A DNA stretch of 64,000 bases, from positions 1 to 64,000 of the IMG/VR virus record IMGVR_UViG_3300044699_000088. One strand, written 5' to 3'. Positions 1-64,000 of this stretch are shown here, piece by piece. The DNA comes from a virus. Within the stretch, counting starts at the first letter, position 1, and each line of letters opens with the position of its first letter. Position numbers and translations under genes: made by a program. A model generated the notes under the pieces. It saw only the letters and a program-made list of their open reading frames with translations, did no database searches and was not told the DNA's origin.

Positions 1-39
1 GGACAAATGAAGCGACGCGAGTGAACGCCATGTCAGTAA

Positions 40-173
40 CAGGCGGACCGTGATGATTGCGATGACTGCGACGACCACGATGACTGCGGCTTTTGCGATG
101 ACTGCGATGGCTGCAACTGGGCCCAGGTCCATGCGACTGCTGCGCGTGCTTGTGCGAGGCCCCCTATGACTGA
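40..173 (+). pseudogene. Cys/Asp-rich small protein, broken reading frame
   Basis: One frame reads a dense Cys/Asp stretch (DDCDDCDDHDDCGFC) from about 55 to 115. The following Cys cluster (CDCCACLC, then EAPYD and a stop) lies in a different frame, so at least one indel separates them. The spacing of Cys pairs suggests a small metal-binding protein of the zinc-ribbon kind that is common in phage early operons. No start codon is visible and the gene may begin before the window. Function unknown. Confidence 0.35.
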
Positions 174-336
174 ACGACATAAGCGCACCGCCGCCAACCC
201 CTCCGCACAGTCGTGCGCTGGGACCAGGGGCGGAACGTCGAGATGCTCGAGTGCGGACATGAGCAGCGAATTACAAACGCGACTACGCGACGCAGCGACG
301 CTGCTGGACGTGCCGACGAAAGAGGAAGTGAAATGA
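166..336 (+). pseudogene. Small hypothetical protein, probably frameshifted
   Basis: An ATG overlapping the previous stop opens a 56-codon frame. The more protein-like text, however, lies in another frame (VRWDQGRNVEMLECGHEQ), which resembles the Cys-Gly-His end of small phage zinc-ribbon proteins. An indel near 200 is therefore likely. The overlap with the upstream gene fits a compact early operon. Confidence 0.35.
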
Positions 337-550
337 AGCTCTTCTACATTTTTTCAGGACGTTGACGCGTGAGATGCTCTTGGTGACGCGCATTGAGGGC
401 ACGGTCCAGGCAATGCCCGCGCGGAGCACGTTGAGGGCCTCGATGATGGGACGTATCACATCCTCACGCTACTCATCGCCGATCATCAAAAAGACTGTAG
501 CGCGGCTGGGATTTCGACCGTGCGACCGCGGACACCATGAGGGCGAAATT

Positions 551-641
551 ATGACCGGCTACTACCTCGTGGTGTTTCTTGGTCGGCGCGATCCTCGGAG
601 TGCTTTTCGGCGCGATCGGTATGGGCATCCTGTGGGTTTAG
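551..641 (+). pseudogene. Short membrane peptide, frameshifted
   Basis: The frame starting at ATG 551 reads MTGYYLVVFL. After a one-base shift it continues as a glycine-rich hydrophobic segment (VGAILGVLFGAIGMGILWV) ending at a stop. Together they would make a peptide of about 30 residues with a single transmembrane helix. Function unknown. Confidence 0.35.
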
Positions 642-859
642 ATCCATGGACCGAGACGAGCCTATTAGCGGTCCATCTGGGACCCTGCGAATGCGGCTTG
701 GTCGCGCGTCGGGAGATCGACAAGCTCCAGAGGGCGCATCCATCGACAACGGTCGTGATCGTTCGCCAGCACATCGAGCTTAAGAAGGCCGGCGTCACGA
801 TTGCCGAGCTGACAGTGGACGCGAGTGGTGTGATGGACGACAGGAAGGACGAATCGCCC

Positions 860-1216
860 ATGATGACACAAACAAATAAAAACACATCCCGAGCGTTGAT
901 TGAGGCGTTGCGAAGTGGGCGGTACAAGCAGGGCTGGGGCGCCTTCGCAAAGGTGACACATTTTTGTTGCTCGGCGTGGCATGGGACGTCTCGAGGCTCG
1001 GCGATTGGGTAGTCGTGGCGGTGAATACGCTACATGATCGCGCCGAATGACGGTGGTTATCTACCTGTGGCCGTTCAGACGTGGCTAGGGCGTTCGCAAC
1101 AACAGGTTGGCCACTAGCTACAGCGCTAGGTGAGGCGGCGCTCATGTAATAATCGCGCATCCTTCGCCGAAATCGCCGACGCCATCGAGCGCACCTATCT
1201 ACAGGAGGCGCACTGA
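860..1216 (+). pseudogene. Conserved phage protein (ALIEALRSG / CCLG type), several frameshifts
   Basis: Pieces of a familiar small phage protein appear in order but in different frames: SRALIEALRSGRYKQGWGA near the start, a GVAWDVSRLGDWV piece near 1000, DGGYLPVAVQTWLG near 1060, and FAEIADAIERTYLQEAH just before the stop at 1216. Related phage proteins usually carry a CCLGV motif in the middle. Here the DNA reads FLLGVAWD or FCCSAWH depending on frame. At least three indels are needed to restore one frame. The function of the family is not known to me. Confidence 0.45.
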
Positions 1217-2366
1217 TGCGAATCCATGCATGGGTCCCCCGCTTCTGGTCATGGCTTGCCGGCGATTCGTCATACCAAGAGGGCAACGAGAGCTCGTTCT
1301 TCAAGCCCTAGCGGAGCGACGGGAGGAGATCGAACGCCGAGAAAAGCGCTTCCGCCCGCCCACGTTCAGTGCCGCCGTTGGTTGCCAGGATTGCGGAATC
1401 ATCCAAGCGCCCCAGGATGGAGGGCATTGTGGGTGTGTGTTCGTCGCAAGAGCTCGTGAATCTTGCGCGCGAGATGAAGCGCATAGAGCAGCGGTTGGGC
1501 CGTAAACCGGCCAAGCGAGCTGCGCGGTTAAGGGAGGAAATCATGAGGAAGGCCCGACTATGGCTGTGTCCCTCGTGACGAACATCAAGCAGGGCTGGCT
1601 TGTCTGGCAATGCCTCAGAGCAGGCCACGATATTCAGGATATGCCGTACCGGTTGCCTCCATGTGATCACTTAAGGAATTCGCCGCGCTCTCAGAAGCCG
1701 AGATGGCAGCGAAAGGAGAAGGCAAAGCATTGAGATCAGCACCGACAGCAAAGCAATCAACCGTTAACCGCGGGATGCGTCCCGCTGCACGTGCGATTCA
1801 AACGGTCATCGTCCTGACGGTGGGTAACCTGCTAATGGTCATGGGTCAACCGTCGCTGTTGGTGCTGATTTGAGTGCTTCGATCTTTGAAAGTTGAGCAT
1901 GCGGCAGCACGGAAAGACGTGCCCTGACTGCCCAACCTCGTGGACTAGAACACCGTCCGGACCGTCTGACAGTTGAATCGTCGGGAGCCGGGTAGCGCTG
2001 AGTTTAGACGAGAGCGGCCTTGACCGAGCCGGCCAATCCGGCCCGCATGTTCAGCTTTGGAAGATTCGAAAAGGGGGTGATCTGGCCGAGATAACACACG
2101 ACAACAGAAGTCAACGATGTTTCGGTACGTGGCGCCTCCGGCTCTGTGCGGGTTGGGGCGCCACAAAGACCACATGATTTCCTGAAGCACGCTCGCCTGC
2201 GCTTGCTTGCCTCCAGCGGCATAACAGGTCGGCACAGCGTCCGATTCGCAGGCGGGCTGTTGTTTGAGGAAATCCAATCCATGAAACACAAGACAGGTGC
2301 CTTGGAGGCTGAGGCGTGCGGCATGGTGCGCCGGGAGATCCGGCGACAAGGTAATCATCCGCCTTT
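1217..2366 (+). other. Uninterpretable early-region DNA with protein fragments
   Basis: No intact gene is convincing here. A fragment at 1300-1440 reads like a small zinc protein (FSAAVGCQDCGIIQAP, then CGCVF), and fragments near 1440-1530 look charged and helical. From 1600 to 2366 I see nothing I can support on either strand. The open frames on the minus strand at 1945-2413 have no start context and look like noise. Confidence 0.3.
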
Positions 2367-2577
2367 ATGAAATACCGCCGCTTCAGCCTCGAGGGAATCG
2401 ACGCCATGATCAAACGTAAGTATCCGATCCAGCACTTTCGCGATGAATCCCAACCCCGCGCAGATGCTTTGCGGCATTGATGCTATCGACGGGGATCGCA
2501 CGACCAACCCGCAAGGGATCAGTTGCAAGGGCTGCAAGGCGGAGTGGCTGCGACGACAGAAGGCGGTGAAGGCATGA
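2367..2577 (+). pseudogene. Small zinc-ribbon protein, frameshifted
   Basis: ATG 2367 begins MKYRRFSLEGIDAMIKRKY. After an indel near 2450 the text resumes as NPAQMLCGIDAIDGDRTTNP followed by ISCKGCKAEWLRRQK and a stop at 2577. The CGIDA and CKGCK pairs suggest a Cys4 metal site. The stop overlaps the start of the next gene (ATGA), which argues that the downstream frame is the real one. Confidence 0.4.
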
Positions 2578-2733
2578 GAGAGCTTGATGAACCGTGCATC
2601 TGCCGCTACTGCGGCACAGTACAGGACCTCCGGTATATGGCCGGTTTGCTCTGCTTGCAAGTCGCGGCCTATGTGCATCGGATGCTTAGAAGAGCACGGG
2701 ACACGTGCGAGAACATTTGGGAAGACGACATAG
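2574..2733 (+). pseudogene. Small zinc-binding protein, frameshifted
   Basis: The ATG overlaps the previous stop. The frame reads MRELDEPCICRYCGTVQDL with a Cys-x2-Cys pair. One indel near 2660 then leads to a second Cys-x2-Cys unit (CIGCLEEHGTRAR) and a stop at 2733. Together these form a four-Cys ribbon. It is probably one of the string of small zinc proteins in this early operon. Confidence 0.4.
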
Positions 2734-2751
2734 ATGAAGAGGCGGTGACAC

Positions 2752-3726
2752 ATGGCTGAAAACACGAGCATCGAGTGGACGCGAGGGCGGACGGTAAACC
2801 GGGCGCCACCTGGAATCCAGTAAGGGGCTGCACTCAGATCGCGCCGGGCTGCGCGCACTGCTACGCCCTTACCTTCGCTGAGCGCTGGCGAGGCGTCGAG
2901 GGCCACCCGTACTGAGCAAGGCTTCGATCCCCGCTTGGTGCCCGAGAAGCTGACGGAGCCATTTAGCTGGAAAAAGCCTCGCCGAGTCTTCGTCAACTCA
3001 ATGTCCGATCTGTTCCATGAGTCATTCCCGTTCGAATATATCGCTGCGTGCTTCGGTGTTATGGCGGCTTGTTATTGGCACACGTTTCAAGTCCTGACTA
3101 AGCGCGCGGGCCGTGTGGTTGAATTCTTTCGCTGGGTCGAGGCGAATCACCGCCCTCGGTATAGACATCCAGAGATCATAGAGCACGCCGCGTGTGTGGC
3201 TGAGCAGCATAACCAAGGTGACGCGGCCGATCGTTTGTTCAGTGCTGCCAATAAGCGTGTCGGGCGAAACCAGTGGCCCTTACCAAACGTTTGGCTTGGG
3301 CACTCGATCGCCAACAAGACAGATGCTGACAGGGACATTGCAATCTTTCTTGAGAGCCCTGCTGCCGTGCACTTCCTGTCGGTGGAGCCGCTTCTAGGGC
3401 CGGTTGATCTTCGGCCATGGCTCCATGGCCATGAGGACGCCGGGACGCCTCCTCTCGATTGGGTCATCGTCGGCGGAGAGAGCGGGCCAGGAGCTCGGCC
3501 ATGCAACGTCCAGTGGATTCGCTCGATTGTTGGACAGTGCAAGGACGCGGGATGTTGCGTGTTTTGTGAAGCAGCTCGGGCTCAGCCTCTGATTGACGTT
3601 CGCGATGATCGAACAATCAGCGGTTGGCGTAAGCGGCCTTTGCGGGACAGAAAGGGTGGCGACTGGTCCGAGTGGCCGGAAGACCTCCGCATCAGGGAGT
3701 TCCCCGAGGTGCCCGCCAATGGCTGA
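2752..3726 (+). pseudogene. Phage Gp37/Gp68-like protein (DUF5131), two frameshifts
   Basis: The gene starts MAENTSIEWT and later shows WNPVRGCTQIAPGCAHCYA, the Cys-rich signature of the DUF5131 (Gp37/Gp68) family, thought to be radical-SAM-like. From 2911 the frame is continuous for about 265 codons with family text such as VFVNSMSDLFHE, FQVLTKRAGR, VWLGHSIANK, HFLSVEPLLGP and WVIVGGESGPGARP. Two indels (about 2787 and 2911) break it. Length after repair, about 320 residues, fits the family. The substrate is unknown. Confidence 0.75.
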
Positions 3727-4125
3727 GCGAGCCTACGAGGTCAGCTACTCGTGTGACTCCTTCGCGCGGTCCAACTGTTCACTTCGGCCCGAATGTGGCC
3801 AAGGTACGCTACGACGCGCTCTTGGATGCTCGTGAGTGGTGGCAGGACGTCACGTTCCGTGACATCCGAGTGCGATTCATCGGGCTACGCGAAACGCCGG
3901 CAGAAAACTGCCGCTCGCAAGGCGCAGCTCTTCAATCGGCTCTATCCGATCGGGACGCGCGTCGAAGTTCATCCGTTCCTCGACTCCGATGACCGAGCCC
4001 GCTGCACGGTAGTTCGGCCGCCCGGCGCGTTTGTGCTCCCTTCGCATGACTGCGTTGTGAAGGTGCCGGGTGATGCGTACGCCATCGAGGCCGTCTTTCC
4101 GATCTGCGAGGTGAAGTATGGCTGA
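3719..4125 (+). pseudogene. Hypothetical protein, frameshifted
   Basis: ATG 3719 overlaps the previous stop and begins MAERAYEVS. A protein-like stretch (VRYDALLDAREWWQDVTFRD) follows in a second frame. From about 3880 a third frame is clean to the stop at 4125 (YAKRRQKTAARKAQLFNRL, then TRVEVHPFLDSDDRARCTVV). The C-terminal part looks like a small beta-rich domain. I do not recognise a family. Confidence 0.4.
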
Positions 4126-4348
4126 GCACACGAAGGCCCATCACGCCCCAACAACTATGGCCGTGGAGCTTGCCGCGGAGACGATTGCCAACCATCGCGG
4201 AATGCGCCGAGGCGCTCCACCCATCGCCAACATCGGGGAGTTGATCAAGGCAACCAATCCGAGCATTTGGGCAGAGCTGATCGACGAATGTAGCGCTGCG
4301 CTATGGACGGTGGCCATCAGCGAATGTGAGGTTTGCCGGCAGATGTGA
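4118..4348 (+). CDS. Hypothetical protein
   Basis: A 76-codon frame starts MAEHTKAHHAPTT, overlapping the end of the gene before it. Its composition is plausible for a helical protein (VELAAETIANHRG, IGELIKATNPSIWAELIDE). It is one of the few uninterrupted frames in the first 8 kb, but it has no recognisable domain. The last codons overlap the next frame and the true end could differ if an indel is present. Confidence 0.45.
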   Translation: MAEHTKAHHAPTTMAVELAAETIANHRGMRRGAPPIANIGELIKATNPSIWAELIDECSAALWTVAISECEVCRQM

Positions 4349-4365
4349 TGCGTGCGAGGTGCCCA

Positions 4366-4760
4366 ATGGCTGAGCGAGAGCTTCAGTTCGGCGACATGTT
4401 GGAACTGACCGACGAGGGGGAGCGCCGCATCGGGCACTTGTGGGGCAAGAGTCCGAAACGTGCGGTGTTCCTTTCATCGGTCGTATACGCCCGCGACCGG
4501 CGCATTTGGATCGTTATGGAGGGCCATTGTGCGGCCGACCGCCACCATCGTGATTGGTACCGTCTCGTCCGCATACCGACAAGGACGCGGAGATCGCCTA
4601 CCTGCGTTTCTGCAACGCTGAAACAGTGAAGGCGCTACAGGGCCTAGTGGAATCATTCAAGGGCATGTCCCTGTGCGATGACTGCCTACGGCAACTTACC
4701 ACCGCAGAAGGCGCCGCGCTGGCGCAGGCGACACCATCAGCCCCAAAGGAAAGACCATGA
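4366..4760 (+). pseudogene. Hypothetical protein(s), frameshifted
   Basis: ATG 4366 begins MAERELQFGDMLELTDEGER and continues to about 4565 with good coding text (VYARDRRIWIVMEGHC). Convincing text then moves to another frame (AEIAYLRFCNAETVKALQGL, then CDDCLRQLTTAEG) until 4760. This may be one gene with one indel or two overlapping small genes. The C-terminal CDDC pair may bind metal. Function unknown. Confidence 0.4.
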
Positions 4761-4945
4761 CCACAATTGAACTGACCGCAATAAACGCCCCACCGGCCGA
4801 AGTCGCGCCCGAGCACCGATCCCTCGAGGCGCTCCTGTACATCCTGGCCACCTTCCCGCCGATTGGCGTTATTGGCCTCCAACTCTCGCGCGTGGAGTCC
4901 TTCCGCACGCGACGGGTCCAGCGACCAGGCGATCGGAGCGGATAG
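4757..4945 (+). CDS. Hypothetical protein, possibly membrane associated, probably frameshifted
   Basis: ATG 4757 overlaps the preceding stop (ATGA). The frame reads MTTIELTAINAPPAEVAPEH followed by a hydrophobic segment (LLYILATFPPIGVIGLQ) that could span a membrane. The tail after 4880 is very basic and may be out of frame. No family recognised. Confidence 0.35.
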   Translation: MTTIELTAINAPPAEVAPEHRSLEALLYILATFPPIGVIGLQLSRVESFRTRRVQRPGDRSG

Positions 4946-6990
4946 ACTGCGGTTATTTCTGGCTGTGTGCGCTCTTAGTCATGTGGGGGAGTGTGCGGTC
5001 TATGTGTCGATCAAGCCGGAGGACGGAGAGGGAGGTGGTAGAGCGCGCCCGAAATGGATCGCGTAGAGAATTCGATGCCGAAAAGCGGCGTATCAGTGCT
5101 CGCCCCCTCCCTGCCCCTTTCCCGTCACATGAGTACGGACTGATGTGCGAATCCATCCGTGCTGAGTACGCCGCGCCCGCTATACGTTGCCAGTGTCCGG
5201 ATGAGGCCAGACGGCCGCGGTGTATGGGACGAGGCGATTCTGGTCAGTACTACTGTGATAAGAGGGGTGGTACGAGTCTAACTACTATAACGAAACGGAT
5301 TGGGGCGGTGACCGACCTGGTCCACGCACTGGATGACCGCAGTCCGCAGGACCCGCCGTGGAGTGTGAGACGCAGTGAAGGGAGGAGATGGACAGGGCTG
5401 TGGCCACGTTTTGCCGTGGTAGCGAGGAACTGGTAACCGAGCCGCAGTGGGGCTAGTGCGTGGATAGTTTTGGTGAACACCTGCGGCTGCGGCGCGGCGG
5501 TCGCCCGGGGCCGTACCATGAAGACCGTGGCGGTGGCGCGTAGCGCATGGGAACACCCTGCCCTCTAACGACATCCGAGGGGGTGAAGAGATGGAGTGAT
5601 GTCAATCTGGAAATATGACTCTGACGTATCCGCGAGCTCAACGAACAAGCCCGGATTTAACGCCCCCGGCGAGATCCATTGCAACCGAGTGTCTAGGTCA
5701 GTCTAGTGACGAGGGACGGATACGACAGAGAGCGGCGAAAATCCTAGACGCCAACTGGGGAACAAGAAGTCGGGGCACTGTGCCAAGGGTCCGTCGTTGT
5801 GACATGGGTGACAAATGGATGACTGGGAGGGTGCGCTTGTGTGTGGTGTGGTGGGGGGGGGGGGCGTGAAAGCCCGCATGCGCGGCCTGTAAACGCCTCT
5901 GCCCGCTGCATTGGCCGCGCGCTGCCATGACCTCAGCGCCCGAGAACCGGCTGCGACAAGCGCTCGAGAGCGTGGAGCAGCGCAAGGAGCGGCAGGGCGG
6001 GTGGGGCGTTTGCTGTTCGGAAATGTGCTTGGGGGCCGGCTCTGGGTCAACAACCTCGGGGGGTGGCGCAAGAGGGCCCTAGCGAGGGAAGTTTGCGGTT
6101 GTGCGGCCGAGGGGGTGAGGAATTGTGAACTATGCTCTCTCCTCTATTCATGGCATCGGCGGAATCGATCTGGCTGCTATATTTGGGCGTGCCATTGAGA
6201 CCGCGGCGGCCTCGCGAGGGGGCAATGGCCTCGCGTTGTGAAACGTTCGAGCAGAAAGCGTTTTACCACGATTCCCGCTTCGGGGCTGGAGGTCTAGGGC
6301 TTGATGCTCCTAAAAGCCGAGAGATCGGTGCCGCGGCTAATGAGGTGGTGTCACTTGGATGACCAGCTCAATGCCTTGGTATCGGTGTCGGATGGCAGGG
6401 ATCTGGAAACGGCCTGCCAGGAGCGGGAAACTTATACGCTGAGTGAGACTGATCTTTTCGTCCCTAATTGGGATAGAGTAATTCTGCGGAAAATGCTCGT
6501 TGCGGTGGGGCTCGTGGGAAGCGCGGTTAAGGGTGGGAGAATCCGAATGGCAGGGGAAACGAAGGGTGCGAGCAGAGATGGCTCGGTAAAGCCAGGGACA
6601 AGCAGGTAGCTTTAGGGCGGTCCACACGGGCTTTTAAGGGGGACGTCCAAAGCAAACCCCATGACGGGGTTATCTGAAAAACCCAAGAGGGGTTATATGG
6701 AGAAACCTCCATCCTGCCTCCTGCTCCTTACTCCTACAGAAGAACCAAGATGAGAGTTTTAAACGCGCGACCCACTGACTTTTTCCGCCGCTGAACGGGT
6801 TCTCAAGCAAGCTCGGAGCGCGAGCAGACCTGAACCCCGCGCCTGCCAGATCAAATCGTCGTCGCATGGCTTGGCGAATACGGCGAAGCTCTAATTCTCG
6901 AAACACTTGCGGACCTGCGAAGCCTGACTATGGCGGCAAGCATTATCGCTACCTAGAACGGATTCTAACCAACCGGAGAGACCAACCTCC
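4946..6990. other. Two kilobases with no supportable gene
   Basis: I see no reliable gene, RNA or repeat here. Open frames on both strands lack start context and protein-like composition. The stretch contains a run of thirteen or so G residues near 5850 and many short G runs, which is unlike the rest of the window. It may be low-quality sequence or heavily decayed DNA. Confidence 0.5.
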
Positions 6991-7840
6991 ATGAGCGACC
7001 CAACAACCGCCGCAAGCCTGGTCGGAAACGGAACAGGAAGCCGGACTCGATCATCGCCCAAGCGCAAGCGAAGCTCCTGGAAATCCGCCAGCAACTCGAC
7101 CTCGAGCGGCGACTATGGGCTAGAGAAATCGATCCCGTTACCGGCGAACTTGTTCCCCTTGGCGAGGGAAGGAAAGTGCGGTGAGATGTCAGAACCCGCT
7201 GCGGCGGAGCGGGGAACTCAGTGCGCTGACTGTGACGAATATGTGGGCTGAGCAGCTCCACGCAAACGCCTTGCGCGATCAAGCCGAGGTCGAGCGACAC
7301 GGTTGGATCGCAGTGGTCTGCCCATCGATTACCGATCATTCAGGCGGGGTATGGCTAATATCCCGGCTTTGCGAGCTAAGAACGCGTGCCTTTCGCTTGG
7401 GGCCGAGTACCGAGGATTGACTCTAATAGGCCCGCCGAGGACATACAAAACCTCCATCGGCGCCTCCGCTTTAGCTAATGCCATTGCTGCGGGCCAATTG
7501 GGATTTTACGTTTTCGGCCCTGGATCTCATGGCCGAGGTGCAGGCTAGTTACTCACGCAATGATGGAGAGACTCGGTTAGAGATCGTGAGTAAGTTGGTC
7601 AAGGTTCCATGCCTCGTGATCGACGACCTTGGGAAAGAAAAATCATCGGAACACGCGAGCAACGTGTTCTTCCAGGTCTTCGACGGGCGTATAGAGACGC
7701 ACGAGAAGGTTGGTTAATCATCAACGAGTCAGTACTTACTCGATGCTCTATGTGACCGTTTCGCCACCCCATGCGAAACAGGCGACGCGATCCGCCGTAG
7801 GCTCGCAGAAATGACCGTTGTTGTTGAGGTGACCGTATGA
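6991..7840 (+). pseudogene. DnaC/IstB-like helicase loader ATPase, several frameshifts
   Basis: Fragments in successive frames form one AAA+ loader of the DnaC/IstB family. A helical N-terminus (IIAQAQAKLLEIRQQLDLER) near 7040-7100 is followed by GLPIDYRSFRRG, then GLTLIGPPRTYKTSIGASAL at the Walker A position, ALDLMAEVQASYSRND, VPCLVIDDLGKE (Walker B) and the C-terminal FATPCETGDAIRRRL ending at 7840. The Walker A glycines are replaced (GPPRTYKT where GPPGTGKT is normal). At least three indels are needed. It would load the host DnaB helicase at the phage origin. Its stop overlaps the next gene. Confidence 0.7.
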
Positions 7841-8121
7841 AAGCCGAAGTCATCGAAGACGATCAACTCGAGTACGTCGAGCTCGACACGTCTATCGCGA
7901 TCGCACTCTCCGAAGCCAGGTGTCGCGCAGGGCTAACGCAAAAGGAACTTGAGAGTGTTTCCGGCATCCATAGCCGCATCAATTTCCTCATTCGAATCCA
8001 TGCAGCCTACTGGAGGACCGGGGCACTACACGGGATACAGGACGCCATCAGCGCGCAGCTTCTTCGTCTCGTGGCGGCATGCGAGGGGGTCGATCCTGGA
8101 AATGTTGCTGCGCGCGGTTGA
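7837..8121 (+). pseudogene. XRE-type helix-turn-helix protein, two compensating frameshifts
   Basis: The frame starting MKAEVIEDDQLEYVELDTS has an HTH_3-like segment (ALSEARCRAGLTQKELESVS). The matching continuation is in another frame (ASISSFESMQPTGGP), and the last part (RLVAACEGVDPGNV) returns to the first frame. One insertion and one deletion would explain this. It could be a small early regulator. Overlap of its start with the helicase loader stop fits one operon. Confidence 0.5.
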
Positions 8122-8157
8122 CGGCGAAGGCTTCACAGGGGCCCACAGTGAGACGCA

Positions 8158-8649
8158 ATGGTTGTTCATCGCATCGAGTTCCGCTATGTGGACGAGCCGG
8201 ATATTCGGGGGGATCGCGTGACGTTCTCCGCCTCATTCACTATCCCCGGCTGTCCCGTGGCAAAGGGGCGAGCTCGTTCCGTCATCCGGAGGAGCGGCAA
8301 TCGCTCATTCATCGGCAACTACACACCCTCGAAGACGCGCCAGGCGGAGGCAACCTTAGCCGCTCGGGTCATGGAGTTTCGGCCAGCGGTGCCAGTGTCT
8401 GAGGCGCTCCGTCTTGCGGTCGTGTTCTACCTGCCAATTCCGCAGAGCTGGTCACAGAAGAAGACCAGCGCGGCATTGAGTCGAGTGCTCCCGCACGTGT
8501 CGAGTCCTGATCTCGACAATCTCGTGAAGCTCGTAAATGACGCACTCAATGGCGTGTTCTGGATCGACGATCGACAAATCATCGCGCTCCACGCGCAGAA
8601 GTTTTATTCAGACAACCCGCGCACGGTTGTCGAGATTTGGGAGGTTTGA
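8158..8649 (+). CDS. rusA: RusA-family Holliday junction resolvase
   Basis: The 163-residue protein shows the RusA pattern: an N-terminal strand with PGCPVAKGRAR, YTPSKTRQAEATL, and the acidic active-site region SPDLDNLVKLVNDAL followed by WIDDRQI. The Asp residues in DLDN and the later DD are those expected to hold the catalytic metal. It would cut four-way junctions made during phage recombination and replication and clear branches before packaging. It is the first intact gene after the broken left region. The next gene starts directly at its stop. Confidence 0.9.
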   Translation: MVVHRIEFRYVDEPDIRGDRVTFSASFTIPGCPVAKGRARSVIRRSGNRSFIGNYTPSKTRQAEATLAARVMEFRPAVPVSEALRLAVVFYLPIPQSWSQKKTSAALSRVLPHVSSPDLDNLVKLVNDALNGVFWIDDRQIIALHAQKFYSDNPRTVVEIWEV

Positions 8650-9975
8650 ATGAGCGAGAACTACGATCCGAATGGCAGACGCTCTAATGACGAGAAAATT
8701 CAGCACGCTATGGGCCAGGCAAGTCAGTCCGCGATGATGGCATGGCTCGGCATGAATCAGCGTGTCTTCGATGACATGGTACGCTCAATCAGCAAACAGA
8801 TTCTCAATGCCCTGCAAGCTGAAGCGGCCAGCGCTTGGCACTCTGGCGTGGGGCATGTGTGGGACAGAAAGCCCGCGGCTCCTGAACCCGCCGAGCCAGC
8901 GCCCAACTCAGACTCAGGAAGCGAGCGGTATGTGTGCGACGAATGCCTGGTCGGTAGGTACTCCCACCCGCAGCATGTTGCCGATGGCGTGAGGTGCTCG
9001 TTTCGGCGAAGCCCTGATGGTCGGCACTGTGAGTGCAACGCGGCGGTCGAGCAGTCCAGTCTCCCAACGGCGGACGAGCTCCTAGCGGCGATTCCGTCTG
9101 GAGACATCGCACCGCTAGCACGCGAGCCCAAGTGCGAGCGGAAGCATATTGACGATTGTCCTACAGCGGATGAGCCGCCAGCTCCTGGTCTCGCCAAGAA
9201 GCTCTTCGACCGCTTTTATCGCACCCCAAATGAGCGAGCCAACGAATTCTTCCGGAGCCCTGTGGAAAGCGACGACGGGAAGCATCCGCTCGATTTGGCG
9301 AAGGCTGAACTTGAGGCCGCGACCACGAGGAATGGTCAGCGATACGATTGCACCGTGCCGACCGGCACCGAGACCAGGTGGAATATCAATGTCGTGCCTG
9401 GAGAAGAAGGGCCGCCTCGGGACACGCCAGTTCAGCAGCAGGCGCCACAAGACCGCTGTAAGGCATGCGGTTGGTGTCCGCCCGATGACGACAATAAGCT
9501 CAGCGTGACGAGCGAAGGGGTGATGCTGTGCGGCGCATGCGCGCGGGTACTAAGCGCCGAACGCGACTACCACAGGGAGTCCGCTGGCAGACTTGCTGAT
9601 GCTCGCAAGGAGATGGTGCAGGTCAAGGCCGAGCGCGAAAAATACAAGGCGGAGGCGGCCGATCTCGCCGAGAGGCTGAAGATCACAAGCGAAGCATACA
9701 CGAGTCAAATCTTCACAAACGCTAAGCTGATAGACGAGCGCGACCGGTACAAAGCGGTAGTTAGCGAGCGATGCCGCGAGCTAGACAGGTGGCGCGAGCG
9801 CGAAGCCGCCGTCTGTCCCGAGGATGTTGGATTCGATGAGTACATCAAGGCCCTCATAGAGAACCGCGACAAGTTATCCATCCGGGTCACTGAGGCGGAA
9901 CAGAAGGTTGCGGAGCTGATGGCGGAGCGGAATGAGCTCACCGAGCGCCTCGCCAAGGCCGGGCGGATGTCATGA
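8650..9975 (+). CDS. Hypothetical protein with Cys pairs and C-terminal coiled coil
   Basis: The 441-residue product starts at the codon after the rusA stop. It has a helical N-terminus, a Cys-rich patch near residues 95-140 (CDECLVGRYSHP, CSFRRSPDGRHCEC), a Pro-rich linker, a second CKACGWCPPDD / CGACARV pair near residues 280-310, and a long charged coiled coil to the end (KAEREKYKAEAADLAERLK, EQKVAELMAERNELTERL). It looks like an assembly of zinc ribbons on a rod. No function can be assigned. Confidence 0.75.
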   Translation: MSENYDPNGRRSNDEKIQHAMGQASQSAMMAWLGMNQRVFDDMVRSISKQILNALQAEAASAWHSGVGHVWDRKPAAPEPAEPAPNSDSGSERYVCDECLVGRYSHPQHVADGVRCSFRRSPDGRHCECNAAVEQSSLPTADELLAAIPSGDIAPLAREPKCERKHIDDCPTADEPPAPGLAKKLFDRFYRTPNERANEFFRSPVESDDGKHPLDLAKAELEAATTRNGQRYDCTVPTGTETRWNINVVPGEEGPPRDTPVQQQAPQDRCKACGWCPPDDDNKLSVTSEGVMLCGACARVLSAERDYHRESAGRLADARKEMVQVKAEREKYKAEAADLAERLKITSEAYTSQIFTNAKLIDERDRYKAVVSERCRELDRWREREAAVCPEDVGFDEYIKALIENRDKLSIRVTEAEQKVAELMAERNELTERLAKAGRMS

Positions 9976-10343
9976 AGCCGATCACGCCGATCGATCCCGG
10001 TCAAGAGCTAGGTCCGACCGAACGCATAGCAGTCCTTTGCGCGCCGGATGTCTGCAAGCACGACCCAAAGCACCCGCCTCTGCCCGTGTTGGTTCTCGGT
10101 GACGTGGAGAACGAGGTCGTTACTCGGTGGCGCCTCACCGACGAAGAACGTGCCGCCGTTGCTGCTGGTGCGGATCTGTGGATATGGCAGACGCTTGGTA
10201 GCGGAGGGTTCCCGCCGATACTGCCGATGTTCCAGGCTCCGCGCGTTGGGTTGTCTTGCCCGCATTGTCGGCATGGAAAAGTACACGATCGTGAGGGCAC
10301 GCGGTGTCAGTTTTGTCCGTGTGATACGGGGTGGAAACCATGA
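9972..10343 (+). CDS. Hypothetical protein with C-terminal zinc ribbon
   Basis: The 123-residue protein overlaps the previous stop (ATGA). The C-terminus carries CPHCRHGKVHDREGTRCQFC, a Cys4 ribbon of two CxxC knuckles about 14 residues apart. The N-terminal two thirds are unremarkable. It is part of the early operon of small Cys-rich proteins. Function unknown. Confidence 0.75.
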   Translation: MKPITPIDPGQELGPTERIAVLCAPDVCKHDPKHPPLPVLVLGDVENEVVTRWRLTDEERAAVAAGADLWIWQTLGSGGFPPILPMFQAPRVGLSCPHCRHGKVHDREGTRCQFCPCDTGWKP

Positions 10344-10720
10344 CGCAGCCTCTAAATTTTCCCGTGTACTTCGCTGACCCTGTGGCATGCGCCAAATGTG
10401 GCGCGCCAATCGTCTTGACGGAACACCTGCAGAAGCAACGGTTAGAAGACCATCAGATTTTTTATTGCCCTATAGGGCATAGCAACTACTGGTTGCAGGA
10501 AAACGAGAAAGAACGGCTTAAGAAGGAGCTTGCAGCGGTGCTCCGAGAGCGCGATTTCGAGCGCGAGCGTGCCGCGACGAACTACGCGGCTCGGGAGAAA
10601 GCGGAACGGAAACTGCGGAAGATCGAGCGCAAAGTTTCAGGCGGCGTGTGCCCGTGCTGTAACCGGACGTTTGTTGCGCTCGCCAGACACATGAAAACCA
10701 AGCATCCGGAGTTCACATGA
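10340..10720 (+). CDS. Double zinc-finger phage protein
   Basis: The start at 10340 overlaps the previous stop; an upstream ATG at 10331 is possible but less likely. The 126-residue product has an N-terminal CAKCGAPIVLTEHL unit, a central basic coiled coil (KERLKKELAAVLRERDFERE), and a C-terminal C2H2-like finger, CPCCNRTFVALARHMKTKHP. Fingers of the last type, next to a coiled coil, recur in siphovirus early regions. DNA or RNA binding is likely but the target is unknown. Confidence 0.75.
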   Translation: MTQPLNFPVYFADPVACAKCGAPIVLTEHLQKQRLEDHQIFYCPIGHSNYWLQENEKERLKKELAAVLRERDFERERAATNYAAREKAERKLRKIERKVSGGVCPCCNRTFVALARHMKTKHPEFT

Positions 10721-11041
10721 GACGCGCGCTCGTACTGCTCGCGCTTCTATTCGCTTGCCGCCGCGAGACCCCCCACCCCGGCAACGAACAGAGTGCCGGT
10801 GACCACCACAACAATGGAGGCGCCGGCCACGAGCACCACCATGGCCCCCGAGCCCGCGCCAGCGGTCAAGCCGCCGGAGACGCCCACGCCGCCGGCAGTG
10901 CGTCCTGTGGCCTCGCCCGTGGCCCGACCTAAGCCGCGGCTAGCTACTCTGCGCGTTTTTGCGCCTCAAACGAGTTCGAAAAGCGAGCAGACTTTGGTTG
11001 CGACTGGCCCAGCTCCAAGTGGCCATTGGCTGCCAGGGTAG
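10717..11041 (+). pseudogene. Small lipoprotein-like exported protein, frameshifted at a C run
   Basis: ATG 10717 overlaps the previous stop and encodes a signal peptide (MRRALVLLALLFACRRE) with a Cys that could be lipidated. At the run of six C residues near 10770 the coding text shifts to another frame, rich in Thr and Pro (VPVTTTTMEAPATSTTMAP), ending at 11041. A one-base homopolymer error explains this. More Cys-containing text just downstream (ECVVGEQFYITEG), in the frame of the next gene, may be its real C-terminus. Confidence 0.5.
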
Positions 11042-11132
11042 GGAGTGTGTTGTCGGTGAGCAGTTCTATATCACCGAAGGGGCTGGCGCTGGGCTTTGGG
11101 TGTGCGTCGAGCCGAGGTTGTGGAAGCCTGCG

Positions 11133-11585
11133 ATGGATCTTCCCGCGCCCGCACCGACGTCCGCGCCTCTACTAGCACTTGTGCCGGCGAATGGCGGCAA
11201 GCGCCGAGCGGTCGAGCACCCGAGCAACCCAGACGTGAAGGGGTACGCCGGGTTTCCACTCTCTCAGGGCGAGCCGAAGGACACTCTTGAGTTCAAGATT
11301 CTTCGCGATCCGGTAGATCAATATCCTTGGCACTGGGAGGTTCGCTGGGAGGACCAAGCCGCAGACAACCAGGCTACCGAGGGCGAAACCGGCGCCGAGC
11401 CGATCGTCAATGTGAAAGTGATTATCCCGTCGAAGCGTCCGGACGGTGAAATCTGGATGAGGCAGGGCGACGCGCGCGCGTATCGCATAAAAGTGTGGCG
11501 TGAGGGCGTGCTGGTTCATGACGAACGGGAGTGGGTAGGTACCGTTGATCTTGTTACTCCGCACGCAGTTGAGGCGAAGCCATGA
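11133..11585 (+). CDS. Hypothetical protein, start uncertain
   Basis: From ATG 11133 the product has 150 residues with beta-rich text (DQYPWHWEVRWEDQAADN, EPIVNVKVIIPSKRPDGEIW, YRIKVWREGVLVHDEREW). The frame is open back to 10959, and that upstream part contains GCQGRECVVGEQFY. The true start may therefore lie upstream, or the upstream part may belong to the previous, frameshifted gene. The stop overlaps the next ATG. No family recognised. Confidence 0.6.
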   Translation: MDLPAPAPTSAPLLALVPANGGKRRAVEHPSNPDVKGYAGFPLSQGEPKDTLEFKILRDPVDQYPWHWEVRWEDQAADNQATEGETGAEPIVNVKVIIPSKRPDGEIWMRQGDARAYRIKVWREGVLVHDEREWVGTVDLVTPHAVEAKP

Positions 11586-11923
11586 GCGTACCGATAGAGG
11601 GTCAACACGTCGATATTGAGGATATGGAGGGACGCACCGTCGCACGAACATTCCGGTGCCAGACCAATGTGGCTATCGGGTTTACCGATGGCACCTTTGT
11701 GGCGTTCCGTATCGAACTCGGATATGAATCGGGCGATGAGAGGCTAGTTGTGGACCAGAGCGCTCCGTCGGACTACGCGTTGCGCAAGCTGGGGCTGATT
11801 ACCGATGATGAGTTCCATCGTCGTCGTGATGAAAGAAGTCGGCTGGAGCTGGAGCGTCGCGAGCGTATGGATCGCGAAACGTACGAGCGTTTAAAGAAGC
11901 GGTTTGGTGAGGTGAAGCCATGA
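11582..11923 (+). CDS. Hypothetical protein
   Basis: A 113-residue protein overlaps its neighbours at both ends by ATGA. The N-terminal half is likely a small beta-barrel (GRTVARTFRCQTNVAIGFTD, GTFVAFRIELGY). The C-terminus is a basic helix (EFHRRRDERSRLELERRERM). No known domain. Confidence 0.7.
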   Translation: MSVPIEGQHVDIEDMEGRTVARTFRCQTNVAIGFTDGTFVAFRIELGYESGDERLVVDQSAPSDYALRKLGLITDDEFHRRRDERSRLELERRERMDRETYERLKKRFGEVKP

Positions 11924-12390
11924 AGAGGTGGAAGCGCCGCCAGAATGGCCAGCAAATCGCGCGACTACAAGACCGACACGTGGCGGCGATCGCCGCAGAG
12001 CAACGTGCCCATGCTAGACGACTCACCCAGCTCCGGAACGAACAAGAAGCTGAACTGCAGAAACTGCGCTGTCAGATGGCGCCTATTATCGACAAGCTGA
12101 TAGACGTGCGTGTAGACGCGCCGGTACATCGCTACCGGGTGCCGGCGCCGCTTGCCACTAAACCGAATCGCGTTTGGCATGTTCTTGAAGAGGAAGAGAA
12201 AAAGGTCTATACCCGGAAGAATTACAGCATTTGTATTGATATCGCGCCGGATCTCTTCATGTACTCCGTTGGGAGTGGCGGAGTCGATCTAGCTATTCGT
12301 CACGTGGCGCGCCGCGCCGAGGACATTGTTTATCACGAGCTGACGAAGCTAAACAGTCAAGGGCCGGAGGCGAAGGAGATGAAACCATGA
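11920..12390 (+). CDS. Hypothetical protein with N-terminal coiled coil
   Basis: The 156-residue protein begins with a basic coiled coil (RWKRRQNGQQIARLQDRHV, LRNEQEAELQKLRCQ) followed by a folded domain (VWHVLEEEEKKVYTRKNYS). It is translationally coupled to both neighbours. Function unknown. Confidence 0.7.
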   Translation: MKRWKRRQNGQQIARLQDRHVAAIAAEQRAHARRLTQLRNEQEAELQKLRCQMAPIIDKLIDVRVDAPVHRYRVPAPLATKPNRVWHVLEEEEKKVYTRKNYSICIDIAPDLFMYSVGSGGVDLAIRHVARRAEDIVYHELTKLNSQGPEAKEMKP

Positions 12391-12614
12391 AGCCAGTCGG
12401 AACGATCATCTGTCGCCGGCCTGTCTTCGCTTCGTGTCGGTACTGCTCACGGCAAAGCACAAAGCTCTGTGATTTCCCGGTAGTGAGGGATGGCAAGCCG
12501 GGAACGTGCGACACGCGTCTCTGTGACCGTTGCGCTATGCCGGCCGGTAAGTCTATCGATTATTGCAAGCCTCACTCGGCTGTGATGATGCGGAAAGATC
12601 AGGAGGGCCAATGA
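12387..12614 (+). CDS. Small Cys-rich zinc protein
   Basis: The 75-residue product has CRYCSRQSTKLCDF, GTCDTRLCDRCAMPAGKS and a final CKPH, enough ligands for two zinc sites. Similar 'CSRPSTKLCD' proteins occur in phage early regions. Overlaps on both sides place it in the same operon. Function unknown. Confidence 0.7.
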   Translation: MKPVGTIICRRPVFASCRYCSRQSTKLCDFPVVRDGKPGTCDTRLCDRCAMPAGKSIDYCKPHSAVMMRKDQEGQ

Positions 12615-12874
12615 GAGTATCTCTCAGCTTCGAAGATCGTTTGATTCTCGGATACTTCCTTCTGGCCCGCGCAACAGCATGCCGGAAGCACGCAAACAGC
12701 GGCAAGGCGTCCGCGGATGTGGCGGAGCTTACGAGCGAAGCGGAACACCATGAGGCGCTTGTTGAGCGTCTGATGCTGCCGCAGCCGGCGCCATCCCCTA
12801 CGTTCGAGACGAACCGGCCGGCAGTTAATCGGCCGCCGATCAGCACAGATCCCGGCGAGGAGACACTAACGTGA
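12611..12874 (+). CDS. Hypothetical helical protein
   Basis: An 87-residue frame begins MRVSLSFEDRLILGYFLLA, starting inside the previous stop. Upstream AGGAGGG is a good ribosome site. Helical N-terminal half, Pro-rich C-terminal tail. No family recognised. Confidence 0.65.
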   Translation: MRVSLSFEDRLILGYFLLARATACRKHANSGKASADVAELTSEAEHHEALVERLMLPQPAPSPTFETNRPAVNRPPISTDPGEETLT

Positions 12875-13257
12875 AAGCGGCTGGCATCTCGGCGCTGCTC
12901 CTCCTCGTTGGATGGCTCACATGGTGGTGTGTCGCTGATTACCAATCGGGCGAGGATGCTGTCTTTACAGCTCACGTCACGGGCAAGCGATTCGTGCCGG
13001 AGTCCTCTACAACGAACTGCTACACGGATAGCAACCGGCACCTTCAGTGCAATACGACGCATCACCCCGCCGAGTATCACGTTTACACGTCTGAGCGTGA
13101 TGGCACTGTAGGCGACTTCAACGACGCATGGGCTTGGAGCAACTTGCGGGACGGCGATCCCTGCTACATCAAATGCCGCATTGGCGGTCGGTCCAAGCGT
13201 CGATGGTTCGCGCGGATTGAATCGAAGCGAATCAGCAAGACGAACAGCGATTGGTAA
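12871..13257 (+). CDS. Membrane-anchored hypothetical protein
   Basis: A GTG start overlaps the previous stop. The N-terminus is a membrane anchor (ISALLLLVGWLTWWCVADY). The rest is a soluble domain with four Cys (TNCYTDSNRHLQCN, CYIKC) that may form disulfides outside the cytoplasm. The text (RDGDPCYIKCRIGG, then ARIESKRI) resembles beta-rich exported domains. Function unknown. Confidence 0.65.
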   Translation: MKAAGISALLLLVGWLTWWCVADYQSGEDAVFTAHVTGKRFVPESSTTNCYTDSNRHLQCNTTHHPAEYHVYTSERDGTVGDFNDAWAWSNLRDGDPCYIKCRIGGRSKRRWFARIESKRISKTNSDW

Positions 13258-13277
13258 ACGAGAAAGGAGAACGAAAA

Positions 13278-13907
13278 ATGGCCACGAAAAAGAAAACGGT
13301 GAGCGCCGCATCAAAGAAGGGAGTCGTTGCGCGGAAGACGAAAGCGGCTCGAGCGAAGAAGGCACAACCGTCGCCGCTTGCGCGTGCGAACGCGGTCGCG
13401 AAGAAGGGGACGGCGCCCAAGCGAACCATGAGGAAGGTTCAGCCGGCGAAGATGACGGACAAGTTCCCCAGTCGGGAGGCGATCAGTCGCGAACGCGCTG
13501 ACAAGCACGCGGCGGACATGAAAAAGCCGTGGTTCCGCGCCTACCGCGAAGGAGCGCAGCGTGAGTGGATTGCCATCCGCAAGGCGAGGGAAGAGGGTGA
13601 CACGAAGGCGTTACGGCAGGCGGAGGCGCGGTTGGCCGAGCTCAAGGCACATCGTGATGTTGCCAAGAACGCAGAGCGGGGCGGGAAGCCCAAGGCGAAG
13701 CCCTATAAACGCAAGCCGTCGAAGATCAAAGAGACTCCCGTGCCAGTGGTCGATGATCGTCCGGAGTCAGCACCGGAGCCGGAGCCAGCACCGGAGTACA
13801 CACCGGAAACGATCTATGAACCTCCATCAGAAGAGTCGGCCACTTATGAGGAGCCGGTTCCTACGACCGACGATGGTTCACGCGACATGGATGAGGCGAC
13901 TCAATAG
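13278..13907 (+). CDS. Lysine-rich protein with histone-H1-like N-terminus
   Basis: Translation from ATG 13278 is supported by GAAAGGAG upstream. The first 60 residues are an Ala/Lys-rich basic tail (KKTVSAASKKGVVARKTKAA) like histone H1 or HU tails. A helical middle (REWIAIRKAREEGDTKALRQ) follows, then a very acidic Pro/Glu repeat tail (EPEPAPEYTPETIYEPPSEE). The charge split suggests a nucleic-acid-binding protein with an acidic regulatory tail, but no domain is recognised. Confidence 0.65.
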   Translation: MATKKKTVSAASKKGVVARKTKAARAKKAQPSPLARANAVAKKGTAPKRTMRKVQPAKMTDKFPSREAISRERADKHAADMKKPWFRAYREGAQREWIAIRKAREEGDTKALRQAEARLAELKAHRDVAKNAERGGKPKAKPYKRKPSKIKETPVPVVDDRPESAPEPEPAPEYTPETIYEPPSEESATYEEPVPTTDDGSRDMDEATQ

Positions 13908-13914
13908 GGACGTG

Positions 13915-14574
13915 ATGCGGCCTTATTACGATCACGCGGGGATTCAAATCTACCTCGGCGATTGCCGGGAGGTGATGGCTACGCGCGGAGCACTTGACGT
14001 TGAATACAATCGCTTCACTGTCATCACCGATCCCCCTTATGGCACCGGGTGGATAGGTGGCGGCCAGAGTGACGGTGGATTCCATGCTCAACACGAGCGG
14101 CCGGAGTGGGACAAATGGACAACGGACTGGCTGCGCCTCATCAACGGCGCGGCCGCTTGTGCGGTCTTCTGTCCTGACCCAGGCATCGCCGATCTAGCCA
14201 CGCACTTCGGTAAGATTCGCCTCCGCTACTACCTCAAGACGAATCCGCGCCCATCGCTTAACGGGAACGACGCCCCAAGCATTGAGCCGATCGTGATCTG
14301 GCCACGTGTGCGATTCAGTGATGGTCCGTCCCATCGCGCGGCATTCAATGGTGACGCGGAGCACCCATGCCAGAAACCGCTGTCGATCATGAAATGGCTT
14401 GTCGAGGATGTTGCGGCGCCAGGGGAGACGATTCTTGATCCGTTCATGGGGAGTGGTACCACGCTCCGCGCGGCGAAGGACCTAGGGCGGAAGGCGATCG
14501 GCATTGATATCGATGAGCGTTGTTGCGAGATGAGCGCGCGACTTTTGCAGCAAGAGGTTTTCGCGTTTCCCTGA
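13915..14574 (+). CDS. DNA methyltransferase (N6-A/N4-C type)
   Basis: The 219-residue protein has motif IV DPPYGTGW near residue 40 and motif I DPFMGSGTTLRAAKDLG near residue 182, so the order is IV then I as in beta-class (D12/N4) enzymes. QKPLSIMKWLV before motif I is typical of the family. It would methylate phage DNA, perhaps against host restriction. ATG 13915 follows AGGGA. No cognate nuclease is nearby, so it is a stand-alone methylase. Confidence 0.85.
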   Translation: MRPYYDHAGIQIYLGDCREVMATRGALDVEYNRFTVITDPPYGTGWIGGGQSDGGFHAQHERPEWDKWTTDWLRLINGAAACAVFCPDPGIADLATHFGKIRLRYYLKTNPRPSLNGNDAPSIEPIVIWPRVRFSDGPSHRAAFNGDAEHPCQKPLSIMKWLVEDVAAPGETILDPFMGSGTTLRAAKDLGRKAIGIDIDERCCEMSARLLQQEVFAFP

Positions 14575-14609
14575 GGTGGAAAAGCAAGGTTTAGAAAGGT
14601 AAGGTCAGA

Positions 14610-14906
14610 TTGTCGAATCGTAAACGGCTGTTGTTTTTGGCGCTTCGGGTGGCGCTTGGGGCAATGCTTGGGTTGGGTATTGTGACCACGTGCACCGGGA
14701 TCGAAGAGGTAGGGCCACAGCGCAAGCAAGCAGAGGCCCCGCCACCTGAACCGCGCTTCGTTGTGGCGTCGATTAACAGTGGGATCGCGCATTGGAGTTA
14801 CTACATCCGCGACAACGATTCCGGCGCCGAGTTCCTCGTGTTCTGCCGCGATGGGTGTGCGATGGCTCAACTGCCAGCGGTGCAGGTGGTGAAGGAAGCC
14901 AAATGA
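14610..14906 (+). CDS. Small lipoprotein-like exported protein
   Basis: A TTG start after AAGGTAAGG opens a 98-residue frame with a signal sequence (LLFLALRVALGAMLGLGIV) and a Cys just after it. The C-terminal part (YYIRDNDSGAEFLVFCRDGC) resembles the small beta domain of DUF6440-like proteins. It is probably an exported protein of unknown role. The stop overlaps the next start. Confidence 0.55.
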   Translation: MSNRKRLLFLALRVALGAMLGLGIVTTCTGIEEVGPQRKQAEAPPPEPRFVVASINSGIAHWSYYIRDNDSGAEFLVFCRDGCAMAQLPAVQVVKEAK

Positions 14907-15348
14907 CCGACCCCGTGAACCACCCTTTGCACTACCAGATTGGTCGCTTTGAGGTAATCGACGTCATCGAGGAATGGCAACTTGGGTTCCACCTCGGAAC
15001 GCCATCAAGTACATTGCCAGGGCGGGGAAGAAGGGCGATCGGGCGGAGGACTTGCGCAAAGCAAGATGGTATCTGGACCGAGAGATTGCGAGGGAGACCG
15101 AGCCGGTCAAGCCGCCGGAGCGTATCTGGTACAAGCCGCCCGAATGTATCTGCTACGAGAGATTTTCTGCGGATGGGCGGCGAGCACTAGATCCGAGTGG
15201 TGAGGTGCTGAATCATTGCAGCGCGATTCCCGTGCATCCAGATTGCCCCGTGCATGCTGACTTTGTGGGTCGGTCGATAATTCCCAATCACATAGAAAAG
15301 AGTCAGCCTATTTGTCGCTGTGTTGCTTGCTGGGCTGGACCCGTATGA
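14903..15348 (+). pseudogene. DUF3310 phage protein, one frameshift
   Basis: The N-terminus reads VNHPLHYQIGRFEVIDVIEE, then WQLGFHLG, and after a one-base shift at about 14998 continues AIKYIARAGKKGDRAEDLRK. This is the DUF3310 signature found in many phages. Restoring one A in a short A run gives a single frame of about 148 residues with a Cys-rich C-terminal extension (PPECICYERF, CSAIPVHPDCPVH). In some phages this domain is fused to nucleotide kinases; its role is unknown. Confidence 0.75.
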
Positions 15349-15509
15349 CAACCCGCAACCTCTCTCCGCTCCTCCAAGACCTCTCTGACACCTTGCGGTG
15401 CGCCGATGGCTGCTTGTGGCTTGACCACGACGCGGACGGTATTTGCATGCGGGACTGTGAGCGGTGCGGGTTGCGTTGCGAGGGGAAAGGGAAGCGGATG
15501 CATGAGTGA
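15345..15509 (+). CDS. Small Cys-rich protein
   Basis: A 54-residue frame starts MTTRNLSPLLQDLSDTLRC and contains CADGCLW and CERCGLRCEGKG, a likely zinc site. Overlaps with both neighbours support translation. Function unknown. Confidence 0.55.
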   Translation: MTTRNLSPLLQDLSDTLRCADGCLWLDHDADGICMRDCERCGLRCEGKGKRMHE

Positions 15510-15774
15510 TTTTGTGGGGTTTCTGCGGCTGAGGAAATGTGAGGGCTACGGCACGGTGCCCGTTCTCGTTTCCATCGGTGAGATTGTGACCATCGACGAC
15601 TATAACCCGCGGTCGCGCGTATCTGGCTATGCTTCCGGGATGGCGGAGATCGTGCTCCAAAACGGCCGACGAATTGTTACGGATATTGGCATCGCAGATA
15701 TTGAGAGAGCGATCGCTGAAGTTTTCGCGAGTACGGCTCGCAAGAAAGCGGAGGATAGCGATGCAAAAGGATGA
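15502..15774 (+). CDS. Hypothetical protein
   Basis: A 90-residue frame from ATG 15502 (MSDFVGFLRLRKCEGYGTVP) contains a probable small beta-barrel (PVLVSIGEIVTIDDYNPRS, EIVLQNGRRIVTDIG). It overlaps genes on both sides. The text resembles regulators of the 'LIGxxxTVDxYNP' kind, but I cannot name a family. Confidence 0.6.
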   Translation: MSDFVGFLRLRKCEGYGTVPVLVSIGEIVTIDDYNPRSRVSGYASGMAEIVLQNGRRIVTDIGIADIERAIAEVFASTARKKAEDSDAKG

Positions 15775-15958
15775 CGCGGAGTTCTTGCGGGGAATCGGGA
15801 TTGAGTCCGTAGCGAACGAGACTTCGTCGCTGGTGGATAGTAGCCTCTCACCTAAGGAGTGGTTTGTGCGGAAAGTGGCGGACTACCGCGCAGAGAATCC
15901 CCCGCGCAAGTTGGCGTATCAGGCGCCCAAGATAACGCTGTTGCAGTGGAAGAAGTGA
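15761..15958 (+). CDS. Hypothetical protein
   Basis: A 65-residue frame from ATG 15761 starts MQKDDAEFLRGIGIES. Its stop overlaps the start of the small terminase gene (TGATG), so it may help couple translation of the packaging genes. No family recognised. Confidence 0.55.
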   Translation: MQKDDAEFLRGIGIESVANETSSLVDSSLSPKEWFVRKVADYRAENPPRKLAYQAPKITLLQWKK

Positions 15959-16503
15959 TGCGCAAGGCAAAGCTAAAAGCGAAGACGAAGAGCAAGCGGA
16001 AGCCAGCGCGGCGCAAGCCAAAGACGATCCCGGTTACGCCGAGCCAGCCAGAAGCCAGCCGCGGCCGGGGCAGGCCGGGCATTGAGCTCACCGATACAGA
16101 AGAGTTCCAGATCGAAGAGATGGCAGTCTGCCAGAACACCAATGAGGACATCGCGCGAATCATGGGGTTCAGCGTTGACACGCTGACGAGGAAATTTGCG
16201 GAGATTTTAGACAAAGGGCGAGCGCGGGGAAGAAATACGCTCCGCATGTGGCAATGGAACCTCGCTAAGAGCGGCAACGTTGTGATGTGTATTTGGCTTG
16301 GCAAGCAGATGCTCGGCCAGCGCAACGAGGCGCGCATCACCGTCGACCCGCACACGGGCACTGATCAGATGGACGTGTCGCAGTTGACCACCGAAGAGCT
16401 GACCGAGTTGGAGCGGCTCTTGGTCAAGGCTGCCCCTGTCGGTGTGCTCGGTGGACCTGATGCGCAGGGTGAAGAACAGTCGAGCCAGGAGACGACCAAC
16501 TAA
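15958..16503 (+). CDS. Terminase small subunit (putative)
   Basis: The 181-residue protein has a basic N-terminal tail, then a helix-turn-helix-like segment (IEEMAVCQNTNEDIARIMGF, SVDTLTRKFAEILDKGRARG) and the family-like end GNVVMCIWLGKQMLGQRNEA. The segment 'GN..M.IWLGK..LGQ' is typical of phage small terminases. It would recognise the packaging site and regulate the large subunit encoded next, three bases downstream. ATG 15958 is preferred over the GTG one codon earlier. Confidence 0.8.
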   Translation: MRKAKLKAKTKSKRKPARRKPKTIPVTPSQPEASRGRGRPGIELTDTEEFQIEEMAVCQNTNEDIARIMGFSVDTLTRKFAEILDKGRARGRNTLRMWQWNLAKSGNVVMCIWLGKQMLGQRNEARITVDPHTGTDQMDVSQLTTEELTELERLLVKAAPVGVLGGPDAQGEEQSSQETTN

Positions 16504-16506
16504 CGC

Positions 16507-18120
16507 ATGACATCCGCCGTTCCACAACCCGAAGCCCGCAGGATGCTCACGGTCCCAACGCTGGAGGTTGTGCGCGCCGAACTCGCGAAGCGCGCCCCCG
16601 TCTGGGTACCCCAACCGGGCCCGCAAACCATGGCGTATGCGTCGGAGGCAAACATCCTGGGATATGGAGGCGGATCAGGAGGCGGGAAAACGGACCTCCT
16701 ACTCGGTCTAGCAGTGACGCAGCATCGTCGTGCGATCATCTTTCGCCGTGAACACACCGAGGCCCGCGACATGTTTGCACGATGCCAGGAGATCATCGAG
16801 AAGGCGAACGTCGTCGCTAGGCTGAACCGTGCGCTCTCCACGATTCATCTTGAGGCCACCGATCGACTGTTGGAACTCGGCGGTATTCGCAATCCGGAAG
16901 ATTGGCGGAAGCAGCGTGGCAGGGCGAGAGATCTGTTCGGGTTTGACGAAGCCACAGAGTTCGAGGAGTTGATGGTTCGCTCTCTTCTCGCATGGAACCG
17001 AACAACGATTCCAGGGCAACGGTGTCGGTACGTTCTAGGATTCAACCCGCCGAGCTTGAAGCGTGGGCAGTGGCTCCGCCAGTTCTTCGGGCCATGGCTC
17101 GATTCGAAGCATCCAAACCCAGCGGAGTACGGGGAGCTGCGCTGGTTTACGACGATCAACGGTCAAGATGTGGAGTGTCCCAACGGCGAACCATTCGCCA
17201 CAGGCGAGACGGACCCGAACACCGGCAAGCCTGAGATCGCGCAGCCGTTATCGCGTACCTTCATCCGCGCCCTTCTTGATGACAACGCCTATCTCCGCGA
17301 CACGAACTACCGTGCTGGCCTTCAAGCCCTCCCTGGCACCCTCCGCGCTCAGCTCCTCTACGGCGATATGGACGCCGAGGACTTTGACGACGCCTTCCAG
17401 GTCATCCCTACCAAGTGGGTGCAGCTTGCACAGGAGCGGTGGTCCATCGATGGCCACAATGGCGGCGCCCTTTCCGCCCTCGGCTCCGACCCGGCGCATG
17501 GTGGCCATGACGAGAACGTAGGCGTTGCTCGCGTGGGAACGTGGTTCTCTGAGCCGGTGGCGAAGCCCGGCCACGAAACCCCGCACGGGAGAGACACGAT
17601 TGTCATGCTGGCTAAGCTCGCGCAGCAGTTCCCATCCGCCGGCAAGGAGGTTCCCATCGGAATGGACGTGTGCGGCGTGGGGGAGGCCGTAGGCGCCATC
17701 GCCGAGGACATGGAACTCCTGTTGGTAGGCCTTGACGGCTCCAAGCCAGCCCCCGACAAGGCAACCGACCGCTCCGGACTGCTCGCGTTTTTCAACATGC
17801 GCGCTTACATGTGGTGGCGCTTTCGCGAAGCGCTGGACCCGGAGAACGGTGAGAACCTCGCACTCCCTCCCGATCGTGACTTGCTAGTCGATCTATGCTC
17901 CGCACATTACGAGGTCGGGCCGCGGGGGATAAAGATCGAAGCAAAGGAGCACATCAAGAAACGCATTGGTCGGTCACCGGGCAAGGGTGAGGGTGTAATC
18001 TACGCCTACATGGCGCGACCTCAAGTGATCGGCTACCAGACCGTGGAAACACGGTCGCATGGGGCGGAGAGTGTGTCCGGAGCGATGACGAGCAAGTGGA
18101 AGCAGCAGAGGGGGTTCTGA
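16507..18120 (+). CDS. Terminase large subunit
   Basis: The 537-residue packaging motor has a Walker A-like GYGGGSGGGKTDLLLGLAV near residue 55, an ATPase Walker B (LFGFDEATEF) near residue 140, and a C-terminal nuclease domain beginning near LGSDPAHGGHDENVG with the acidic metal ligand in SDPA. Length and order match terminases that pair with DUF935 portals. It pumps DNA into the prohead and cuts it. Confidence 0.93.
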   Translation: MTSAVPQPEARRMLTVPTLEVVRAELAKRAPVWVPQPGPQTMAYASEANILGYGGGSGGGKTDLLLGLAVTQHRRAIIFRREHTEARDMFARCQEIIEKANVVARLNRALSTIHLEATDRLLELGGIRNPEDWRKQRGRARDLFGFDEATEFEELMVRSLLAWNRTTIPGQRCRYVLGFNPPSLKRGQWLRQFFGPWLDSKHPNPAEYGELRWFTTINGQDVECPNGEPFATGETDPNTGKPEIAQPLSRTFIRALLDDNAYLRDTNYRAGLQALPGTLRAQLLYGDMDAEDFDDAFQVIPTKWVQLAQERWSIDGHNGGALSALGSDPAHGGHDENVGVARVGTWFSEPVAKPGHETPHGRDTIVMLAKLAQQFPSAGKEVPIGMDVCGVGEAVGAIAEDMELLLVGLDGSKPAPDKATDRSGLLAFFNMRAYMWWRFREALDPENGENLALPPDRDLLVDLCSAHYEVGPRGIKIEAKEHIKKRIGRSPGKGEGVIYAYMARPQVIGYQTVETRSHGAESVSGAMTSKWKQQRGF

Positions 18121-18371
18121 ATGACTACTGAAAATACGCTCTGCCTGAGCTGCGGGCATGTTGGCGGAAGCTCGGGTATGTCAACGACGACCCACGGCTC
18201 GTTTGCGCGCGGTGCGCTAAAGCTCATGTGGCCGAAGCTCGGCGCAAAAGCATCATTGAGGCGCCGAATTCAGTCCTGATCGTTGATGCTGCGCACTACG
18301 CCCGGTTCCCGTTTTGCAATTGCTCCGGAGGGAGCCATCCATGTCGAGCACTTGGGCGGTATTTACCATGA
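18121..18371 (+). pseudogene. Small zinc-ribbon protein, one frameshift
   Basis: The frame starts MTTENTLCLSCGHV directly after the terminase stop. After a missing T near 18154 the better text is WRKLGYVNDDPRLVCARCAK followed by HYARFPFCNCSGGSHPC, ending at 18371. CLSC and CARC would form a Cys4 ribbon. Without the correction the frame runs into basic, repeat-like text. Function unknown. Confidence 0.5.
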
Positions 18372-18610
18372 GCAACTCACCACGGCGCAAGGCAATCAAA
18401 CGACGGCAACGTTTACGGAAGGAGTACGGGGAACTCTTCCGGAGAAACTTCCTGTGGTATCGCGAGCAAACTGAGCCCGACCCCGATATTGTGTGGCCAA
18501 GCGGCGTTCCGGCCACAGACTACCGTGCCGCTCTCGAACCTCTCTCGCCCGAATTGCGCAATCGGCTTCTCTACGGCGATTTGATTCACGAGGACACTTT
18601 AGCGCCATGA
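18368..18610 (+). CDS. Hypothetical basic protein
   Basis: An 80-residue frame (MSNSPRRKAIKRRQRLRKEY) starts inside the preceding stop (ATGA) and ends overlapping the next ATG. It is basic at the N-terminus and has LEPLSPELRNRLLYGDLIHE near the end, a phrase similar to text inside the large terminase (LRAQLLYGDMDAEDF). It may be a relic or partner of the terminase. Function unknown. Confidence 0.6.
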   Translation: MSNSPRRKAIKRRQRLRKEYGELFRRNFLWYREQTEPDPDIVWPSGVPATDYRAALEPLSPELRNRLLYGDLIHEDTLAP

Positions 18611-18837
18611 CTTCAACCAAAGCCGGCCCTCTCTCCCGCACCTGCCTCAACTGCGGCAAGGTGCATCGCTTCGATCATCTCATGGTTGACCGCGAGCCGA
18701 AGCTGATCCAGACCCTTGAGGATGTTCGCCGCTTCTACTTCCGCGTGGCAGAGAATCGGGCCCGCGAGATGATGGCATTGCTAGCGATAAAACGGCGCGA
18801 GAGAGAGAAGTTTCTGCGGAGTCACAGGAGGCGGTGA
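18607..18837 (+). CDS. Small zinc-containing helical protein
   Basis: A 76-residue frame with CLNCGKVHRFDH near the N-terminus and a basic helix after it (RRFYFRVAENRAREMMALLA). Overlapping start and stop codons join it to both neighbours. Function unknown. Confidence 0.6.
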   Translation: MTSTKAGPLSRTCLNCGKVHRFDHLMVDREPKLIQTLEDVRRFYFRVAENRAREMMALLAIKRREREKFLRSHRRR

Positions 18838-19280
18838 TGGACGAGAGTAAGACGACGATCAAGCCCGGCGATGTCGTGTACGTCGGCGGGATGAAAGCGC
18901 GGGTAATGTCGGCAGATGAAGCCGAGGAAGCTGATGACGAACCAACGGTGATCATTGCGGACGAGGATGAGCAATATGAGGCTCGTCGGTGCGGTGTAAC
19001 CTTCTCTGACGAGAATGGCGTGTCCTGCGTGAGGCTCCCTCACCCCGACGACGAGGAGCACCAGGCCGGCATGGTTACTTGGCGGGAGAGCACCCGGCGC
19101 GTAGCGGCGAACGACGGCGACGCCCTCACAATCGCGTGCGTCGAGTGTGGGGCGATCTTCACGGAGCCCGCATTGCGCCCGCTCACCCTTGGGAGCGCGA
19201 TCGCGGTAGAGAATCTCGACGAGGCGCAGCGGACACTGCGTTGGCGGATGATGAAGCATCGGCGGTTGCGGCACACCTAG
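18837..19280 (+). CDS. Hypothetical protein with acidic N-terminal half
   Basis: The 147-residue product begins MDESKTTIKPGDVVYVGGMK, a small KOW/SH3-like beta start, then an acidic stretch. A CVECGAIFTEP pair lies near the C-terminus, which ends in basic residues. ATG 18837 overlaps the previous stop. It is the last gene before the portal leader. Function unknown. Confidence 0.6.
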   Translation: MDESKTTIKPGDVVYVGGMKARVMSADEAEEADDEPTVIIADEDEQYEARRCGVTFSDENGVSCVRLPHPDDEEHQAGMVTWRESTRRVAANDGDALTIACVECGAIFTEPALRPLTLGSAIAVENLDEAQRTLRWRMMKHRRLRHT

Positions 19281-19302
19281 CAATTCTTCCCCGAATCCAT
19301 CC

Positions 19303-19326
19303 CCCGAATCCATCCCCTCCCGATTT
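19303..19326 (+). promoter_or_regulatory. Leader motif shared with the protease gene (copy 1)
   Basis: The 84-base gap before the portal gene is almost pure pyrimidine on the + strand and has no Shine-Dalgarno sequence. It holds CCCGAATCCAT followed by CCCTCCCGATTT, and the first part is also present as a tandem 14-base duplicate at 19289-19302. A 21/24 match lies at 23835-23858 at the same distance (62-63 bases) from the next start codon. It may be a late promoter or a translational leader. Confidence 0.45.
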
Positions 19327-19364
19327 ACCCTCCCGCAGCCCGCCGCTCCGCCATTCTCCCTAAT

Positions 19365-21026
19365 GTGAGCTTAGGCGAACGCTTCCGCCGTGCCCTTACT
19401 ACGCCCCTGTTTGGCAAGGCACTTGATCGGCCTAAGGCCAGCGACGCAGTAGCCAAGGCAACCGACCCCCTCGACGAATGGGGTCGGCCCCTCACGGCCA
19501 TCCGTGACCCGATGATCGGGTCAATCTTTCAGCCGCGGACAATCGACCGGCTCTCCACGGTCACCCCGCCATGGTTGCCTGATCAGATCCTGGGCGCCCT
19601 TGCCGCGGCTGAGAGCGGCGACATGGGACAGCAGGCGGAGCTAGCCGAGTGCATCCGTGAGCGCGATGGTGCAACGGCTGGCTTTATTCAGAGCCGATGC
19701 CTCGCTCCAGCAGGCCTCAAATGGTCAATCGATCCTCGGGGCGACTCCCCTTTAGCGCAAGACATCGCCGAGATGGTCAGGGACGAGATCAAGGCGATCC
19801 CCAATTTCCCGATTGCCTTCCGTCACATGCAAGACGCCATTTGGGTGGGACTCTCCGCCCTGTGGATTGACTGGCAGCTCGGCGGCCGGCATCCCAAAAG
19901 CCGCTATCGCATCAATGGCCTCCACCACATCAACCCGAAGCGCTACCGCTTCGACTGGCAGGCGGAGAAGTTTCTGATCCTCCCGGATGCCCCATCGCCG
20001 GAGATCGCCACCAACGCGCATTTCTTCGGCCCTACGCGCTCCCCGTTCGCAGTCGGTGCGTTCGGAGTCGGCGTTGAGCCGGCGCCGTGGAAGGTGCTCA
20101 TCCATCAGACGCGCATTCGTAGCGGTCACCCGGCGAAGGTCGGGGTTATGCGGATCTGTGCACTATATTTCCTGCTGCGCAACTTCGCGCTCAAGGATTT
20201 CTCGACCTACGTCGATGTGTATGGCATGCCCCTGCGCATCGGGAAGTATCCCGAGGGGGCGAGCGACGCTGACAAAGCCGCGCTCTCCGAGGCGATCACG
20301 AGGCTCGGGACGGACGGTGCAGCGATCGTATCCAAGCTGGTGGAGGTCGAATATCTCAAGGCGCAAGGGGGGGGAGCATCCGGCACGGAGCCTTTCACTG
20401 CACTTCTGCGGGAGTGCGAGCGACAAATTCAGCTCGCCATATGCGGGCAGGACCAAACCAACACGCACAATTCCGCTGGTGGCCGCACGCAGGTTGCCGA
20501 GGGAGGCGCGCCCATTCGGCAAGACCTACTCGAGGCCGACTGCGTCGACTCCATGGCAACGCTCACCGGGCAGCTCTGCTATCCCATCGTGGCGTCGTCG
20601 GAGTATGGGATTAAGGCGGCCGATGACCTGTGCCCGAAGTTCCGGCTGCATTACGAGCCGGAGGACGACTACGTCTCGATGGCCCAGGTTGACGAGATCC
20701 TTCACACGAAGCTCGGGCTCAAGACCACACAGGGTCAGCTCGCCAAGCGATACGGACGGGAGCTCCCCGAGGGGGTAGACGCAGCGGAGATCATTGAGTT
20801 CAACATTCATCAGCCACCGCCTTCGCCGTTTGGGGGACTGCCGCCCGCGGACGATGAAGTTCCGGAGTCGGAGGTTGCTCCGCCGTTGCCGTTCGGGAAG
20901 AAGCCGGCGAAGGTACCTTCTGCTGCGAAGAAGGCGCTAGATGTTGAGCTCGATATGAATCCCCATGTCACGGATGAGTACCGCGCCGCGGTTCGCAATG
21001 AGGTATTACCGGAGGTTCCCGCATGA
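19365..21026 (+). CDS. Portal protein (DUF935, Mu gp29-like)
   Basis: The 553-residue protein has family text throughout: QAELAECIRERDGATAGFIQ, HHINPKRYRFDWQAEKF, MRICALYFLLRNFALKDFST and FVDVYG-like YVDVYGMPLRIGKYPEGAS. The later ICGQDQTNTHNSAGGRTQV is the usual 'LTGNQT...' segment of DUF935. As the dodecameric portal it forms the DNA gate at the capsid vertex and docks the terminase. A GTG start at 19365 lacks a ribosome site. The C-terminal tail is Pro-rich. Confidence 0.9.
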   Translation: MSLGERFRRALTTPLFGKALDRPKASDAVAKATDPLDEWGRPLTAIRDPMIGSIFQPRTIDRLSTVTPPWLPDQILGALAAAESGDMGQQAELAECIRERDGATAGFIQSRCLAPAGLKWSIDPRGDSPLAQDIAEMVRDEIKAIPNFPIAFRHMQDAIWVGLSALWIDWQLGGRHPKSRYRINGLHHINPKRYRFDWQAEKFLILPDAPSPEIATNAHFFGPTRSPFAVGAFGVGVEPAPWKVLIHQTRIRSGHPAKVGVMRICALYFLLRNFALKDFSTYVDVYGMPLRIGKYPEGASDADKAALSEAITRLGTDGAAIVSKLVEVEYLKAQGGGASGTEPFTALLRECERQIQLAICGQDQTNTHNSAGGRTQVAEGGAPIRQDLLEADCVDSMATLTGQLCYPIVASSEYGIKAADDLCPKFRLHYEPEDDYVSMAQVDEILHTKLGLKTTQGQLAKRYGRELPEGVDAAEIIEFNIHQPPPSPFGGLPPADDEVPESEVAPPLPFGKKPAKVPSAAKKALDVELDMNPHVTDEYRAAVRNEVLPEVPA

Positions 21027-21196
21027 ACGGCGGCGACTACTACGAATTCGCCGCGCGGGCGATGGCGGCGCTGATCCTTAGCGACGTGAATAACAATGAC
21101 ACGTGGGAGGATACCGCGCGCATGGCCTTCAAATATGCCGACGCCATGATGGCCGAAGGTGATCGGCGGTTGACGAAGAAAGAAGAGCGGGCATGA
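21023..21196 (+). CDS. Small hypothetical protein
   Basis: A 57-residue frame (MNGGDYYEFAARAMAALILS) starts inside the portal stop and ends overlapping the next ATG. It is predicted to be helical and acidic. Its position between portal and protease suggests a structural or regulatory accessory role, but nothing in the sequence shows it. Confidence 0.6.
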   Translation: MNGGDYYEFAARAMAALILSDVNNNDTWEDTARMAFKYADAMMAEGDRRLTKKEERA

Positions 21197-21495
21197 GTGC
21201 CGACGCCTTTGCCGGACTTGGGCCAGAGGCGCCCCCGGAGCCGGACGTTTCGAATCTCCTCATCCGCGAAGAACGCCCCGGCACCTTCCGTGCGCTCTGC
21301 TACGACTGTCTAAGCGTTTTCGATCTATTCGGAACACTCGCCCCGCCAACGGAGTTCGGGGAGTCGCCGATCGTGCAACGATGCATTGACCACCTTCACC
21401 AGTGCAACACGAAGCGGAAACGGATCGAAAGCACGCAGGTGCTACAAAATCGCAACAGCCCTCACTACCTCCTCAAGGTGATCTGGCATTCATAG
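21193..21495 (+). CDS. Hypothetical protein with CxxC
   Basis: The 100-residue protein contains ALCYDCLSVFDLFG and a later CIDHLHQC that could complete a zinc site. It overlaps the previous gene by ATGA. No known domain. Confidence 0.6.
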   Translation: MSADAFAGLGPEAPPEPDVSNLLIREERPGTFRALCYDCLSVFDLFGTLAPPTEFGESPIVQRCIDHLHQCNTKRKRIESTQVLQNRNSPHYLLKVIWHS

Positions 21496-21502
21496 GTGAC
21501 CT

Positions 21503-21697
21503 ATGCCAAACCCTAAGACGATCGCTCATCCACAATTCAATCTCCGCGCAACGCGCAAGGTGTTCGGCTCCGACGTAGGCGGTCAGGGTGACGTGTGGCC
21601 GGACCAGCACCGAGACGAGGCGGGCAAATTCACGACTGATCCGAACGCGAAGCCGGAGCCTATCAGTACCGACCAGACTCCGAAGGCGCCGAAGTGA
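21503..21697 (+). CDS. Small hypothetical protein
   Basis: A 64-residue frame with a disordered, Pro/Asp-rich C-terminal half (DEAGKFTTDPNAKPEP). The 'DEAGKFTTD' phrase is common in phage proteins of the head region. Function unknown. Confidence 0.5.
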   Translation: MPNPKTIAHPQFNLRATRKVFGSDVGGQGDVWPDQHRDEAGKFTTDPNAKPEPISTDQTPKAPK

Positions 21698-21709
21698 CCC
21701 CTGAATTCT

Positions 21710-22372
21710 ATGCCCAATGATCATCAAGCCCCACCCGTGCCTGATCCGACCGTGCTTTCGACGGACGCCATTGCACGGGCGGTCAAGGCAGAGCGAGATT
21801 ACGAAACCGCCCAGCTAGACGTCTTGCGCGAGCGGCTCCGTGGCATTGACAAGGCTACGGAACTCCTCAACGAAACGGTCAACCGGGTTCCGACCGATGT
21901 ACAGAGAGAAGTCTCTCATCTGCGCGAGCTCTCGAACGAGAAGTTCAACTCGATCGCGATTCAGTTCGCTGAGCGAGACACGCGATCGGAGCGCGAGTCG
22001 CGCGATAACAAAGTCGCGGTTGATGCGGCCTTCGCCGCGCAGAAAGAAGCAGCAGCTCGTCAGGATGAAGCGAATCAAAAAGCAATCGACAAAAGCGAGA
22101 AATCCACCGCCGAGACAATCGCGAAGCTCTCCGAGCTGTTCAAGACTTCAGGTGATGGCTTCATGGGTCAGATCGCAGACATTAAGGAGCGAATCACTCG
22201 CGCCGAAGGTGCGGCAACCGCGGCGGCGTCGGCTGCATCGACGGCGCTTGCAGTGCGGTCCGAAGGGCTAACAGAGCGGCGAGGCTCGCAAGGAAACATG
22301 ATCGCTATCGTGTCGATTGTTGGCGGTTCCCTCATCGGCATTGCCGGACTGCTGATTGCGGTTTTGAAATGA
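21710..22372 (+). CDS. Coiled-coil protein with C-terminal membrane anchor
   Basis: The 220-residue product has a long charged coiled coil (residues 20-150, for example VQREVSHLRELSNEKFNSIA and AFAAQKEAAARQDEANQKAI) and a final hydrophobic helix (IVSIVGGSLIGIAGLLIAVL). Similar tail-anchored coiled-coil proteins are frequent beside head genes of actinophages and other siphoviruses. The role could be membrane-linked assembly or lysis, but this is not established. Confidence 0.7.
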   Translation: MPNDHQAPPVPDPTVLSTDAIARAVKAERDYETAQLDVLRERLRGIDKATELLNETVNRVPTDVQREVSHLRELSNEKFNSIAIQFAERDTRSERESRDNKVAVDAAFAAQKEAAARQDEANQKAIDKSEKSTAETIAKLSELFKTSGDGFMGQIADIKERITRAEGAATAAASAASTALAVRSEGLTERRGSQGNMIAIVSIVGGSLIGIAGLLIAVLK

Positions 22373-22379
22373 TAGCTTC

Positions 22380-22697
22380 ATGATTTCTCTTCAACCGGCT
22401 GCGCATCGTTTCGTGAGCTGTCCGTGTGGACATACTGAGCACGTCGGCCTCGGCTACGGAGGACACCCTACAGGTGTCGAGTGTCCAGAATGCGATGCAA
22501 TGGCTAAGCGCGAAGGCGTTGTTCTGGCCATTGAGTCGGCGGCGCGAATCGAGTTCCTGGCGATTGGGGTAGGCTCCCATGTCTTGTGCGGACGCAAACA
22601 ATATCGGGTCATATCGGTCGCAGAGGTGACGCGGCTCAATGGACGCTATGCCACCGGGCATTTCCTCATCAAGCTAAGGCCGGCATTGGAGGATTGA
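22380..22697 (+). CDS. Hypothetical protein with zinc ribbon
   Basis: A 105-residue frame with SCPCGHTEHVG and VECPECDAMAK, forming a Cys4 site near the N-terminus. The second half is a probable beta domain (GVGSHVLCGRKQYRVISVAE). It ends shortly before a hairpin terminator. Confidence 0.6.
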   Translation: MISLQPAAHRFVSCPCGHTEHVGLGYGGHPTGVECPECDAMAKREGVVLAIESAARIEFLAIGVGSHVLCGRKQYRVISVAEVTRLNGRYATGHFLIKLRPALED

Positions 22698-22711
22698 GGA
22701 GCGAAGAAAAA

Positions 22712-22740
22712 GGCCGCAGCGCCTGCTAAGGACTGCGGCC
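22712..22740. terminator. Hairpin terminator, best in the leftward direction
   Basis: A perfect 8-base stem GGCCGCAG / CTGCGGCC with a 13-base loop. On the minus strand it is followed by TTTTTC, so it would stop leftward transcription coming from the two minus-strand genes at 23.3-23.8 kb. In the + direction the T tract is weak. Confidence 0.55.
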
Positions 22741-22756
22741 CTTCCCTGAATGGAAG

Positions 22757-22784
22757 TTGACCCGATCAAAGGCCATCATATGGT
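22757..22784 (+). promoter_or_regulatory. Possible promoter
   Basis: TTGACC and TATGGT are separated by 16 bases, downstream of the terminator and about 110 bases before the next gene. A short inverted repeat (GTATG CGGC CATAC) lies just downstream at about 22792. The -10 match is imperfect. Confidence 0.3.
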
Positions 22785-22894
22785 GATGCATGTATGCGGC
22801 CATACGGCAAGAAATGGCGCGCCTCATGCTATTTTCATTTTCACAGCGTACCCGGCATTCAGCCGGCGCTATACCTTCAAGGAGAACCCCCCCC

Positions 22895-23197
22895 ATGGCC
22901 AAGGACAAGGACCGCGACAGCGTAATTGACCACCGCAATACACCCAACGTTCCTGCTGGCAATGTGCCGCAGGCGCCCGCTCCTCCGGTAGGCACTCGGG
23001 TGAATTCTACGAGCGTCGTCAACCCGGTGAATCCTCCGCGAAATCCGGACGGGTCGAAGGTCGGCATTGACCCGACGAGCGGCTTCTCGCCGCAGAATCC
23101 GGACAACATCCGGAAGCGGGATGAGAGTGAGAGCGAGAATGAACGCGACCGTCAGGCCGCGAAGCAGGCGAACAAGCGGGACCAAGACGCGCGGTAA
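22895..23197 (+). CDS. Disordered hydrophilic protein
   Basis: A 100-residue product starting MAKDKDRDSVIDH after AAGGAG. It is rich in Asn, Pro, Asp and Arg, has no hydrophobic core, and is probably unstructured. A longer upstream extension of the frame lacks a ribosome site and is rejected. It stands alone between two hairpin elements. Function unknown. Confidence 0.6.
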   Translation: MAKDKDRDSVIDHRNTPNVPAGNVPQAPAPPVGTRVNSTSVVNPVNPPRNPDGSKVGIDPTSGFSPQNPDNIRKRDESESENERDRQAAKQANKRDQDAR

Positions 23198-23210
23198 GAT
23201 GTACTGGTTA

Positions 23211-23282
23211 GTAGAGGGACCGGTGACAAGAGCCCCAGGGCTCTGCCACGGCGAACGTGGCTAGCCGGTTCCGCCCTTCTAC
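23211..23282. other. Branched structured element (possible small RNA)
   Basis: The sequence can fold into an outer stem carrying two hairpins. The outer stem pairs GTAGAGGG (23211-23218) with CCTTCTAC (23275-23282) and ACCGG (23219-23223) with CCGGT (23265-23269). Inside are a perfect 7-base hairpin AGAGCCC/GGGCTCT (23229-23244) and a perfect 6-base hairpin GCCACG/CGTGGC (23245-23261), directly adjacent. There is no U tract, so it is not a plain terminator. It lies between converging genes. Confidence 0.5.
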
Positions 23283-23548
23283 TGGCTTTTGCTCCCGATT
23301 TCTGGCTTGCTAAAGAGTGCGGCCATGTCGCCCTTTCTCCCCTCGAAATCTATCTTTCTCGCGTCAAAATCGACCACGGACCATGAACCGTCTCCACGTA
23401 CGAAGAGGTGTTTTTTGACGCCGCCCACGTCGATTAGGAAAACGCCAGGGCTGACGTAAACGCCGGGGCGTTTCATGAGCTTCCGGCCAGCCCTTACGCC
23501 GCCGTATATGGTCAATGGCGGATCAGTAGACCGCGCGCCGTCGCTCAC
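23279..23548 (-). CDS. Hypothetical protein on the minus strand
   Basis: The 89-residue protein (MSDGARSTDPPLTIYGGVRA) looks like a small beta domain (GVYVSPGVFLIDVGGVKKHL, DGSWSVVDFDARKIDFEG). It overlaps the end of the upstream minus-strand gene. The pair interrupts the rightward head operon and is likely an accessory (moron) insertion. Function unknown. Confidence 0.6.
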   Translation of the reverse strand: MSDGARSTDPPLTIYGGVRAGRKLMKRPGVYVSPGVFLIDVGGVKKHLFVRGDGSWSVVDFDARKIDFEGRKGDMAALFSKPEIGSKSQ

Positions 23549-23766
23549 AGGAAGCCCTTCCAGCGATCTTTGATCCTCTGCTCTTCGTGTCGCGTGATCG
23601 TTTTTCGTGCCAGCAATAAGCCGACGGCCCTGCGAATAATCCCGTGCGCAACCTGTGTCTCGGCCGGATCTAGTACGCCGCTATCGATGCGGGCTTCTAG
23701 TGCTTCCGCCACGATCTCATGCCCCACTCTGCCCGTCGTAACTAGTTTGTATTCCAGTGTTGCCAT
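23545..23766 (-). CDS. Hypothetical helical protein on the minus strand
   Basis: Start at 23766 (MATLEYKLVTTGRVGHEIVA) is chosen because GAAAGGGG lies just upstream; the longer frame to 23904 lacks one. The 73-residue product is helical (LDPAETQVAHGIIRRAVGLL). Together with its downstream neighbour it forms a two-gene leftward unit inside the head gene cluster. Confidence 0.6.
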   Translation of the reverse strand: MATLEYKLVTTGRVGHEIVAEALEARIDSGVLDPAETQVAHGIIRRAVGLLLARKTITRHEEQRIKDRWKGFL

Positions 23767-23834
23767 AATGCCCCTTTCGCCCCTTGCACTGTATTCCAGA
23801 AAACATACCCCTTTTAAATCACCCTGGCTAGTGT

Positions 23835-23858
23835 CCCGAATCCATAGCCTCCCGCTTT
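23835..23858 (+). promoter_or_regulatory. Leader motif shared with the portal gene (copy 2)
   Basis: CCCGAATCCAT followed by AGCCTCCCGCTTT repeats the motif at 19303-19326 with three mismatches. It lies 63 bases before the protease ATG, compared with 62 for the portal. The leader here is again pyrimidine-rich and lacks a ribosome site. Promoter or leader function is inferred from position only. Confidence 0.45.
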
Positions 23859-23897
23859 CCCTTTCCCCTGCGCATCTGTGCCGCACCATGCACTTAC

Positions 23898-25172
23898 ATG
23901 TCACGGCATCGCCGCGCAGCCAAGCACTACCGATATCGTAAGGGCCTTTCGGTCAAGTCGGCGGCCACTGCCTACGCCGCCGACTCCGCCGCGACCGGGA
24001 CTGTCTACAAAGACCCGCTTTACATCGAGTCACCCCTTACGCACTCTCGCAATGCCGACGGCGATCTGATTATCGAGGGGTTCGTTTCCACCAAGGACAT
24101 CGACGGGCATGGGGAAATTGTCCTGCCTACGGCGTTCGCTGGCTCCATCGCCGAGTACATGGCCACGAATCCGATTCTCCTTTTCGATCACGACACAGGC
24201 CGGCCAGTCGGCAACGTCATTGAAGCGCAGATCGAGTCGGAGGGCGTGCGCATCAAGGCTTGCATCGACTCCGGCGAGACCGATGTCACGCGCAAGATCG
24301 AGAAGAACATCCTGCGGACGCTCTCCTTCGGCTTCACCTGGCCGGATTACGACGACGTTGAGTTCAAGGAAATGCCGGATGGTCGCGTAGTGATGGTCCT
24401 GACGGCGATCAACTGGTGCGAGACGAGCATCGCGCCGGTCCCCTCCAACAAACATGCCATTTTCTCGATGGCCAAGGCCTTCAAGACCGAATACGCGCGC
24501 AAGAGCTTGGCGATCGCCCAGGCCACGCCGCCAACACTCACTCCGCAACCCCAACTCCCACAGGAGGAACTGATGTACACGAAGGAATTCAAGCAACGCC
24601 TCGGGCTCGCCGAAACAGCAACAGACGCCGAGTGCGAAGCGGCGCTCGCCGATCTCGTAACCAAGAAGGCAACTATTGGCACCCTTGAAGCCGAGAATCA
24701 GCGGCTCAAGCTGGCTGGCGAAAAGAGCGCCGACGAGGCGTTCCTCCTCAAGTGGGCCGGCAAGATCGATCCGGACGTGCTCCTAGATATCAAGAGCATG
24801 TCCAATCGTGACGCCTTTGCCGAAAAGCTAGTTGCGAAAGGCGCCTCGCTCGCCGCTCCGGCCCCTCCCGCAGCTCCTCAATCAATCCCGCTCCCAGTCG
24901 GCAACCCATTGCAGGGCGCTGCGCTCGCCGCCGCGCCCTCACTTGCCCCGACTGCCGGCGCTCCCACGGAAGACGACATGTTTGTCCTCAAGGGGCTCGG
25001 CCTCTGTGACTCCTTTGAGATGGCAAGGGAAAAGGCTCTTACCGCTCCGTTCGAGGCAACGGCGAAGGTGCTCGGCGTCAAGCGACTTGGTATCGACGGA
25101 ACCCAGCAAATGTACGAGAAACAGGCAGTGGCTTCTCGCCGCGCCGCAATGGGGCTTCCTGCACAGGGCTAG
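23898..25172 (+). CDS. Prohead protease with C-terminal scaffold domain
   Basis: Residues 30-195 are an HK97-type (S78-like) prohead protease: DGDLIIEGFVSTKDIDGHGE, ILLFDHDTGRPVGNV with the catalytic His, and ILRTLSFGFTWPDYD with the catalytic Ser, then TSIAPVPSNKHAIFS. After residue 225 the chain is coiled coil plus Ala/Pro linker, as in protease-scaffold fusions. The scaffold part would shape the prohead and be cut out on maturation. No ribosome site precedes ATG 23898. An internal ATG after GGAGGAACTG at 24573 could produce the scaffold alone. Confidence 0.85.
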   Translation: MSRHRRAAKHYRYRKGLSVKSAATAYAADSAATGTVYKDPLYIESPLTHSRNADGDLIIEGFVSTKDIDGHGEIVLPTAFAGSIAEYMATNPILLFDHDTGRPVGNVIEAQIESEGVRIKACIDSGETDVTRKIEKNILRTLSFGFTWPDYDDVEFKEMPDGRVVMVLTAINWCETSIAPVPSNKHAIFSMAKAFKTEYARKSLAIAQATPPTLTPQPQLPQEELMYTKEFKQRLGLAETATDAECEAALADLVTKKATIGTLEAENQRLKLAGEKSADEAFLLKWAGKIDPDVLLDIKSMSNRDAFAEKLVAKGASLAAPAPPAAPQSIPLPVGNPLQGAALAAAPSLAPTAGAPTEDDMFVLKGLGLCDSFEMAREKALTAPFEATAKVLGVKRLGIDGTQQMYEKQAVASRRAAMGLPAQG

Positions 25173-25196
25173 ACCCGCACAAGAGGAGAAATCACA

Positions 25197-25856
25197 ATGG
25201 CAAACCTTACCCGAGCCCGCGCCTCCGAACCCTACGCGTCGACGCTCCTCATTCCGGTTATGGGGCCCTATGGTGCCGCTGCAGCAACTCGATACCACGA
25301 AGGGCTAATGCAGGTGCTCGACACCGCAGGCCGCCCTAAGAATCCCGGTACTACTACCGATATCGTGGTTGGCGTTGTCACAGCGCAGGGCAAGAACATC
25401 GACAACACGGCGGGCGCCAATGACGCGACGCAGGTTTGCCTCCAGCCGGGTCCCTTCAAGTGGGATCTTCACGCGACGCACCCGCCAACGAATGCCGATC
25501 TGTTTCACCCAGTCTATGCCTCCGACAATCATACGATTTCTCGGCTCGCGTCCGATGGTTCGCTCGCGGGAATGCTCATTCTCGTAGAGGCGAGCAGTTG
25601 CTATGTGTGGGTCGGTCTTCCGGCGATTAGCGCTGCGTCTGCGCTCGCTGGTCTCACCGCGACGCCCTTGACGGGCACGCTCACAGGGACGGTAGACGGC
25701 GTTATCGCTGATATTGCGCCCATTGCTACCGCTGGCGGCGCAACCCCGACGGCGGCGCAAGTCGATACTGCGGTCAACGGTGCCATCACAGCCATCAACG
25801 CCGTGCATAAAGAGTTCCAAGCAACGATCAACGCGATCATCTCCGATCTCTCGTAA
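25197..25856 (+). CDS. Head decoration protein (putative)
   Basis: The 219-residue product sits between scaffold and capsid genes. The first 125 residues are a beta-rich domain resembling DUF2190/decoration proteins (TDIVVGVVTAQGKNI, DLFHPVYASDNHTISRLA, GMLILVEASSCYVWVGL). The C-terminal part has the 'GTVDGVIADIAPIATAGGAT' type repeats seen in head fibres. It would stabilise the capsid surface. GAGGAG precedes the ATG. Confidence 0.6.
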   Translation: MANLTRARASEPYASTLLIPVMGPYGAAAATRYHEGLMQVLDTAGRPKNPGTTTDIVVGVVTAQGKNIDNTAGANDATQVCLQPGPFKWDLHATHPPTNADLFHPVYASDNHTISRLASDGSLAGMLILVEASSCYVWVGLPAISAASALAGLTATPLTGTLTGTVDGVIADIAPIATAGGATPTAAQVDTAVNGAITAINAVHKEFQATINAIISDLS

Positions 25857-25880
25857 GAGGCGGGCCAAAGAGGAGCCAAC

Positions 25881-26783
25881 ATGTACGTCAATAACAACAC
25901 ATCCGCGGCGTTCACCACGAACATCACCGGAGCGTTTTACAACGAGCTCGAAAACAATCCGGCTCCTCCGTGGCTGTCGAAGGTCTTCAAGATTCTCCTA
26001 AGCTCTGTACCAACCGAGATCATCTCGTTTGTCACGGGCATTCCGGCCATGCGCGAATGGCTCGGTGAGCGGCGTATCCAATCGCTCGCCGCGTACAGCG
26101 TAACGGTCACCAAAAAGGACTTCGAGCTGACCGTAGGCGTTTCTCGTGATGACATCCTCTTTGATCGGTTCAACAACATCGCCGATCAGATCAGGGGGAT
26201 GGGGCAGGCGGTGCCGCGGCACTTCGTCAAATTCTTCACAGACCTGTTGCTGGGCGGGTTTACCGCCTTGTCTTACGACGGGCAATACTTTTTCGACACT
26301 GACCATCCGAACGGGACCGGTGCGACGTACAGCAACAGCACCTCTGCGGCTCTGGATGCGACCTCGTTTGCGGCTGCTCGTGTTGCCTCGGCCAAGGTCG
26401 TCAACAACGATACGGCCAAGCCGCTCAATATCCGGTACAACTGGCTCTTCTACGCCCCCGGCGCCGAGGCAGCGCAGCTCGCCCTTTTCGGAACGCAGCG
26501 CCTTGCTGGCGGCGCGGACAACGTCTACTTCAACGCCATCCCTGAGTCGCAGCGGATTCTCCTGCCGGAGCTTGGCAATACCGCGAAGTGGTTCCTACTC
26601 GATCTCAGTCAGATCCTCAAGCCGTTCCTTCTGATGATCGTCAAGGGGCTCGACTTCGTGCCGTTCGACAAGCCGTCCGATTGGATCGTGTTTGCCAAGC
26701 GCGAGTACGTCTACGGGATCGACACGATGGACAACGCAACGTACTTCCTTCCGGAGCTGGCATACGGGAGCTCGGTCGCGTAA
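25881..26783 (+). CDS. Major capsid protein (Mu gpT-like)
   Basis: The 300-residue protein matches the Mu gpT family: IPAMREWLGERRIQSLAAYS, VTKKDFELTVGVSRDDILFD, DQIRGMGQAVPRHFVKFF and QYFFDTDHPNGTGA. It has an HK97-type fold by family knowledge and forms the capsid shell. It belongs with the DUF935 portal and DUF1320 neck gene, together a Mu-type head module. AGAGGAG precedes the start. Confidence 0.9.
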   Translation: MYVNNNTSAAFTTNITGAFYNELENNPAPPWLSKVFKILLSSVPTEIISFVTGIPAMREWLGERRIQSLAAYSVTVTKKDFELTVGVSRDDILFDRFNNIADQIRGMGQAVPRHFVKFFTDLLLGGFTALSYDGQYFFDTDHPNGTGATYSNSTSAALDATSFAAARVASAKVVNNDTAKPLNIRYNWLFYAPGAEAAQLALFGTQRLAGGADNVYFNAIPESQRILLPELGNTAKWFLLDLSQILKPFLLMIVKGLDFVPFDKPSDWIVFAKREYVYGIDTMDNATYFLPELAYGSSVA

Positions 26784-26828
26784 TGAGTCCGCGCTACTGA
26801 ACCGATGGCGACGAACAAAGGAGCGAGC

Positions 26829-27188
26829 ATGGCCCAGCAGCAGCAAGGGAGCGCAACGGCGGCAACGCAACCACCCGTGACGGGGACGCAACCGCAATCG
26901 GTCACGATCACGCCGCCGGGCGTTGAACAGCCAAAGACCGAACAGCCGAAGACTGAGCAGGCCAAAAAGCCGACCGTCAAGCTGCTGCTCCTCTCAATGA
27001 GCGGACAGCCGCGCAACAGGGGAGGATTCGCGATCCCTCCCAACAATGCGGCGCCGCTTGTTGTGGACGTGGCAACGCTCAGTGAGGCTGATCTGGCAGC
27101 CCTGGAAGCCGACCCTCTGATCATCAGGCTCCGCTCCGACGCTCCGCTCACTCCCGAGACAGACATCGTTCGCTTGAAGCGCTCGTAA
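26829..27188 (+). CDS. Hypothetical head-region protein
   Basis: Start 26829 (MAQQQQGSATAATQ) is preferred since AAAGGAG lies eight bases upstream. The N-terminal half is Gln/Thr/Pro-rich with an EQPKTEQPKTEQ repeat. The C-terminal half is a folded domain ending LSEADLAALEADPLIIRLRS, a pattern seen in small Mu-like head proteins (DUF2635-like). Likely a head-tail interface component. Confidence 0.55.
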   Translation: MAQQQQGSATAATQPPVTGTQPQSVTITPPGVEQPKTEQPKTEQAKKPTVKLLLLSMSGQPRNRGGFAIPPNNAAPLVVDVATLSEADLAALEADPLIIRLRSDAPLTPETDIVRLKRS

Positions 27189-27195
27189 GGAAGCC

Positions 27196-27726
27196 ATGCC
27201 CTCCACCTTCGCCGGAAACTACCTCAAGGAACCGAGTGATATGGCGGTGGTGTGCACTGAGCACGGCATCATCCTCACTTGCGACGATCCGGGTGGAGAA
27301 GATGCGCGGGACGTCGATAATTGGGCGGATCTCTCCGTTCCCCAGAAGGCCGCGATTGTTGCGGTGATGAACTCGATCATCGGGCCCGTCGAGGCGACCA
27401 TCAACGGCTACGCTCGCCGGTGGGGATACGCCATCCCGCTCTATCCCCTCGATACGATCGTCACTGAGCTCGCCGCCCGTCTTGCGTGGATTTCGATGCG
27501 CCAGCGCTCCGGAGGACTCACCTCTCAGGCTGCTGAGGAGGAGCGAGAGGTTTTCCGCCAAGGCATCCTCGAGGACTTGGCTATGGGGAAACTGATCCTC
27601 ACGGCCGGCGATGACTCCTCGTCAGTCGCTCCCCAGGCGCACGTCTACAGCTTTACCGACGCTGCCTCACGGGATACGACGGGCATGACCCCGCGCATGT
27701 CCCGGCACACACTGAGGGGCTTCTGA
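27196..27726 (+). CDS. Gp36-like head-tail connector (DUF1320)
   Basis: The 176-residue protein fits DUF1320: an N-terminal helix bundle with VVAVMNSIIGPVEATINGYA-like text (here IVAVMNSIIGPVEATING), RRWGYAIPLYPLDTIVTELA, then LAWISMRQRSG and VFRQGILEDLAMGKLILTAG. In Mu-like phages this gene follows the capsid gene and closes the neck. It overlaps the next start (ATGA). Confidence 0.8.
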   Translation: MPSTFAGNYLKEPSDMAVVCTEHGIILTCDDPGGEDARDVDNWADLSVPQKAAIVAVMNSIIGPVEATINGYARRWGYAIPLYPLDTIVTELAARLAWISMRQRSGGLTSQAAEEEREVFRQGILEDLAMGKLILTAGDDSSSVAPQAHVYSFTDAASRDTTGMTPRMSRHTLRGF

Positions 27727-28341
27727 TGATTCGCCCAATCGTTCGGATCATCGGACTCGCATCGATCGAGAAAAAGATGCATCTCGGCCGGCGAGGACTC
27801 GCTACGCCCGAAGTGCTCGAGGGCGTTGGCAAGCTCGGTGTGAAGTCAATCCAGCGGGACATGCGCGCTCAGCGCTCGCCTGATGGCACGCCGTACCCGC
27901 GGGTGAACCGCTATGGCCGCGGGGGGAAAGCGCCTCCTGGATACGCTGCGCCTCCTCCGGTCAGTCATGGCCACCGTCTCAGGCTCCCGCGTTGTCATCA
28001 CGTCTGACGTGTTCTATGCCGCTCGCCAACACTGGGGCGGGGTTGTGAGGCCACGGAAAGCGAAGATGCTGGCCATCCCCCTCACTCGGGCGGTTGCACG
28101 CGCTGTGGCGTCTGCGGGCTCGTTCCGGAGCGCATTCCCGGATGCATTCGTCTTCACCTCGAAAGCCGGCAACATCCTGCTCTCACGGAAACGGGCAGAC
28201 AGAAAGCTGGACCCGATCGCGGTACTCAAGAGAAGCGTTCGTATCCCGCCAACGAAGTTCCTCGGGATCTCTGAGCAGGGTACGCAGGAAATGTTCGCCT
28301 ACATCAACCGCATGGTGCTGCGCGCGATGGAGGCCGCATGA
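27726..28341 (+). pseudogene. Virion morphogenesis protein (Mu gpG-like), one frameshift
   Basis: The first part reads SIQRDMRAQRSPDGTPYPR and the second, in another frame, KRLLDTLRLLRSVMATVSGS and VFYAARQHWGGVVRPRKAKM. This is the order found in the phage virion morphogenesis (tail completion) family: 'QRSPDG.P', 'LLDT..L..S' and 'YA..Q..G'. A run of six G near 27920 has one G too many; removing it gives one frame of about 204 residues. Homopolymer sequencing error is likely. Confidence 0.8.
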
Positions 28342-28826
28342 CGTTCGCCCCCGACCTAGAAGCGCTGGAGTCGGCCATTGCCACGAGGCTCATGGAGATC
28401 GATAACACCAGCTTCACGCCGACCGAGCCCCTCTTGCGTTCCGTGTTCAACCTGATCGACGAGAGCCTCAGTGACGATGAGACTCCCCGCAAGCTGCCCG
28501 GCGTCGGGATCTTGCACGAGTCTGAAGATTGGGAGCCAGATCGACTCTTAGGGGAAGCGGTAGCGCAAGAGGGGCGCGAGCGTTGGCAGCTCTACGTACT
28601 TTGCGATGCGCCTAACCGAGAAGGCGGCATGCGCGGCAAGCGCGGCGCCTACAACGTCACCAAACAGATCATCGAGGACATGGACGGGTGGCCAATCCTC
28701 GCCGGCTGTCCGCTTTCTATTGATCGCCGGCACCGCTATCAAGCCCGTAACGAGAACGGCGAGCTGGTTCCGATCGCCGGCTACGTGCTCGAGATGTCCC
28801 ACCCCGTCTACTACGAGACCGACTGA
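28338..28826 (+). CDS. Gp37-like protein (DUF1834-like)
   Basis: The 162-residue protein has family-like text (LPGVGILHESEDWEPDRLLG, RWQLYVLCDAPNREGG, QIIEDMDGWPILAGCPLSID). Position after the virion morphogenesis gene matches Mu gp37. It probably works at the head-tail joint or tail terminator. Overlaps the preceding gene by ATGA. Confidence 0.65.
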   Translation: MTFAPDLEALESAIATRLMEIDNTSFTPTEPLLRSVFNLIDESLSDDETPRKLPGVGILHESEDWEPDRLLGEAVAQEGRERWQLYVLCDAPNREGGMRGKRGAYNVTKQIIEDMDGWPILAGCPLSIDRRHRYQARNENGELVPIAGYVLEMSHPVYYETD

Positions 28827-28840
28827 CCCGGAGGTACATC

Positions 28841-29380
28841 ATGACTGATCCAATCAATACGGAGCCGGGTGCAATGACCACGACCTCAACTCCTCAGCCG
28901 AACGGTAAACGGCGAGGGGAGACCGATACGGGGTCCGCTGCATCCGAGTCGAAAAGGGTCCATCTCATTCATCACGGCAAATCAACCGTCACCGTGCCGG
29001 CTGTCAAGCGCGAAGTGATCGTGAGCGATGAGAACGATCCCGATTACGGGAACGTCCGAGAGATTGAGGTTGAGCCCTCTTATGAAATCAAGGGGGAGCT
29101 CCCCAAGGGAACGAAGTTCGGACGATACCGCGTAGGCGTTGCACACGAAATTACCGATCCGATCGAAGAGAAAGCCCTCCGCGCACGCGGCTTCGAGGAC
29201 GCGACTCCGGCTGAAGTTGAGGAATCCACAAAGGCCGGCTCAAGTTCCGTTGACGCAATCGCGAAGCGTGAGCGCGAACGGGCAGCAATCAACTATCAGA
29301 CATTGACAACGGGACGGCGGCCCCGCGCGGCAATAGAGAACACCGAAAAGACCGACACCGAAAAGACGCCGAGGGGGTAA
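28841..29380 (+). CDS. Hypothetical protein between connector and tail tube
   Basis: A 179-residue product after GGAGG. The middle (VHLIHHGKSTVTVPAVKREV, GTKFGRYRVGVAHEITDPIE) is likely a small beta domain, and the ends are hydrophilic. No family recognised; tail or neck role suggested only by position. Confidence 0.6.
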   Translation: MTDPINTEPGAMTTTSTPQPNGKRRGETDTGSAASESKRVHLIHHGKSTVTVPAVKREVIVSDENDPDYGNVREIEVEPSYEIKGELPKGTKFGRYRVGVAHEITDPIEEKALRARGFEDATPAEVEESTKAGSSSVDAIAKRERERAAINYQTLTTGRRPRAAIENTEKTDTEKTPRG

Positions 29381-29383
29381 TCC

Positions 29384-30343
29384 ATGGCTCAGGGAAGAGG
29401 CTCTAAAGCGTCACTTCGGATGTATGAGGAAGCCACATACGGCGCAACACCAGCGTCGCGCCCAGGAGTGCGCCTTCCGGCCGTCGATATAGGCGTCAAT
29501 CTCACGCAAGGGAAAGTCAGCAGCCGTGTGTTGCAGGGCAACCGATCCGAAACGATGCCGAGCGTTGACAGCAAGACCGTCGGCGGCGGTACGACCTTAC
29601 AGCCGGACGTCCGCTCCATCGGATGGATTCTGTATGGGCTGTTCGGCACATACGGGGTTGCTGGCCCAGCGAGCGGCCTATACACACACACGTTTACGGT
29701 CGGAACCCTCGCCAAGACCTACATGCTGGAGAAGTGGTTCTCGGATTTGTCCATCTCCATGCAGTACGTAGGGTGCAAGCCCAACGGTCTGACATGGGAG
29801 GTTGGCACAGGCGGATTACAGGAATGCGGTGTTGATTGGATCGGCCAGAATGAAATTGTAGGGACTGCTCCCGAGGATGCCACGCCTCTGCTGCATTCCG
29901 TCGTTGGTTTTAAAGTTCCCACCGTCACGCTCTCGCAGGGTGGGGCGGCGTTGACTGCAGCGACCAAGTTTGGGATGAACATCACGAATAACATCGAAGG
30001 CACAAGGACTATCGGCAACGCTGGCCTCATTAGCGACGCGCCGGAGGGGATGATTGGCATCAGCGGTGGTTTCGAAGTCACGTTTACATCGATCACGCAG
30101 TACAACAAGGCAATCAATGCGACGGAAGAGGCGCTCATACTCACCTATCCGGCCGCGGCCGCGATGTCACTCCAGTTCCTGATCGACGAGGTTCAATACG
30201 ACGTGCAATCACCGGGCGTGCCGGGACCGGGCGGGCTTGTGGTCCCGATGAATTACAAGGCGTATTACGACGATGGTGCGGCCGCGAGCGCGATTCGAGC
30301 AATCCTCGTGAACGACGTCGTTACCTATGCCGCAATTCCGTAA
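29384..30343 (+). CDS. Tail tube protein (major tail protein)
   Basis: The 319-residue protein begins MAQGRGSKASLRMYEEATYG, a common opening of siphovirus tube proteins ('GS...L.Y..E..YGT.P'). It continues with repeated beta-strand text (ITQYNKAINATEEALILTYP). It is followed by a strong terminator, then the chaperone frames and the tape measure gene, the usual order. It would polymerise into the inner tail tube. No sheath gene is present, so the tail is non-contractile. Confidence 0.8.
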   Translation: MAQGRGSKASLRMYEEATYGATPASRPGVRLPAVDIGVNLTQGKVSSRVLQGNRSETMPSVDSKTVGGGTTLQPDVRSIGWILYGLFGTYGVAGPASGLYTHTFTVGTLAKTYMLEKWFSDLSISMQYVGCKPNGLTWEVGTGGLQECGVDWIGQNEIVGTAPEDATPLLHSVVGFKVPTVTLSQGGAALTAATKFGMNITNNIEGTRTIGNAGLISDAPEGMIGISGGFEVTFTSITQYNKAINATEEALILTYPAAAAMSLQFLIDEVQYDVQSPGVPGPGGLVVPMNYKAYYDDGAAASAIRAILVNDVVTYAAIP

Positions 30344-30404
30344 GACGAGAGAACGAGACACTAGCTAGAGACCAGATAGGCCAGCAGCAACCGGCGCAGT
30401 ACGT

Positions 30405-30459
30405 GCCCCCACGATCTCGGAGTGAGTACATGCCGAGGGGATCGTGGGGGCTTTCTATT
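30405..30459 (+). terminator. Strong intrinsic terminator
   Basis: A perfect 12-base stem GCCCCCACGATC / GATCGTGGGGGC with an inner 4-base pair (TCGG/CCGA) in the loop, then TTTCTATT. It lies between the tail tube gene and the chaperone genes and would reduce read-through, giving more tube protein than downstream products. Confidence 0.85.
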
Positions 30460-30491
30460 AACCGCAGATCAGACGACGAGGAAAGCTCCCA

Positions 30492-31010
30492 ATGAAGCTC
30501 GGCATTTTCACCAGTAACGAAGACTTGCAACGCACTCGACCCTGGATTTACCCACCCTCTGTCGAAGATGAAGAGAAAGTCATCTTTCATCTTCGACCCT
30601 GGACCCGCTCATCGCTGGCCATCGTCGAAAAACGAGCCAAGGCAAAGAACATTGCTGTCATGGATGCGGATCAAGTTCTGTGGGGCATCGGAGGCAACGA
30701 CAAGGACCGGCGCAATGAGGCCTATCTCCGTGAGCTCGCGAATTACCTTATCGCCGACTGGGAGGGCATTACCTTCGCGAATGAGTTCGTCGATCCGGAC
30801 ACCGGGACAGAGTACAAGGTCGGCGACCCGATGCCCTGCGACTATCGCATGAAGGTGTTCCTCTTCGAAAATTCACAACTCGCGGTTGACATCGTAAGCG
30901 CGGCGCAGAAATTCGCCACGATCGAAATCACTGATGACGCAAAAAACTCAGAGCGCTCATTCGCTGGCGAGGATGCCCGAAAGAACTCGCCGAACCGGGT
31001 GAGCGCGTAG
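30492..31010 (+). CDS. Tail assembly chaperone (gpG-like)
   Basis: The 172-residue protein sits directly upstream of the tape measure gene, where lambda G lies. It contains a folded middle (ADQVLWGIGGNDKDRRNEAY, LRELANYLIADWEGITFANE) resembling other chaperones. Near its 3' end is an A AAA AAC heptamer in the correct phase for -1 slippage. The normal product ends at 31010. It would coat the tape measure protein during tail assembly. Confidence 0.8.
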   Translation: MKLGIFTSNEDLQRTRPWIYPPSVEDEEKVIFHLRPWTRSSLAIVEKRAKAKNIAVMDADQVLWGIGGNDKDRRNEAYLRELANYLIADWEGITFANEFVDPDTGTEYKVGDPMPCDYRMKVFLFENSQLAVDIVSAAQKFATIEITDDAKNSERSFAGEDARKNSPNRVSA

Positions 31011-31396
31011 CGGGGCAGTGCAGGGACACATGCCACTTTCAGGGCGTGTGCAGGAGTCCTGAGGATTGCTGGTCCATACCGCCAACGGTAGAGCCCACGA
31101 ATGAACGCGCATGGTCGATCTGGTGTTTGCTCGAAAGCCAATGGCTAGTGGCCGGTATGGGGGGCGTCATCGGGTGGGCGGGCTATGAGAGCGCGCTGGA
31201 GCTTCTCATTCACGGCTATCGGGTCAGGGGAGGGGAGCTGATCGCAGAGGTGGAGCGCTTGAAGATCCTTGAAGCATCGCAAATGGAGATTGAGAACAAA
31301 CGGCTAGCCATGAAGACCAAGGGCACAGACACGAAGCTCGATGCTGAGCGCGTAGAAGGTGATCTCTCGGATATCGAGACAGAGGAACCGGACTAG
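30938..31396 (+). CDS. T-frame of the tail chaperone, made as a -1 frameshift fusion (gpGT-like)
   Basis: This frame is open from the stop at 30935 to 31396, needs no start of its own, and overlaps the end of the G frame. Entry by -1 slippage at 30941-30947 gives a fusion of about 301 residues. Its text (CHFQGVCRSPEDCWSIPP, ERAWSIWCLLESQWLVAGMG) resembles the T domains of other phages, with Cys pairs. A separate GTG start at 31046 has no ribosome site. It ends just before the tape measure ATG. In lambda the GT fusion recruits the tube protein. Confidence 0.75.
   Translation, partial: RKKLRALIRWRGCPKELAEPGERVAGQCRDTCHFQGVCRSPEDCWSIPPTVEPTNERAWSIWCLLESQWLVAGMGGVIGWAGYESALELLIHGYRVRGGELIAEVERLKILEASQMEIENKRLAMKTKGTDTKLDAERVEGDLSDIETEEPD
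30941..30947 (+). promoter_or_regulatory. -1 programmed frameshift site (A AAA AAC)
   Basis: In the G frame the codons are GCA AAA AAC, so the heptamer has the canonical X XXY YYZ phase. After slipping, reading resumes at CTC AGA GCG and stays open for 149 codons. The palindrome GAGCGCTC (30951-30958) follows four bases later and could slow the ribosome. Confidence 0.8.
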
Positions 31397-34300
31397 ATGC
31401 GCTTAGCGTTAGAGATCGACGTAAAGCAGGTGGGCAACGGTTTCGAGCTCACTAGCGCTGGCTTGCGCCAACTCGAAGGCTCCGCTGCTACGGCGAACTC
31501 CGGGCTTGCCGGCATGGGCACCACCCTTGGATCGATGGCCGGAGTGGCGTCTGCGGCCGTCGCCGCAGTCGGTGCCCTCGCGGGTTCATTCGCAGCGCTC
31601 AAGTCCGCTCTGACAACGGGCGTTGAATTCAACGCGCTACTCGAAACATCGAAGCTCGGCCTCGCTGCCATCATCGCGCAAACCGGAAACATCGTCGATG
31701 CGCAAGGGAAGGCGCTCAAGAGCCAGGAGAAATTCAATGCTGCCCAGGTTTTCGCGGTGCAGGTGCAAAAGGATCTGCAGGTAGCGGCACGGGAGACGTC
31801 CGCTACGTATCAGGAGCTACTCGCTGGCGTACAGGCAGCAACGCCCAAGGCGATCGAGCAAGGCTTTTCCATCAAACAGATCACCGAGTTCGTGAAGCTC
31901 GCCTCGCAGGCAGCCACGGCGATCAATCCCCTCCTCTTACGCGAAGGGCAATTCTCTCAGGAATTGCGCGGCCTTATGGAGGGAGATCTCTCGCGCATGT
32001 CACAGCTTTCCCGCACGGTGTTCTCTGAATTCGCCGGCAACGCCGCAGCACTACGCAAGCACATGAACGAGCTCGCGGCCGAGGGCAAGCTCTTCGACTT
32101 CATGAAAGAGAAGTTGGGCGCCTTCGGTATCGCCGGGAAACTGTCCATGGGTACGCTCACCGTGGCTACGTCGAATCTGAAGGACAGTTGGCAGCAGGCG
32201 ATGGGGCAAGCCACGCAGAGCTTGACCACGGATCTAGCCGGCTCTGTAGTGAAGCTTAATGATGCCCTTTTCGTCACCGATGTAAATGGGCAGAAGGCGT
32301 TCAATCCGGTGATCGTCGAAACGATCCGGTCTATGGCTGATGTCATCGGAACGGTCGTTGTCAAGCTAACTGACCTCATCGCGCTGTTCCCGAAATGGGC
32401 CACGGCGATCAAGGATACCGCCGCGCTCTGGTACGAGAAGCTCATTCCAATCCTCGCAAAGATGGAGGATTTGATTCAGCAGGCGCAAAGGGTAGCCACC
32501 CCGGCGCCAATTGCGGCTGCCAATAGAGCCGGCGAAGGGTTCAGGGGCATCGTAAAAGACACATTCAGCCAAGTCGGCGATGCATGGACCGAGGTTATGG
32601 GTCCGGTCGTCAAGGACTGGAAAGGAATGTTCTTAGAGCTGTCAGGAGCAGTTCCACGCGGCAACACGGGGATGTTTCAGCGACAGCGAACGGCAAGAGA
32701 AGCACCCATCGAAGAGCAGGCGATTGTCGGACTATTGGGGCCGCAGGGTAGCCCTCGGCTGCTTCCTCCTCCGCCGAAGCCGACCGACCCCGCCATTGCG
32801 GCTAAATCGCTCGCCGATGCCGCCAAGCGGCTAGCCATCTTCGAGAGGCTGCGTCTCCAAGTAGATGCCATCGGCGATCGTCAGGAACGAGACCTGGTTA
32901 CGGCGGAGGCGCACTCCCGCATTGCTGCGCTCGACGCCAAGGCCGCAGAGGCGAAATTCCAGTTTGAAGTGATGGCATCGAGCGGATTGATGAAACAGGG
33001 CGATCTACTGAAGCTCGAGCAGAACCAACAGCAAACCCTTCTTTCCATTGCCATCAAAAAGGCGAAGGTCGAGGGTGAAGCTCGAGCGGCAGAGACACTG
33101 TTCCGGCACACACAAGGGATGAACAAAATTGCTACGGAGGAGATCGCGGTCAAGGCAGCTCAAAGCGCCAAGGGAGTCGAGCCGTTTCTTAAATTGCAAG
33201 CCGACGTACTCCTAGCAGACCTTGACCGCAAGAGGACCGCCCTACTTGCGCAACATGGGGAAGACATCGAGGAAAACGCAAAAAAGACCGATGCCGCGGT
33301 AACTGCGATCGAACGGCAGGGAATCCTTGATCGAAACAAGCTCGCTCTTGCTGCCTATGAGAACCAAAACCGCCACATCATCGCCCTCTACGAGGACATG
33401 AATCGGACCATTGCCAAAGGTGCAGAAGATGCGTTCTCCGACCTGGTGGCCGGGCGCGGTCTCAAGGACGCAGCGAACAGTTTTGCCGATGGCCTCCGGC
33501 AAGCGCTCGCCTCGCAAGTCAATGCGCACGTGACAGAGTGGATGGCGGCGCTCAAAACGGCCGCACTGAGACCTGACACCCGAAAATATGACGCGACCGG
33601 TAAAGTGATCAGCGGTCAAGCCAGCAGCCCAATGTCCGCCGCGGCTTACGGCGGCATCCAGGGCGCAGCCGCCCTTTATGGCATCTACCAGACGCGCGGC
33701 ACCATGTCGAAAAACGAGAGCGCCCTGTCTGGCGCCGCGTCGGGCGCCGCCGCAGGCGGGATGTTCGGGCCGTGGGGAGCTGTCATCGGCGGAGTTGTCG
33801 GCGGCATCGCTGGCTACGCAGCCGGCGGCAAAAAGGAAGGCTATGAGCTGACCGTATCGGGCGGGAAGGTCCATGTCAAAGCGCTCGGCAAAGCGACCGC
33901 TGCACATGCCGCACAAGCCGAGCGTGATCTGAATCGAGCCATCGAAGCGACGCAAGACGTCATCAAGAACATCTTCGACTCGCTACCAACGTCCATTATC
34001 GACGCTCTTGCCGGCAACATGGCGAACATTGGTGATCAGGTGCTCGGCCCGGCTGCGGAACCGTGGAAGGATAAGACGTTTCTTGGTAAATCGTCCAAGG
34101 TGCTCGAGGATCTTCTTTTCGGCCCAGTGGTCGGGAAGATGCTTTCCAACTTCAGGACCAAGGTGCATCAGGAAGTTGGCGGGTTGTCCGGCGAAGAGCT
34201 GAAAGATTTCGTCGAGAACGGTATTCCGACGATGCTCTTCAAGGCTTACGAGCCGATCTTTAAAGAAGGTCTCGGAGCTCTTGGTGTCACTGAAGGCAAG

Positions 34301-35938
34301 CTCAAAGAGCTGCTCGACCAGTTACCTGGCTTCGACCCCAAGGCCGCTCTCCAGAAGGTGCAGAACTTCATCGCGCTGCTCGTCGGCATCATGGATTCCG
34401 CCGACTTCAACAAGCTCACCGGAACCGAGCTAACAGCCCGTGCAATCGCCGAGGGCGGGGCAACGCAGATCGAATCCATCACTAAGCTCGGCGACAAGAT
34501 GAAGCTGTTGGCCAGAAACTTCGAAGGCCTCGGTACGGCTGATCAGATCGAGCGCGGAAAGAAGATCCTCGAGCTGGAGAGTGAGCGTCAACAAGCCGTC
34601 CTTCAATACCTCTATCAGATCAAGCAAGTTCAGGACGAGCTATTCCGCTCTATCGACGCGCAGATCGTCGCCATCGGGCTCGAAGACAAAGGGCCCGGCT
34701 TCACGAAGTCCGCGCTTGAACGGCAGCTCCAAGGAACCCTCGGCAAGATCGGAGTGGCGAAGACCCCCGAGGAACTCGCTGCCCTTGGAGCCGAGGCGCA
34801 AGCGCTCATCGGGCGAATCTATGAGCTGAGCCGGGGGCTTACGGCAACCATCACCGAACTGCTCGATGGGTTCAAGAGCCTAGACGAGATGTTTGCGCCT
34901 GATAAGTCGCCGGCAAAGAAACTAGCTGATGCCTTCGAGGCTCTCAATTCGGCGTCGTCTACTGATGAACAAGTCGCCGCCGCACGAAACGTCCTAGAGC
35001 TCACTCGCGAGAAATTTGCCCTTGAGAAACAAATGCTCGCGGAGATCAAGCAGGTAACGGAGACCATCAATCAAACGTTGAATGCGTCCATTGCAAATTT
35101 TGCTCTCGAGGGCAAGATCACGGCAGCAACGGCGGCGGGGGCGAGCCCCCAAGATATCGCAAATATTCGTATCGGCGACTTGATGGGAAAGCAGCGCGGC
35201 CTCCGGGACGAGCTTAAGACCGCTGGAAGCGCACAGGATATCGCGCGGATCGTGGGCGAGCTGAACTCGAACGCGAATTCCCTTTTCGACCTCATGGGGA
35301 AAACGCCCGAAGCGGCCGCGCAGCTCACGAAGATGCTCGAGGACGTGCGCAAGGTGGCGGATGCGCAGCTCAAAGCCTTCACGGACGCCATCACGGCCGA
35401 TAACGAGGCGATCAAGTCACGAGTGAACACTGCTGTCGGTCTGCTCGAGGAAGCGCTTAAGGGGCTACCAGATGCTGCCAAGGTGGCCACGGATGGACTT
35501 GCGGGACTGAAAGATACGCTCGGAGCGAGATTTACCGAGCTGACCGATCAGATTATCAAGGCCAACACGGATCTGTTGGGTGTCATCAGCGGCATCCTCG
35601 AAACGCTACGGGCCGGAATTGATGGTCTTTTCCCTGCTGCCGTCACGCCGGGCACCGGAACGGGCATAGGTGTAGGTGGAGGTGGCGGAACAGGCGGTGA
35701 TGGCATCGGCCCCTTCAACAATGACATCGGCGCGAACTCCTACACGCCGCCGATGATCCCGGTATCGATGAGCACCACGGTTAACGCCAGCGTCGGCCAG
35801 CCCCTCGTTTACGTGACCGTCTCCGGCTCCGCCGAAAAGCTCATTGACAACGTCGTGGCGATGGCCGAGCTCCGCGGGGCACAACGTGCTGTGGCCGTCG
35901 TGTCTCAACAGCAGCAAGCGCGCAGGACGGGGTTCTGA
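31397..35938 (+). CDS. Tape measure protein
   Basis: The 1513-residue protein is the longest in the window and follows the G/GT genes. The N-terminus carries a hydrophobic glycine-rich stretch (GTTLGSMAGVASAAVAAVGA) and a domain like TMP N-terminal repeats. A second Gly/Ala segment is at about residues 750-815 (GGIQGAAALYGIYQTRG, GMFGPWGAVIGGVVGGIAGY), and long amphipathic helices fill the rest. At about 1.5 angstrom per residue its helix length predicts a tail of roughly 220 nm. The C-terminus is glycine-rich and disordered. Confidence 0.9.
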   Translation: MRLALEIDVKQVGNGFELTSAGLRQLEGSAATANSGLAGMGTTLGSMAGVASAAVAAVGALAGSFAALKSALTTGVEFNALLETSKLGLAAIIAQTGNIVDAQGKALKSQEKFNAAQVFAVQVQKDLQVAARETSATYQELLAGVQAATPKAIEQGFSIKQITEFVKLASQAATAINPLLLREGQFSQELRGLMEGDLSRMSQLSRTVFSEFAGNAAALRKHMNELAAEGKLFDFMKEKLGAFGIAGKLSMGTLTVATSNLKDSWQQAMGQATQSLTTDLAGSVVKLNDALFVTDVNGQKAFNPVIVETIRSMADVIGTVVVKLTDLIALFPKWATAIKDTAALWYEKLIPILAKMEDLIQQAQRVATPAPIAAANRAGEGFRGIVKDTFSQVGDAWTEVMGPVVKDWKGMFLELSGAVPRGNTGMFQRQRTAREAPIEEQAIVGLLGPQGSPRLLPPPPKPTDPAIAAKSLADAAKRLAIFERLRLQVDAIGDRQERDLVTAEAHSRIAALDAKAAEAKFQFEVMASSGLMKQGDLLKLEQNQQQTLLSIAIKKAKVEGEARAAETLFRHTQGMNKIATEEIAVKAAQSAKGVEPFLKLQADVLLADLDRKRTALLAQHGEDIEENAKKTDAAVTAIERQGILDRNKLALAAYENQNRHIIALYEDMNRTIAKGAEDAFSDLVAGRGLKDAANSFADGLRQALASQVNAHVTEWMAALKTAALRPDTRKYDATGKVISGQASSPMSAAAYGGIQGAAALYGIYQTRGTMSKNESALSGAASGAAAGGMFGPWGAVIGGVVGGIAGYAAGGKKEGYELTVSGGKVHVKALGKATAAHAAQAERDLNRAIEATQDVIKNIFDSLPTSIIDALAGNMANIGDQVLGPAAEPWKDKTFLGKSSKVLEDLLFGPVVGKMLSNFRTKVHQEVGGLSGEELKDFVENGIPTMLFKAYEPIFKEGLGALGVTEGKLKELLDQLPGFDPKAALQKVQNFIALLVGIMDSADFNKLTGTELTARAIAEGGATQIESITKLGDKMKLLARNFEGLGTADQIERGKKILELESERQQAVLQYLYQIKQVQDELFRSIDAQIVAIGLEDKGPGFTKSALERQLQGTLGKIGVAKTPEELAALGAEAQALIGRIYELSRGLTATITELLDGFKSLDEMFAPDKSPAKKLADAFEALNSASSTDEQVAAARNVLELTREKFALEKQMLAEIKQVTETINQTLNASIANFALEGKITAATAAGASPQDIANIRIGDLMGKQRGLRDELKTAGSAQDIARIVGELNSNANSLFDLMGKTPEAAAQLTKMLEDVRKVADAQLKAFTDAITADNEAIKSRVNTAVGLLEEALKGLPDAAKVATDGLAGLKDTLGARFTELTDQIIKANTDLLGVISGILETLRAGIDGLFPAAVTPGTGTGIGVGGGGGTGGDGIGPFNNDIGANSYTPPMIPVSMSTTVNASVGQPLVYVTVSGSAEKLIDNVVAMAELRGAQRAVAVVSQQQQARRTGF

Positions 35939-35939
35939 C

Positions 35940-36704
35940 ATGAAGCCGCTCGACACGTACATCAACGCGCATCTCGGAGATGGCAACGACGGGGTAAACC
36001 ATATCACCGCCTTCCTTCTCTGTGAGCTGGTAGGGGAGTCGGCGACGTACCGATTCACTGATGCGCCAATCGCCATTGCCTGGGACGGGCACACTTGGCT
36101 CAACGTCAGTTTCACGATCTCCGAGATGGTTGCTGACGGCGAGGGGGAGCTTTCCTGCTCGGTCACTTTTGAGGATGCGAGTAAGGTCATTCGCGCGATC
36201 GCGTTCGCCGAGAACCTTCAAGACAACAGCATCACGGTCTGGGAGGCGTGGGCAGACCCGGCCACGAACGTCGTTCAAGGCGTGGATGTCATCGCCCAAG
36301 GCATCACCGACGGGGTCCGCTGCATGGGGGAGGACACCGGTATACCGACCGCCGTTGTCACCGTGCGCTCGGTCTATGGCGCATCGGGGCAGGCAGTGGG
36401 GCCGACGCAGGAGTACCTCCGCAATTGCCGATACTTCATCTTCAAAGGTCCGCAGTGCAAATACGCGGGCGGCGCCACAAGCTGCGATCGTCTTTACTCA
36501 ACGTGCCTGACGCTCGCGAACACGATCAACTTCGGCGGCTTCCGCTTCGCCCTCGATCCAGGGGAGAAAGTGCAGTGGGGAACGAATGACCCCGGCTATG
36601 TGCCACCGCGCCCATCGCAGCCGATTGATCCGTATGTTCCCGCGTCTGGTGATGTGATCTCACCCCCGCCGCTTCTAGGGCGCGGAGCAGGGAGGGGACG
36701 CTGA
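35940..36704 (+). CDS. Minor tail protein L-like, with Cys cluster
   Basis: Start 35940 overlaps the tape measure stop. The 254-residue protein has an N-terminal beta domain (TYRFTDAPIAIAWDGHTWLN) and the gpL-like Cys region CRYFIFKGPQCKYAGG, then CDRLYSTCLTLAN and FGGFRF. In lambda gpL the equivalent Cys residues bind a 4Fe-4S cluster; four Cys are present in matching order here. It would sit at the distal tail between tube and tip. Pro-rich C-terminus. Confidence 0.75.
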   Translation: MKPLDTYINAHLGDGNDGVNHITAFLLCELVGESATYRFTDAPIAIAWDGHTWLNVSFTISEMVADGEGELSCSVTFEDASKVIRAIAFAENLQDNSITVWEAWADPATNVVQGVDVIAQGITDGVRCMGEDTGIPTAVVTVRSVYGASGQAVGPTQEYLRNCRYFIFKGPQCKYAGGATSCDRLYSTCLTLANTINFGGFRFALDPGEKVQWGTNDPGYVPPRPSQPIDPYVPASGDVISPPPLLGRGAGRGR

Positions 36705-37273
36705 TGGCTATCTTCCCCGAAAGCGCCCGACGCAAGCCGCAGTACGGCTACGACAACACGCCGGAAGACAACATCAAGCGTACGCCGCCTGAGGCGGGGA
36801 ACAGCTACATCCGCGACTCGTGGGGCGGTCTGCGCTGGACCGCGCGCATGGACTTTCTTGTGTCCAGAGCCGACGCGAACATCATTTGGGCGTTCTATCT
36901 ATTGTCCCGGCTCTCCAGCTTCACCATATTCGATTTTGAAACCTCGGTAGTGACTGCCGTCTCGATCGGCACCGGGAACGGAGTGCTAACCGACTTCACG
37001 ATCCCCGGCAAAGAGGTCGAGGCGAGCGGTCTTCTCGTCTACAAGAACGCCGTAGCCACGGCGCTGTATACGAAGCTCGTAGGGACCGGGTCACAGGGAG
37101 AGGATCAGATCCGCTTCGCCACGGCACCAGCCAACGGCGTCGCGCTCACTCTCACTGGCACGCTTCGCCGCCGCTACACCGTCGAATTCGCCGAGCGGGC
37201 AACGCGCAACTCTCCGTCGTTTGACCGTGTTCACATTTCCATGAAAGTACAGGAGCGCTTTCCCTTGAGCTGA
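36704..37273 (+). CDS. Tail tip protein (DUF2460-like)
   Basis: The 189-residue product starts MAIFPESARRKPQYGYDNTP. It has strands typical of DUF2460/distal tail proteins (VSIGTGNGVLTDFTIP, then RRRYTVEFAERATRNSPSFD). The gene overlaps its upstream neighbour by ATG/TGA and lies directly before the tip attachment gene, in the lambda-type tail order. Confidence 0.65.
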   Translation: MAIFPESARRKPQYGYDNTPEDNIKRTPPEAGNSYIRDSWGGLRWTARMDFLVSRADANIIWAFYLLSRLSSFTIFDFETSVVTAVSIGTGNGVLTDFTIPGKEVEASGLLVYKNAVATALYTKLVGTGSQGEDQIRFATAPANGVALTLTGTLRRRYTVEFAERATRNSPSFDRVHISMKVQERFPLS

Positions 37274-37277
37274 CACT

Positions 37278-40200
37278 ATGGCCGATCGCCGCAGACCATC
37301 GGAACACCCGACCTTCACGTCGCTCTACCAGCAGCAGTTCACGCCGGAAGGTCAGGCCTTTTACGTCTTGCGAAGCGATCCTACGCGGGCATATCTCGTA
37401 GACCCGACGACCCACAGCGGCGCGATCGAGTATCCCGTTGAATACGTCAACTGGCTCCTTCGTCCCGCTCCTCCAACAGCCGGCGACGTTCGCGGCGCCG
37501 TCACCGGGCGCGAGTCGCGGGAGATCGGCGGCCAAGGCCTCAATGGGCGCATCGGTGTCGCTTACGGGCAAGTGCGTATTGCGCCGAGCATCTTCTTTGG
37601 GCCGCGCAACTTCGCCGCGGGCGGAGCCCCTTACGTCAACGTCATCGGCGTCGGCTACGGACTCTCTCAGGGTCCGTGCGATTCCCTCGTGGATATCGTT
37701 TTCCCCGCACGGCAAAACGCTTGCGGCGATGGTGGCGTCGGGAGCCTGGCAGTACGAGTTTTTCCAGGGCCTGCTCTCGCCGCCGGCCGCGTCCGTGCAT
37801 TTCCTAAACGTGATTGCGCCAGGAGATGCAGGCGTGGCGGCGACATTCGAAAGGTATCCCGGCCTGTGCTATGTGGCCGCGACCCTCGTATGGGAAGCCG
37901 CCGCATGGGCTGGCATTCCCGGTGCGTTCCCCATCCCGCTCTTCATACTCAAGGGTCGGAAGGTGCGCAACTATACGTCGGGGCTTGACGTCTGGTCGGA
38001 CAACCCCGCCTGGTGTCTTGCCGATTACATCGTCTCGACGCAGTACGGAAGGGGAGCAACTGTCAACACGCAAAGCGTGATCGACGCCGCAACGTACTGC
38101 GATGAGACCTTTGTCAATACGGCGACCGGGCTCTCTGCCAAAAAGCACACGTTGAACTATTTCCTCCTTCGCGGCGCGAGCCACAAAGCCCACATCGACG
38201 CCATGCGTGCGCACTTCCGTTGCAATGTCATCGAGCGCGGCGGGGAAATGATCTTCGTCATCGACAAGGACAAATCCCCGGTGATGACGTTCAATGAGGC
38301 GGAAGCGGTGCCTATCTCCATCGAGCGTATGGGCGGGAGCGGCGTTCCGAATCAGGTCGTCGTCAAATTCCCCGATCCGCTCAACAACTATGAGCCGGTG
38401 CCGGAGTACGCGAGAACTGCCGCTGTCGATGCTGGCACGGCGATCACCAAGGAAGCGGACTACGAGCTCGAAGGTGTGAGCGACGGGGTTCACGCTGCGA
38501 GCGAGGCGTTTTATCTGCTCAATTCGCGGCTGAATAATCTCCGAGTCGTCTTGCGTGCCGTGCATCCCAAGGCCATGCAGCTCGAGCCGGGTGACGTGAT
38601 CGAATACACGACCGCGACGTTCGGGCTTGCGTCGTTTCTGCTTCGCGTGCTTCGTGTGACACGGGCCGCCGATGGAACGGCATGGACGATTGAGACATGC
38701 GGGCATGACCCGGCGGTCTACACGTTTCAGTCGCGAGCGATCGAGACGTATCCGATACCGGCCCTGCCGGACCCATTTGCCGTACCTTCGGCGCCGACGG
38801 CTCCATCTGGCGCATCAACGCTGACGATTGGCGACGGACTCACCGTGTATCCCAACAAGGTCGGCGTGACTTGGGATCATCCGGGATGGCCGTATGCCTT
38901 GATGTATGCGGTTACAGCGCAGACCGCGATTGAAGCTGAGTCAACAATTGCAGAAGTAGAGAGCGGACCGGTCTTCGTCAATGTCGAAACCCTACCTGTC
39001 ACGATCCGTGTCTATGCATTCCGGGCAATCAGTGGCGTCGTGAGTGCAGCATGCGCGGGCACGGTTGACCCGGTGACGATGTATGGCACAGCGGAATGGC
39101 CGCAAAACATAACGCTCATGCCCGAAGCCGATGGACGAGTCATGCTCGCCATTGTCAAGGCGCCACGGAGAACCCGCGCACTCTATGGCACCTCATATTG
39201 GACGCAAAGCGGCATCACGTCATTCGACGGAACCAAGATCAACGACGGAAATCTGGTTGTGGCGGCCGGTGTCATCAGCAACGGCGACACGCTCACGATT
39301 GACTTTGGCTTGGGCAATGCAAAGACAATTCGTGAGGTACGCGCCACATTCTCTTCCTTCACTGGAGCTGCGCTCGATAATCCAAATCCCATCGTAAGCC
39401 TGAAAACGTCGGCAGACGCGGTTACGTTCGGTTCGGATGTGATCATTGACGGTACGCAGTACATTGGTTTCGCGAAGGTCGGCGATGTCCCGTTCTCGAT
39501 CCACGTTCCGATCCCGGAAGTAGGGGTGGATCTGGGGCCACATCGAGCATGGCGATTCAAGTTTGCGACAACCGCGCTGCAGACCGCCTACACACTCTCT
39601 GAGTTTCAGATCTACGAGTTCGCGAGTGATGAATCCGACTTCATGCTCGGTTACAACATTTACGACATGGCAACAGGCACAGCGCGCTTTCATAAGTTCG
39701 TTGCCCAGGATCATGATTTTACAGTCTCGCCGATTGATGTCACCGCATTCACGCGGAATGAAATGACCTGGAGCAATTTCCGCGTTGCAGTTCGGGTATG
39801 CGGCGTGAGTTTGTCCAAGCTGCAAAGCAACAACCTCGACGCCTACTACGGGTTTGGCTATGGGGGTGCCAGCACGTCGAGTCAATTGGCATCGACGGCG
39901 GGCGCCGAGACGCTGCAAAACAAGACGCTAGATGTACCGGTCGTCGCGGACTTCACCAACGCGCAGCACAATCATCAGAGCGCAGCCGGTGGCGGCCTGC
40001 TCTCTGGTGATGGCATCTCGCCGACAACGGGCACGGGGGCAGTCGTGCGGGCAGCCTCGCCTCAGTTCACGCTCAACGTCGGCATTGGCACGCCGGCACA
40101 ATCGAAGATCGGCGAAATCATCGCTGGTGTTTTGGCTGCCGTGAGCGACGCGGCCGGACTCCAGGTTAGTCCAACATTTGGAGCCGGTGCGCAGGCTACC

Positions 40201-41145
40201 GCCTACGGAATCTCGACGGCAATGAATTCTGCTCCTGGTGTCTACACGATTGCCCATGTCATGGGAAACCGTGTTCATGATGGCTCCGTTGGAGCGGGCG
40301 CGACCTGGACGCAATTCACGTCTCTCTATATTGACGCACCCACGGCCGGGTCATCGATCAATCGGGCGATTCTCGTGGCTGGGGGAACGAGCGAGTTCGG
40401 TGGGCCCGTGCTCGTCCCTACTGCCGCCGTTGACACCAATACGACGCAAGCCGCGTCTACCGCCTTCGTGCTCGCACAAGCCGCGTCCGCGAATCCCCTC
40501 ATGAATGGCACGGCGGCGCCCGGAACCTCCACCCGCAATGCCCGCGGTGACCACGTGCATCCGACGGACACAAGCCGCGCGCCGATCGCCTCGCCAGCAT
40601 TCACCGGCACGACGATGTCCATCACGAGTACTGCGAGCGTGCGCTACACGCTTACAGGCGCAACGGCAAGCGGAGACTCTGACATCCGGTTCATCAATTC
40701 TGCCGCCACCGTTCCTTACGATTGGTTGATTCAAGCGCTCCAGGGCGGCACATTACGAATCTACGACAACGCAGGCGGATCGGTCGGCGAGCGGTTCACC
40801 ATCGACCAAGCGGGCCTTGTGGGAATCAATCAGGCGATCCCGCTCAAGAGGCTCGACGTGACTGGCGATATTGCTGTCAACACCGCCGGGAATGGGCTGT
40901 ACGTCAAGGAAGGAACCAACGCCACGATGGGAGTGGCCGTACTCGTAACGGGGGTCAAGGTCGTCTCGACGACAAAGGTAACCGCGAACAGCAGAATCTT
41001 CCTGACGGTCCAAGTCCTCGGGACTGTCGCAGCGCCGAAGGCAATCGCCGTGACCGCGCGGACTGCTGGCACGAGCTTCACGATCACGAGCTCCGACGCG
41101 ACGGACACCAGCTCTATCGGCTGGCTCATTATCGAGCCCTACTAG
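37278..41145 (+). pseudogene. Tail tip attachment / receptor-binding protein (gpJ-like), one frameshift
   Basis: The first 140 codons (VYGQV-like text VAYGQVRIAPSIFFGP, then GYGLSQGPCDSLVDIVF) continue in another frame as HGKTLAAMVASGAWQYEFFQ after one extra base in TTTTCCCC near 37700. The repaired protein has about 1288 residues. The N-terminal third is a tip hub (DNPAWCLADYIVSTQYGRG, RCNVIERGGEMIFVIDKDKS). The middle has fibronectin-like and discoidin-like domains, and the C-terminus has collagen/fibre text (STRNARGDHVHPTDTSRAPI) ending SIGWLIIEPY. It likely contacts the host receptor. Confidence 0.85.
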
Positions 41146-41156
41146 GAGCGATGACG

Positions 41157-41435
41157 ATGGCAGACGCAACCCCAACAACTCCGATAACAGACACCGTAAC
41201 TGGCGTCGACCTCATGAAGATTTCGATTCAACCGGTGCCGGGTAGCGCAACTGGCGAGATTCACTATGTGATTCAAGAAACATGGAGCAGCGGGAAATTG
41301 ACGGTACGGCAGAACACCGTCCGTCCAACTGAGTTCATTGCGTGTCTGGCCGCGTTCTGTCAGGCAACGCCGAAGAAAAAGTTTCTGCAGTTCTTGGTAG
41401 CAAACGGTTACGAAAACAATCTAACGGCTACGTAA
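41157..41435 (+). CDS. Hypothetical tail-end protein
   Basis: ATG 41157 is chosen over 41151 because AGGAG is then at normal spacing. The 92-residue product (MADATPTTPITDTVTGVDLM) is a small beta/helix protein with TWSSGKLTVRQNTVRPTEFI. It may be a tail fibre accessory. No family recognised. Confidence 0.55.
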   Translation: MADATPTTPITDTVTGVDLMKISIQPVPGSATGEIHYVIQETWSSGKLTVRQNTVRPTEFIACLAAFCQATPKKKFLQFLVANGYENNLTAT

Positions 41436-41450
41436 AGGAGGGATCGACAC

Positions 41451-41606
41451 GTGCTAGAGACTCTGCTCGTTGTCGGGGTGGTCATTATTCTGCTCGTGCT
41501 CTTCAATCAATACGTGAGCTTAGGCCAGCCAGCGCGCAACGTCATCACCGTGATTGTCGCAATTCTCCTATTGGTTTATGTGCTTCGGGCGTTTGGGATC
41601 GTTTAG
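41451..41606 (+). CDS. Two-TM small membrane protein (Thivi_2564-like; possible holin)
   Basis: A GTG start after AAAGGAGGGA encodes 51 residues with two transmembrane helices (LLVVGVVIILLVLF and VITVIVAILLLVYVLRAF) joined by a short turn (NQYVSLGQPARN). The pattern is that of the Thivi_2564 family, found in phages and bacteria. Its position just before a peptidase gene makes holin or pinholin a reasonable guess. Confidence 0.65.
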   Translation: MLETLLVVGVVIILLVLFNQYVSLGQPARNVITVIVAILLLVYVLRAFGIV

Positions 41607-41617
41607 GCAAGGTGACT

Positions 41618-42013
41618 ATGGTCATTGTTTGGAAGCTGGCCCCGGAGCTCGAAAAGCTCCGCTCGCAAATCGACGAGCGATGGCCGAAGCGTAACCGCGC
41701 TTCGGACGGGACCATCGCGGACGATGCGCATATGGCAGCCGGGACGAGCGACCACATCCCCAACGCCGATGGCATCGTTACCGCGTTCGATATCACGAAC
41801 GATCCAAAGGGCGGATTCGACGCTGGCAAGTTTGCGGAAGTCCTTCGGATCAGTCGCGATCCGCGGATCAAGTATGTGATTTTCGACAGGCGCATTTTCA
41901 GCTCACTTGTTCAGCCATGGATCTGGCGCGAGTACAAGGGCGCAAATCCACACACCAAACACGTGCACGTCTCCGTCGGCGGGGATCAGGTGCCGTGGAA
42001 GCTACCAATGTAG
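41618..42013 (+). CDS. M15-like peptidase, probable endolysin
   Basis: The 131-residue protein has the zinc-peptidase layout SDHIPNADGIVTAFDITNDP followed by NPHTKHVHVSVGG near the end. His and Asp of the first motif and the last HVH are the expected metal ligands, as in VanY/endolysin M15 enzymes. It lacks a cell-wall-binding domain and signal peptide, which fits a Gram-negative phage endolysin released by a holin. Confidence 0.7.
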   Translation: MVIVWKLAPELEKLRSQIDERWPKRNRASDGTIADDAHMAAGTSDHIPNADGIVTAFDITNDPKGGFDAGKFAEVLRISRDPRIKYVIFDRRIFSSLVQPWIWREYKGANPHTKHVHVSVGGDQVPWKLPM

Positions 42014-42028
42014 GAAAGAGGGAGGGCG

Positions 42029-42337
42029 ATGATGAAGCTGTTCGTTGAATTTGTGAAATCAGGTATTCGGTATCTCTTAGCAGCGCTGTTCGGTGCGCTT
42101 GTGCTTAGGAACGTGGTCTCCGCGGAACTAGCGGCCAGCATCTTGGACTCGTGGCCGATGACGATTGCCACATGGATCGTCACATTCGCGTTTCCACTCG
42201 CCTGGATGTGGCTAAAAAATCAGAAATGGATTCAAACAATCGTGACGGCTCTACGAATGCCGGCCGGTACATCGACGGAAGTACTGGAGGCCACGGTCAA
42301 AGCCGACGGGCCAAAGATTGTGACGGTGGTGCCGTGA
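42029..42337 (+). CDS. Membrane protein, holin-like
   Basis: The 102-residue product has two hydrophobic helices (YLLAALFGALVLRNVVSAEL and TIATWIVTFAFPLAWMWL) and a charged C-terminus. A ribosome site GGAGGG precedes the ATG. It lies next to the peptidase and is a second holin or antiholin candidate. Confidence 0.6.
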   Translation: MMKLFVEFVKSGIRYLLAALFGALVLRNVVSAELAASILDSWPMTIATWIVTFAFPLAWMWLKNQKWIQTIVTALRMPAGTSTEVLEATVKADGPKIVTVVP

Positions 42338-42702
42338 GGCGGGCTCAGTGCGGCATCTCGGCACTGCTCGCGCTACTGATGCTGAGCTGCTCATCCGCCG
42401 CGGGCATGCCTGCACGATCGCCGCTAGAGATCGCGCGGCTGTCTTACGTCGATGCTTCTCTCGTTTACGAAGTCACTATGCGCACGGTGAGCGATCTCCG
42501 TGCGGCACGTCTACTGAGCGACCCGCAATGGTCGCGAGTGGAACACGCACAGAGTGTGGTGCGCGTTTTGGGGCCTCAAGTGAGGGCAGCTCTCGACCTG
42601 TGGGCCGTTACAGGTCGAGAGCCTGTGGACTATTCGGTCGCGATCGGGAAGCTGTATGCGGCCTTCGCCGAAATCAAAACGGTGCGAGCGGAGGTGTTTT
42701 GA
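42334..42702 (+). CDS. Small lipoprotein, possible outer spanin
   Basis: A GTG start overlaps the previous stop. The N-terminus is a lipoprotein signal (CGISALLALLMLSC with a Cys at the lipobox). The mature 100 residues are helical (TMRTVSDLRAARLLSD). Its place after two membrane proteins and an endolysin fits an o-spanin-like or other envelope-disrupting role, but the length exceeds that of lambda Rz1. Confidence 0.5.
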   Translation: MRRAQCGISALLALLMLSCSSAAGMPARSPLEIARLSYVDASLVYEVTMRTVSDLRAARLLSDPQWSRVEHAQSVVRVLGPQVRAALDLWAVTGREPVDYSVAIGKLYAAFAEIKTVRAEVF

Positions 42703-43106
42703 TGGCGAATAGCAATGCGACGCTCACCCTAGAGGCGTTTAAGCTGATCGCCGATCTTGCCGCGCGAGCGATGGAGGCGCGCAACAGAGCCCGCGCCGTC
42801 GCCGCCGCTGCCGGTGTGTCAGACGCTGACTTGGACGCAGCCGATGCTCGTTTCGCGACGGTCTATCCCGATCCATTGCCGCCAGTGGTCACGCCTCCAC
42901 CGCCTCCACCGATCGAGTTCCCCGCCGCCGGCATGCCGAAGTACAACGACAACGTGACGGGACCCACGCCGAGCGATGACGTTCTTAAAGCCATGGGATT
43001 CAAGGTGACCGATTATGTTTGCGAGAACAACCTTGGCCAGTGGTCGGTCACGCCATTCGATCAGCTCAGGAATCCAGACTTCCGCCCCGTGCGGCAGATT
43101 AAATAA
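42702..43106 (+). CDS. Hypothetical protein with Pro-rich linker
   Basis: A 134-residue product begins with a helical, Ala-rich region (ALTLEAFKLIADL-like; EARNRARAVAAAAGVSDADL), has a poly-Pro linker (VVTPPPPPPIEFP), and ends in a small folded domain. It overlaps the preceding stop by one base. Function unknown. Confidence 0.6.
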   Translation: MANSNATLTLEAFKLIADLAARAMEARNRARAVAAAAGVSDADLDAADARFATVYPDPLPPVVTPPPPPPIEFPAAGMPKYNDNVTGPTPSDDVLKAMGFKVTDYVCENNLGQWSVTPFDQLRNPDFRPVRQIK

Positions 43107-43116
43107 GCGAGGAGGA

Positions 43117-43407
43117 ATGAAAACTAAACGAACGATTCTCAGGTCCATCCAGAAAACAGTGCGAAATCTCCCTCAGCAACTCGCTCAGCAACTCACTAAA
43201 TTTGAAAGGAAAATCATGTCCAAAATTGAAGAAGTCCTAACCAAGATCGATACCGCCACTAACGAAGCAGCGGACAGGGTTGCAGCATTGATCGCCGATA
43301 TCGGCAATCTCACCCCTGAGCAGCAGGCCGAAGCTGACAAGATCGTGACGCGGCTGCAGTCCATCGCGGCCAATCCGGACAACCCCGTTCCCCCGGTTGA
43401 AGTCTAA
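43117..43407 (+). CDS. Small helical protein
   Basis: Two starts are plausible. ATG 43117 follows GAGGAGG, and an internal ATG at 43216 (MSKIEEVLTKIDTATNEAAD) follows GAAAGGA. The shorter form has the cleaner amphipathic helix (DRVAALIADIGNLTPEQQAE) and ends NPDNPVPPVEV. The family is common in phages and of unknown function. A terminator follows. Confidence 0.6.
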   Translation: MKTKRTILRSIQKTVRNLPQQLAQQLTKFERKIMSKIEEVLTKIDTATNEAADRVAALIADIGNLTPEQQAEADKIVTRLQSIAANPDNPVPPVEV

Positions 43408-43490
43408 ATACGAAAAGCCCTGCTCGTTGCAGTCCGATCTGATGCCGAGTCTCTCCGGCTGATGGCGGCGCACCAACGGGCGAGGCGAAG

Positions 43491-43530
43491 GCTCCCCGGT
43501 TCGGTCTGCCGGCCGGGGGGCTTTCGTTTT
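43491..43530 (+). terminator. Intrinsic terminator of the late operon
   Basis: Stem GCTCCCCGG (43491-43499) pairs with CCGGGGGGC (43513-43521), with one G-T wobble, followed by TTTCGTTTT. It closes the rightward late transcription unit after the lysis genes. Confidence 0.8.
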
Positions 43531-43563
43531 GATGCTTCATTTCACGGAAAGGAGTGCTTCACC

Positions 43564-43635
43564 ATGGAAATCTTGATCGCGTTGTTTGTCATCTATTCGA
43601 CGGTCGTCGCGGTGCGGCCGGCGATTGTGACGTGA
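43564..43635 (+). CDS. Tiny membrane peptide
   Basis: ATG 43564 after GAAAGGAG opens a 23-residue frame that is almost wholly hydrophobic (MEILIALFVIYSTVVAVRPA). It may be a real small membrane peptide; its length makes this uncertain. Confidence 0.4.
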   Translation: MEILIALFVIYSTVVAVRPAIVT

Positions 43636-43669
43636 GCGCATGCCGCCGGTTTGCCCCGCTAGATTTCTG

Positions 43670-43698
43670 TTGACAGTGTACACGTATCGGTGTACAGT
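43670..43698 (+). promoter_or_regulatory. hicAB promoter with overlapping operator
   Basis: TTGACA and TACAGT are exactly 17 bases apart. A perfect inverted repeat TGTACAC (43677-43683) / GTGTACA (43690-43696) fills the spacer and touches the -10. The hicA ATG is six bases after the -10, so the transcript is leaderless. The HTH of the HicB protein is the likely ligand, giving autoregulation. Confidence 0.85.
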
Positions 43699-43703
43699 GA
43701 GTC

Positions 43704-43883
43704 ATGAAGCGCCGAGACCTAGAAATCAGCCTGACCAAATGCGGCTGGCGATTTCTGAGGAGTGGCGGCCGACATGACGTGTGGACGAACGGTGAACGCG
43801 AAGAAGCGATTCCGCGCCACCGTGAGATCAACGAACGGCTAGCTCGCGCGATTCTACGGCGCGCATGCAAGGGGCAATCATGA
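43704..43883 (+). CDS. hicA: HicA-family toxin
   Basis: The 59-residue protein shows the HicA dsRBD-like pattern: KRRDLEISLTKCGWRFLRSG, GRHDVWTNGE with the catalytic His, and IPRHREINERLARAILRRA. HicA toxins cleave mRNA. Its start is at or next to the transcription start. The antitoxin gene overlaps it by ATGA. Confidence 0.88.
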   Translation: MKRRDLEISLTKCGWRFLRSGGRHDVWTNGEREEAIPRHREINERLARAILRRACKGQS

Positions 43884-44293
43884 GATTTGAGGGACGAGTA
43901 GTTCGCGATGGGCGGCTGTGGCTCGCGGAGATCCCGATCCTACAGGCAATGACGCAGGGACGGACGCGAAGAGAAGCGCTAGAGATGATCGGCGATTGGT
44001 TAGAGGCCATGGTCAACCGAGACGGGTTCAAGGCGACGGTTTACCCGCTGGGCTCAGTGTTTGAGGTCGCCGGGAACGATGCCGCGGCGATGACCGCGTT
44101 GCTGCTCAAACGTCGACGGGAGGCCGTTGGGCTCTCTCTACGGGAGATGGCCGCGCGGCTTGGGGCCTCCTCGCGAAACACTTACGCTCGGTATGAGCGT
44201 GGCGCCTCGGTGCCCACCGTGGAGAAACTCGACGCTCTTCTCAAGGCGGCGTCACCGGGCGAGGATTTCGTCATTCGCGCGTCCGCACACTGA
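43880..44293 (+). CDS. hicB: HicB-family antitoxin with HTH domain
   Basis: Residues 1-55 form the partial RNase-H-like HicB fold (FEGRVVRDGRLWLAEIPIL, GRTRREALEMIGDWLEAM). Residues 75-130 are an XRE HTH (GLSLREMAARLGASSRNTYA, RYERGASVPTVEKLDALL) that would bind the inverted repeat upstream of hicA. Length (137) fits HicB proteins with a DNA-binding tail. Together with hicA it makes an addiction or defence module. Confidence 0.85.
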   Translation: MRFEGRVVRDGRLWLAEIPILQAMTQGRTRREALEMIGDWLEAMVNRDGFKATVYPLGSVFEVAGNDAAAMTALLLKRRREAVGLSLREMAARLGASSRNTYARYERGASVPTVEKLDALLKAASPGEDFVIRASAH

Positions 44294-44312
44294 GCCGACC
44301 CGCGCTCGTAGC

Positions 44313-44564
44313 TCATTCCCGTTCCCGCGCTTTCGCAGCCCGCGCCAACCCACCCATCCGCGCGATCTGACTTCGCCGCCACGGGCTCTCTTTGGCGCGG
44401 GCGGCTCTTCCCGCTTTGCCTGCAATCTCTCGGCGGAGCTCCGGGGTGCGCGCAGCGCAGGAGGCGAACCCGCCCATGCTGGCGATTTCGCGGCGACGCT
44501 CTAGGGTGAGGGTGGCGAGACCTCGGGGTTTGTGGGTGGTGCGTGGTGGCGGCGATGATCTCAT
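44313..44564 (-). CDS. KGG-type small basic protein (copy 1)
   Basis: Start 44564 is set by AGAAGGG upstream. The 83-residue product repeats a helix-GG unit: LERRREIASMGGFASCAA, ELRREIAGKAGRAARAK and RRSQIARMGGLARAAKA. This 'R..IA..GG.A' pattern is like KGG (stress-induced) proteins. It shares an operon with the secreted protein gene upstream. Confidence 0.65.
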   Translation of the reverse strand: MRSSPPPRTTHKPRGLATLTLERRREIASMGGFASCAARTPELRREIAGKAGRAARAKESPWRRSQIARMGGLARAAKARERE

Positions 44565-44584
44565 GGAGTTACCCTTCTCTCGGC

Positions 44585-45505
44585 TCAGTGACTCACGGCC
44601 CGTCGTCGGCACGGGTCAAGCGGCTCATCTTCAATGGTGATTGTGAACGTGCCGCTGGTAGGGGTGGCGACGTCCTGGCCAATCCATACGAACTGTTGAC
44701 CGGACGTAAGCGGATAGAAAATCAGGTATGGTTCTGCGGGCTCGCTTCGCTGCGTTAGCCGAGAAGACGCATTCACGGACGCTGCTTCGAGATATTTTGG
44801 GAAGCTAGTCGAGACAACAATACGGATTGGAATGCCTGCGGTTGCGGTGAATTCGTAGCGTTTGAAATAGGTGGTCTTGGCGACAGAGCAAGCGGCATCA
44901 GCGGGGCCGATGGCGCCGCTGACCTGCACATTCCGTGTCAATGTGCCGGCCGTTTGACAAGTCGTCGGTAGAGTCGGTGTTCCGCAAGTTAGAGCGAGGG
45001 TATATGCACCAGTGGCGAACTTCGCGACGAAGCCGAATCCGATGTAGTACGCTCCGGCCGTCGTAAACGTGTAGGTCACCGTTACTGGTGATGGTCCGTT
45101 GCTTTGCTTCAGGATGCTTCCGTTACTCTGGATGGTGACTAGCTGTTGATATCCGGTCGCCGTCGTTGCCGTGATCGTCAGCGTTTGGCCAGCCAGAGCG
45201 TTGAACGTCCACAGATCGATGTAGTACTCGCCGCTGAGGCATGATGGGTTTCCGTTCATGGTGGTATTGCACGACAGCGTAGGGGCAACAGTGCACGACA
45301 GGGGGCCGATTCTTTGCGCCGATGGTTGCGCCCGCTCGGCCAGCAACTTAGATACTTGCTGGACCATCCCCGGATCGGTCGTTTCGATGGCCGAATGGCC
45401 GCCGAGTGATTGGCGTGACTCCGGCCTGATGACGTGAGTCTGTCCGCCGAGAACTGACACGAAAACGAAAACCACAAACGCGGTGCTCGCTACCACTTTG
45501 CCCAT
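44585..45505 (-). CDS. Secreted protein with PPC-like beta domains
   Basis: The 306-residue product has a signal peptide (STAFVVFVFVSVLGGQ) and two repeats of a PPC (bacterial pre-peptidase C-terminal) fold. One covers about residues 85-170 (WTFNALAGQTLTITATTATG, YTFTTAGAYYIGFGFVAK), the other residues 180-300 (YEFTATAGIPIRIVVSTSFP). Cys pairs suggest disulfides. No peptidase domain is present. It is a moron that may alter the host surface. Ribosome site AGAGGGG. Confidence 0.7.
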   Translation of the reverse strand: MGKVVASTAFVVFVFVSVLGGQTHVIRPESRQSLGGHSAIETTDPGMVQQVSKLLAERAQPSAQRIGPLSCTVAPTLSCNTTMNGNPSCLSGEYYIDLWTFNALAGQTLTITATTATGYQQLVTIQSNGSILKQSNGPSPVTVTYTFTTAGAYYIGFGFVAKFATGAYTLALTCGTPTLPTTCQTAGTLTRNVQVSGAIGPADAACSVAKTTYFKRYEFTATAGIPIRIVVSTSFPKYLEAASVNASSRLTQRSEPAEPYLIFYPLTSGQQFVWIGQDVATPTSGTFTITIEDEPLDPCRRRAVSH

Positions 45506-45517
45506 TTGATCGCCCCT

Positions 45518-45555
45518 CTGCTTGCCAGTCTACCCTAGGTAGAGCCGGCAAGCAG
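45518..45555 (-). promoter_or_regulatory. Long imperfect hairpin with CTTGCC arms
   Basis: CTGCTTGCC (45518-45526) is the exact inverse of GGCAAGCAG (45547-45555), and inside them TCTACC pairs with GGTAGA. The element lies 13 bases before the secreted-protein start and just after the lipoprotein gene. It contains the same CTTGCC half-sites as the operators nearby. It may be an operator or a processing hairpin. Confidence 0.5.
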
Positions 45556-45578
45556 GAAGGCGGTAGTTATTCGGATGT

Positions 45579-45950
45579 CTACTCGACCAGATGGACGGCA
45601 TCCGCTGAGCAAACCACGGCGCCTGTGCAGTTGTTCTTTACGCCCGCGCCCTTCTCCTCGCATGCGATGTGAATCACGGCGTCTCCACCGTGCTTGGCCG
45701 CATAAACGGACAGCAGTGCCAGTGCCTCTTCTGTCGCCATCGCAGGGCTGGAATTGGTGCTACATGCGACGCTCTTGATTCGCGCTACAAGCTGGTAGGC
45801 GCCGGGTGGGTTCTTGTTCGTGGTGAACATCTGGACCTGGCGAAGCGGTTTGTTGGCTTCCTTAATCGGGTCTGAGGTTGTTTGGCAGCCGACGAGAGTG
45901 ACGGCGAAAAGGGCGGCAAGATGGAATGCGGGAACTAGGTTTGCGTTCAT
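45579..45950 (-). CDS. RcsF-like outer-membrane lipoprotein (putative)
   Basis: The 123-residue product starts at 45950, five bases after the -10 box, so it is probably leaderless. It has a lipoprotein signal (FHLAALFAVTLVGC) and a compact domain with ALLSVYAAKHGGDAVIHIAC, NCTGAVVCSADAVHL. GGDA and two Cys pairs in this arrangement recall RcsF and related envelope-sensor lipoproteins. A phage copy could interfere with envelope stress signalling. Confidence 0.55.
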   Translation of the reverse strand: MNANLVPAFHLAALFAVTLVGCQTTSDPIKEANKPLRQVQMFTTNKNPPGAYQLVARIKSVACSTNSSPAMATEEALALLSVYAAKHGGDAVIHIACEEKGAGVKNNCTGAVVCSADAVHLVE

Positions 45951-45955
45951 GCCGA

Positions 45956-45992
45956 AGTCTAGCATGAGTGCCCGATTGCCGGCAAGTGGGCA
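45956..45992 (-). promoter_or_regulatory. Promoter/operator O1 for the lipoprotein gene
   Basis: A near-perfect 24-base palindrome at 45969-45992 (22 of 24 identical to the one at 46381) contains the -35 box TTGCCG on the minus strand. TAGACT, the -10 box, lies 18 bases further on at 45956-45961. A repressor bound here would block polymerase. Confidence 0.7.
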
Positions 45993-45997
45993 GAAGA

Positions 45998-46297
45998 CTA
46001 TTTTCCTGATTGCCCGCGTGGCTTCTTTGCTGAGGCTTTCTTTGCCAAGGCCTTCTCTGCTGCCGCCTTCTTCGCCTTAGCCTTGCCTCCCCGGCTGCCG
46101 ATCGCCCGGCGTTCTTCTGGTGTGCGCGCCGCTTGAGAAGCCTTCCCCCCCTTGACTCCGATCTCTTGACGTTGCCTTGGAGCGAGAGCTTCCGCTCTAG
46201 CGAGCCCGCCTCTCTGAGAGAACTCGACCATCGTTAGCGGAGACGGCTTAGTTGTGCAGCGGGTTCCTGCGCGTTTTTGACGTGGTGCCTTCGCCAT
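45998..46297 (-). CDS. KGG-type small basic protein (copy 2)
   Basis: The 99-residue product contains FSQRGGLARAEALAPRQRQE, IGVKGGKASQAARTPEERRA and IGSRGGKAKAKK, three helix-GG units as in KGG proteins, then a Lys/Ala tail. It is transcribed from a promoter at 46306-46342. The basic tail suggests nucleic-acid binding. Confidence 0.65.
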   Translation of the reverse strand: MAKAPRQKRAGTRCTTKPSPLTMVEFSQRGGLARAEALAPRQRQEIGVKGGKASQAARTPEERRAIGSRGGKAKAKKAAAEKALAKKASAKKPRGQSGK

Positions 46298-46305
46298 GCA
46301 CTTTT

Positions 46306-46342
46306 ATTTTGCCGCACGAACTAGCCCGTCGGCAAGTGTGCC
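46306..46342 (-). promoter_or_regulatory. Promoter with operator half-site O2
   Basis: On the minus strand TTGCCG (46330-46335) lies 18 bases from CAAAAT (46306-46311), eight bases before the ATG at 46297. The half-site GCACACTTGCCG matches one arm of the palindrome at 46381; the other arm is degenerate. The transcript would be leaderless. Confidence 0.5.
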
Positions 46343-46380
46343 TATTGATGGAGGGTTCCATAACCAACAAATATCTTCTC

Positions 46381-46416
46381 TGCCCACTTGCCGGCAAGTG
46401 GGCAATAGGCTATACT
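46381..46416 (+). promoter_or_regulatory. Promoter/operator O3 for the 46.4-47.8 kb operon
   Basis: A perfect 24-base palindrome (left arm TGCCCACTTGCC, right arm its inverse) spans 46381-46404. Its centre holds the -35 TTGCCG (46388-46393), and TATACT (46411-46416) follows at 17 bases. Transcription would start near 46423, giving a 33-base leader with a ribosome site (AGGAG). Confidence 0.8.
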
Positions 46417-46455
46417 GCCTTCAGTAAAGACAACCGCCCAACAGGAGAAACCAAA

Positions 46456-46632
46456 ATGACCTGCTTCGTCCTTCGCCTCGACACCGTAACCAAGACCTGG
46501 AAGCTCGTAGCGGCCTGCAATTCGAAGGTGAAGGCCGAGGCAATCGCGAACGAGATGCGGAAGGCTTGGCACCAGGTCAAGATCACCGAGATTCAGACTG
46601 TGAAGACAGAGCGCTCGGCGGTGGCAGCATGA
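46456..46632 (+). CDS. Small hypothetical protein
   Basis: A 58-residue frame (MTCFVLRLDTVTKTWKLVAA) after AGGAG, first gene of the operon driven from the palindromic promoter at 46.4 kb. Strand-strand-helix composition. It overlaps the next gene by ATGA. Function unknown. Confidence 0.6.
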   Translation: MTCFVLRLDTVTKTWKLVAACNSKVKAEAIANEMRKAWHQVKITEIQTVKTERSAVAA

Positions 46633-46925
46633 GCGGGCGTTGCGATACCCACTGCGGGCAATACATGGTCGAGCTTTCCAAAGCCGCTATGTATCGCCGC
46701 CTCGCCCTCGCCGGTCGAATCAACAACGTCACCGGCAAGCGCGATTACGCGAGCCTTGGCCGGGTCGCGATCGACCTAGCGCGCGCTATTCGGCAGCAGG
46801 TTCCGCATGGTTACCCGTGGGCCGTGGGGTATCGATACGAGCCGGCGGAGTTGGGAGCGGTTGGACGGCGGATGGTGGTCTATATCGAAAACGTTGAAGC
46901 GAAACTCGAAGAAATGGCAGCGTAA
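46629..46925 (+). CDS. Hypothetical protein
   Basis: A 98-residue product (MSGRCDTHCGQYMVELSKAA) with two early Cys residues and a helical body (AIDLARAIRQQVPHG, VYIENVEAKLEEMAA). Coupled to the upstream gene. No family recognised. Confidence 0.6.
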   Translation: MSGRCDTHCGQYMVELSKAAMYRRLALAGRINNVTGKRDYASLGRVAIDLARAIRQQVPHGYPWAVGYRYEPAELGAVGRRMVVYIENVEAKLEEMAA

Positions 46926-46942
46926 ACAGTAGGAGACGACAA

Positions 46943-47098
46943 ATGGAGTATCTAGTGAGCATCCACATCCCGACCACGGAATCCACTCCAGAGCTTGCGG
47001 CGCTAGAAGTTGCGAATGCGCTCCGCACGTGGCCAATCGAAGACGTAATAGCGGCGATGGAAATTCGAGAGTGGCCGATCGAGCATCGCCAGCTATAG
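46943..47098 (+). CDS. Small hypothetical protein
   Basis: ATG 46943 after AGGAGA encodes 51 residues (MEYLVSIHIPTTESTPELAA). Near the end it has two similar short units, LRTWPIEDV and IREWPIEHRQL. The ribosome site and tight spacing support it despite its length. Function unknown. Confidence 0.5.
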   Translation: MEYLVSIHIPTTESTPELAALEVANALRTWPIEDVIAAMEIREWPIEHRQL

Positions 47099-47110
47099 CG
47101 GAGGTCAATC

Positions 47111-47317
47111 ATGCACCCCGAAGAGCAGGAAGACATCCAAATCGTGCGCGAAGCAATGGATCACGCCGCGCGCCAGATCCTGACCGCGCATCGCGCGTTC
47201 AACCGGGACGAGGTAGAGAAGTGGCCGGCGTGGCTGGTCTCGTGGATCGCGCCAGCCGTTGCCGAGGCTAATAGAGCAAGTCTGTATACGACGGTCGTCA
47301 TGAGGAGAGAGCGATGA
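47111..47317 (+). CDS. Small helical protein
   Basis: A 68-residue frame (MHPEEQEDIQIVREAMDHAA) preceded by GGAGG. Helical, acidic at the start and basic at the end (VVMRRER). The stop overlaps the next ATG. Function unknown. Confidence 0.55.
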   Translation: MHPEEQEDIQIVREAMDHAARQILTAHRAFNRDEVEKWPAWLVSWIAPAVAEANRASLYTTVVMRRER

Positions 47318-47544
47318 GCACCGCGCATGGTTACGACTACGTGATTCTTCATCCAGGTAATTGCGGATGCCGGCACGACGGATGGTTGCCTGATGAGGCG
47401 GCAGCCGGTGATATGTGCCGGATCTGTGACTACTCGCTCGGTCTCAATGTGCCGGTAACGCTCGACGATGGGAAGCTCCATGCGCATTTGAGCTGCCAAG
47501 TCGAGAGGGAAGAGCGGGAGTGGGAGAGGGAGGAGCGGCGATGA
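47314..47544 (+). CDS. Small zinc-binding protein
   Basis: A 76-residue product with GNCGCRHDG and CRICDYSLG, a probable Cys4 or Cys3His site, and a charged C-terminal helix (EREEREWEREERR). It overlaps genes on both sides. Function unknown. Confidence 0.55.
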   Translation: MSTAHGYDYVILHPGNCGCRHDGWLPDEAAAGDMCRICDYSLGLNVPVTLDDGKLHAHLSCQVEREEREWEREERR

Positions 47545-47831
47545 AGGGCACCGTGATCTATCCAGACGGCCGGCGCGAACCCATCACGCTCACCGAAGAG
47601 AACAAGCTCCGCGAGATCTACGCGGTGATCGGCTGCACTGTGGTCGAGCATGTAACGCTAAAAGGTGGGGGTTGTATGTGGTTCGACGGTGAGGGGACAT
47701 TTCATGTTGATACGCTACCGACTGCGGAACGGGTCGCGATCAGCAACGACGAGGCGACCCTGCTACTGCTTGATGCTACTGGCGTTCCGTGGGATTGCGT
47801 CACTGGCGTGGTGGTGGTGGAGGCGCGATGA
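47541..47831 (+). CDS. DUF3846-like protein
   Basis: The 96-residue protein (MKGTVIYPDGRREPITLTEE) follows the DUF3846 pattern: 'L...VG..VE.V.L' (REIYAVIGCTVVEHVTL), a central aromatic 'MW.D.EG' (CMWFDGEGTFHVD) and ATLLLLDATGVPWDCVTGVV. The family is common in phages and plasmids; its function is unknown. ATG 47541 overlaps the previous stop. Confidence 0.6.
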   Translation: MKGTVIYPDGRREPITLTEENKLREIYAVIGCTVVEHVTLKGGGCMWFDGEGTFHVDTLPTAERVAISNDEATLLLLDATGVPWDCVTGVVVVEAR

Positions 47832-47847
47832 GCGCGACCCGCGTTAC

Positions 47848-48045
47848 CTACGCCTTCCACCGCGCCTTAGCCGCTTTCTTGGCGATGTCCGACCGGCGCT
47901 TTTGGCTGAGCTTCAAGGCTCTAGCGTGCCCGCCCTTGGATGCTCCCAGCTTCGAGAGGGCCGAGGCCGCAGCGCTTACAGCCGGGTCCACGGTGGGCTC
48001 TTCTGGTGGTGGGTCAGCCGTGCTCTTCTTGGCTCTTCGCGGCAT
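47848..48045 (-). CDS. KGG-type small basic protein (copy 3)
   Basis: The 65-residue product has a Pro/Ala-rich start and the helix-GG unit LSKLGASKGGHARALKLSQK followed by RRSDIAKKAAKARWKA. It is the third protein of this kind on the minus strand within 4 kb. It converges on the DUF3846-like gene and is divergent from the operon at 48.15 kb. Confidence 0.6.
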   Translation of the reverse strand: MPRRAKKSTADPPPEEPTVDPAVSAAASALSKLGASKGGHARALKLSQKRRSDIAKKAAKARWKA

Positions 48046-48110
48046 CGAGACACAGGGTACCGCTGAAGTCCGAATAAGTCACGCTGCGATGCCTCACTAA
48101 GACCGAATTC

Positions 48111-48141
48111 GCTTGCATCCTTGCCCGAGCAAGCATACAAT
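48111..48141 (+). promoter_or_regulatory. Promoter of the recombination operon with CTTGC/GCAAG repeat
   Basis: TTGCAT (48113-48118) and TACAAT (48136-48141) are exactly 17 bases apart. GCTTGC (48111-48116) and GCAAGC (48129-48134) form an inverted repeat over the promoter. The first ATG is nine bases after the -10, so the message is nearly leaderless. Confidence 0.7.
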
Positions 48142-48150
48142 GGTTCAGCA

Positions 48151-48366
48151 ATGAAAACGATCCGCATGGCTTCTCATCTCGTGACTGGCGGTCATGGCTT
48201 CGCGGTCAAGCTGTGCGATGCGTGCAACGTCATCGCGCTCGCCAAAGTCCCCGACGCCGACTCCATTCCGATGTTTGGAGAAGACACGCGACGTTGGGCT
48301 TGCGATTCGTGCGGACCTGGGCGGCTGGCAGTGGTGATCCCGTTCCCGAAGAGAGGCAAGCTATGA
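48151..48366 (+). CDS. Small zinc-ribbon protein
   Basis: A 71-residue product (MKTIRMASHLVTGGHGFAVK) with LCDACNVIAL and WACDSCGPG, a Cys4 ribbon. It is the first gene of the operon from the 48.1-kb promoter and overlaps the next start. Function unknown. Confidence 0.65.
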   Translation: MKTIRMASHLVTGGHGFAVKLCDACNVIALAKVPDADSIPMFGEDTRRWACDSCGPGRLAVVIPFPKRGKL

Positions 48367-48545
48367 GTTACTACACCGTCCCCATCGAACCCGACACATG
48401 TGTCTGCACTCACCACGTTGACGAGTGCGAAGAGGGAGAAGACTTAGACGAATGCTATGCCTGCTATCTCGAGGACTGTGAGATGGAAGAGGGGCAGGCG
48501 GATGACGACGGAGATTACGAAGAGATGCACAGGAGATTGCAATAA
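48363..48545 (+). CDS. Small acidic Cys-rich protein
   Basis: A 60-residue, very acidic product with CVCTHHVDECEEGED and CYACYLEDCEMEEG. Enough Cys and His for one or two metal sites. Overlaps both neighbours. Function unknown. Confidence 0.6.
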   Translation: MSYYTVPIEPDTCVCTHHVDECEEGEDLDECYACYLEDCEMEEGQADDDGDYEEMHRRLQ

Positions 48546-48775
48546 TGGCAGCCAGACAACTACCAGCCCCAGGAACCAAGTACGGACCGTGCGAGGGAGA
48601 GTGCGCCGATCGCGACTGCGCAGCAATACGAGCAGAAGCCGCCGCGATCTGCGAATACTGCAATATCTCGATCGGATACGAGGTGTCCTTCTATCGTGAT
48701 GGCACCGGAGTGAGGGCCAGCTACCACGCGGTTTGTCTTGAGGATGCGATAGACCGTGAAGCGAAAAGGGTATAG
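48545..48775 (+). CDS. Small zinc-binding protein
   Basis: A 76-residue product with GECADRDCAA and ICEYCNISIGYEVSFYRDG, then a His/Cys near the end (YHAVCLEDA). It looks like a treble-clef or zinc-ribbon domain. Overlaps the preceding stop by one base. Confidence 0.6.
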   Translation: MAARQLPAPGTKYGPCEGECADRDCAAIRAEAAAICEYCNISIGYEVSFYRDGTGVRASYHAVCLEDAIDREAKRV

Positions 48776-48843
48776 CCAATGAGGTGAGGGGGGGAGGAGT
48801 TCTTCGCAGTAGAATTGAACAATCAACCGCAGGGAGATTTCAG

Positions 48844-49665
48844 ATGACCGAGATTGCTGCACTACCAACACGACGCAACAACGGACCGAGCCCAGAGCTT
48901 ATTGAGCAGGTTGTCATTAAAGGCGATCTCTCGGCGCTTACCCCTGCACAACGAAGCGAGTATTACGCACAAGTTTGCAGCTCGCTTGGACTCAATCCGC
49001 TTACCAAACCATTCGACTACCTTACACTCAAAGAGAAGGAAGGCAGCGCGAAGCTCGTTCTCTACGCAAAGAAGGATTGCACCGACCAACTACGGCAGCT
49101 CAAAAACGTTTCTGTCCAGATCGTCGGCCGTGAGCAGGTCGGGGAAATCTATCTAGTCACCGCCAGGGCTGTCATGCCTAATGGTCGCCTCGACGAGTCT
49201 GTTGGCGCGGTCACAATTGCGAACCTCCGTGGCGATTACCTAGCTAACGCTTTGATGAAGGCTGAGACGAAAGCGAAGCGGCGTGTAACGTTGTCGATTT
49301 GTGGCCTCGGTCTGCTCGATGAATCGGAGCTTGAAGAAGCTGGCGCTTTCGCTGGCGACGATACTCCCGCACAACATCCGCAGTTTGCAGAGCCCCAGCC
49401 GGCCGAACAGCCCGAGGAGGGAGTGGTCGACGGTGATGCTCCGCGTGTTGTTGGGGTTCGGGTCGCGAAGACTGGCAAAAACACTAACGGCGAATGGCGG
49501 TTGTATGTAGTGAAGCTGAGCAACGACAAGGAATACACGACCTTTAGCGAGACAGTCGCGACAAAAGCAAAGGAACTTTTGGCTGCCAAGGTTCCCGTTA
49601 GCTTTGAGGCTGATGACAAGGGTGACGGAAAATTGAGCCTCATCCTGATCGAGGCCGCTCAATGA
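48844..49665 (+). CDS. Phage recombination protein, probable ssDNA-annealing type
   Basis: The 273-residue protein has conserved text of a widespread phage family placed beside exonucleases: LIEQVVIKGDLSALTPAQRS, CSSLGLNPLTKPFDYLTLKE, KLVLYAKKDCTDQLRQL and NALMKAETKAKRRVTLSICG. The last is shared with Rad52/RecT-like annealing families. The C-terminal 90 residues may be a separate beta domain (AKTGKNTNGEWRLYVVKLSN). It likely anneals single strands for recombination. GGGAG precedes the ATG. Confidence 0.75.
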   Translation: MTEIAALPTRRNNGPSPELIEQVVIKGDLSALTPAQRSEYYAQVCSSLGLNPLTKPFDYLTLKEKEGSAKLVLYAKKDCTDQLRQLKNVSVQIVGREQVGEIYLVTARAVMPNGRLDESVGAVTIANLRGDYLANALMKAETKAKRRVTLSICGLGLLDESELEEAGAFAGDDTPAQHPQFAEPQPAEQPEEGVVDGDAPRVVGVRVAKTGKNTNGEWRLYVVKLSNDKEYTTFSETVATKAKELLAAKVPVSFEADDKGDGKLSLILIEAAQ

Positions 49666-50276
49666 GCAACGTAGTCCCATTCCCGGCGCCTGACCTCCGG
49701 TTCGAACCGGAAGAGCACCGCTACTTTCTCGGCGATGACGAGCTACCAAGCGTGACGACGGTCCTCAAGCGCGCGGGATTGGTAAACTATGATTTCTGCA
49801 CGGAGTACGCCCGCGAGCGCGGGAGTGTCATTCACAAAGCCATCCACTTAGAGCTCTCCGGTAAGGGGCTGGACTGGAGCACTCTAAACGAGGAGCTTCA
49901 TCCTCCTGTGTCGGGCGCGCTGCAATTCGTTGAGGACATGAAAGCCAAGACGATCGCCACCGAGGAACGCGTCCACTCCACCCTCTACCGCTACGCCGGC
50001 ACGCTCGACTGGCGCGGCATTATCGACGGCAAGCTATGGATTATTGACTGGAAGAGCTTCATGACGCCCACAAAAGCCACAGGCTGGCAGACCGCCGGCT
50101 ACGCCGACGCCTCGACGGAGATGACCGGGCAGCGCGTCTCCAAGCGTTGCGCCGTGCACCTGGCCCCCGATGGGCGCTACAAAACAGAGCTGTACGAATC
50201 GCGAGCTGACCTCCAAGTTTTCCGTGCTGCTCTAATCATTGCCAACGTGCGAAGGGAAGTAGGACTGCTGTCTTAG
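49662..50276 (+). CDS. PD-(D/E)XK nuclease, probable phage exonuclease
   Basis: The 204-residue protein has RGSVIHKAIHLELSGKGLDW at the start and YAGTLDWRGIIDGKLWIIDW followed by KS, i.e. the D-x(n)-DxK active site of Cas4/RecB/lambda-Exo-like nucleases. It overlaps the annealing protein gene by ATGA, so the two probably work together: the nuclease resects DNA ends and the annealing protein binds the product. Confidence 0.8.
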   Translation: MSNVVPFPAPDLRFEPEEHRYFLGDDELPSVTTVLKRAGLVNYDFCTEYARERGSVIHKAIHLELSGKGLDWSTLNEELHPPVSGALQFVEDMKAKTIATEERVHSTLYRYAGTLDWRGIIDGKLWIIDWKSFMTPTKATGWQTAGYADASTEMTGQRVSKRCAVHLAPDGRYKTELYESRADLQVFRAALIIANVRREVGLLS

Positions 50277-50290
50277 CGAGGATATGACAA

Positions 50291-50497
50291 ATGGAAAACA
50301 ACACGCATCATCAGTGGGGCGCGCAAAAACCGAACGGCGAGCAATGGTGCGAAAGGTGCGATTACGTCAAGGCCCTTGTCAGCAACGGGTACACGCTTCG
50401 CGTTCGCTACCGTAGACACAGCGACACGCGTTGGAGTACGCGTACGCGCGCTTGCATGCCGACCGAAACACTCGAAGAAATTACAGGACTGTTATGA
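50291..50497 (+). CDS. Small zinc protein
   Basis: A 68-residue product with WCERCDYVKAL and a basic beta-like middle (GYTLRVRYRRHSDTRWS). Sits between the nuclease and a conserved recombination-associated gene and overlaps the latter. Function unknown. Confidence 0.55.
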   Translation: MENNTHHQWGAQKPNGEQWCERCDYVKALVSNGYTLRVRYRRHSDTRWSTRTRACMPTETLEEITGLL

Positions 50498-51198
50498 CTA
50501 CCACCGAGCTAGTTGCCGCGTCAGTGGCCTCTTCCGTCGAACTAGAAACCCGCGCGATTGCATGGCCAGATCGCGCCCGCGCACTAAAGATTGTGGACGC
50601 GCAAAGCTATGTTGAGTCTGCGGAGCTGCTGAACGAGATCAAGGATCTCCGCCGAGAGATTCACAACACGTTCGATCCGATTGTGGGCAAGGCATACGAC
50701 GCTCACAAGGAAGCGATCAAGCAAAAGAAGCGGCACGAAGACCCGCTCGTGATCGCCGAGGCAATCATCAAGGGGTCGATCGTCGCCTACGATTACCAGC
50801 AAGAGCAGATCCGCCAAGCGGAAGAGGCGCGGCTCCGCGACGAGGCGCGCAAGCGGGAAGAGGAACGCATCCTCCTGGAGGCCATCGAGGCAGAGCAGGA
50901 CGGTGATACGGAGTCGGCGGCGGAGATCCTAGCCGAGCCGATCGTGACGCCCCTGGTTCACGCGGCGCCCAACGTGCCCAAGGTCTCCGGCATCTCCATG
51001 CGGGAGACCTGGACATTTGAGGTGACAAACCTCCATCAACTCATCGCCCACTGTGCCAGCCACCCCGAGGACGCGAATCTCCTGCAGGCGAACAGCGTGG
51101 CCATCGGCGCCATGGTTCGGGCCCGTGGCAAGGCGTTCAACGTGCCGGGCATTCGGGCCGGGCTCAAGAAAGGTGTTGCGGCAGGCGGGAAGCGATAG
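50494..51198 (+). CDS. Phage coiled-coil protein of the recombination module
   Basis: The 234-residue product has a helical N-terminal half (YVESAELLNEIKDLRREIHN, YDAHKEAIKQKKRHEDPLVI), a charged coiled coil (EEARLRDEARKREEERILLE), and a C-terminal domain (SMRETWTFEVTNLHQLIAHC, VPGIRAGLKKGVAAGGKR). This architecture, ending 'PG(I/V)RA.', is common next to recT/exonuclease genes. Its role is not known. Confidence 0.7.
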   Translation: MTTTELVAASVASSVELETRAIAWPDRARALKIVDAQSYVESAELLNEIKDLRREIHNTFDPIVGKAYDAHKEAIKQKKRHEDPLVIAEAIIKGSIVAYDYQQEQIRQAEEARLRDEARKREEERILLEAIEAEQDGDTESAAEILAEPIVTPLVHAAPNVPKVSGISMRETWTFEVTNLHQLIAHCASHPEDANLLQANSVAIGAMVRARGKAFNVPGIRAGLKKGVAAGGKR

Positions 51199-51230
51199 GC
51201 AGTCACCAGTATAAGAACAGGATAAATATC

Positions 51231-51521
51231 ATGGCAAAATGCACGAAACACGACTTCAGCACCGAGCACGTAGAGCTGCTCGTCACTCTGGTTGACGCCC
51301 ACCTGGAGTCCATCCGTTACGCCAGCGATCTAGACGCCGTCGGCAACGCCTGGACGGTGCGCAAGATCTTGGGTGCGATGCTTCCCGGCACAGAGGCCAA
51401 GCCCAAGCGAGCGCGCCGGCAATCTACGCTCGCTCTGGCCGTTACGCCTGTCGAGCCTGTGGCCGATCGCGACACGTTCCCAACGGACAGTACGCTTTTC
51501 TTTGAAGAGGAGCTGCTCTGA
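51231..51521 (+). CDS. Hypothetical protein
   Basis: A 96-residue product with a helical N-terminus (EHVELLVTLVDAHLESIRYA) and a basic linker. Starts after a 32-base gap and overlaps the next gene by one base. No family recognised. Confidence 0.6.
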   Translation: MAKCTKHDFSTEHVELLVTLVDAHLESIRYASDLDAVGNAWTVRKILGAMLPGTEAKPKRARRQSTLALAVTPVEPVADRDTFPTDSTLFFEEELL

Positions 51522-51781
51522 TGCAGCGGAAGAGTTGCTTGGCGCGCAGCGAGGACGGACGGTATGGGTGGGCCACGTTTTACCTGGATGGACACCGGAT
51601 TGACCTTCACGTGGGAGATGGGAAGTTCACCCTAGAAGTCGATGCGAAGTCGATCACGGTGGCTGCTAACGCCAACTATCCCGTCAGCTTGGCCATGACG
51701 CTTGAAGAACTCGCCGCTACATTTAAGGATGCAGCAAAGCAGGAGCGCGAGCGCCTTGCCGCTAGAAAGGAGGCACCCTAA
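51521..51781 (+). CDS. Hypothetical protein
   Basis: An 86-residue product (MQRKSCLARSEDGRYGWATF) with a beta-rich start and a C-terminal helix (FKDAAKQERERLAARKEAP). The next gene begins at the base after its stop. Function unknown. Confidence 0.6.
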   Translation: MQRKSCLARSEDGRYGWATFYLDGHRIDLHVGDGKFTLEVDAKSITVAANANYPVSLAMTLEELAATFKDAAKQERERLAARKEAP

Positions 51782-52150
51782 GTGGGACTCGACACCACAC
51801 ACGATTGCTGGCACGGCCCGTATAGCGCGTTCATGCGCTGGCGATGCTGGCTACACCTGTTCATCACCGAGGACCCCAAGGGGGCCACGGAGGAGGCTCT
51901 ACGGGATGCATGGGTATCAGGTCGGTATTCTGATCAATCCGTACCGATCAATGTGCTCATGAACCACTCCGACTGTGATGGTGAGATCCCGGCCGACGTG
52001 TGCGGGCCGCTGGCTGATGCGCTGGAGGCTCTGATGTCTAAGAAGATGCCACCGCGCGCCCTGTACGACCAGATGCGGCCTGCTACAGAACGGTTCATTG
52101 CCGGCCTTCGCTTGGCCGCATCACGCAGCGAAGCGGTAGGGTTTCATTAG
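51782..52150 (+). CDS. Conserved phage hypothetical protein
   Basis: A GTG start directly after the preceding stop. The 122-residue product opens GLDTTHDCWHGPYSAFMRWR, a phrase I have seen in several phage proteins, and contains NHSDCDGEIP. The Cys/His/Asp residues could be a metal site. Function unknown. Confidence 0.65.
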   Translation: MGLDTTHDCWHGPYSAFMRWRCWLHLFITEDPKGATEEALRDAWVSGRYSDQSVPINVLMNHSDCDGEIPADVCGPLADALEALMSKKMPPRALYDQMRPATERFIAGLRLAASRSEAVGFH

Positions 52151-52169
52151 TTGAAAAGGAGGACTTTTG

Positions 52170-52403
52170 ATGACTCGCGAGATCAACGAACCGGGCGACT
52201 GTCCCTCGCTCCCGCTAGCCGGCGGATCGTGCAACGGAAAGGCGGGTCATGTCGGCAAGCATTGGCATCCGCTCATTCACGCTGATGGCTGTCGAACTAT
52301 TTTGGAGTGGGAGCGTGACGGTGAACCGCCATATCCGGCGAACGTTCCTCGCATTCCGCACTTCCTCGTGAGCTGGAAGCATCCACACACGATTGAGGAC
52401 TAA
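52170..52403 (+). CDS. Small hypothetical protein
   Basis: A 77-residue product (MTREINEPGDCPSLPLAGGS) with two Cys and several His (GHVGKHWHPLIHADGC) that could bind metal. Preceded by AAGGAGG. Function unknown. Confidence 0.55.
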   Translation: MTREINEPGDCPSLPLAGGSCNGKAGHVGKHWHPLIHADGCRTILEWERDGEPPYPANVPRIPHFLVSWKHPHTIED

Positions 52404-52428
52404 TCGAAGAGGAGGAGCCTCGACAGCC

Positions 52429-52758
52429 ATGAGTCGAAGAAAATCAACATATACAGTCCGTTGCGTCGAGCCGGGTTGCCACGAGTCGTCTTTCTATGAG
52501 TTCGATTCGCAGCGGGAGCGGCACGACTCTGGGGTTGTTGGCAAGCCGTGGTTCTGTGTTCGCCATAGCATGAAAGAGCGCGTCATCACGCCAGAGCGCC
52601 CACGAGTCGAATGGACTTCCGAGCCGGTTGCCGAAAGGTCGTATGGCAAGTTCGCGGGCGGAGATGGCGTGCTTATAAGCCGAGCCTACTATGCGGAGGT
52701 GAAGGACTTCCCTGTGGGCACTGTGTTCAAAATTACCTGCGAGGCGATCATGCCATGA
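52429..52758 (+). CDS. Small zinc-binding protein
   Basis: A 109-residue product with RCVEPGCHESSFYEFDSQRE and WFCVRHSMKERV, giving two Cys pairs with His, like small phage zinc fingers. GAGGAGGAG lies upstream. It overlaps the next gene. Confidence 0.6.
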   Translation: MSRRKSTYTVRCVEPGCHESSFYEFDSQRERHDSGVVGKPWFCVRHSMKERVITPERPRVEWTSEPVAERSYGKFAGGDGVLISRAYYAEVKDFPVGTVFKITCEAIMP

Positions 52759-52916
52759 CTTACCTATACGATCCGCCTGATCCCGACCCGCGCGAAGATG
52801 CGCCGGAGTGCATCTGTGATGATCCCGGCAACCCCGACGCGGACTCGGCGCCCGATTGCTACTACCATGGCGATCACCGTTCGCGAGCGCAAAGGCAAGC
52901 CGATGAGTACATTTAA
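52755..52916 (+). CDS. Small acidic protein
   Basis: A 53-residue product rich in Asp and Pro (MTYLYDPPDPDPREDAPECI) with CICDDPG and a CYYHGDH pair. Starts in the preceding stop. Function unknown. Confidence 0.5.
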   Translation: MTYLYDPPDPDPREDAPECICDDPGNPDADSAPDCYYHGDHRSRAQRQADEYI

Positions 52917-52933
52917 GGCTAGAGGAAACGACG

Positions 52934-53482
52934 ATGAGCGAACCTGATGACGATGACTATGAGATGCCTCGCTACTCGGAAGATGCGGCGCACGCTCATG
53001 ACACAGACTTGGAAAACCACCAGTTAATGTTCCGCATGCCGAGCAATGCCGTCGTCAACGTGACGACGCATTGCAGCGCGGAAGATGCGGCGATGCTTCG
53101 CGATCCGATGCTAGTATTCGCTCGCCTCTGTGGCGCGGAAATGGCCGGCCCTTTGGCAACGCTAGTCAAGGATTGGCCGGTGATGCGGGCGCAGCTACTG
53201 GGGCTGATCGACAACGCCAACAAGGAAACGCCTTTTCTAGTTCGCCACGAAGTGCAAATCGTCCTTCCTAGCGGTACCGTCATCACAATCGACGCCAAGC
53301 TGCACGGTGATCTAGATGACCGCCCTATGCTGCGAGACCCGGCTTTAGTCTTTGCGTTCCTTTGCGGAGCGAAGGTCGATGAGCGAGCGTGGGCGCGGGT
53401 CGGAGACTGGCCCGCACTGCGCGCAGCCCTGCGCGGTTTGATCGATGACTCTGAGAGGATGAGCTGGGGCGTGAGCTCATGA
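52934..53482 (+). CDS. Hypothetical protein with an internal duplication
   Basis: The 182-residue product contains the same unit twice, at about residues 53-98 (MLRDPMLVFARLCGAEMAG, then DWPVMRAQLLGLIDNAN) and 131-175 (MLRDPALVFAFLCGAKVDE, then DWPALRAALRGLIDDSE). The units share most conserved positions. Such a tandem suggests a repeat protein or recent duplication. No family recognised. Overlaps the next gene by ATGA. Confidence 0.7.
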   Translation: MSEPDDDDYEMPRYSEDAAHAHDTDLENHQLMFRMPSNAVVNVTTHCSAEDAAMLRDPMLVFARLCGAEMAGPLATLVKDWPVMRAQLLGLIDNANKETPFLVRHEVQIVLPSGTVITIDAKLHGDLDDRPMLRDPALVFAFLCGAKVDERAWARVGDWPALRAALRGLIDDSERMSWGVSS

Positions 53483-53664
53483 AGATTGTCGTCACTGCAC
53501 GCGAAATCATCGACGTAGACGGAGCGTGGGAGGAGTTCTGCGCCGATCACGGGATCAACCTCTACGCGCGGCGCGAAGGACTGATGGGCGACGACGAAGA
53601 ATTCGTGCTCACGCTGGAACAAGCGGAGCGTTATAGGCTCATTCCTCGGCGCGGGGGCGTGTGA
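53479..53664 (+). CDS. Small hypothetical protein
   Basis: A 61-residue product (MKIVVTAREIIDVDGAWEEF) with a strand-helix pattern; 'FVLTLEQAERYRLI' near the end is typical of small phage proteins. Overlaps on both sides. Function unknown. Confidence 0.6.
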   Translation: MKIVVTAREIIDVDGAWEEFCADHGINLYARREGLMGDDEEFVLTLEQAERYRLIPRRGGV

Positions 53665-53891
53665 TGGCCAAAAGAGGATTCTATAACGTCTACGCCGCCT
53701 TCAGCGCCGCTCGTCTTGCCATGCAGCATGCCCGTGGCCGAACCGAAGACAACGGATGGTCGCGCTCCGGCAATTGGTACGATGACCGGAAGCTCGAGCT
53801 GGCGACGGCGGAGCAGAAATACGCGAAGGCTCGAGAGGAGTGGGAGGCGGCGGGGTGCCCCACACCGAAGCGCAAGCGGAAGCGAGGATAA
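53664..53891 (+). CDS. Small basic protein
   Basis: A 75-residue helical product (FYNVYAAFSAARLAMQHARG) ending in a strongly basic tail (PTPKRKRKRG). Starts inside the previous stop. Function unknown. Confidence 0.55.
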   Translation: MAKRGFYNVYAAFSAARLAMQHARGRTEDNGWSRSGNWYDDRKLELATAEQKYAKAREEWEAAGCPTPKRKRKRG

Positions 53892-53904
53892 GGACACATC
53901 CAAA

Positions 53905-54138
53905 ATGACCGACCGAATCAACGATAGCAAACGGATGGCTACCGCAGTGCACGTGATGATTGAGGCGGCGACGCGTTTGGGCCAGATGGTCGCCTCCCTC
54001 GCTGCGCAAGATGACCCCGGACCTGATTGGGCAAACTGGAGGGCCCGGCTAACCATCGCCCTCGGTCGATTTGACAGGGCGCGGGAGGCATATCTGGAAA
54101 TCGCGCGAGAGATTGTCGAGGGGGAGGACGCGAATTGA
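53905..54138 (+). CDS. Small helical protein
   Basis: A 77-residue product (MTDRINDSKRMATAVHVMIE) that looks like a helical hairpin. Its stop overlaps the TTG start of the next gene. Function unknown. Confidence 0.55.
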   Translation: MTDRINDSKRMATAVHVMIEAATRLGQMVASLAAQDDPGPDWANWRARLTIALGRFDRAREAYLEIAREIVEGEDAN

Positions 54139-54590
54139 TTGACACCTCCGAAAAGCCACGCCTGCCCGTAATCGGCGAGTTCGTTCGCGGAGTCGGAACG
54201 CTCCACGCGATCGAGCAGCCACCACCGAGTCATCCTCCGCTGGAGTACATCTTCGCTGAGATCAGTGCGCGTAAAGAGATGCGCAGACGAGGGCACCTCA
54301 TCCGCAAGCTGGATACGCTGAATGATTTCTACGGGCGCGGGACCAGCGTCGAGATGGCGATCCAAGAAATGAAGAAACTCGCTGAGTTGGAAGAGATCAC
54401 CGCCGATAGTGAGGTTGAGCTGGTTGTCGTCCGCGTGGTGAGTTACTTTCGGGCACACCCGGACTCCAGCAAGAACGTCTATGACAAGCGCTTCGTGAAT
54501 ATGGAAACGTTGCCACACGGCTCTCAGTGGAATGTGCCGGACGATGAGGAGGCCGAGGTGTGGTCATCGCAACGAGGCGACCTTCGATGA
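54135..54590 (+). CDS. Hypothetical protein
   Basis: A TTG start overlaps the previous stop. The 151-residue product has a helical middle (SARKEMRRRGHLIRKLDTLN) and a C-terminal domain (ELVVVRVVSYFRAHPDSSKN). No family recognised. Confidence 0.6.
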   Translation: MIDTSEKPRLPVIGEFVRGVGTLHAIEQPPPSHPPLEYIFAEISARKEMRRRGHLIRKLDTLNDFYGRGTSVEMAIQEMKKLAELEEITADSEVELVVVRVVSYFRAHPDSSKNVYDKRFVNMETLPHGSQWNVPDDEEAEVWSSQRGDLR

Positions 54591-55087
54591 TTGACCTGGA
54601 CGCGATCAAGGCGCGCAACGAGGCACGAAAAGCCAGCCCCTACCAGATGGTGGCCCGCAAGGACTTGGGCGCTATGCGGTCAGCGGACGGCGCCGAGGAA
54701 GACGTTGATGTGCTCATCGCTGAAGTGGAGCGGCTCCGCAAATGGCTAGAGGGTGTTCGCGACTTCGCTGAGCGCACCATGCCACACGCTACGGGGCAAG
54801 CGCATCTCGCGCTCATGTCGCTCCGCAGTGCGGCGATAAAAGCGCTCGACGGCGAAGACGAGGGCAACTACCGCTATCGAGCCCGTGGGGACGAAGCTGG
54901 GGCGGAGGAAAAAGGTGTGAGCTGCGACTGCGAATTTGATCCCGACCCGACCGACCCTGATGATGACTGGCACTACCGCCGGACGTGCCAGTTCTGCGGG
55001 CGGCATTGGTATGGGCTCCACTGTCCGCATGATTTGATCCAGAATCCATGCGCACACTGCGGAGAAACGCCAACGGTGCAGCCATGA
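54587..55087 (+). CDS. Hypothetical protein, Ead/Ea22-like N-terminus and zinc ribbon
   Basis: The N-terminal half has LDAIKARNEARKASPYQ, VLIAEVERLRKWLEGVRDFA, the layout seen in many phage 'Ead/Ea22'-like proteins. The C-terminus has CQFCGRHWYGLHCPHDL and CAHCGE, a zinc site. The 166-residue product overlaps genes on both sides. Function unknown. Confidence 0.6.
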   Translation: MIDLDAIKARNEARKASPYQMVARKDLGAMRSADGAEEDVDVLIAEVERLRKWLEGVRDFAERTMPHATGQAHLALMSLRSAAIKALDGEDEGNYRYRARGDEAGAEEKGVSCDCEFDPDPTDPDDDWHYRRTCQFCGRHWYGLHCPHDLIQNPCAHCGETPTVQP

Positions 55088-55296
55088 GCTACCGCGTACG
55101 TCTTTCGTGCAGCGACTGCACTGGCGAAGATCCACTCGGATGTTTTGACGGCGGAACGGAGCTGCTGAACAACGGTCAAGAATTTGCCACTATCGAGGAC
55201 GCAGAGCGGGCTGGCGACGACGAGACGCGCGGTTGCGCGCCGTGGGATTACGAGATCGAGGAGATGCCGGCCCGCGTGCTTAGCGGTGAGGGATAG
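55084..55296 (+). CDS. Small Cys-containing protein
   Basis: A 70-residue product (MSYRVRLSCSDCTGEDPLGC) with a CSDC pair and a compact alpha/beta pattern (EFATIEDAERAGDDETRGC). Overlaps the previous stop. Function unknown. Confidence 0.55.
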   Translation: MSYRVRLSCSDCTGEDPLGCFDGGTELLNNGQEFATIEDAERAGDDETRGCAPWDYEIEEMPARVLSGEG

Positions 55297-55456
55297 GGTG
55301 ATAAAAGCGACCAGAATTTTTCTCGTTGATGGTGATTCAGCGGTCGTGGAGCACGGAGAAAATCGGTGCTGGGCCTCTGAGGAGGTGCAGGAAATCGAGA
55401 TCGAAGTTCCGAAGGGGACGCGATGCGATATTTGTGACGAGACAATCCCCTCCTAA
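55286..55456 (+). CDS. Small hypothetical protein
   Basis: A GTG start (55286, or 55298) gives a product of 52-56 residues with RCDICDETIPS at the end and a beta-rich start (KATRIFLVDGDSAVVEHG). It is the last gene of the rightward operon and converges on a minus-strand membrane protein gene. Confidence 0.5.
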   Translation: MRDRVIKATRIFLVDGDSAVVEHGENRCWASEEVQEIEIEVPKGTRCDICDETIPS

Positions 55457-55824
55457 TCCCGTCCCTGTCGCCCCGTCTTCACCCGCACCTGCTCCCTCTC
55501 TCGAAGATCCGCCATCCCCTGGCGAAGCGCATCAAGCCGCGCGATAATCTCCCGCTGATCCCCCGCCGCAGCTTCCTTCGACTGCTTCTCGACCTCGAGG
55601 CGCACAATCGCCCGCTCAACCTCAACGAACTGTCGTGCGTGCACATCCACCCGCGCGCTCATCCCAAACCACGCACTGAGCGCCACTACGAGAGAGCCCA
55701 TGAGCGAGATAGACCAGCTCACCAGGTCACGAGCGGAAACGCGGAACGGAGTGCCCTGCTCCGCCCGCGTGAAATCATTGGCCGACACGCCTCCGTTGCC
55801 ACTTCGCCCCGTCCAATCGCCCAT
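55453..55824 (-). CDS. Membrane protein with C-terminal coiled coil
   Basis: Start 55824 (MGDWTGRSGNGGVSAND) is chosen since the longer upstream frame is basic noise. The 123-residue product has one membrane helix (LVSWSISLMGSLVVALSAWF) and a coiled coil (VEVERAIVRLEVEKQSKEAA, REIIARLDALRQGMADLR). The layout resembles i-spanin or superinfection-exclusion proteins, but no family match is claimed. Confidence 0.6.
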   Translation of the reverse strand: MGDWTGRSGNGGVSANDFTRAEQGTPFRVSARDLVSWSISLMGSLVVALSAWFGMSARVDVHARQFVEVERAIVRLEVEKQSKEAAAGDQREIIARLDALRQGMADLREREQVRVKTGRQGRD

Positions 55825-56008
55825 GGCACACACGCCCCCTACTCCTGGAGTGACGAAAGCGGGAAGAACCCCACCCCCTGCGCGGGAAAGATTCTGATTG
55901 ATCCTCCGGGCGAGGGAGAGTGTGAGGGAGGGGTTGAGTGTGGCCCCCGCCCGGAGGCGTGTCGGCGAGCTAGGGCGAGCTCGCGAGCGGCGGGAATTAT
56001 AGCAAAAA

Positions 56009-56036
56009 GGCCCCGCCCGCTGGAGAGGGCAGGGCC
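56009..56036 (-). terminator. Leftward intrinsic terminator
   Basis: GGCCCCGCCC pairs with GGGCAGGGCC with one mismatch and an 8-base loop. On the minus strand the stem is followed by TTTTTGCT. No minus-strand gene lies just upstream, so it may block antisense or read-through transcription from further right. Confidence 0.6.
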
Positions 56037-56217
56037 AGGGGAAGCAGCTCCCGGTCAAACGAGAGCCGCGGGGGAGTGTAGCAAATTGCGCATGGGGAAA
56101 TGCTGCGCTTTCATTTGTTTTCGGCACGCTGTTTGACCGTCGAGAAGGTGATGGCTTATTCTGCGAGCAGGGTGATGAGGGTCAAAGCAGGCGCGACGGC
56201 GAAGGGAATCGCTTGCT

Positions 56218-56245
56218 TTCTAGGTTGTTACTTTCCTGCCTAGAA
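56218..56245 (+). promoter_or_regulatory. Inverted repeat, possible operator
   Basis: TTCTAGG (56218-56224) and CCTAGAA (56239-56245) form a perfect inverted repeat with a 14-base spacer about 30 bases before the HicB-like gene. TAGAAT inside it could be a -10 box, but no -35 at good spacing is seen. Confidence 0.45.
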
Positions 56246-56275
56246 TTTGTCCGGTGGTGAAAGGAGGAGGTCTGG

Positions 56276-56659
56276 ATGCAAAAGGCTAATCATCTTCATG
56301 AGTCCGCGTCAAACAAAGACATCGACGCGCACATCGTTGCGGTCTGGAACCTCCGCGTCTGGGTCACCGAGGAGGATGATGGGTTCTTCTTCGCGCAGGG
56401 GCTGGAGGTTGACTACGCGGCGCAGGGTTCTTCGCTGGAAGAGGTTATGAACACATTCTTCGAGGGATTCACCCGCACGATTGACGCACATCTGCGGGAG
56501 TACAAAGACATATCGAACTTCCTCAAGCCGGTATCGGCGGCAGTGCTCATGGATTTCAATGCGAGGAAAGGCGAGAAGGAACCAATCCAGTGCATGGCTA
56601 TTAGTTTGCACTTGCATTCAGCAAAAATTGAGTTTTATGAGGTTTCGAAGGTCGCCTAG
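56276..56659 (+). CDS. HicB-like protein without an obvious toxin partner
   Basis: The 127-residue protein begins after AAAGGAGGAGG. Its middle fits the HicB fold (WNLRVWVTEEDDGFFFAQGL, EVDYAAQGSSLEEVMNTFFE), with the 'GSSLEE' helix start of that family. No HTH tail is visible. Its stop codon lies within the loop of a terminator. It could be an orphan antitoxin or an anti-defence protein. Confidence 0.6.
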   Translation: MQKANHLHESASNKDIDAHIVAVWNLRVWVTEEDDGFFFAQGLEVDYAAQGSSLEEVMNTFFEGFTRTIDAHLREYKDISNFLKPVSAAVLMDFNARKGEKEPIQCMAISLHLHSAKIEFYEVSKVA

Positions 56660-56678
56660 TTGGCGACCTTCGAGTTTT
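56646..56678 (+). terminator. Intrinsic terminator overlapping a stop codon
   Basis: A perfect 11-base stem CGAAGGTCGCC / GGCGACCTTCG with a 5-base loop that contains the TAG stop of the HicB-like gene, followed by AGTTTTGA. It separates that gene from the next one. Confidence 0.8.
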
Positions 56679-56690
56679 GACGCTTTGAGT

Positions 56691-56954
56691 ATGTCAGGCC
56701 CTGGTCCGGTCAATCGCGATGATGTAATTCGCGTCCTCACGGCTTTCAAGGTTCAGGTGACTCCGTTGAGCAATGATTGGTTTGAGATCAGGCGATGGGG
56801 CGCTCTTCTCGAAGAACTCAAATTTCCGGTAAGCGTCGATCCTCGACACGTAGTGCGCTTGGCAAATAGGTTGAAGATTCCTACGCACCTGTTTTGGCAT
56901 GTGGACATGCTGGACGAGTACGTTAGCCTCAACTTGATCGCCGGCCCAGGCTAA
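56691..56954 (+). CDS. Hypothetical protein
   Basis: An 87-residue product (MSGPGPVNRDDVIRVLTAFK) with a probable alpha/beta fold (DWFEIRRWGALLEELKFPVS, VVRLANRLKIPTHLFWHVD). It lies 13 bases past a terminator and has no clear ribosome site, so expression may depend on read-through. It might partner the HicB-like protein, but it lacks the HicA His motif. Confidence 0.5.
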   Translation: MSGPGPVNRDDVIRVLTAFKVQVTPLSNDWFEIRRWGALLEELKFPVSVDPRHVVRLANRLKIPTHLFWHVDMLDEYVSLNLIAGPG

Positions 56955-56978
56955 CGGCAGCCCTTGGCTCAACCGATT

Positions 56979-57338
56979 CTAGACCCCGATCACCTCAACC
57001 GGAATCCCCTTCTCACGCGCAAACCCGATCGTCATCGCCGTCCCGCCCGACTCGCCATCCCAGAACGCGATGAGCCGGTCGGCCATGCGCACGATCTCCC
57101 GGTTCCGGATGGCCGGAGCACGATAGCGACCATATCTCTTGTAGTTCGGCCGGATGATGTGGCGGTGCCGCTCCTCCATACCCGCCTGCTTGCACCAGAG
57201 CTCCGCCAGCGTGTCCGCACCCTCAGCCCCACCCGAGACTAGCTCCCACGGTCGGGAGATGGCGGAGAGCGCCTTAGCGATGGCTTCGGAGTCGGTCCAT
57301 GAGCGGGAGCCGATGACGGCGATACGTTTAACGCCCAC
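56979..57338 (-). CDS. SLOG-family nucleotide-binding protein (DUF2493, YspA-like)
   Basis: The 119-residue protein has IAVIGSRSWTDSEAIAKAL, WELVSGGAEGADTLAELW, NREIVRMADRLIAFWDGESG followed by GTAMTIGFAREKG. These are the DUF2493/YspA signatures of the SLOG Rossmann-like superfamily, thought to bind nucleotides or nucleotide-derived signals. It starts with GTG, overlapping the end of a small basic gene. Common in phages; function unproven. Confidence 0.85.
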   Translation of the reverse strand: MGVKRIAVIGSRSWTDSEAIAKALSAISRPWELVSGGAEGADTLAELWCKQAGMEERHRHIIRPNYKRYGRYRAPAIRNREIVRMADRLIAFWDGESGGTAMTIGFAREKGIPVEVIGV

Positions 57339-57471
57339 GCTTCACTCGAATCTTTCTGCCGTTAGGACGTGGCCGGTTGTGGGCTCTCACGGCACGTTTC
57401 CCGTGCCGCATGACAGCCTTGGCGCGGCGTCGATGCTGCCGGGTGATCCGACGTTTCTTGCTTGCGCTCAT
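57328..57471 (-). CDS. Very basic small protein
   Basis: A 47-residue frame starting MSASKKRRITRQHRRRAKAV and ending NGRKIRVKRGR is about half Lys, Arg and His. It overlaps the start of the SLOG gene by 11 bases, the usual spacing of coupled genes. The ribosome site is weak. It could bind nucleic acid or be a chance frame. Confidence 0.45.
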   Translation of the reverse strand: MSASKKRRITRQHRRRAKAVMRHGKRAVRAHNRPRPNGRKIRVKRGR

Positions 57472-57815
57472 GGGCATTGTCGCCCGGTTCGCGGCGTCAC
57501 CGCCGGGCTCGATGATAGCTAAGGGTCGTGCTAGCGAGCCGTGATCGCGAAGTTCTCAGATTCCTCGCGGCCGTGCTCTCCGAGTTCTCCCCCGCCGCTA
57601 TGCGCTGCGATGCCGCCCTAGCCAAGCCGCCTCACGGCGGTTACCTTCCGGACTGCGCCGAGGAGCCACCTCGATGATCTCGGCTAGAAGTGCTGGTGTT
57701 CTTACGGTGCCTTCGATGCTGTTTGTCGTCGCAGCCCCACGGTTCACTTTCACGACCTTATCCGCTGGTCCTTTGGGTGACAGTTAATGCCACGTCACTG
57801 CTGGGAAGTGTAGCA

Positions 57816-57860
57816 GACAGAAAGGGGCCCAAATTCGCTCCACTTGTCACACCCCAAAAC
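57816..57860. repeat. 45-base direct repeat, copy 1
   Basis: GACAGAAA, a variable four-base stretch, then CCC-AA-TCGC-like text and the exact core ACTTGTCACACCCCAAAAC. The second copy begins 201 bases downstream. About 36 of the 45 bases agree. Confidence 0.7.
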
Positions 57861-58016
57861 TGCAGAACCGGAGTAGGGGAAGGGGGCTGCACGCAACCGC
57901 GAGTCATGGTGAGCTACGCACATTTTCAGAAACCACGAAAGTTTTCCGGTTCACATTCCGAGAGGGGCCCGGAACAATCCGCCAAAACCTGCTTGATTGT
58001 TTCACTTTCCTCGCCT

Positions 58017-58061
58017 GACAGAAACCCGCCCGAAATCGCCCTACTTGTCACACCCCAAAAC
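58017..58061. repeat. 45-base direct repeat, copy 2
   Basis: Second copy, same orientation, ending 27 bases before the integrase stop. The 19-base core ACTTGTCACACCCCAAAAC is identical to copy 1. Candidates are binding sites for integrase, an excision factor or a replication protein. Confidence 0.7.
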
Positions 58062-58088
58062 GGCCAGTGCCGTGGTAAGGAGGCTGGC

Positions 58089-59234
58089 CTAGTTCACTTC
58101 GATTGCCTTCGCCGCGCGCTCGATGGCTTGTCCGTCGAGCCGCAGATAGTGCTTGCGCAGAATCTTCGCCCCCTCGGCCGGCCGGTCTGCCACTGGATGA
58201 CTAAACACGTGACCGGTCATCTGCGCGATTTCCGCTTCCGAGAGCCCCGCTTGCAAGAGCCGCGTGGCGATCGTCGCGCGACAGTCGCGCCACTGGAAGT
58301 CCTTGATGTGCGCCGCACGCTTGGCTGCGGCGAAATCGTCGAGGATCTGCCACAGGCTCATGTCAGCCAGAATGAGCCCTCCATGCGCAGCGCGCGGTTC
58401 GAGAATCGTCCGGACCGTTGGCGACATAGCGATAATGCGCCCCTTCTTCGCCTTGGTGATCTCCCATGGCAAGCGGAGGACGCCTGCTTCAAAATCGCAA
58501 TATTCCGCATCGAGCTTCAGGAGCTCACCCTGGCGCATACCCGTGTGCAGGGCAAGGATGAATGCTTCACGAGTGCGCGCCGCGTAAACCTTTAGCATGG
58601 CTGCCTGCTCCTTGGCTGAGAGCACGCGAGTTCGCGGGGTTTCCGCCTTGAGCTGCACGATCGAATTTCCTCGCCTGGCTCGAGTCGGGCTCTTCGCGAT
58701 GAGGTTCATTTCTACGGCACGCGAAAAGATGCATACGAGCACAGCCATCTCACGATTCACTGTCGCGATAGACCGCGGCCCCGACCCTTCGGTGATCTTA
58801 GAGCCGCCGTGTCGTTTCGGAGCGACTAATCGGGCATCGCGCAGCGCTAGGAGCTCGGGGAACGTGATGCTCGTCAGCAGGCGCGGACCAAGCGCCGGGA
58901 TGAGCACATTATTAATGATGTTCCGCGTGAGCTGCGGGCGAGCGAGGCCGCGAAGTTTGACCCCGTTTTGATAGACCGGCTCGACGCAGCAATGGGTCGC
59001 GTAGTCGCGGGCCATCTCCGCAAACGTGGTGATTGTTGGTCCGGTCGCGGCGCTTGCCTTTTCGCGGTTCGCTTCATCGACGAGGTCACGAAGAAGGTCG
59101 CTGGCCGCTGCCTTGGTGTCGCTCTCCTTCGGTTGGCGCCGCAGTTCGTGCTTCTTGCCGTTTGCGTCGGTGTACGAGACTCGAGCTACCCACTTGCCCG
59201 ATATTTCTTGACGTAGCCGATTGGTTTGTTAGCC
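58089..59234 (-). pseudogene. int: Tyrosine integrase, one frameshift
   Basis: The N-terminal arm-binding domain (MANKPIGYVKK, then GKWVARVSYTDANGKKHEL) and the rest are separated by a missing A near 59203; restoring it gives about 382 residues. The catalytic domain has GMRQGELLKL (Arg I), a Lys region (EITKAKKGR), WRDCRATIATRLLQAGLSEA (box II), MTGHVFS (His III) and LRKHYLRLDG (Tyr nucleophile). In box II the usual His of HxxR is Arg (RDCR). It would recombine the tRNA-Leu site directly upstream. Confidence 0.88.
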
Positions 59235-59342
59235 ATGTTTTTGTACCGCTATTGTACCGCTATGAGCTGCCATCCTCTACTTGTTGCGTCTCGTTTTGTC
59301 TCACATTTGCTATGTTTTCTTGAAATTGCTCTCTCAGATACA

Positions 59343-59403
59343 GCAGACTCAAAATCTGCCGGGGTTAACCCCCATGTCGGTTCGAGTCCGACCTCGGGCA
59401 CCA
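59343..59403 (+). other. Attachment site: 3' part of tRNA-Leu(CAA)
   Basis: The sequence GCAGACTCAAAATCTGC is a complete anticodon stem-loop with anticodon CAA. A variable arm follows, then the T arm (GTCGG TTCGAGT CCGAC, 59376-59392), the 3' acceptor strand CTCGGGC, the discriminator A and CCA. The 5' acceptor strand (expected GCCCGAG) and D arm are absent upstream, so this is not a full tRNA. It is the att core used by the integrase: attP or the int-proximal prophage junction. Confidence 0.85.
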
Positions 59404-59506
59404 ACAAAACAAAGGACTTAGCGGGATTTGTTGGGCAAAAAAAGACAAAAAGTTATTTACGGTTGTACCGCTTATTGTACCGGGTTGCGCCGAATCGTGA
59501 GGGTGG

Positions 59507-59917
59507 ATGAGGAGCAACAAGAAGAAAAGCGCGGCGGAGCTTCTTGCCGAAAATCGCGTCCTGCGCCAGGCGCGCGTCACCGATGGATTGGCAACGATTC
59601 TAATCACTGCGATCAAATGGGGATGCGCCTTGGGCGTCGTTCGCTACATTAGCGTCATGGTAGTGGCGCTAGCCGGCGAGACGACAACGGCTAATATCGC
59701 AATGAAAATCCTTGGTAACTTCTCCATTTCTCAGGCACTTGCCTGGTCTCTTAGTGCAGGGTCGGCCGGTTATGGACTCGCACAGAATAAGCTGCGAAAG
59801 GACACCGTTGAGCGGTTACAGAGTCGGATTCGTGAGCTTGAGGAGAGTTGCGATCCGCGGCGCTCCTCCAGTCGCTTGACCCCACGTGGAGACACGAGAC
59901 CAGAGGACAAAACATGA
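59507..59917 (+). CDS. Membrane protein A of a two-gene module
   Basis: The 136-residue product has a charged N-terminus (SNKKKSAAELLAENRVLRQA), two hydrophobic segments (AIKWGCALGVVRYISVMVVA and LAWSLSAGSAGYGLAQ) and a coiled-coil plus Pro/Arg tail (DTVERLQSRIRELEE, then LTPRGDTRPEDK). Relatives occur in genomic islands and prophages next to a second membrane protein, as here. Its stop overlaps the next ATG. Function unknown. Confidence 0.7.
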   Translation: MRSNKKKSAAELLAENRVLRQARVTDGLATILITAIKWGCALGVVRYISVMVVALAGETTTANIAMKILGNFSISQALAWSLSAGSAGYGLAQNKLRKDTVERLQSRIRELEESCDPRRSSSRLTPRGDTRPEDKT

Positions 59918-60465
59918 GCGAAGCACAAGCGGTAACCGGGCTCGCAAGCGCCGTGTCGTTACTCGGTATTGTCATGCTCCTGATGTGGCTATACAGGGAC
60001 TATCGTGTCGATGCCTTCCGGCAACAAATGTTCGCCATGAGGGACGAGCTATTCGATTTGGCAAACGCCGGATTGATTAGCTTCGATGATTCGGCATACG
60101 GCATGCTGCGAAGAACGATGAACGGGTATATCCGCTTCGGTCATCGGCTGTCATTGCTGCACGTGCTGATATTCGCGGTCATCACAAGGTCGTCATCTCG
60201 TGAAAGATCATTCGATTCGCGATGGGTGGCGACCCTAGCGACACTTCCTCCGGAAGCACGGGAGCGGCTCCAAGAGTTTCGCCATGGCATGGATCGGCTC
60301 GTCGTCAAGCACGCTATCTTGAACTCGCCCTTGCTCGTGGCGATGGTCGTGCCCGCGCTGTTAGGCGCATTTCTCGCCGAGATGTGCGCCAGGTGGCTGT
60401 CTCGTCAGCTACGCACCGAATTAGACAAGATCGACACTGCGGCCCTCGCGTATGGCGAAGCATAG
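59914..60465 (+). CDS. Membrane protein B of a two-gene module
   Basis: The 183-residue product begins with an N-terminal helix (AVSLLGIVMLLMWLYRDYRV), then a soluble amphipathic region (QQMFAMRDELFDLANAG, SAYGMLRRTMNGYIRFGHRL), and a C-terminal membrane helix (LLVAMVVPALLGAFLAEM). The arrangement with its partner recurs in mobile elements. Superinfection exclusion or defence is a guess. Confidence 0.7.
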   Translation: MSEAQAVTGLASAVSLLGIVMLLMWLYRDYRVDAFRQQMFAMRDELFDLANAGLISFDDSAYGMLRRTMNGYIRFGHRLSLLHVLIFAVITRSSSRERSFDSRWVATLATLPPEARERLQEFRHGMDRLVVKHAILNSPLLVAMVVPALLGAFLAEMCARWLSRQLRTELDKIDTAALAYGEA

Positions 60466-60538
60466 CGACAGGTTCCGGCCATCCACATCGGCGACCCCGC
60501 CTGAATTGCCCCAGAGAGAGTAGGGGGGGGGCACGCTG

Positions 60539-60557
60539 CCCCTCCGGGCGGGAACTA
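60539..60557 (-). repeat. Repeated stop/tail element, copy 2
   Basis: CCCCTCCGGGCGGGAACTA, read on the minus strand, is a TAG stop followed by GTTCCCGCCCGGAGGGG. The identical element at 60661-60679 ends the first peptide gene. Two peptide ORFs thus share both the C-terminal codons and the bases after the stop, suggesting tandem duplication. Confidence 0.6.
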
Positions 60558-60619
60558 GGGTTTGGGGATGATGACATCGGAGCCGGTGGACTTCGGGTGA
60601 AGCGTCTTATTGCATTCAC
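60555..60619 (-). pseudogene. Second peptide ORF (about 21 residues), frameshifted
   Basis: A GTG at 60619, six bases after AGGAGG, begins VNAIRRFT. One base shift then leads into PKSTGSDVIIPKP and a stop at 60555. The end VIIPKP closely resembles VVIPRP of the peptide gene upstream. No signal sequence is present. It may be a degenerate duplicate or a cytoplasmic relative. Confidence 0.4.
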
Positions 60620-60660
60620 AAATCCTCCTGAGGGAAAGAAGGAGGGGGCGAAGACGCGAC

Positions 60661-60679
60661 CCCCTCCGGGCGGGAACTA
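60661..60679 (-). repeat. Repeated stop/tail element, copy 1
   Basis: Identical 19 bases to the element at 60539-60557, in the same orientation, carrying the stop codon of the secreted peptide gene. Confidence 0.6.
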
Positions 60680-60844
60680 AGGACGGGGAATGACCACTCC
60701 CTCGAGAGCCTGCACCACTCTCAGTATTGTTCGCACGATAAGTGATTCTGATGTGCGCGTCGGGCGGGTTCGTGTTGAGGCCGAGACTGATGGTGCTAAT
60801 ACTACTGTTAGCAAAAATAGGGACACTAAGATGACGCGTTTCAT
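60677..60844 (-). CDS. Small secreted peptide precursor
   Basis: A 55-codon gene with an excellent ribosome site (AGGAGG, nine bases upstream). It encodes a classical signal peptide (MKRVILVSLFLLTVVLAPSV, then SAS), a basic Thr/Arg linker, and a C-terminus ending LEGVVIPRP. It lies 88 bases after the TPR gene in the same direction, exactly where Phr or AimP peptides lie relative to Rap or AimR. Export and processing to a short C-terminal peptide are inferred. Confidence 0.65.
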   Translation of the reverse strand: MKRVILVSLFLLTVVLAPSVSASTRTRPTRTSESLIVRTILRVVQALEGVVIPRP

Positions 60845-60932
60845 GTTTTCTCCTCCTGTAACTCAGCGGATTGCTGAGAACTTGGGAAGAGCGCCCTTCT
60901 TGTAGTTAGGAGTGTTTGAATTGAGCATTTCC

Positions 60933-62254
60933 CTACCCGTGTTTTCGTAACGGGACAAACATCGCCGCTGGATACAGGGCAGAAATAGAAATGAAATCTT
61001 TGACGTGGCGAACCATTTCGGAATCAAGCACTCCATCTCTAGCATCTCGTCGCAGATGAGCCAGCGCTATTGCGCACTCGTTTGATAGCTGAGCTGCCTG
61101 CGCGCGAGTAACAACACATCTGGCTCGATCAATCGCTTCTTCATTCGAGACGCCGAAGTGATCCAGTAAAACTTCGATGATGTCAAGACAAACCTGGATC
61201 TCGTCTCGAGCCATCAGCAGATCCTTAAATTCGTCCTCAACTTCTCGTAGTGTTTCGAGTCCTTCGTCCACACTGCCTTTCGCAACCTGCATCAAGCCGA
61301 TGCTCCAAGTAACTTTGATGATTTCCGTTGTCATGTTGCATCGCGTGAAGAGCAATTTCGCCCTAGCCCAAAACTCCAGCGCCTCGTCGTATGCTTGTTC
61401 CTTCATCAAACATTGCCCGGCGTTGTAGTAGCACGCCGCTTCCATCTCTCGATCACCAGATTCCTTCATTTCGCTCGTCAATTCGACAAACTGCTGGCGC
61501 GCGGCAAGAATCGACCGGCTCGATAGTCGATCAAAGCGAGAACCATGCGTGCATCGATGACGTGCTTGGTGTCTCCCCATGTGCGAAAAACTTCGATAGC
61601 GTCTTCTATTAATTGGATGGCTTCAGCGGATCGGCCCATGACCTGGAGCACATTCGCACGGGCATAACCAAGAATGGCGTTTTGCAAGTCGGCATCTGGC
61701 CATGGCCCGATAGCACTCTCGGCGTTATACAGAGCGCCAAGGGCTTCCGCGTGTTCGCCGAGTCCGACATAGGCTGATGAGAGCTTGCGGTATGCGAGCG
61801 CTTCCAGTCGGTCGCGCTCCTCGGTATCCTTCAGTGCGCGTGTGATATCAATGGCCAATTCTGCCAACTCTCTAGCGCGCGATGGTTGAGAGTAGAAGGC
61901 TTGCTCGGCTCGGTTTAAGATCGCGCCACCGACGGCTGCTGTCTGAAATCGCTGGTCAAGAGAGACAATGTAGTGCCATCGCGCGGGGGCTGATCGCAGG
62001 AGCTCGTCGACCAACTCGTCTACGCCCACCTGTTCTCGCTCCATTCGATCGGCGAGCACGCGAATTATTCGGATCGTCTCGTCTGGCGTTGTTGGTCCAT
62101 TGGGCAATTGCCGTTTACGCTTTCGGTCACCGAGTTTAACCACACGTAGGGCACAGCTCGGGCAGGCTAGGAGATGATCCTCTGCGCGCTTCTCCTCCGT
62201 CTGGCTCAATTCTCGGAGAGCGTAGCGGGCGATCAAATCCCAATTGCATTTCAT
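60933..62254 (-). pseudogene. zf-HC2 / TPR repeat protein, one frameshift
   Basis: The N-terminus is an anti-sigma-like zinc finger (RYALRELSQTEEKRAEDHL, then LACPSC: the H-x3-C-x2-C set). The rest is TPR helices (EALAYRKLSSAYVGLGEHAE, YNAGQCLMKEQAYDEALEFW, IGLMQVAKGSVDEGLETLRE). A missing G near 61503 breaks the frame; restored length is about 440 residues. The gene starts 21 bases after the XRE gene and is probably cotranscribed. TPR proteins of this kind serve as peptide receptors in Rap/AimR/PlcR systems; here that is inference. Confidence 0.75.
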
Positions 62255-62275
62255 GGAGGAAGCGACCTTCCCGGC

Positions 62276-63166
62276 TTACTTGCGACTCGGGTTCTGGGGG
62301 TTATCGGTGAGGGCCAGCATCGGAGTCCGGTTGAATGCGATGAGGAGGGTGTCAATCGTGTTTTGGAGGGTATCGATGCTGTTTTGTGGAAACTGCGCCC
62401 TGCCGGCGAGTCCTTTGATAATTCTTTCAATGTCCGTAGGCTTGAATCCAACCTCGGTGCCTACGGCGCTTGTGTCCTTGCCGCTGCGCTCCGTCCACAA
62501 CGGTGGTTTTCGCGTATCAGTACCGAGTCGATGAAGCATATTGACGAGCATCCGGGCGTTAACCGCGAGTGCCGCGATGATCTCTTCGCGCATCGCTCCG
62601 CTGACCCCGGAGAGAACCGCCAAAACATCCCTGAACTCGTCCGAGACAGGGTTTGCTCCGCTGTTTGGCAAGAGGTCGCCGATCGGTTCGTTTACGTGGT
62701 CGGCCAATCTTTGCAGCTCGTCCAGCGAGGGGTCTACTACATCACTTAGAACCAAATGCAGCATGTCGGGCTGTTCGTAGCCCATCACTTGTGCGGCTTC
62801 GGCCATAGACAACCCGTGACGCCGCAGCGCCCTAGCTATGTTACCGCCGTGCCGACGCTTAGATAGATTCGAAGGTGGCCTGCTCATGGATGGGCTCGGC
62901 ACCTCATGCGTTGTCGTTGACAGCAAGATCTCCAGAGGAACGTTTAGCGCTTGGGCAAGCGCAGAAGTGGTTTTAAGGTCGGGCGAGCTTACACCCCGCT
63001 CGATGTTGCTAAGCGTCTGATAGTGAATGCCGGCATTCCGGGAAAGCGTACGCTGCGACAAGCCGGCGGCTAGCCTCAGGCGGCGCACGTTATCGCCAAC
63101 TGTGGAAGCATCCTGCACCTCGGCCTGGCCATCGACGCCATCTTGAACACGGTCTCCCATACTCAT
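62276..63166 (-). CDS. XRE-family regulator with two HTH units
   Basis: The 296-residue protein starts at 63166 (MSMGDRVQDGVDGQAEVQDA). Residues 21-80 form an HTH_3 (VRRLRLAAGLSQRTLSRNAG, LSNIERGVSSPDLKTTSALA). A second HTH-like unit follows near residues 115-165 (LRRHGLSMAEAAQVMGYEQP, LVLSDVVDPSLDELQRLADH). The C-terminal third lacks a peptidase motif. Transcribed leftwards and divergent from early genes, it fits a lysogeny repressor or switch regulator. A longer start at 63277 is open but looks non-coding. Confidence 0.75.
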   Translation of the reverse strand: MSMGDRVQDGVDGQAEVQDASTVGDNVRRLRLAAGLSQRTLSRNAGIHYQTLSNIERGVSSPDLKTTSALAQALNVPLEILLSTTTHEVPSPSMSRPPSNLSKRRHGGNIARALRRHGLSMAEAAQVMGYEQPDMLHLVLSDVVDPSLDELQRLADHVNEPIGDLLPNSGANPVSDEFRDVLAVLSGVSGAMREEIIAALAVNARMLVNMLHRLGTDTRKPPLWTERSGKDTSAVGTEVGFKPTDIERIIKGLAGRAQFPQNSIDTLQNTIDTLLIAFNRTPMLALTDNPQNPSRK

Positions 63167-63357
63167 AACGCTAACATTTTTGTATCGCACTATGCTAGCT
63201 GCGCGTCCGCGGAAAGCCGGGCCAACCCGCCAAGTGAGCGGGACCAAACCGTGTTTCTTGCTTGGTTGTGTAGGCATAACGATCTTATTTTCAATGAAAT
63301 AGGGACCTACAAGCCGCGGCGTGGCCGCCGTTAGAAGCTTAGAATATCACTTATCTC

Positions 63358-63414
63358 GGCTTGCGTACAAGCCTGCTAGAATCTTTATTGACTTATGACC
63401 GAGTGGACTATACA
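63358..63414 (+). promoter_or_regulatory. Rightward early promoter with operator
   Basis: GGCTTG (63358-63363) and CAAGCC (63368-63373) form an inverted repeat with a 4-base centre. TTGACT (63388-63393) and TATACA (63409-63414) follow, 15 bases apart. The core CTTG-N4-CAAG is the same as the centre of the palindromes at 45.97 and 46.38 kb. The GTG at 63423 is nine bases after the -10, so the message would be leaderless. The XRE protein is the likely ligand. Confidence 0.55.
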
Positions 63415-63422
63415 TTGAAGGC

Positions 63423-63691
63423 GTGAAAGCGAACAAAGTCGTTTCTCCCCTCAAGGTCTGCCGGGAATACCTTGCCGAACGGAACATCTCAAAGACAAGC
63501 CAGCGCAAAAGTTCCCGCGGATGCTCTTTTATTCGTTTCGTAACCCGAGGCGCTACGACCGCCACCGGCTAAGTCAGAAGAATCTGAAGCGGTTGGCTGA
63601 AATGCTCCGCCTCGACGTCCGCCTCGTCGAGCTCGACTACGTATCCCGCGGCGGGATCATCGCTCGCCCGCGTCGGAGATCGCCCAAATGA
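63423..63691 (+). pseudogene. Early gene downstream of the switch, frameshifted
   Basis: The GTG frame reads VKANKVVSPLKVCREYLAER. After one indel near 63505 the text moves to MLFYSFRNPRRYDRHRLSQK and LKRLAEMLRLDVRLVELDYV, ending at 63691. Basic and helical; a small DNA-binding protein is possible. A 20-codon frame (MKSRSSTTPRIWG) overlaps its stop. Confidence 0.45.
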
Positions 63692-63768
63692 AATCCCGTT
63701 CCTCAACCACTCCGCGCATCTGGGGCTGTCCGCCGATTCCTTTGGTTTGACGATCCCATGGAGGAGCC

Positions 63769-63967
63769 ATGGCCATAACGGTCTACGACAAGCGTTCCGC
63801 CGCCGAGGCGATCGACGTCAGCCCTCGGAGACTGCAAGAGCTGATGCGCTATCGAAAGATTTCATTCCGGCGCATCGGAGGGCATGTTCGTGTTTACCGA
63901 GGCCGACATCGCCGAGTACCTCGAAGCCGTCAAGGTTCCGCGGGTCGTGAAAAGGAGCGTCGTATGA
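63769..63967 (+). pseudogene. Excisionase-like (MerR-type HTH) protein, one frameshift
   Basis: ATG 63769 after GGAGGAG reads RSAAEAIDVSPRRLQELMRY, then RKISFRRIGGHV; one base shift near 63885 continues VFTEADIAEYLEAVKVPR to a stop at 63967. This is the helix_turn_helix_17/excisionase pattern ('AAE.L.VS..TL..L....I...R.G....F...DI..YL'). It would bend DNA for excision or regulate early genes. The stop overlaps the next ATG. Confidence 0.65.
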
Positions 63968-64000
63968 GCCAGGAATGCCCCGGAGAACCCAACCCAAAGA
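63964..64000 (+). CDS. Start of a gene cut by the window edge
   Basis: ATG 63964 overlaps the previous stop and reads MSQECPGEPNPK to the end of the window. Too short to identify. Confidence 0.35.
   Translation, partial: MSQECPGEPNPK

Follow-up and report, generated by a model that had tools for sequence, protein, structure and literature searches.

A putative peptide/TPR signalling unit in the immunity region of a phage, with relatives beside sigma factor genes in Acidobacteriota

Introduction

Systems in which a TPR protein is paired with a short peptide are best represented by the RRNPPA family, the literature on which centres on Firmicutes (PMC10075063, PMC9765709, PMC11343458). In Rap–Phr, NprR–NprX and PlcR–PapR a cytoplasmic TPR protein is encoded beside a short exported-type precursor with a conserved C-terminal segment (PMC9765709, PMC10075063); many paralogous pairs and duplicated precursors occur in a genome, and such pairs are carried on phages, for example the Rap of phi3T (PMC11343458). 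The arbitrium system (AimR–AimP) of Bacillus phages likewise places a TPR protein and a short exported-type peptide beside phage lysogeny genes. TPR modules are also known in regulation by ECF sigma factors, and passages of two reviews mention TPR extensions, as in the ECF42 type, and ZAS domains, as in soluble anti-sigma factors (PMC8999054, PMC8103513).

The locus described here lies in a 64,000-nucleotide stretch of viral DNA (positions 1 to 64,000 of IMG/VR record IMGVR_UViG_3300044699_000088, hereafter the window) and resembles each of these systems in part. With RRNPPA systems it and its host relatives share the adjacent precursor with its conserved C-terminal segment, the many paralogous pairs per genome with duplicated precursors, and carriage on a phage; with arbitrium they share the pairing of TPR protein and exported-type peptide beside lysogeny genes; and with the ECF systems of the review passages they share an ECF sigma factor together with a ZAS-type finger. 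The module differs from RRNPPA systems in being found in Acidobacteriota rather than Firmicutes, in having a zf-HC2 finger of the anti-sigma type rather than an HTH or Rap N-domain, and in having an ECF sigma partner (in the hosts) and a sigma-type promoter of its own, the sequence relation detected between the TPR proteins being at the generic TPR level. Unlike arbitrium it has a separate XRE protein, a zinc finger and a peptide gene with a host-type sigma promoter, and no AimX-like element was identified in it. Unlike the ECF, ZAS and ECF42 systems, as those passages present them, it has TPR and finger fused in a separate protein and a secreted-type peptide gene as a constant third partner; a sigma/TPR/peptide module of this kind was not found in the passages concerned (PMC8999054, PMC8103513). 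Searches of the literature on Acidobacteria, Gram-negative phages and ECF sigma factors, with most subscription papers and all bioRxiv preprints outside their coverage, returned no published account of the module.

Results

The viral record (65,413 bases) carries terminase, portal, capsid, tape measure and tail genes and an integrase gene (58089–59015). Four leftward features lie between the integrase gene and rightward genes that start near 63.4 kb, and the usual position of a phage immunity region is between the integrase and the rightward early genes. The order and spacings given by the first-pass annotation of this DNA, namely an XRE gene, 21 bases, a zf-HC2/TPR gene, 88 bases and a 55-residue precursor, all on the minus strand, were found again (XRE 62276–63166, TPR start 62254, TPR stop 60933, precursor 60677–60844), and the analysis likewise supports its wider proposal of a TPR protein paired, within a temperate phage's immunity region, with a short exported-type peptide that is most constrained in its C-terminal residues. 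The XRE-family regulator (complement of 62276–63166, longest start 63277) has two HTH matches, one of them to Pfam HTH_3 (6e-19), and matches transcriptional repressor/regulator families of PHROG (to 6e-18). Its gene sits where a phage repressor would, the rightward early genes beginning on its far side.

The TPR protein had been taken as one open reading frame, which is not what the sequence contains. Two overlapping frames on the minus strand share it, the first (61478–62254) with a ZAS-type zf-HC2 finger (H-x3-C-x2-C; Pfam 3e-5, above cut-off) and TPR repeats (TPR_12, 2e-7) and the second (60933–61580) reading on to the TAG stop, and a one-base correction near 61509–61515 is needed to join them. 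As homologues align ungapped through the junction this is a frameshift, by mutation or by assembly error, rather than a pair of genes; a programmed frameshift was rejected because the junction has no slippery sequence. The frameshifted phage copy may be dead or mis-assembled. The HxxxCxxC finger is present in the phage protein and the motif runs across the aligned homologues. The protein has no match to an HTH family in Pfam, its N-terminus being zf-HC2. Pfam TPR matches and helical models of both halves indicate a multi-repeat TPR protein; the models, made from single sequence, are all-helical at a mean pLDDT of 61–64 (63 for the first frame and 61 for the second; middling confidence), and would back an all-helical TPR and nothing further. 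Compared with the PDB, the TPR profile matches designed TPRs, LGN, kinesin light chain, RapJ, RapI, RapF, Rap3T and NprR, the first three scoring equal to or above Rap, and in Foldseek searches with the second half Rap proteins, including the pheromone-bound Rap of phi3T, are among the top matches, no match of any kind being better than E 0.007 (none at E ≤ 0.001). Such a fold would suit peptide binding, without identifying the ligand. AimR is absent among the 60 best PDB profile matches listed for the TPR profile and the TPR protein has no PHROG family match, both of which agree with the earlier view that the module is distinct from arbitrium.

The precursor (complement of 60677–60844) has 55 residues ending LEGVVIPRP, and both its AGGAGG ribosome site and its signal peptide, as first reported, are there in the sequence. 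A repeated element of 19 bases had been described at its end; the repeat is real and is longer than that, at 33 nt with 85% identity. Its first copy (60661–60693, minus strand) takes in the end of the precursor (IPRP), the stop codon and the GC-rich stretch after it, and its second (60539–60571, minus strand) lies inside what had been called a second mini-ORF. The latter (60539–60625, minus strand) proved to be a truncated copy of the precursor gene, with AGGAGG and an open stretch ending SDVIIPKP (stop 60555–60557) and no in-frame ATG, GTG or TTG; the 122 nt between the copies is too short for a full precursor. Tandem full copies occur in host loci, two each in L076 and L128 and three in L095 (tails DDIIIPRP, DDIVIPRP and DDIIIPRP), which makes the truncated second copy in the phage understandable.

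Directly 5′ of the peptide gene is a promoter-like element of 30 bp, GGGTAGGG-N16-CACTCC (60909–60938, minus strand), with the TPR stop codon inside its first box. It occurs exactly once in the window, and shuffled windows gave 0.0 exact and 0.45 one-mismatch matches. In the leader that follows (60850–60891, minus strand), CTCTTCC (60891–60885) can pair with the ribosome site GGAGGAG (60856–60850) and so enclose an inner hairpin, CTCAGC-AATCC-GCTGAG (60878–60862); the fold has −20.5 kcal/mol (z −2.6). The first-pass annotation was silent on both the element and the pairing. Host leaders share this layout: across 35 leaders the mean z is −2.0, and in most of them a GCCCTCC/GGAGGGT-type stem covers the ribosome site and encloses a hairpin. 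The outer stem is nearly invariant across the leaders and has no covariation support, and the variable inner hairpin aligned too poorly to count; we make no claim of an RNA switch, and translation control by the leader is raised as a possibility only.

Named Acidobacteriota genomes were reached through relatives of the phage terminase, and a protein search of 396 genomes of the phylum gave full-length zf-HC2/TPR homologues (E to 5.3e-29). A profile of the family (A2) matches 96 of the 149 genomes of one class at E ≤ 1e-12, and in several genomes the matches number 11 or more. Identity between the phage receptor and host receptors is at most 28%. Peptide genes were sought at 91 distinct TPR loci, where an ORF of 40–110 aa counted if it had a ribosome site and its product combined a basic N-terminus with a hydrophobic core and a site like that of signal peptidase. 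A downstream ORF of this kind at homologous loci had been named beforehand as a test of the pairing, and one lies within 300 bp in 30 of the 35 near homologues with enough flank, as against 3.0% of random positions; control ORF ends gave 27 of 981, many of the 27 being the module's own upstream or divergent peptides. At two loci of the mid clade (L134 and L136) the peptide is divergent and its tail reads SWPKP or SWPVP, and in the distant clade the signal-peptide ORF lies upstream instead, often with a GxxMDPNG motif; a peptide bearing a motif of this type is upstream or divergent in 17 of the 48 mid and distant loci. We take the TPR–peptide pairing as secure, and the two very probably act together.

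The host genes upstream of the TPR gene, where tested by Pfam, encode ECF-type sigma factors (Sigma70_r2 and Sigma70_r4), and by profile a sigma gene is upstream at 31 of 37 near, 14 of 18 mid and 15 of 33 distant loci. Given an H-x3-C-x2-C finger beside a sigma gene and the known role of ZAS fingers, the host TPR protein is most simply read as an anti-sigma factor, and is probably one with a TPR sensor. The six near loci that have no sigma gene (L067, L076, L090, L095, L097 and L117) form one supported clade, in which the downstream peptide is kept in three, absent in one and beyond judgement in two where the flank is too short; its retention at sigma-less loci makes the TPR–peptide pair the more durable unit. 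In the phage the TPR gene is not adjacent to an ECF sigma gene, and Sigma70_r2 has no match in the whole record. The XRE gene fills the slot that the sigma gene holds in host loci, no XRE relative adjoins any of the 91 host TPR genes, and similarity of the XRE protein to the host genomes is at the HTH level only.

Of 39 precursors, the phage one included, 30 have proline at position −3, where the background is 9%, and 31 have proline or glycine at position −1. The tails are either PxP (x being K, R, H or I; for example VIPRP, IIIPRP and TPPKP) or PPG-like. The stretch between signal peptide and tail is amphipathic as a helix (mean z of 2.4 relative to shuffles) and is mostly basic (mean net charge +1.5), some precursors being anionic (L081, L080 and L125). 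Variation of the C-terminus that did not follow the receptor had been named at the outset as grounds for refutation. Mapped on the receptor tree, the PxP tail needs 3 changes as against 11.9 when shuffled (0 of 500 shuffles as low), so tail type tracks receptor clade. The phage receptor, whose peptide likewise has a PxP tail (VIPRP), groups with the PxP-tail receptors L105, L068 and L070 (support 94/95). It sits on a long branch (1.76) and its exact place is unsure, a larger tree leaving it among the peptide-bearing side generally. All of these comparisons draw on gene linkage and common descent. The clustering of tail types supports recognition of tail by receptor without proving contact, since receptor and peptide are inherited together and co-inheritance alone could give it.

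In the hosts GGTAGGG-N16-CACTCC stands between the TPR gene and the peptide gene. Of 34 host peptide genes, 13 have an exact copy in front, and nearly all of these 13 belong to the PxP clade; among random 200-nt stretches about 1.5% match even with one mismatch allowed. At other host loci the motif precedes the sigma/TPR operon. Genome-wide the N16 form is found 32 times in G289, 25 in G257, 26 in G404, 18 in G409, 19 in G405, 14 in G411 and 13 in G407, as against 0–1 copies of the reversed pattern in each of these seven richest genomes, and the N17 form adds further copies. With both spacings together there are 2–10 copies in near-clade genomes G399, G401, G402, G403, G406, G233 and G410, background numbers (0–3) in distant-clade and module-less genomes, and 0–1 in the basal genomes G070 and G195. 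Enrichment is confined to genomes with the nearest modules. In its behaviour the motif resembles a promoter read by a lineage-specific alternative sigma factor, likely one of the TPR-linked ones. Read by eye, the genes that follow it encode secreted, SCO1-like, cytochrome-type, AidA/PixA-inclusion-body-like and small conserved proteins, and the putative regulon is broad.

Searches across viral contigs, phages and plasmids returned no close relative of the TPR protein, the XRE protein or the peptide, the fused TPR protein, when first run against genome contigs, gave none either, and scanning the viral collection by pattern brought up no further phage that carries the module. One promoter match on a viral contig (L217) is a chance occurrence inside a terminase gene on the opposite strand, and four further viral matches have no TPR/peptide module beside them. 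Two of these four are on one 90-kb contig that has Acidobacteriota-like promoters. Capture of the module in this phage is a single case.

Discussion

The most likely reading of the locus, judged from its sequence, is that a phage immunity region has captured a peptide/TPR signalling unit, one that would be Rap–Phr-like in its logic. The precursor would be exported through its signal peptide and trimmed to a fragment bearing the conserved tail (VIPRP in the phage), which would re-enter cells and bind the TPR protein. In the hosts, binding to the TPR anti-sigma factor would release the ECF sigma factor, which would then transcribe its own operon, the peptide gene and its regulon through GGTAGGG-N16-CACTCC, giving positive feedback. 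In the phage a repressor-like XRE gene would occupy the sigma slot while the peptide gene retains a sigma-type promoter; as the phage brings no sigma factor, one from the host would have to serve this promoter, and the phage's repressor region would thereby be coupled to the peptide/sigma state of the host. Export, maturation, re-import, binding, sigma release and any effect on lysogeny are all inferred steps. Least certain is that the phage copy controls lysogeny, given its frameshift and the finding of the module in one phage. The mechanism as a whole, in which a TPR anti-sigma receptor of the hosts answers to a peptide and the phage has borrowed the pair with an XRE repressor in the sigma slot, has in our judgement about an even chance of being correct.

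The main rival, which we think unlikely, is that the peptide serves as a secreted effector, cationic and amphipathic, which kills microbes or acts on membranes, the sigma factor and TPR protein doing no more than regulate its production. A significant amphipathic helix and a mean positive charge are what such a peptide would have, and the peptide gene is last in its operon and occurs in tandem copies, but it is the last residues and not the helix that are most constrained, the type of tail tracks the receptor clade, the TPR–peptide pair persists where the sigma gene does not, and some of the precursors are anionic. Slightly less probable is that the module is turned on the host, the TPR protein titrating a host ECF sigma factor or the peptide mimicking a host signal, so that it would manipulate host behaviour instead of timing lysogeny. 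Retention of the zinc ligands in a phage with no sigma factor would fit, as would the host-type promoter and the closeness of the phage tail VVIPRP to the host tail IIIPRP (L095), whereas a location within the immunity region, beside the repressor-like XRE gene, points to a part in the decision of the phage itself and the low receptor identity to hosts also tells against it.

The frameshift, the truncated second peptide copy and the long terminal branch might instead mark the TPR–peptide genes as decaying cargo of host origin with no present function in the phage; we regard this too as improbable, as an exact promoter, a strong ribosome site, a signal peptide and a family-typical tail have all been kept at low overall identity. 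That the C-terminal prolines serve to arrest the ribosome, in a leader peptide that monitors secretion, seems to us highly improbable: a signal peptide with a C-terminal PPG or P-stop, and a leader able to pair with the ribosome site, could be read in this way, but in the window no close same-strand gene follows the peptide (the next is the integrase gene, 58089–59015), so there is nothing obvious to regulate. To our knowledge PKP, PRP and PHP tails are not classic strong arrest motifs.

Returning to peptide signalling as the preferred reading, the TPR–peptide family is widespread and apparently undescribed in Acidobacteriota. The fullest form of this reading, which we put at somewhat short of an even chance, is that secreted PxP and PPG peptides of an undescribed, widespread family in these Gram-negative bacteria switch zf-HC2/TPR anti-sigma receptors, and through them ECF sigma factors and a large regulon, and that a temperate phage has captured such a pair, with its repressor in the sigma slot and its peptide driven by a host sigma factor, and so would listen to or speak into host communication at the choice between lysis and lysogeny. 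Intracellular signalling by TPR receptor and peptide is known from Firmicutes, and the literature searched had no example from Acidobacteriota, nor one acting by way of a sigma/anti-sigma pair. Acidobacteriota are a dominant and poorly cultured phylum of soil, not known to have peptide communication; with up to about a dozen paralogous pairs per genome, a common promoter and defined candidate peptides, such communication is testable with synthetic peptides. With the phage copy, decisions that phages take on peptide information would no longer be limited to the phages of Bacillus.

A promoter-like motif in genomes with the near-clade module

The sequence GGTAGGG-N16/17-CACTCC, which in its N16 form precedes some host peptide genes and that of the phage, behaves as a genome-wide promoter-like motif in the Acidobacteriota genomes G289, G257, G404 and G409 and their relatives, with up to 40 copies, and its enrichment is confined to genomes carrying the module (zf-HC2/TPR gene plus short signal-peptide ORF) of the clade nearer in kinship to the phage TPR protein. 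A literature search found no published description of this motif. Two short conserved protein families, with the patterns MKLV...IETLALS...LDYL and MTAVHLPxSERVLD, recur directly 3′ of it in several genomes (loci L192, L193, L196, L206 and L210). In L172, at about 1.5 kb, the promoter is followed by a gene whose 176-aa product contains repeats (TT...GEE, for example) and is reminiscent of RiPP-type precursors of the repetitive kind. Two copies also occur on a 90.6-kb ‘viral’ contig, IMGVR_UViG_3300005842_000485 (L226 and L228), one of them ahead of a gene that encodes a nuclease-like protein bearing a signal peptide; this contig may be a piece of chromosome or else a prophage from that same group of hosts.

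Other features of the phage window

Two overlapping rightward ORFs at 63423–63691, for which there was no Pfam match, appear to encode a single small Cro-like protein whose frame is broken by a shift, which would be a second possible indel in the phage contig. Adjoining the integrase, the short reading frames VPEVGLEPT and SVRVRPRAPT (59340–59420) are typical of a tRNA gene 3′ end and suggest a tRNA-type attachment site; no complete tRNA was predicted there. The tail J-like protein (37438–41145) ends C-terminally in a K1-lyase C-terminal domain.

Upstream peptides in the distant clade

At eight distant-clade loci (L147, L148, L150, L152, L155, L082, L083 and L084) the zf-HC2/TPR genes are preceded upstream by small, predicted secreted peptides that form a second class. 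GxxMDPNG is frequent near their C-termini, repeated in some, and these peptides are possibly a sister signalling family.
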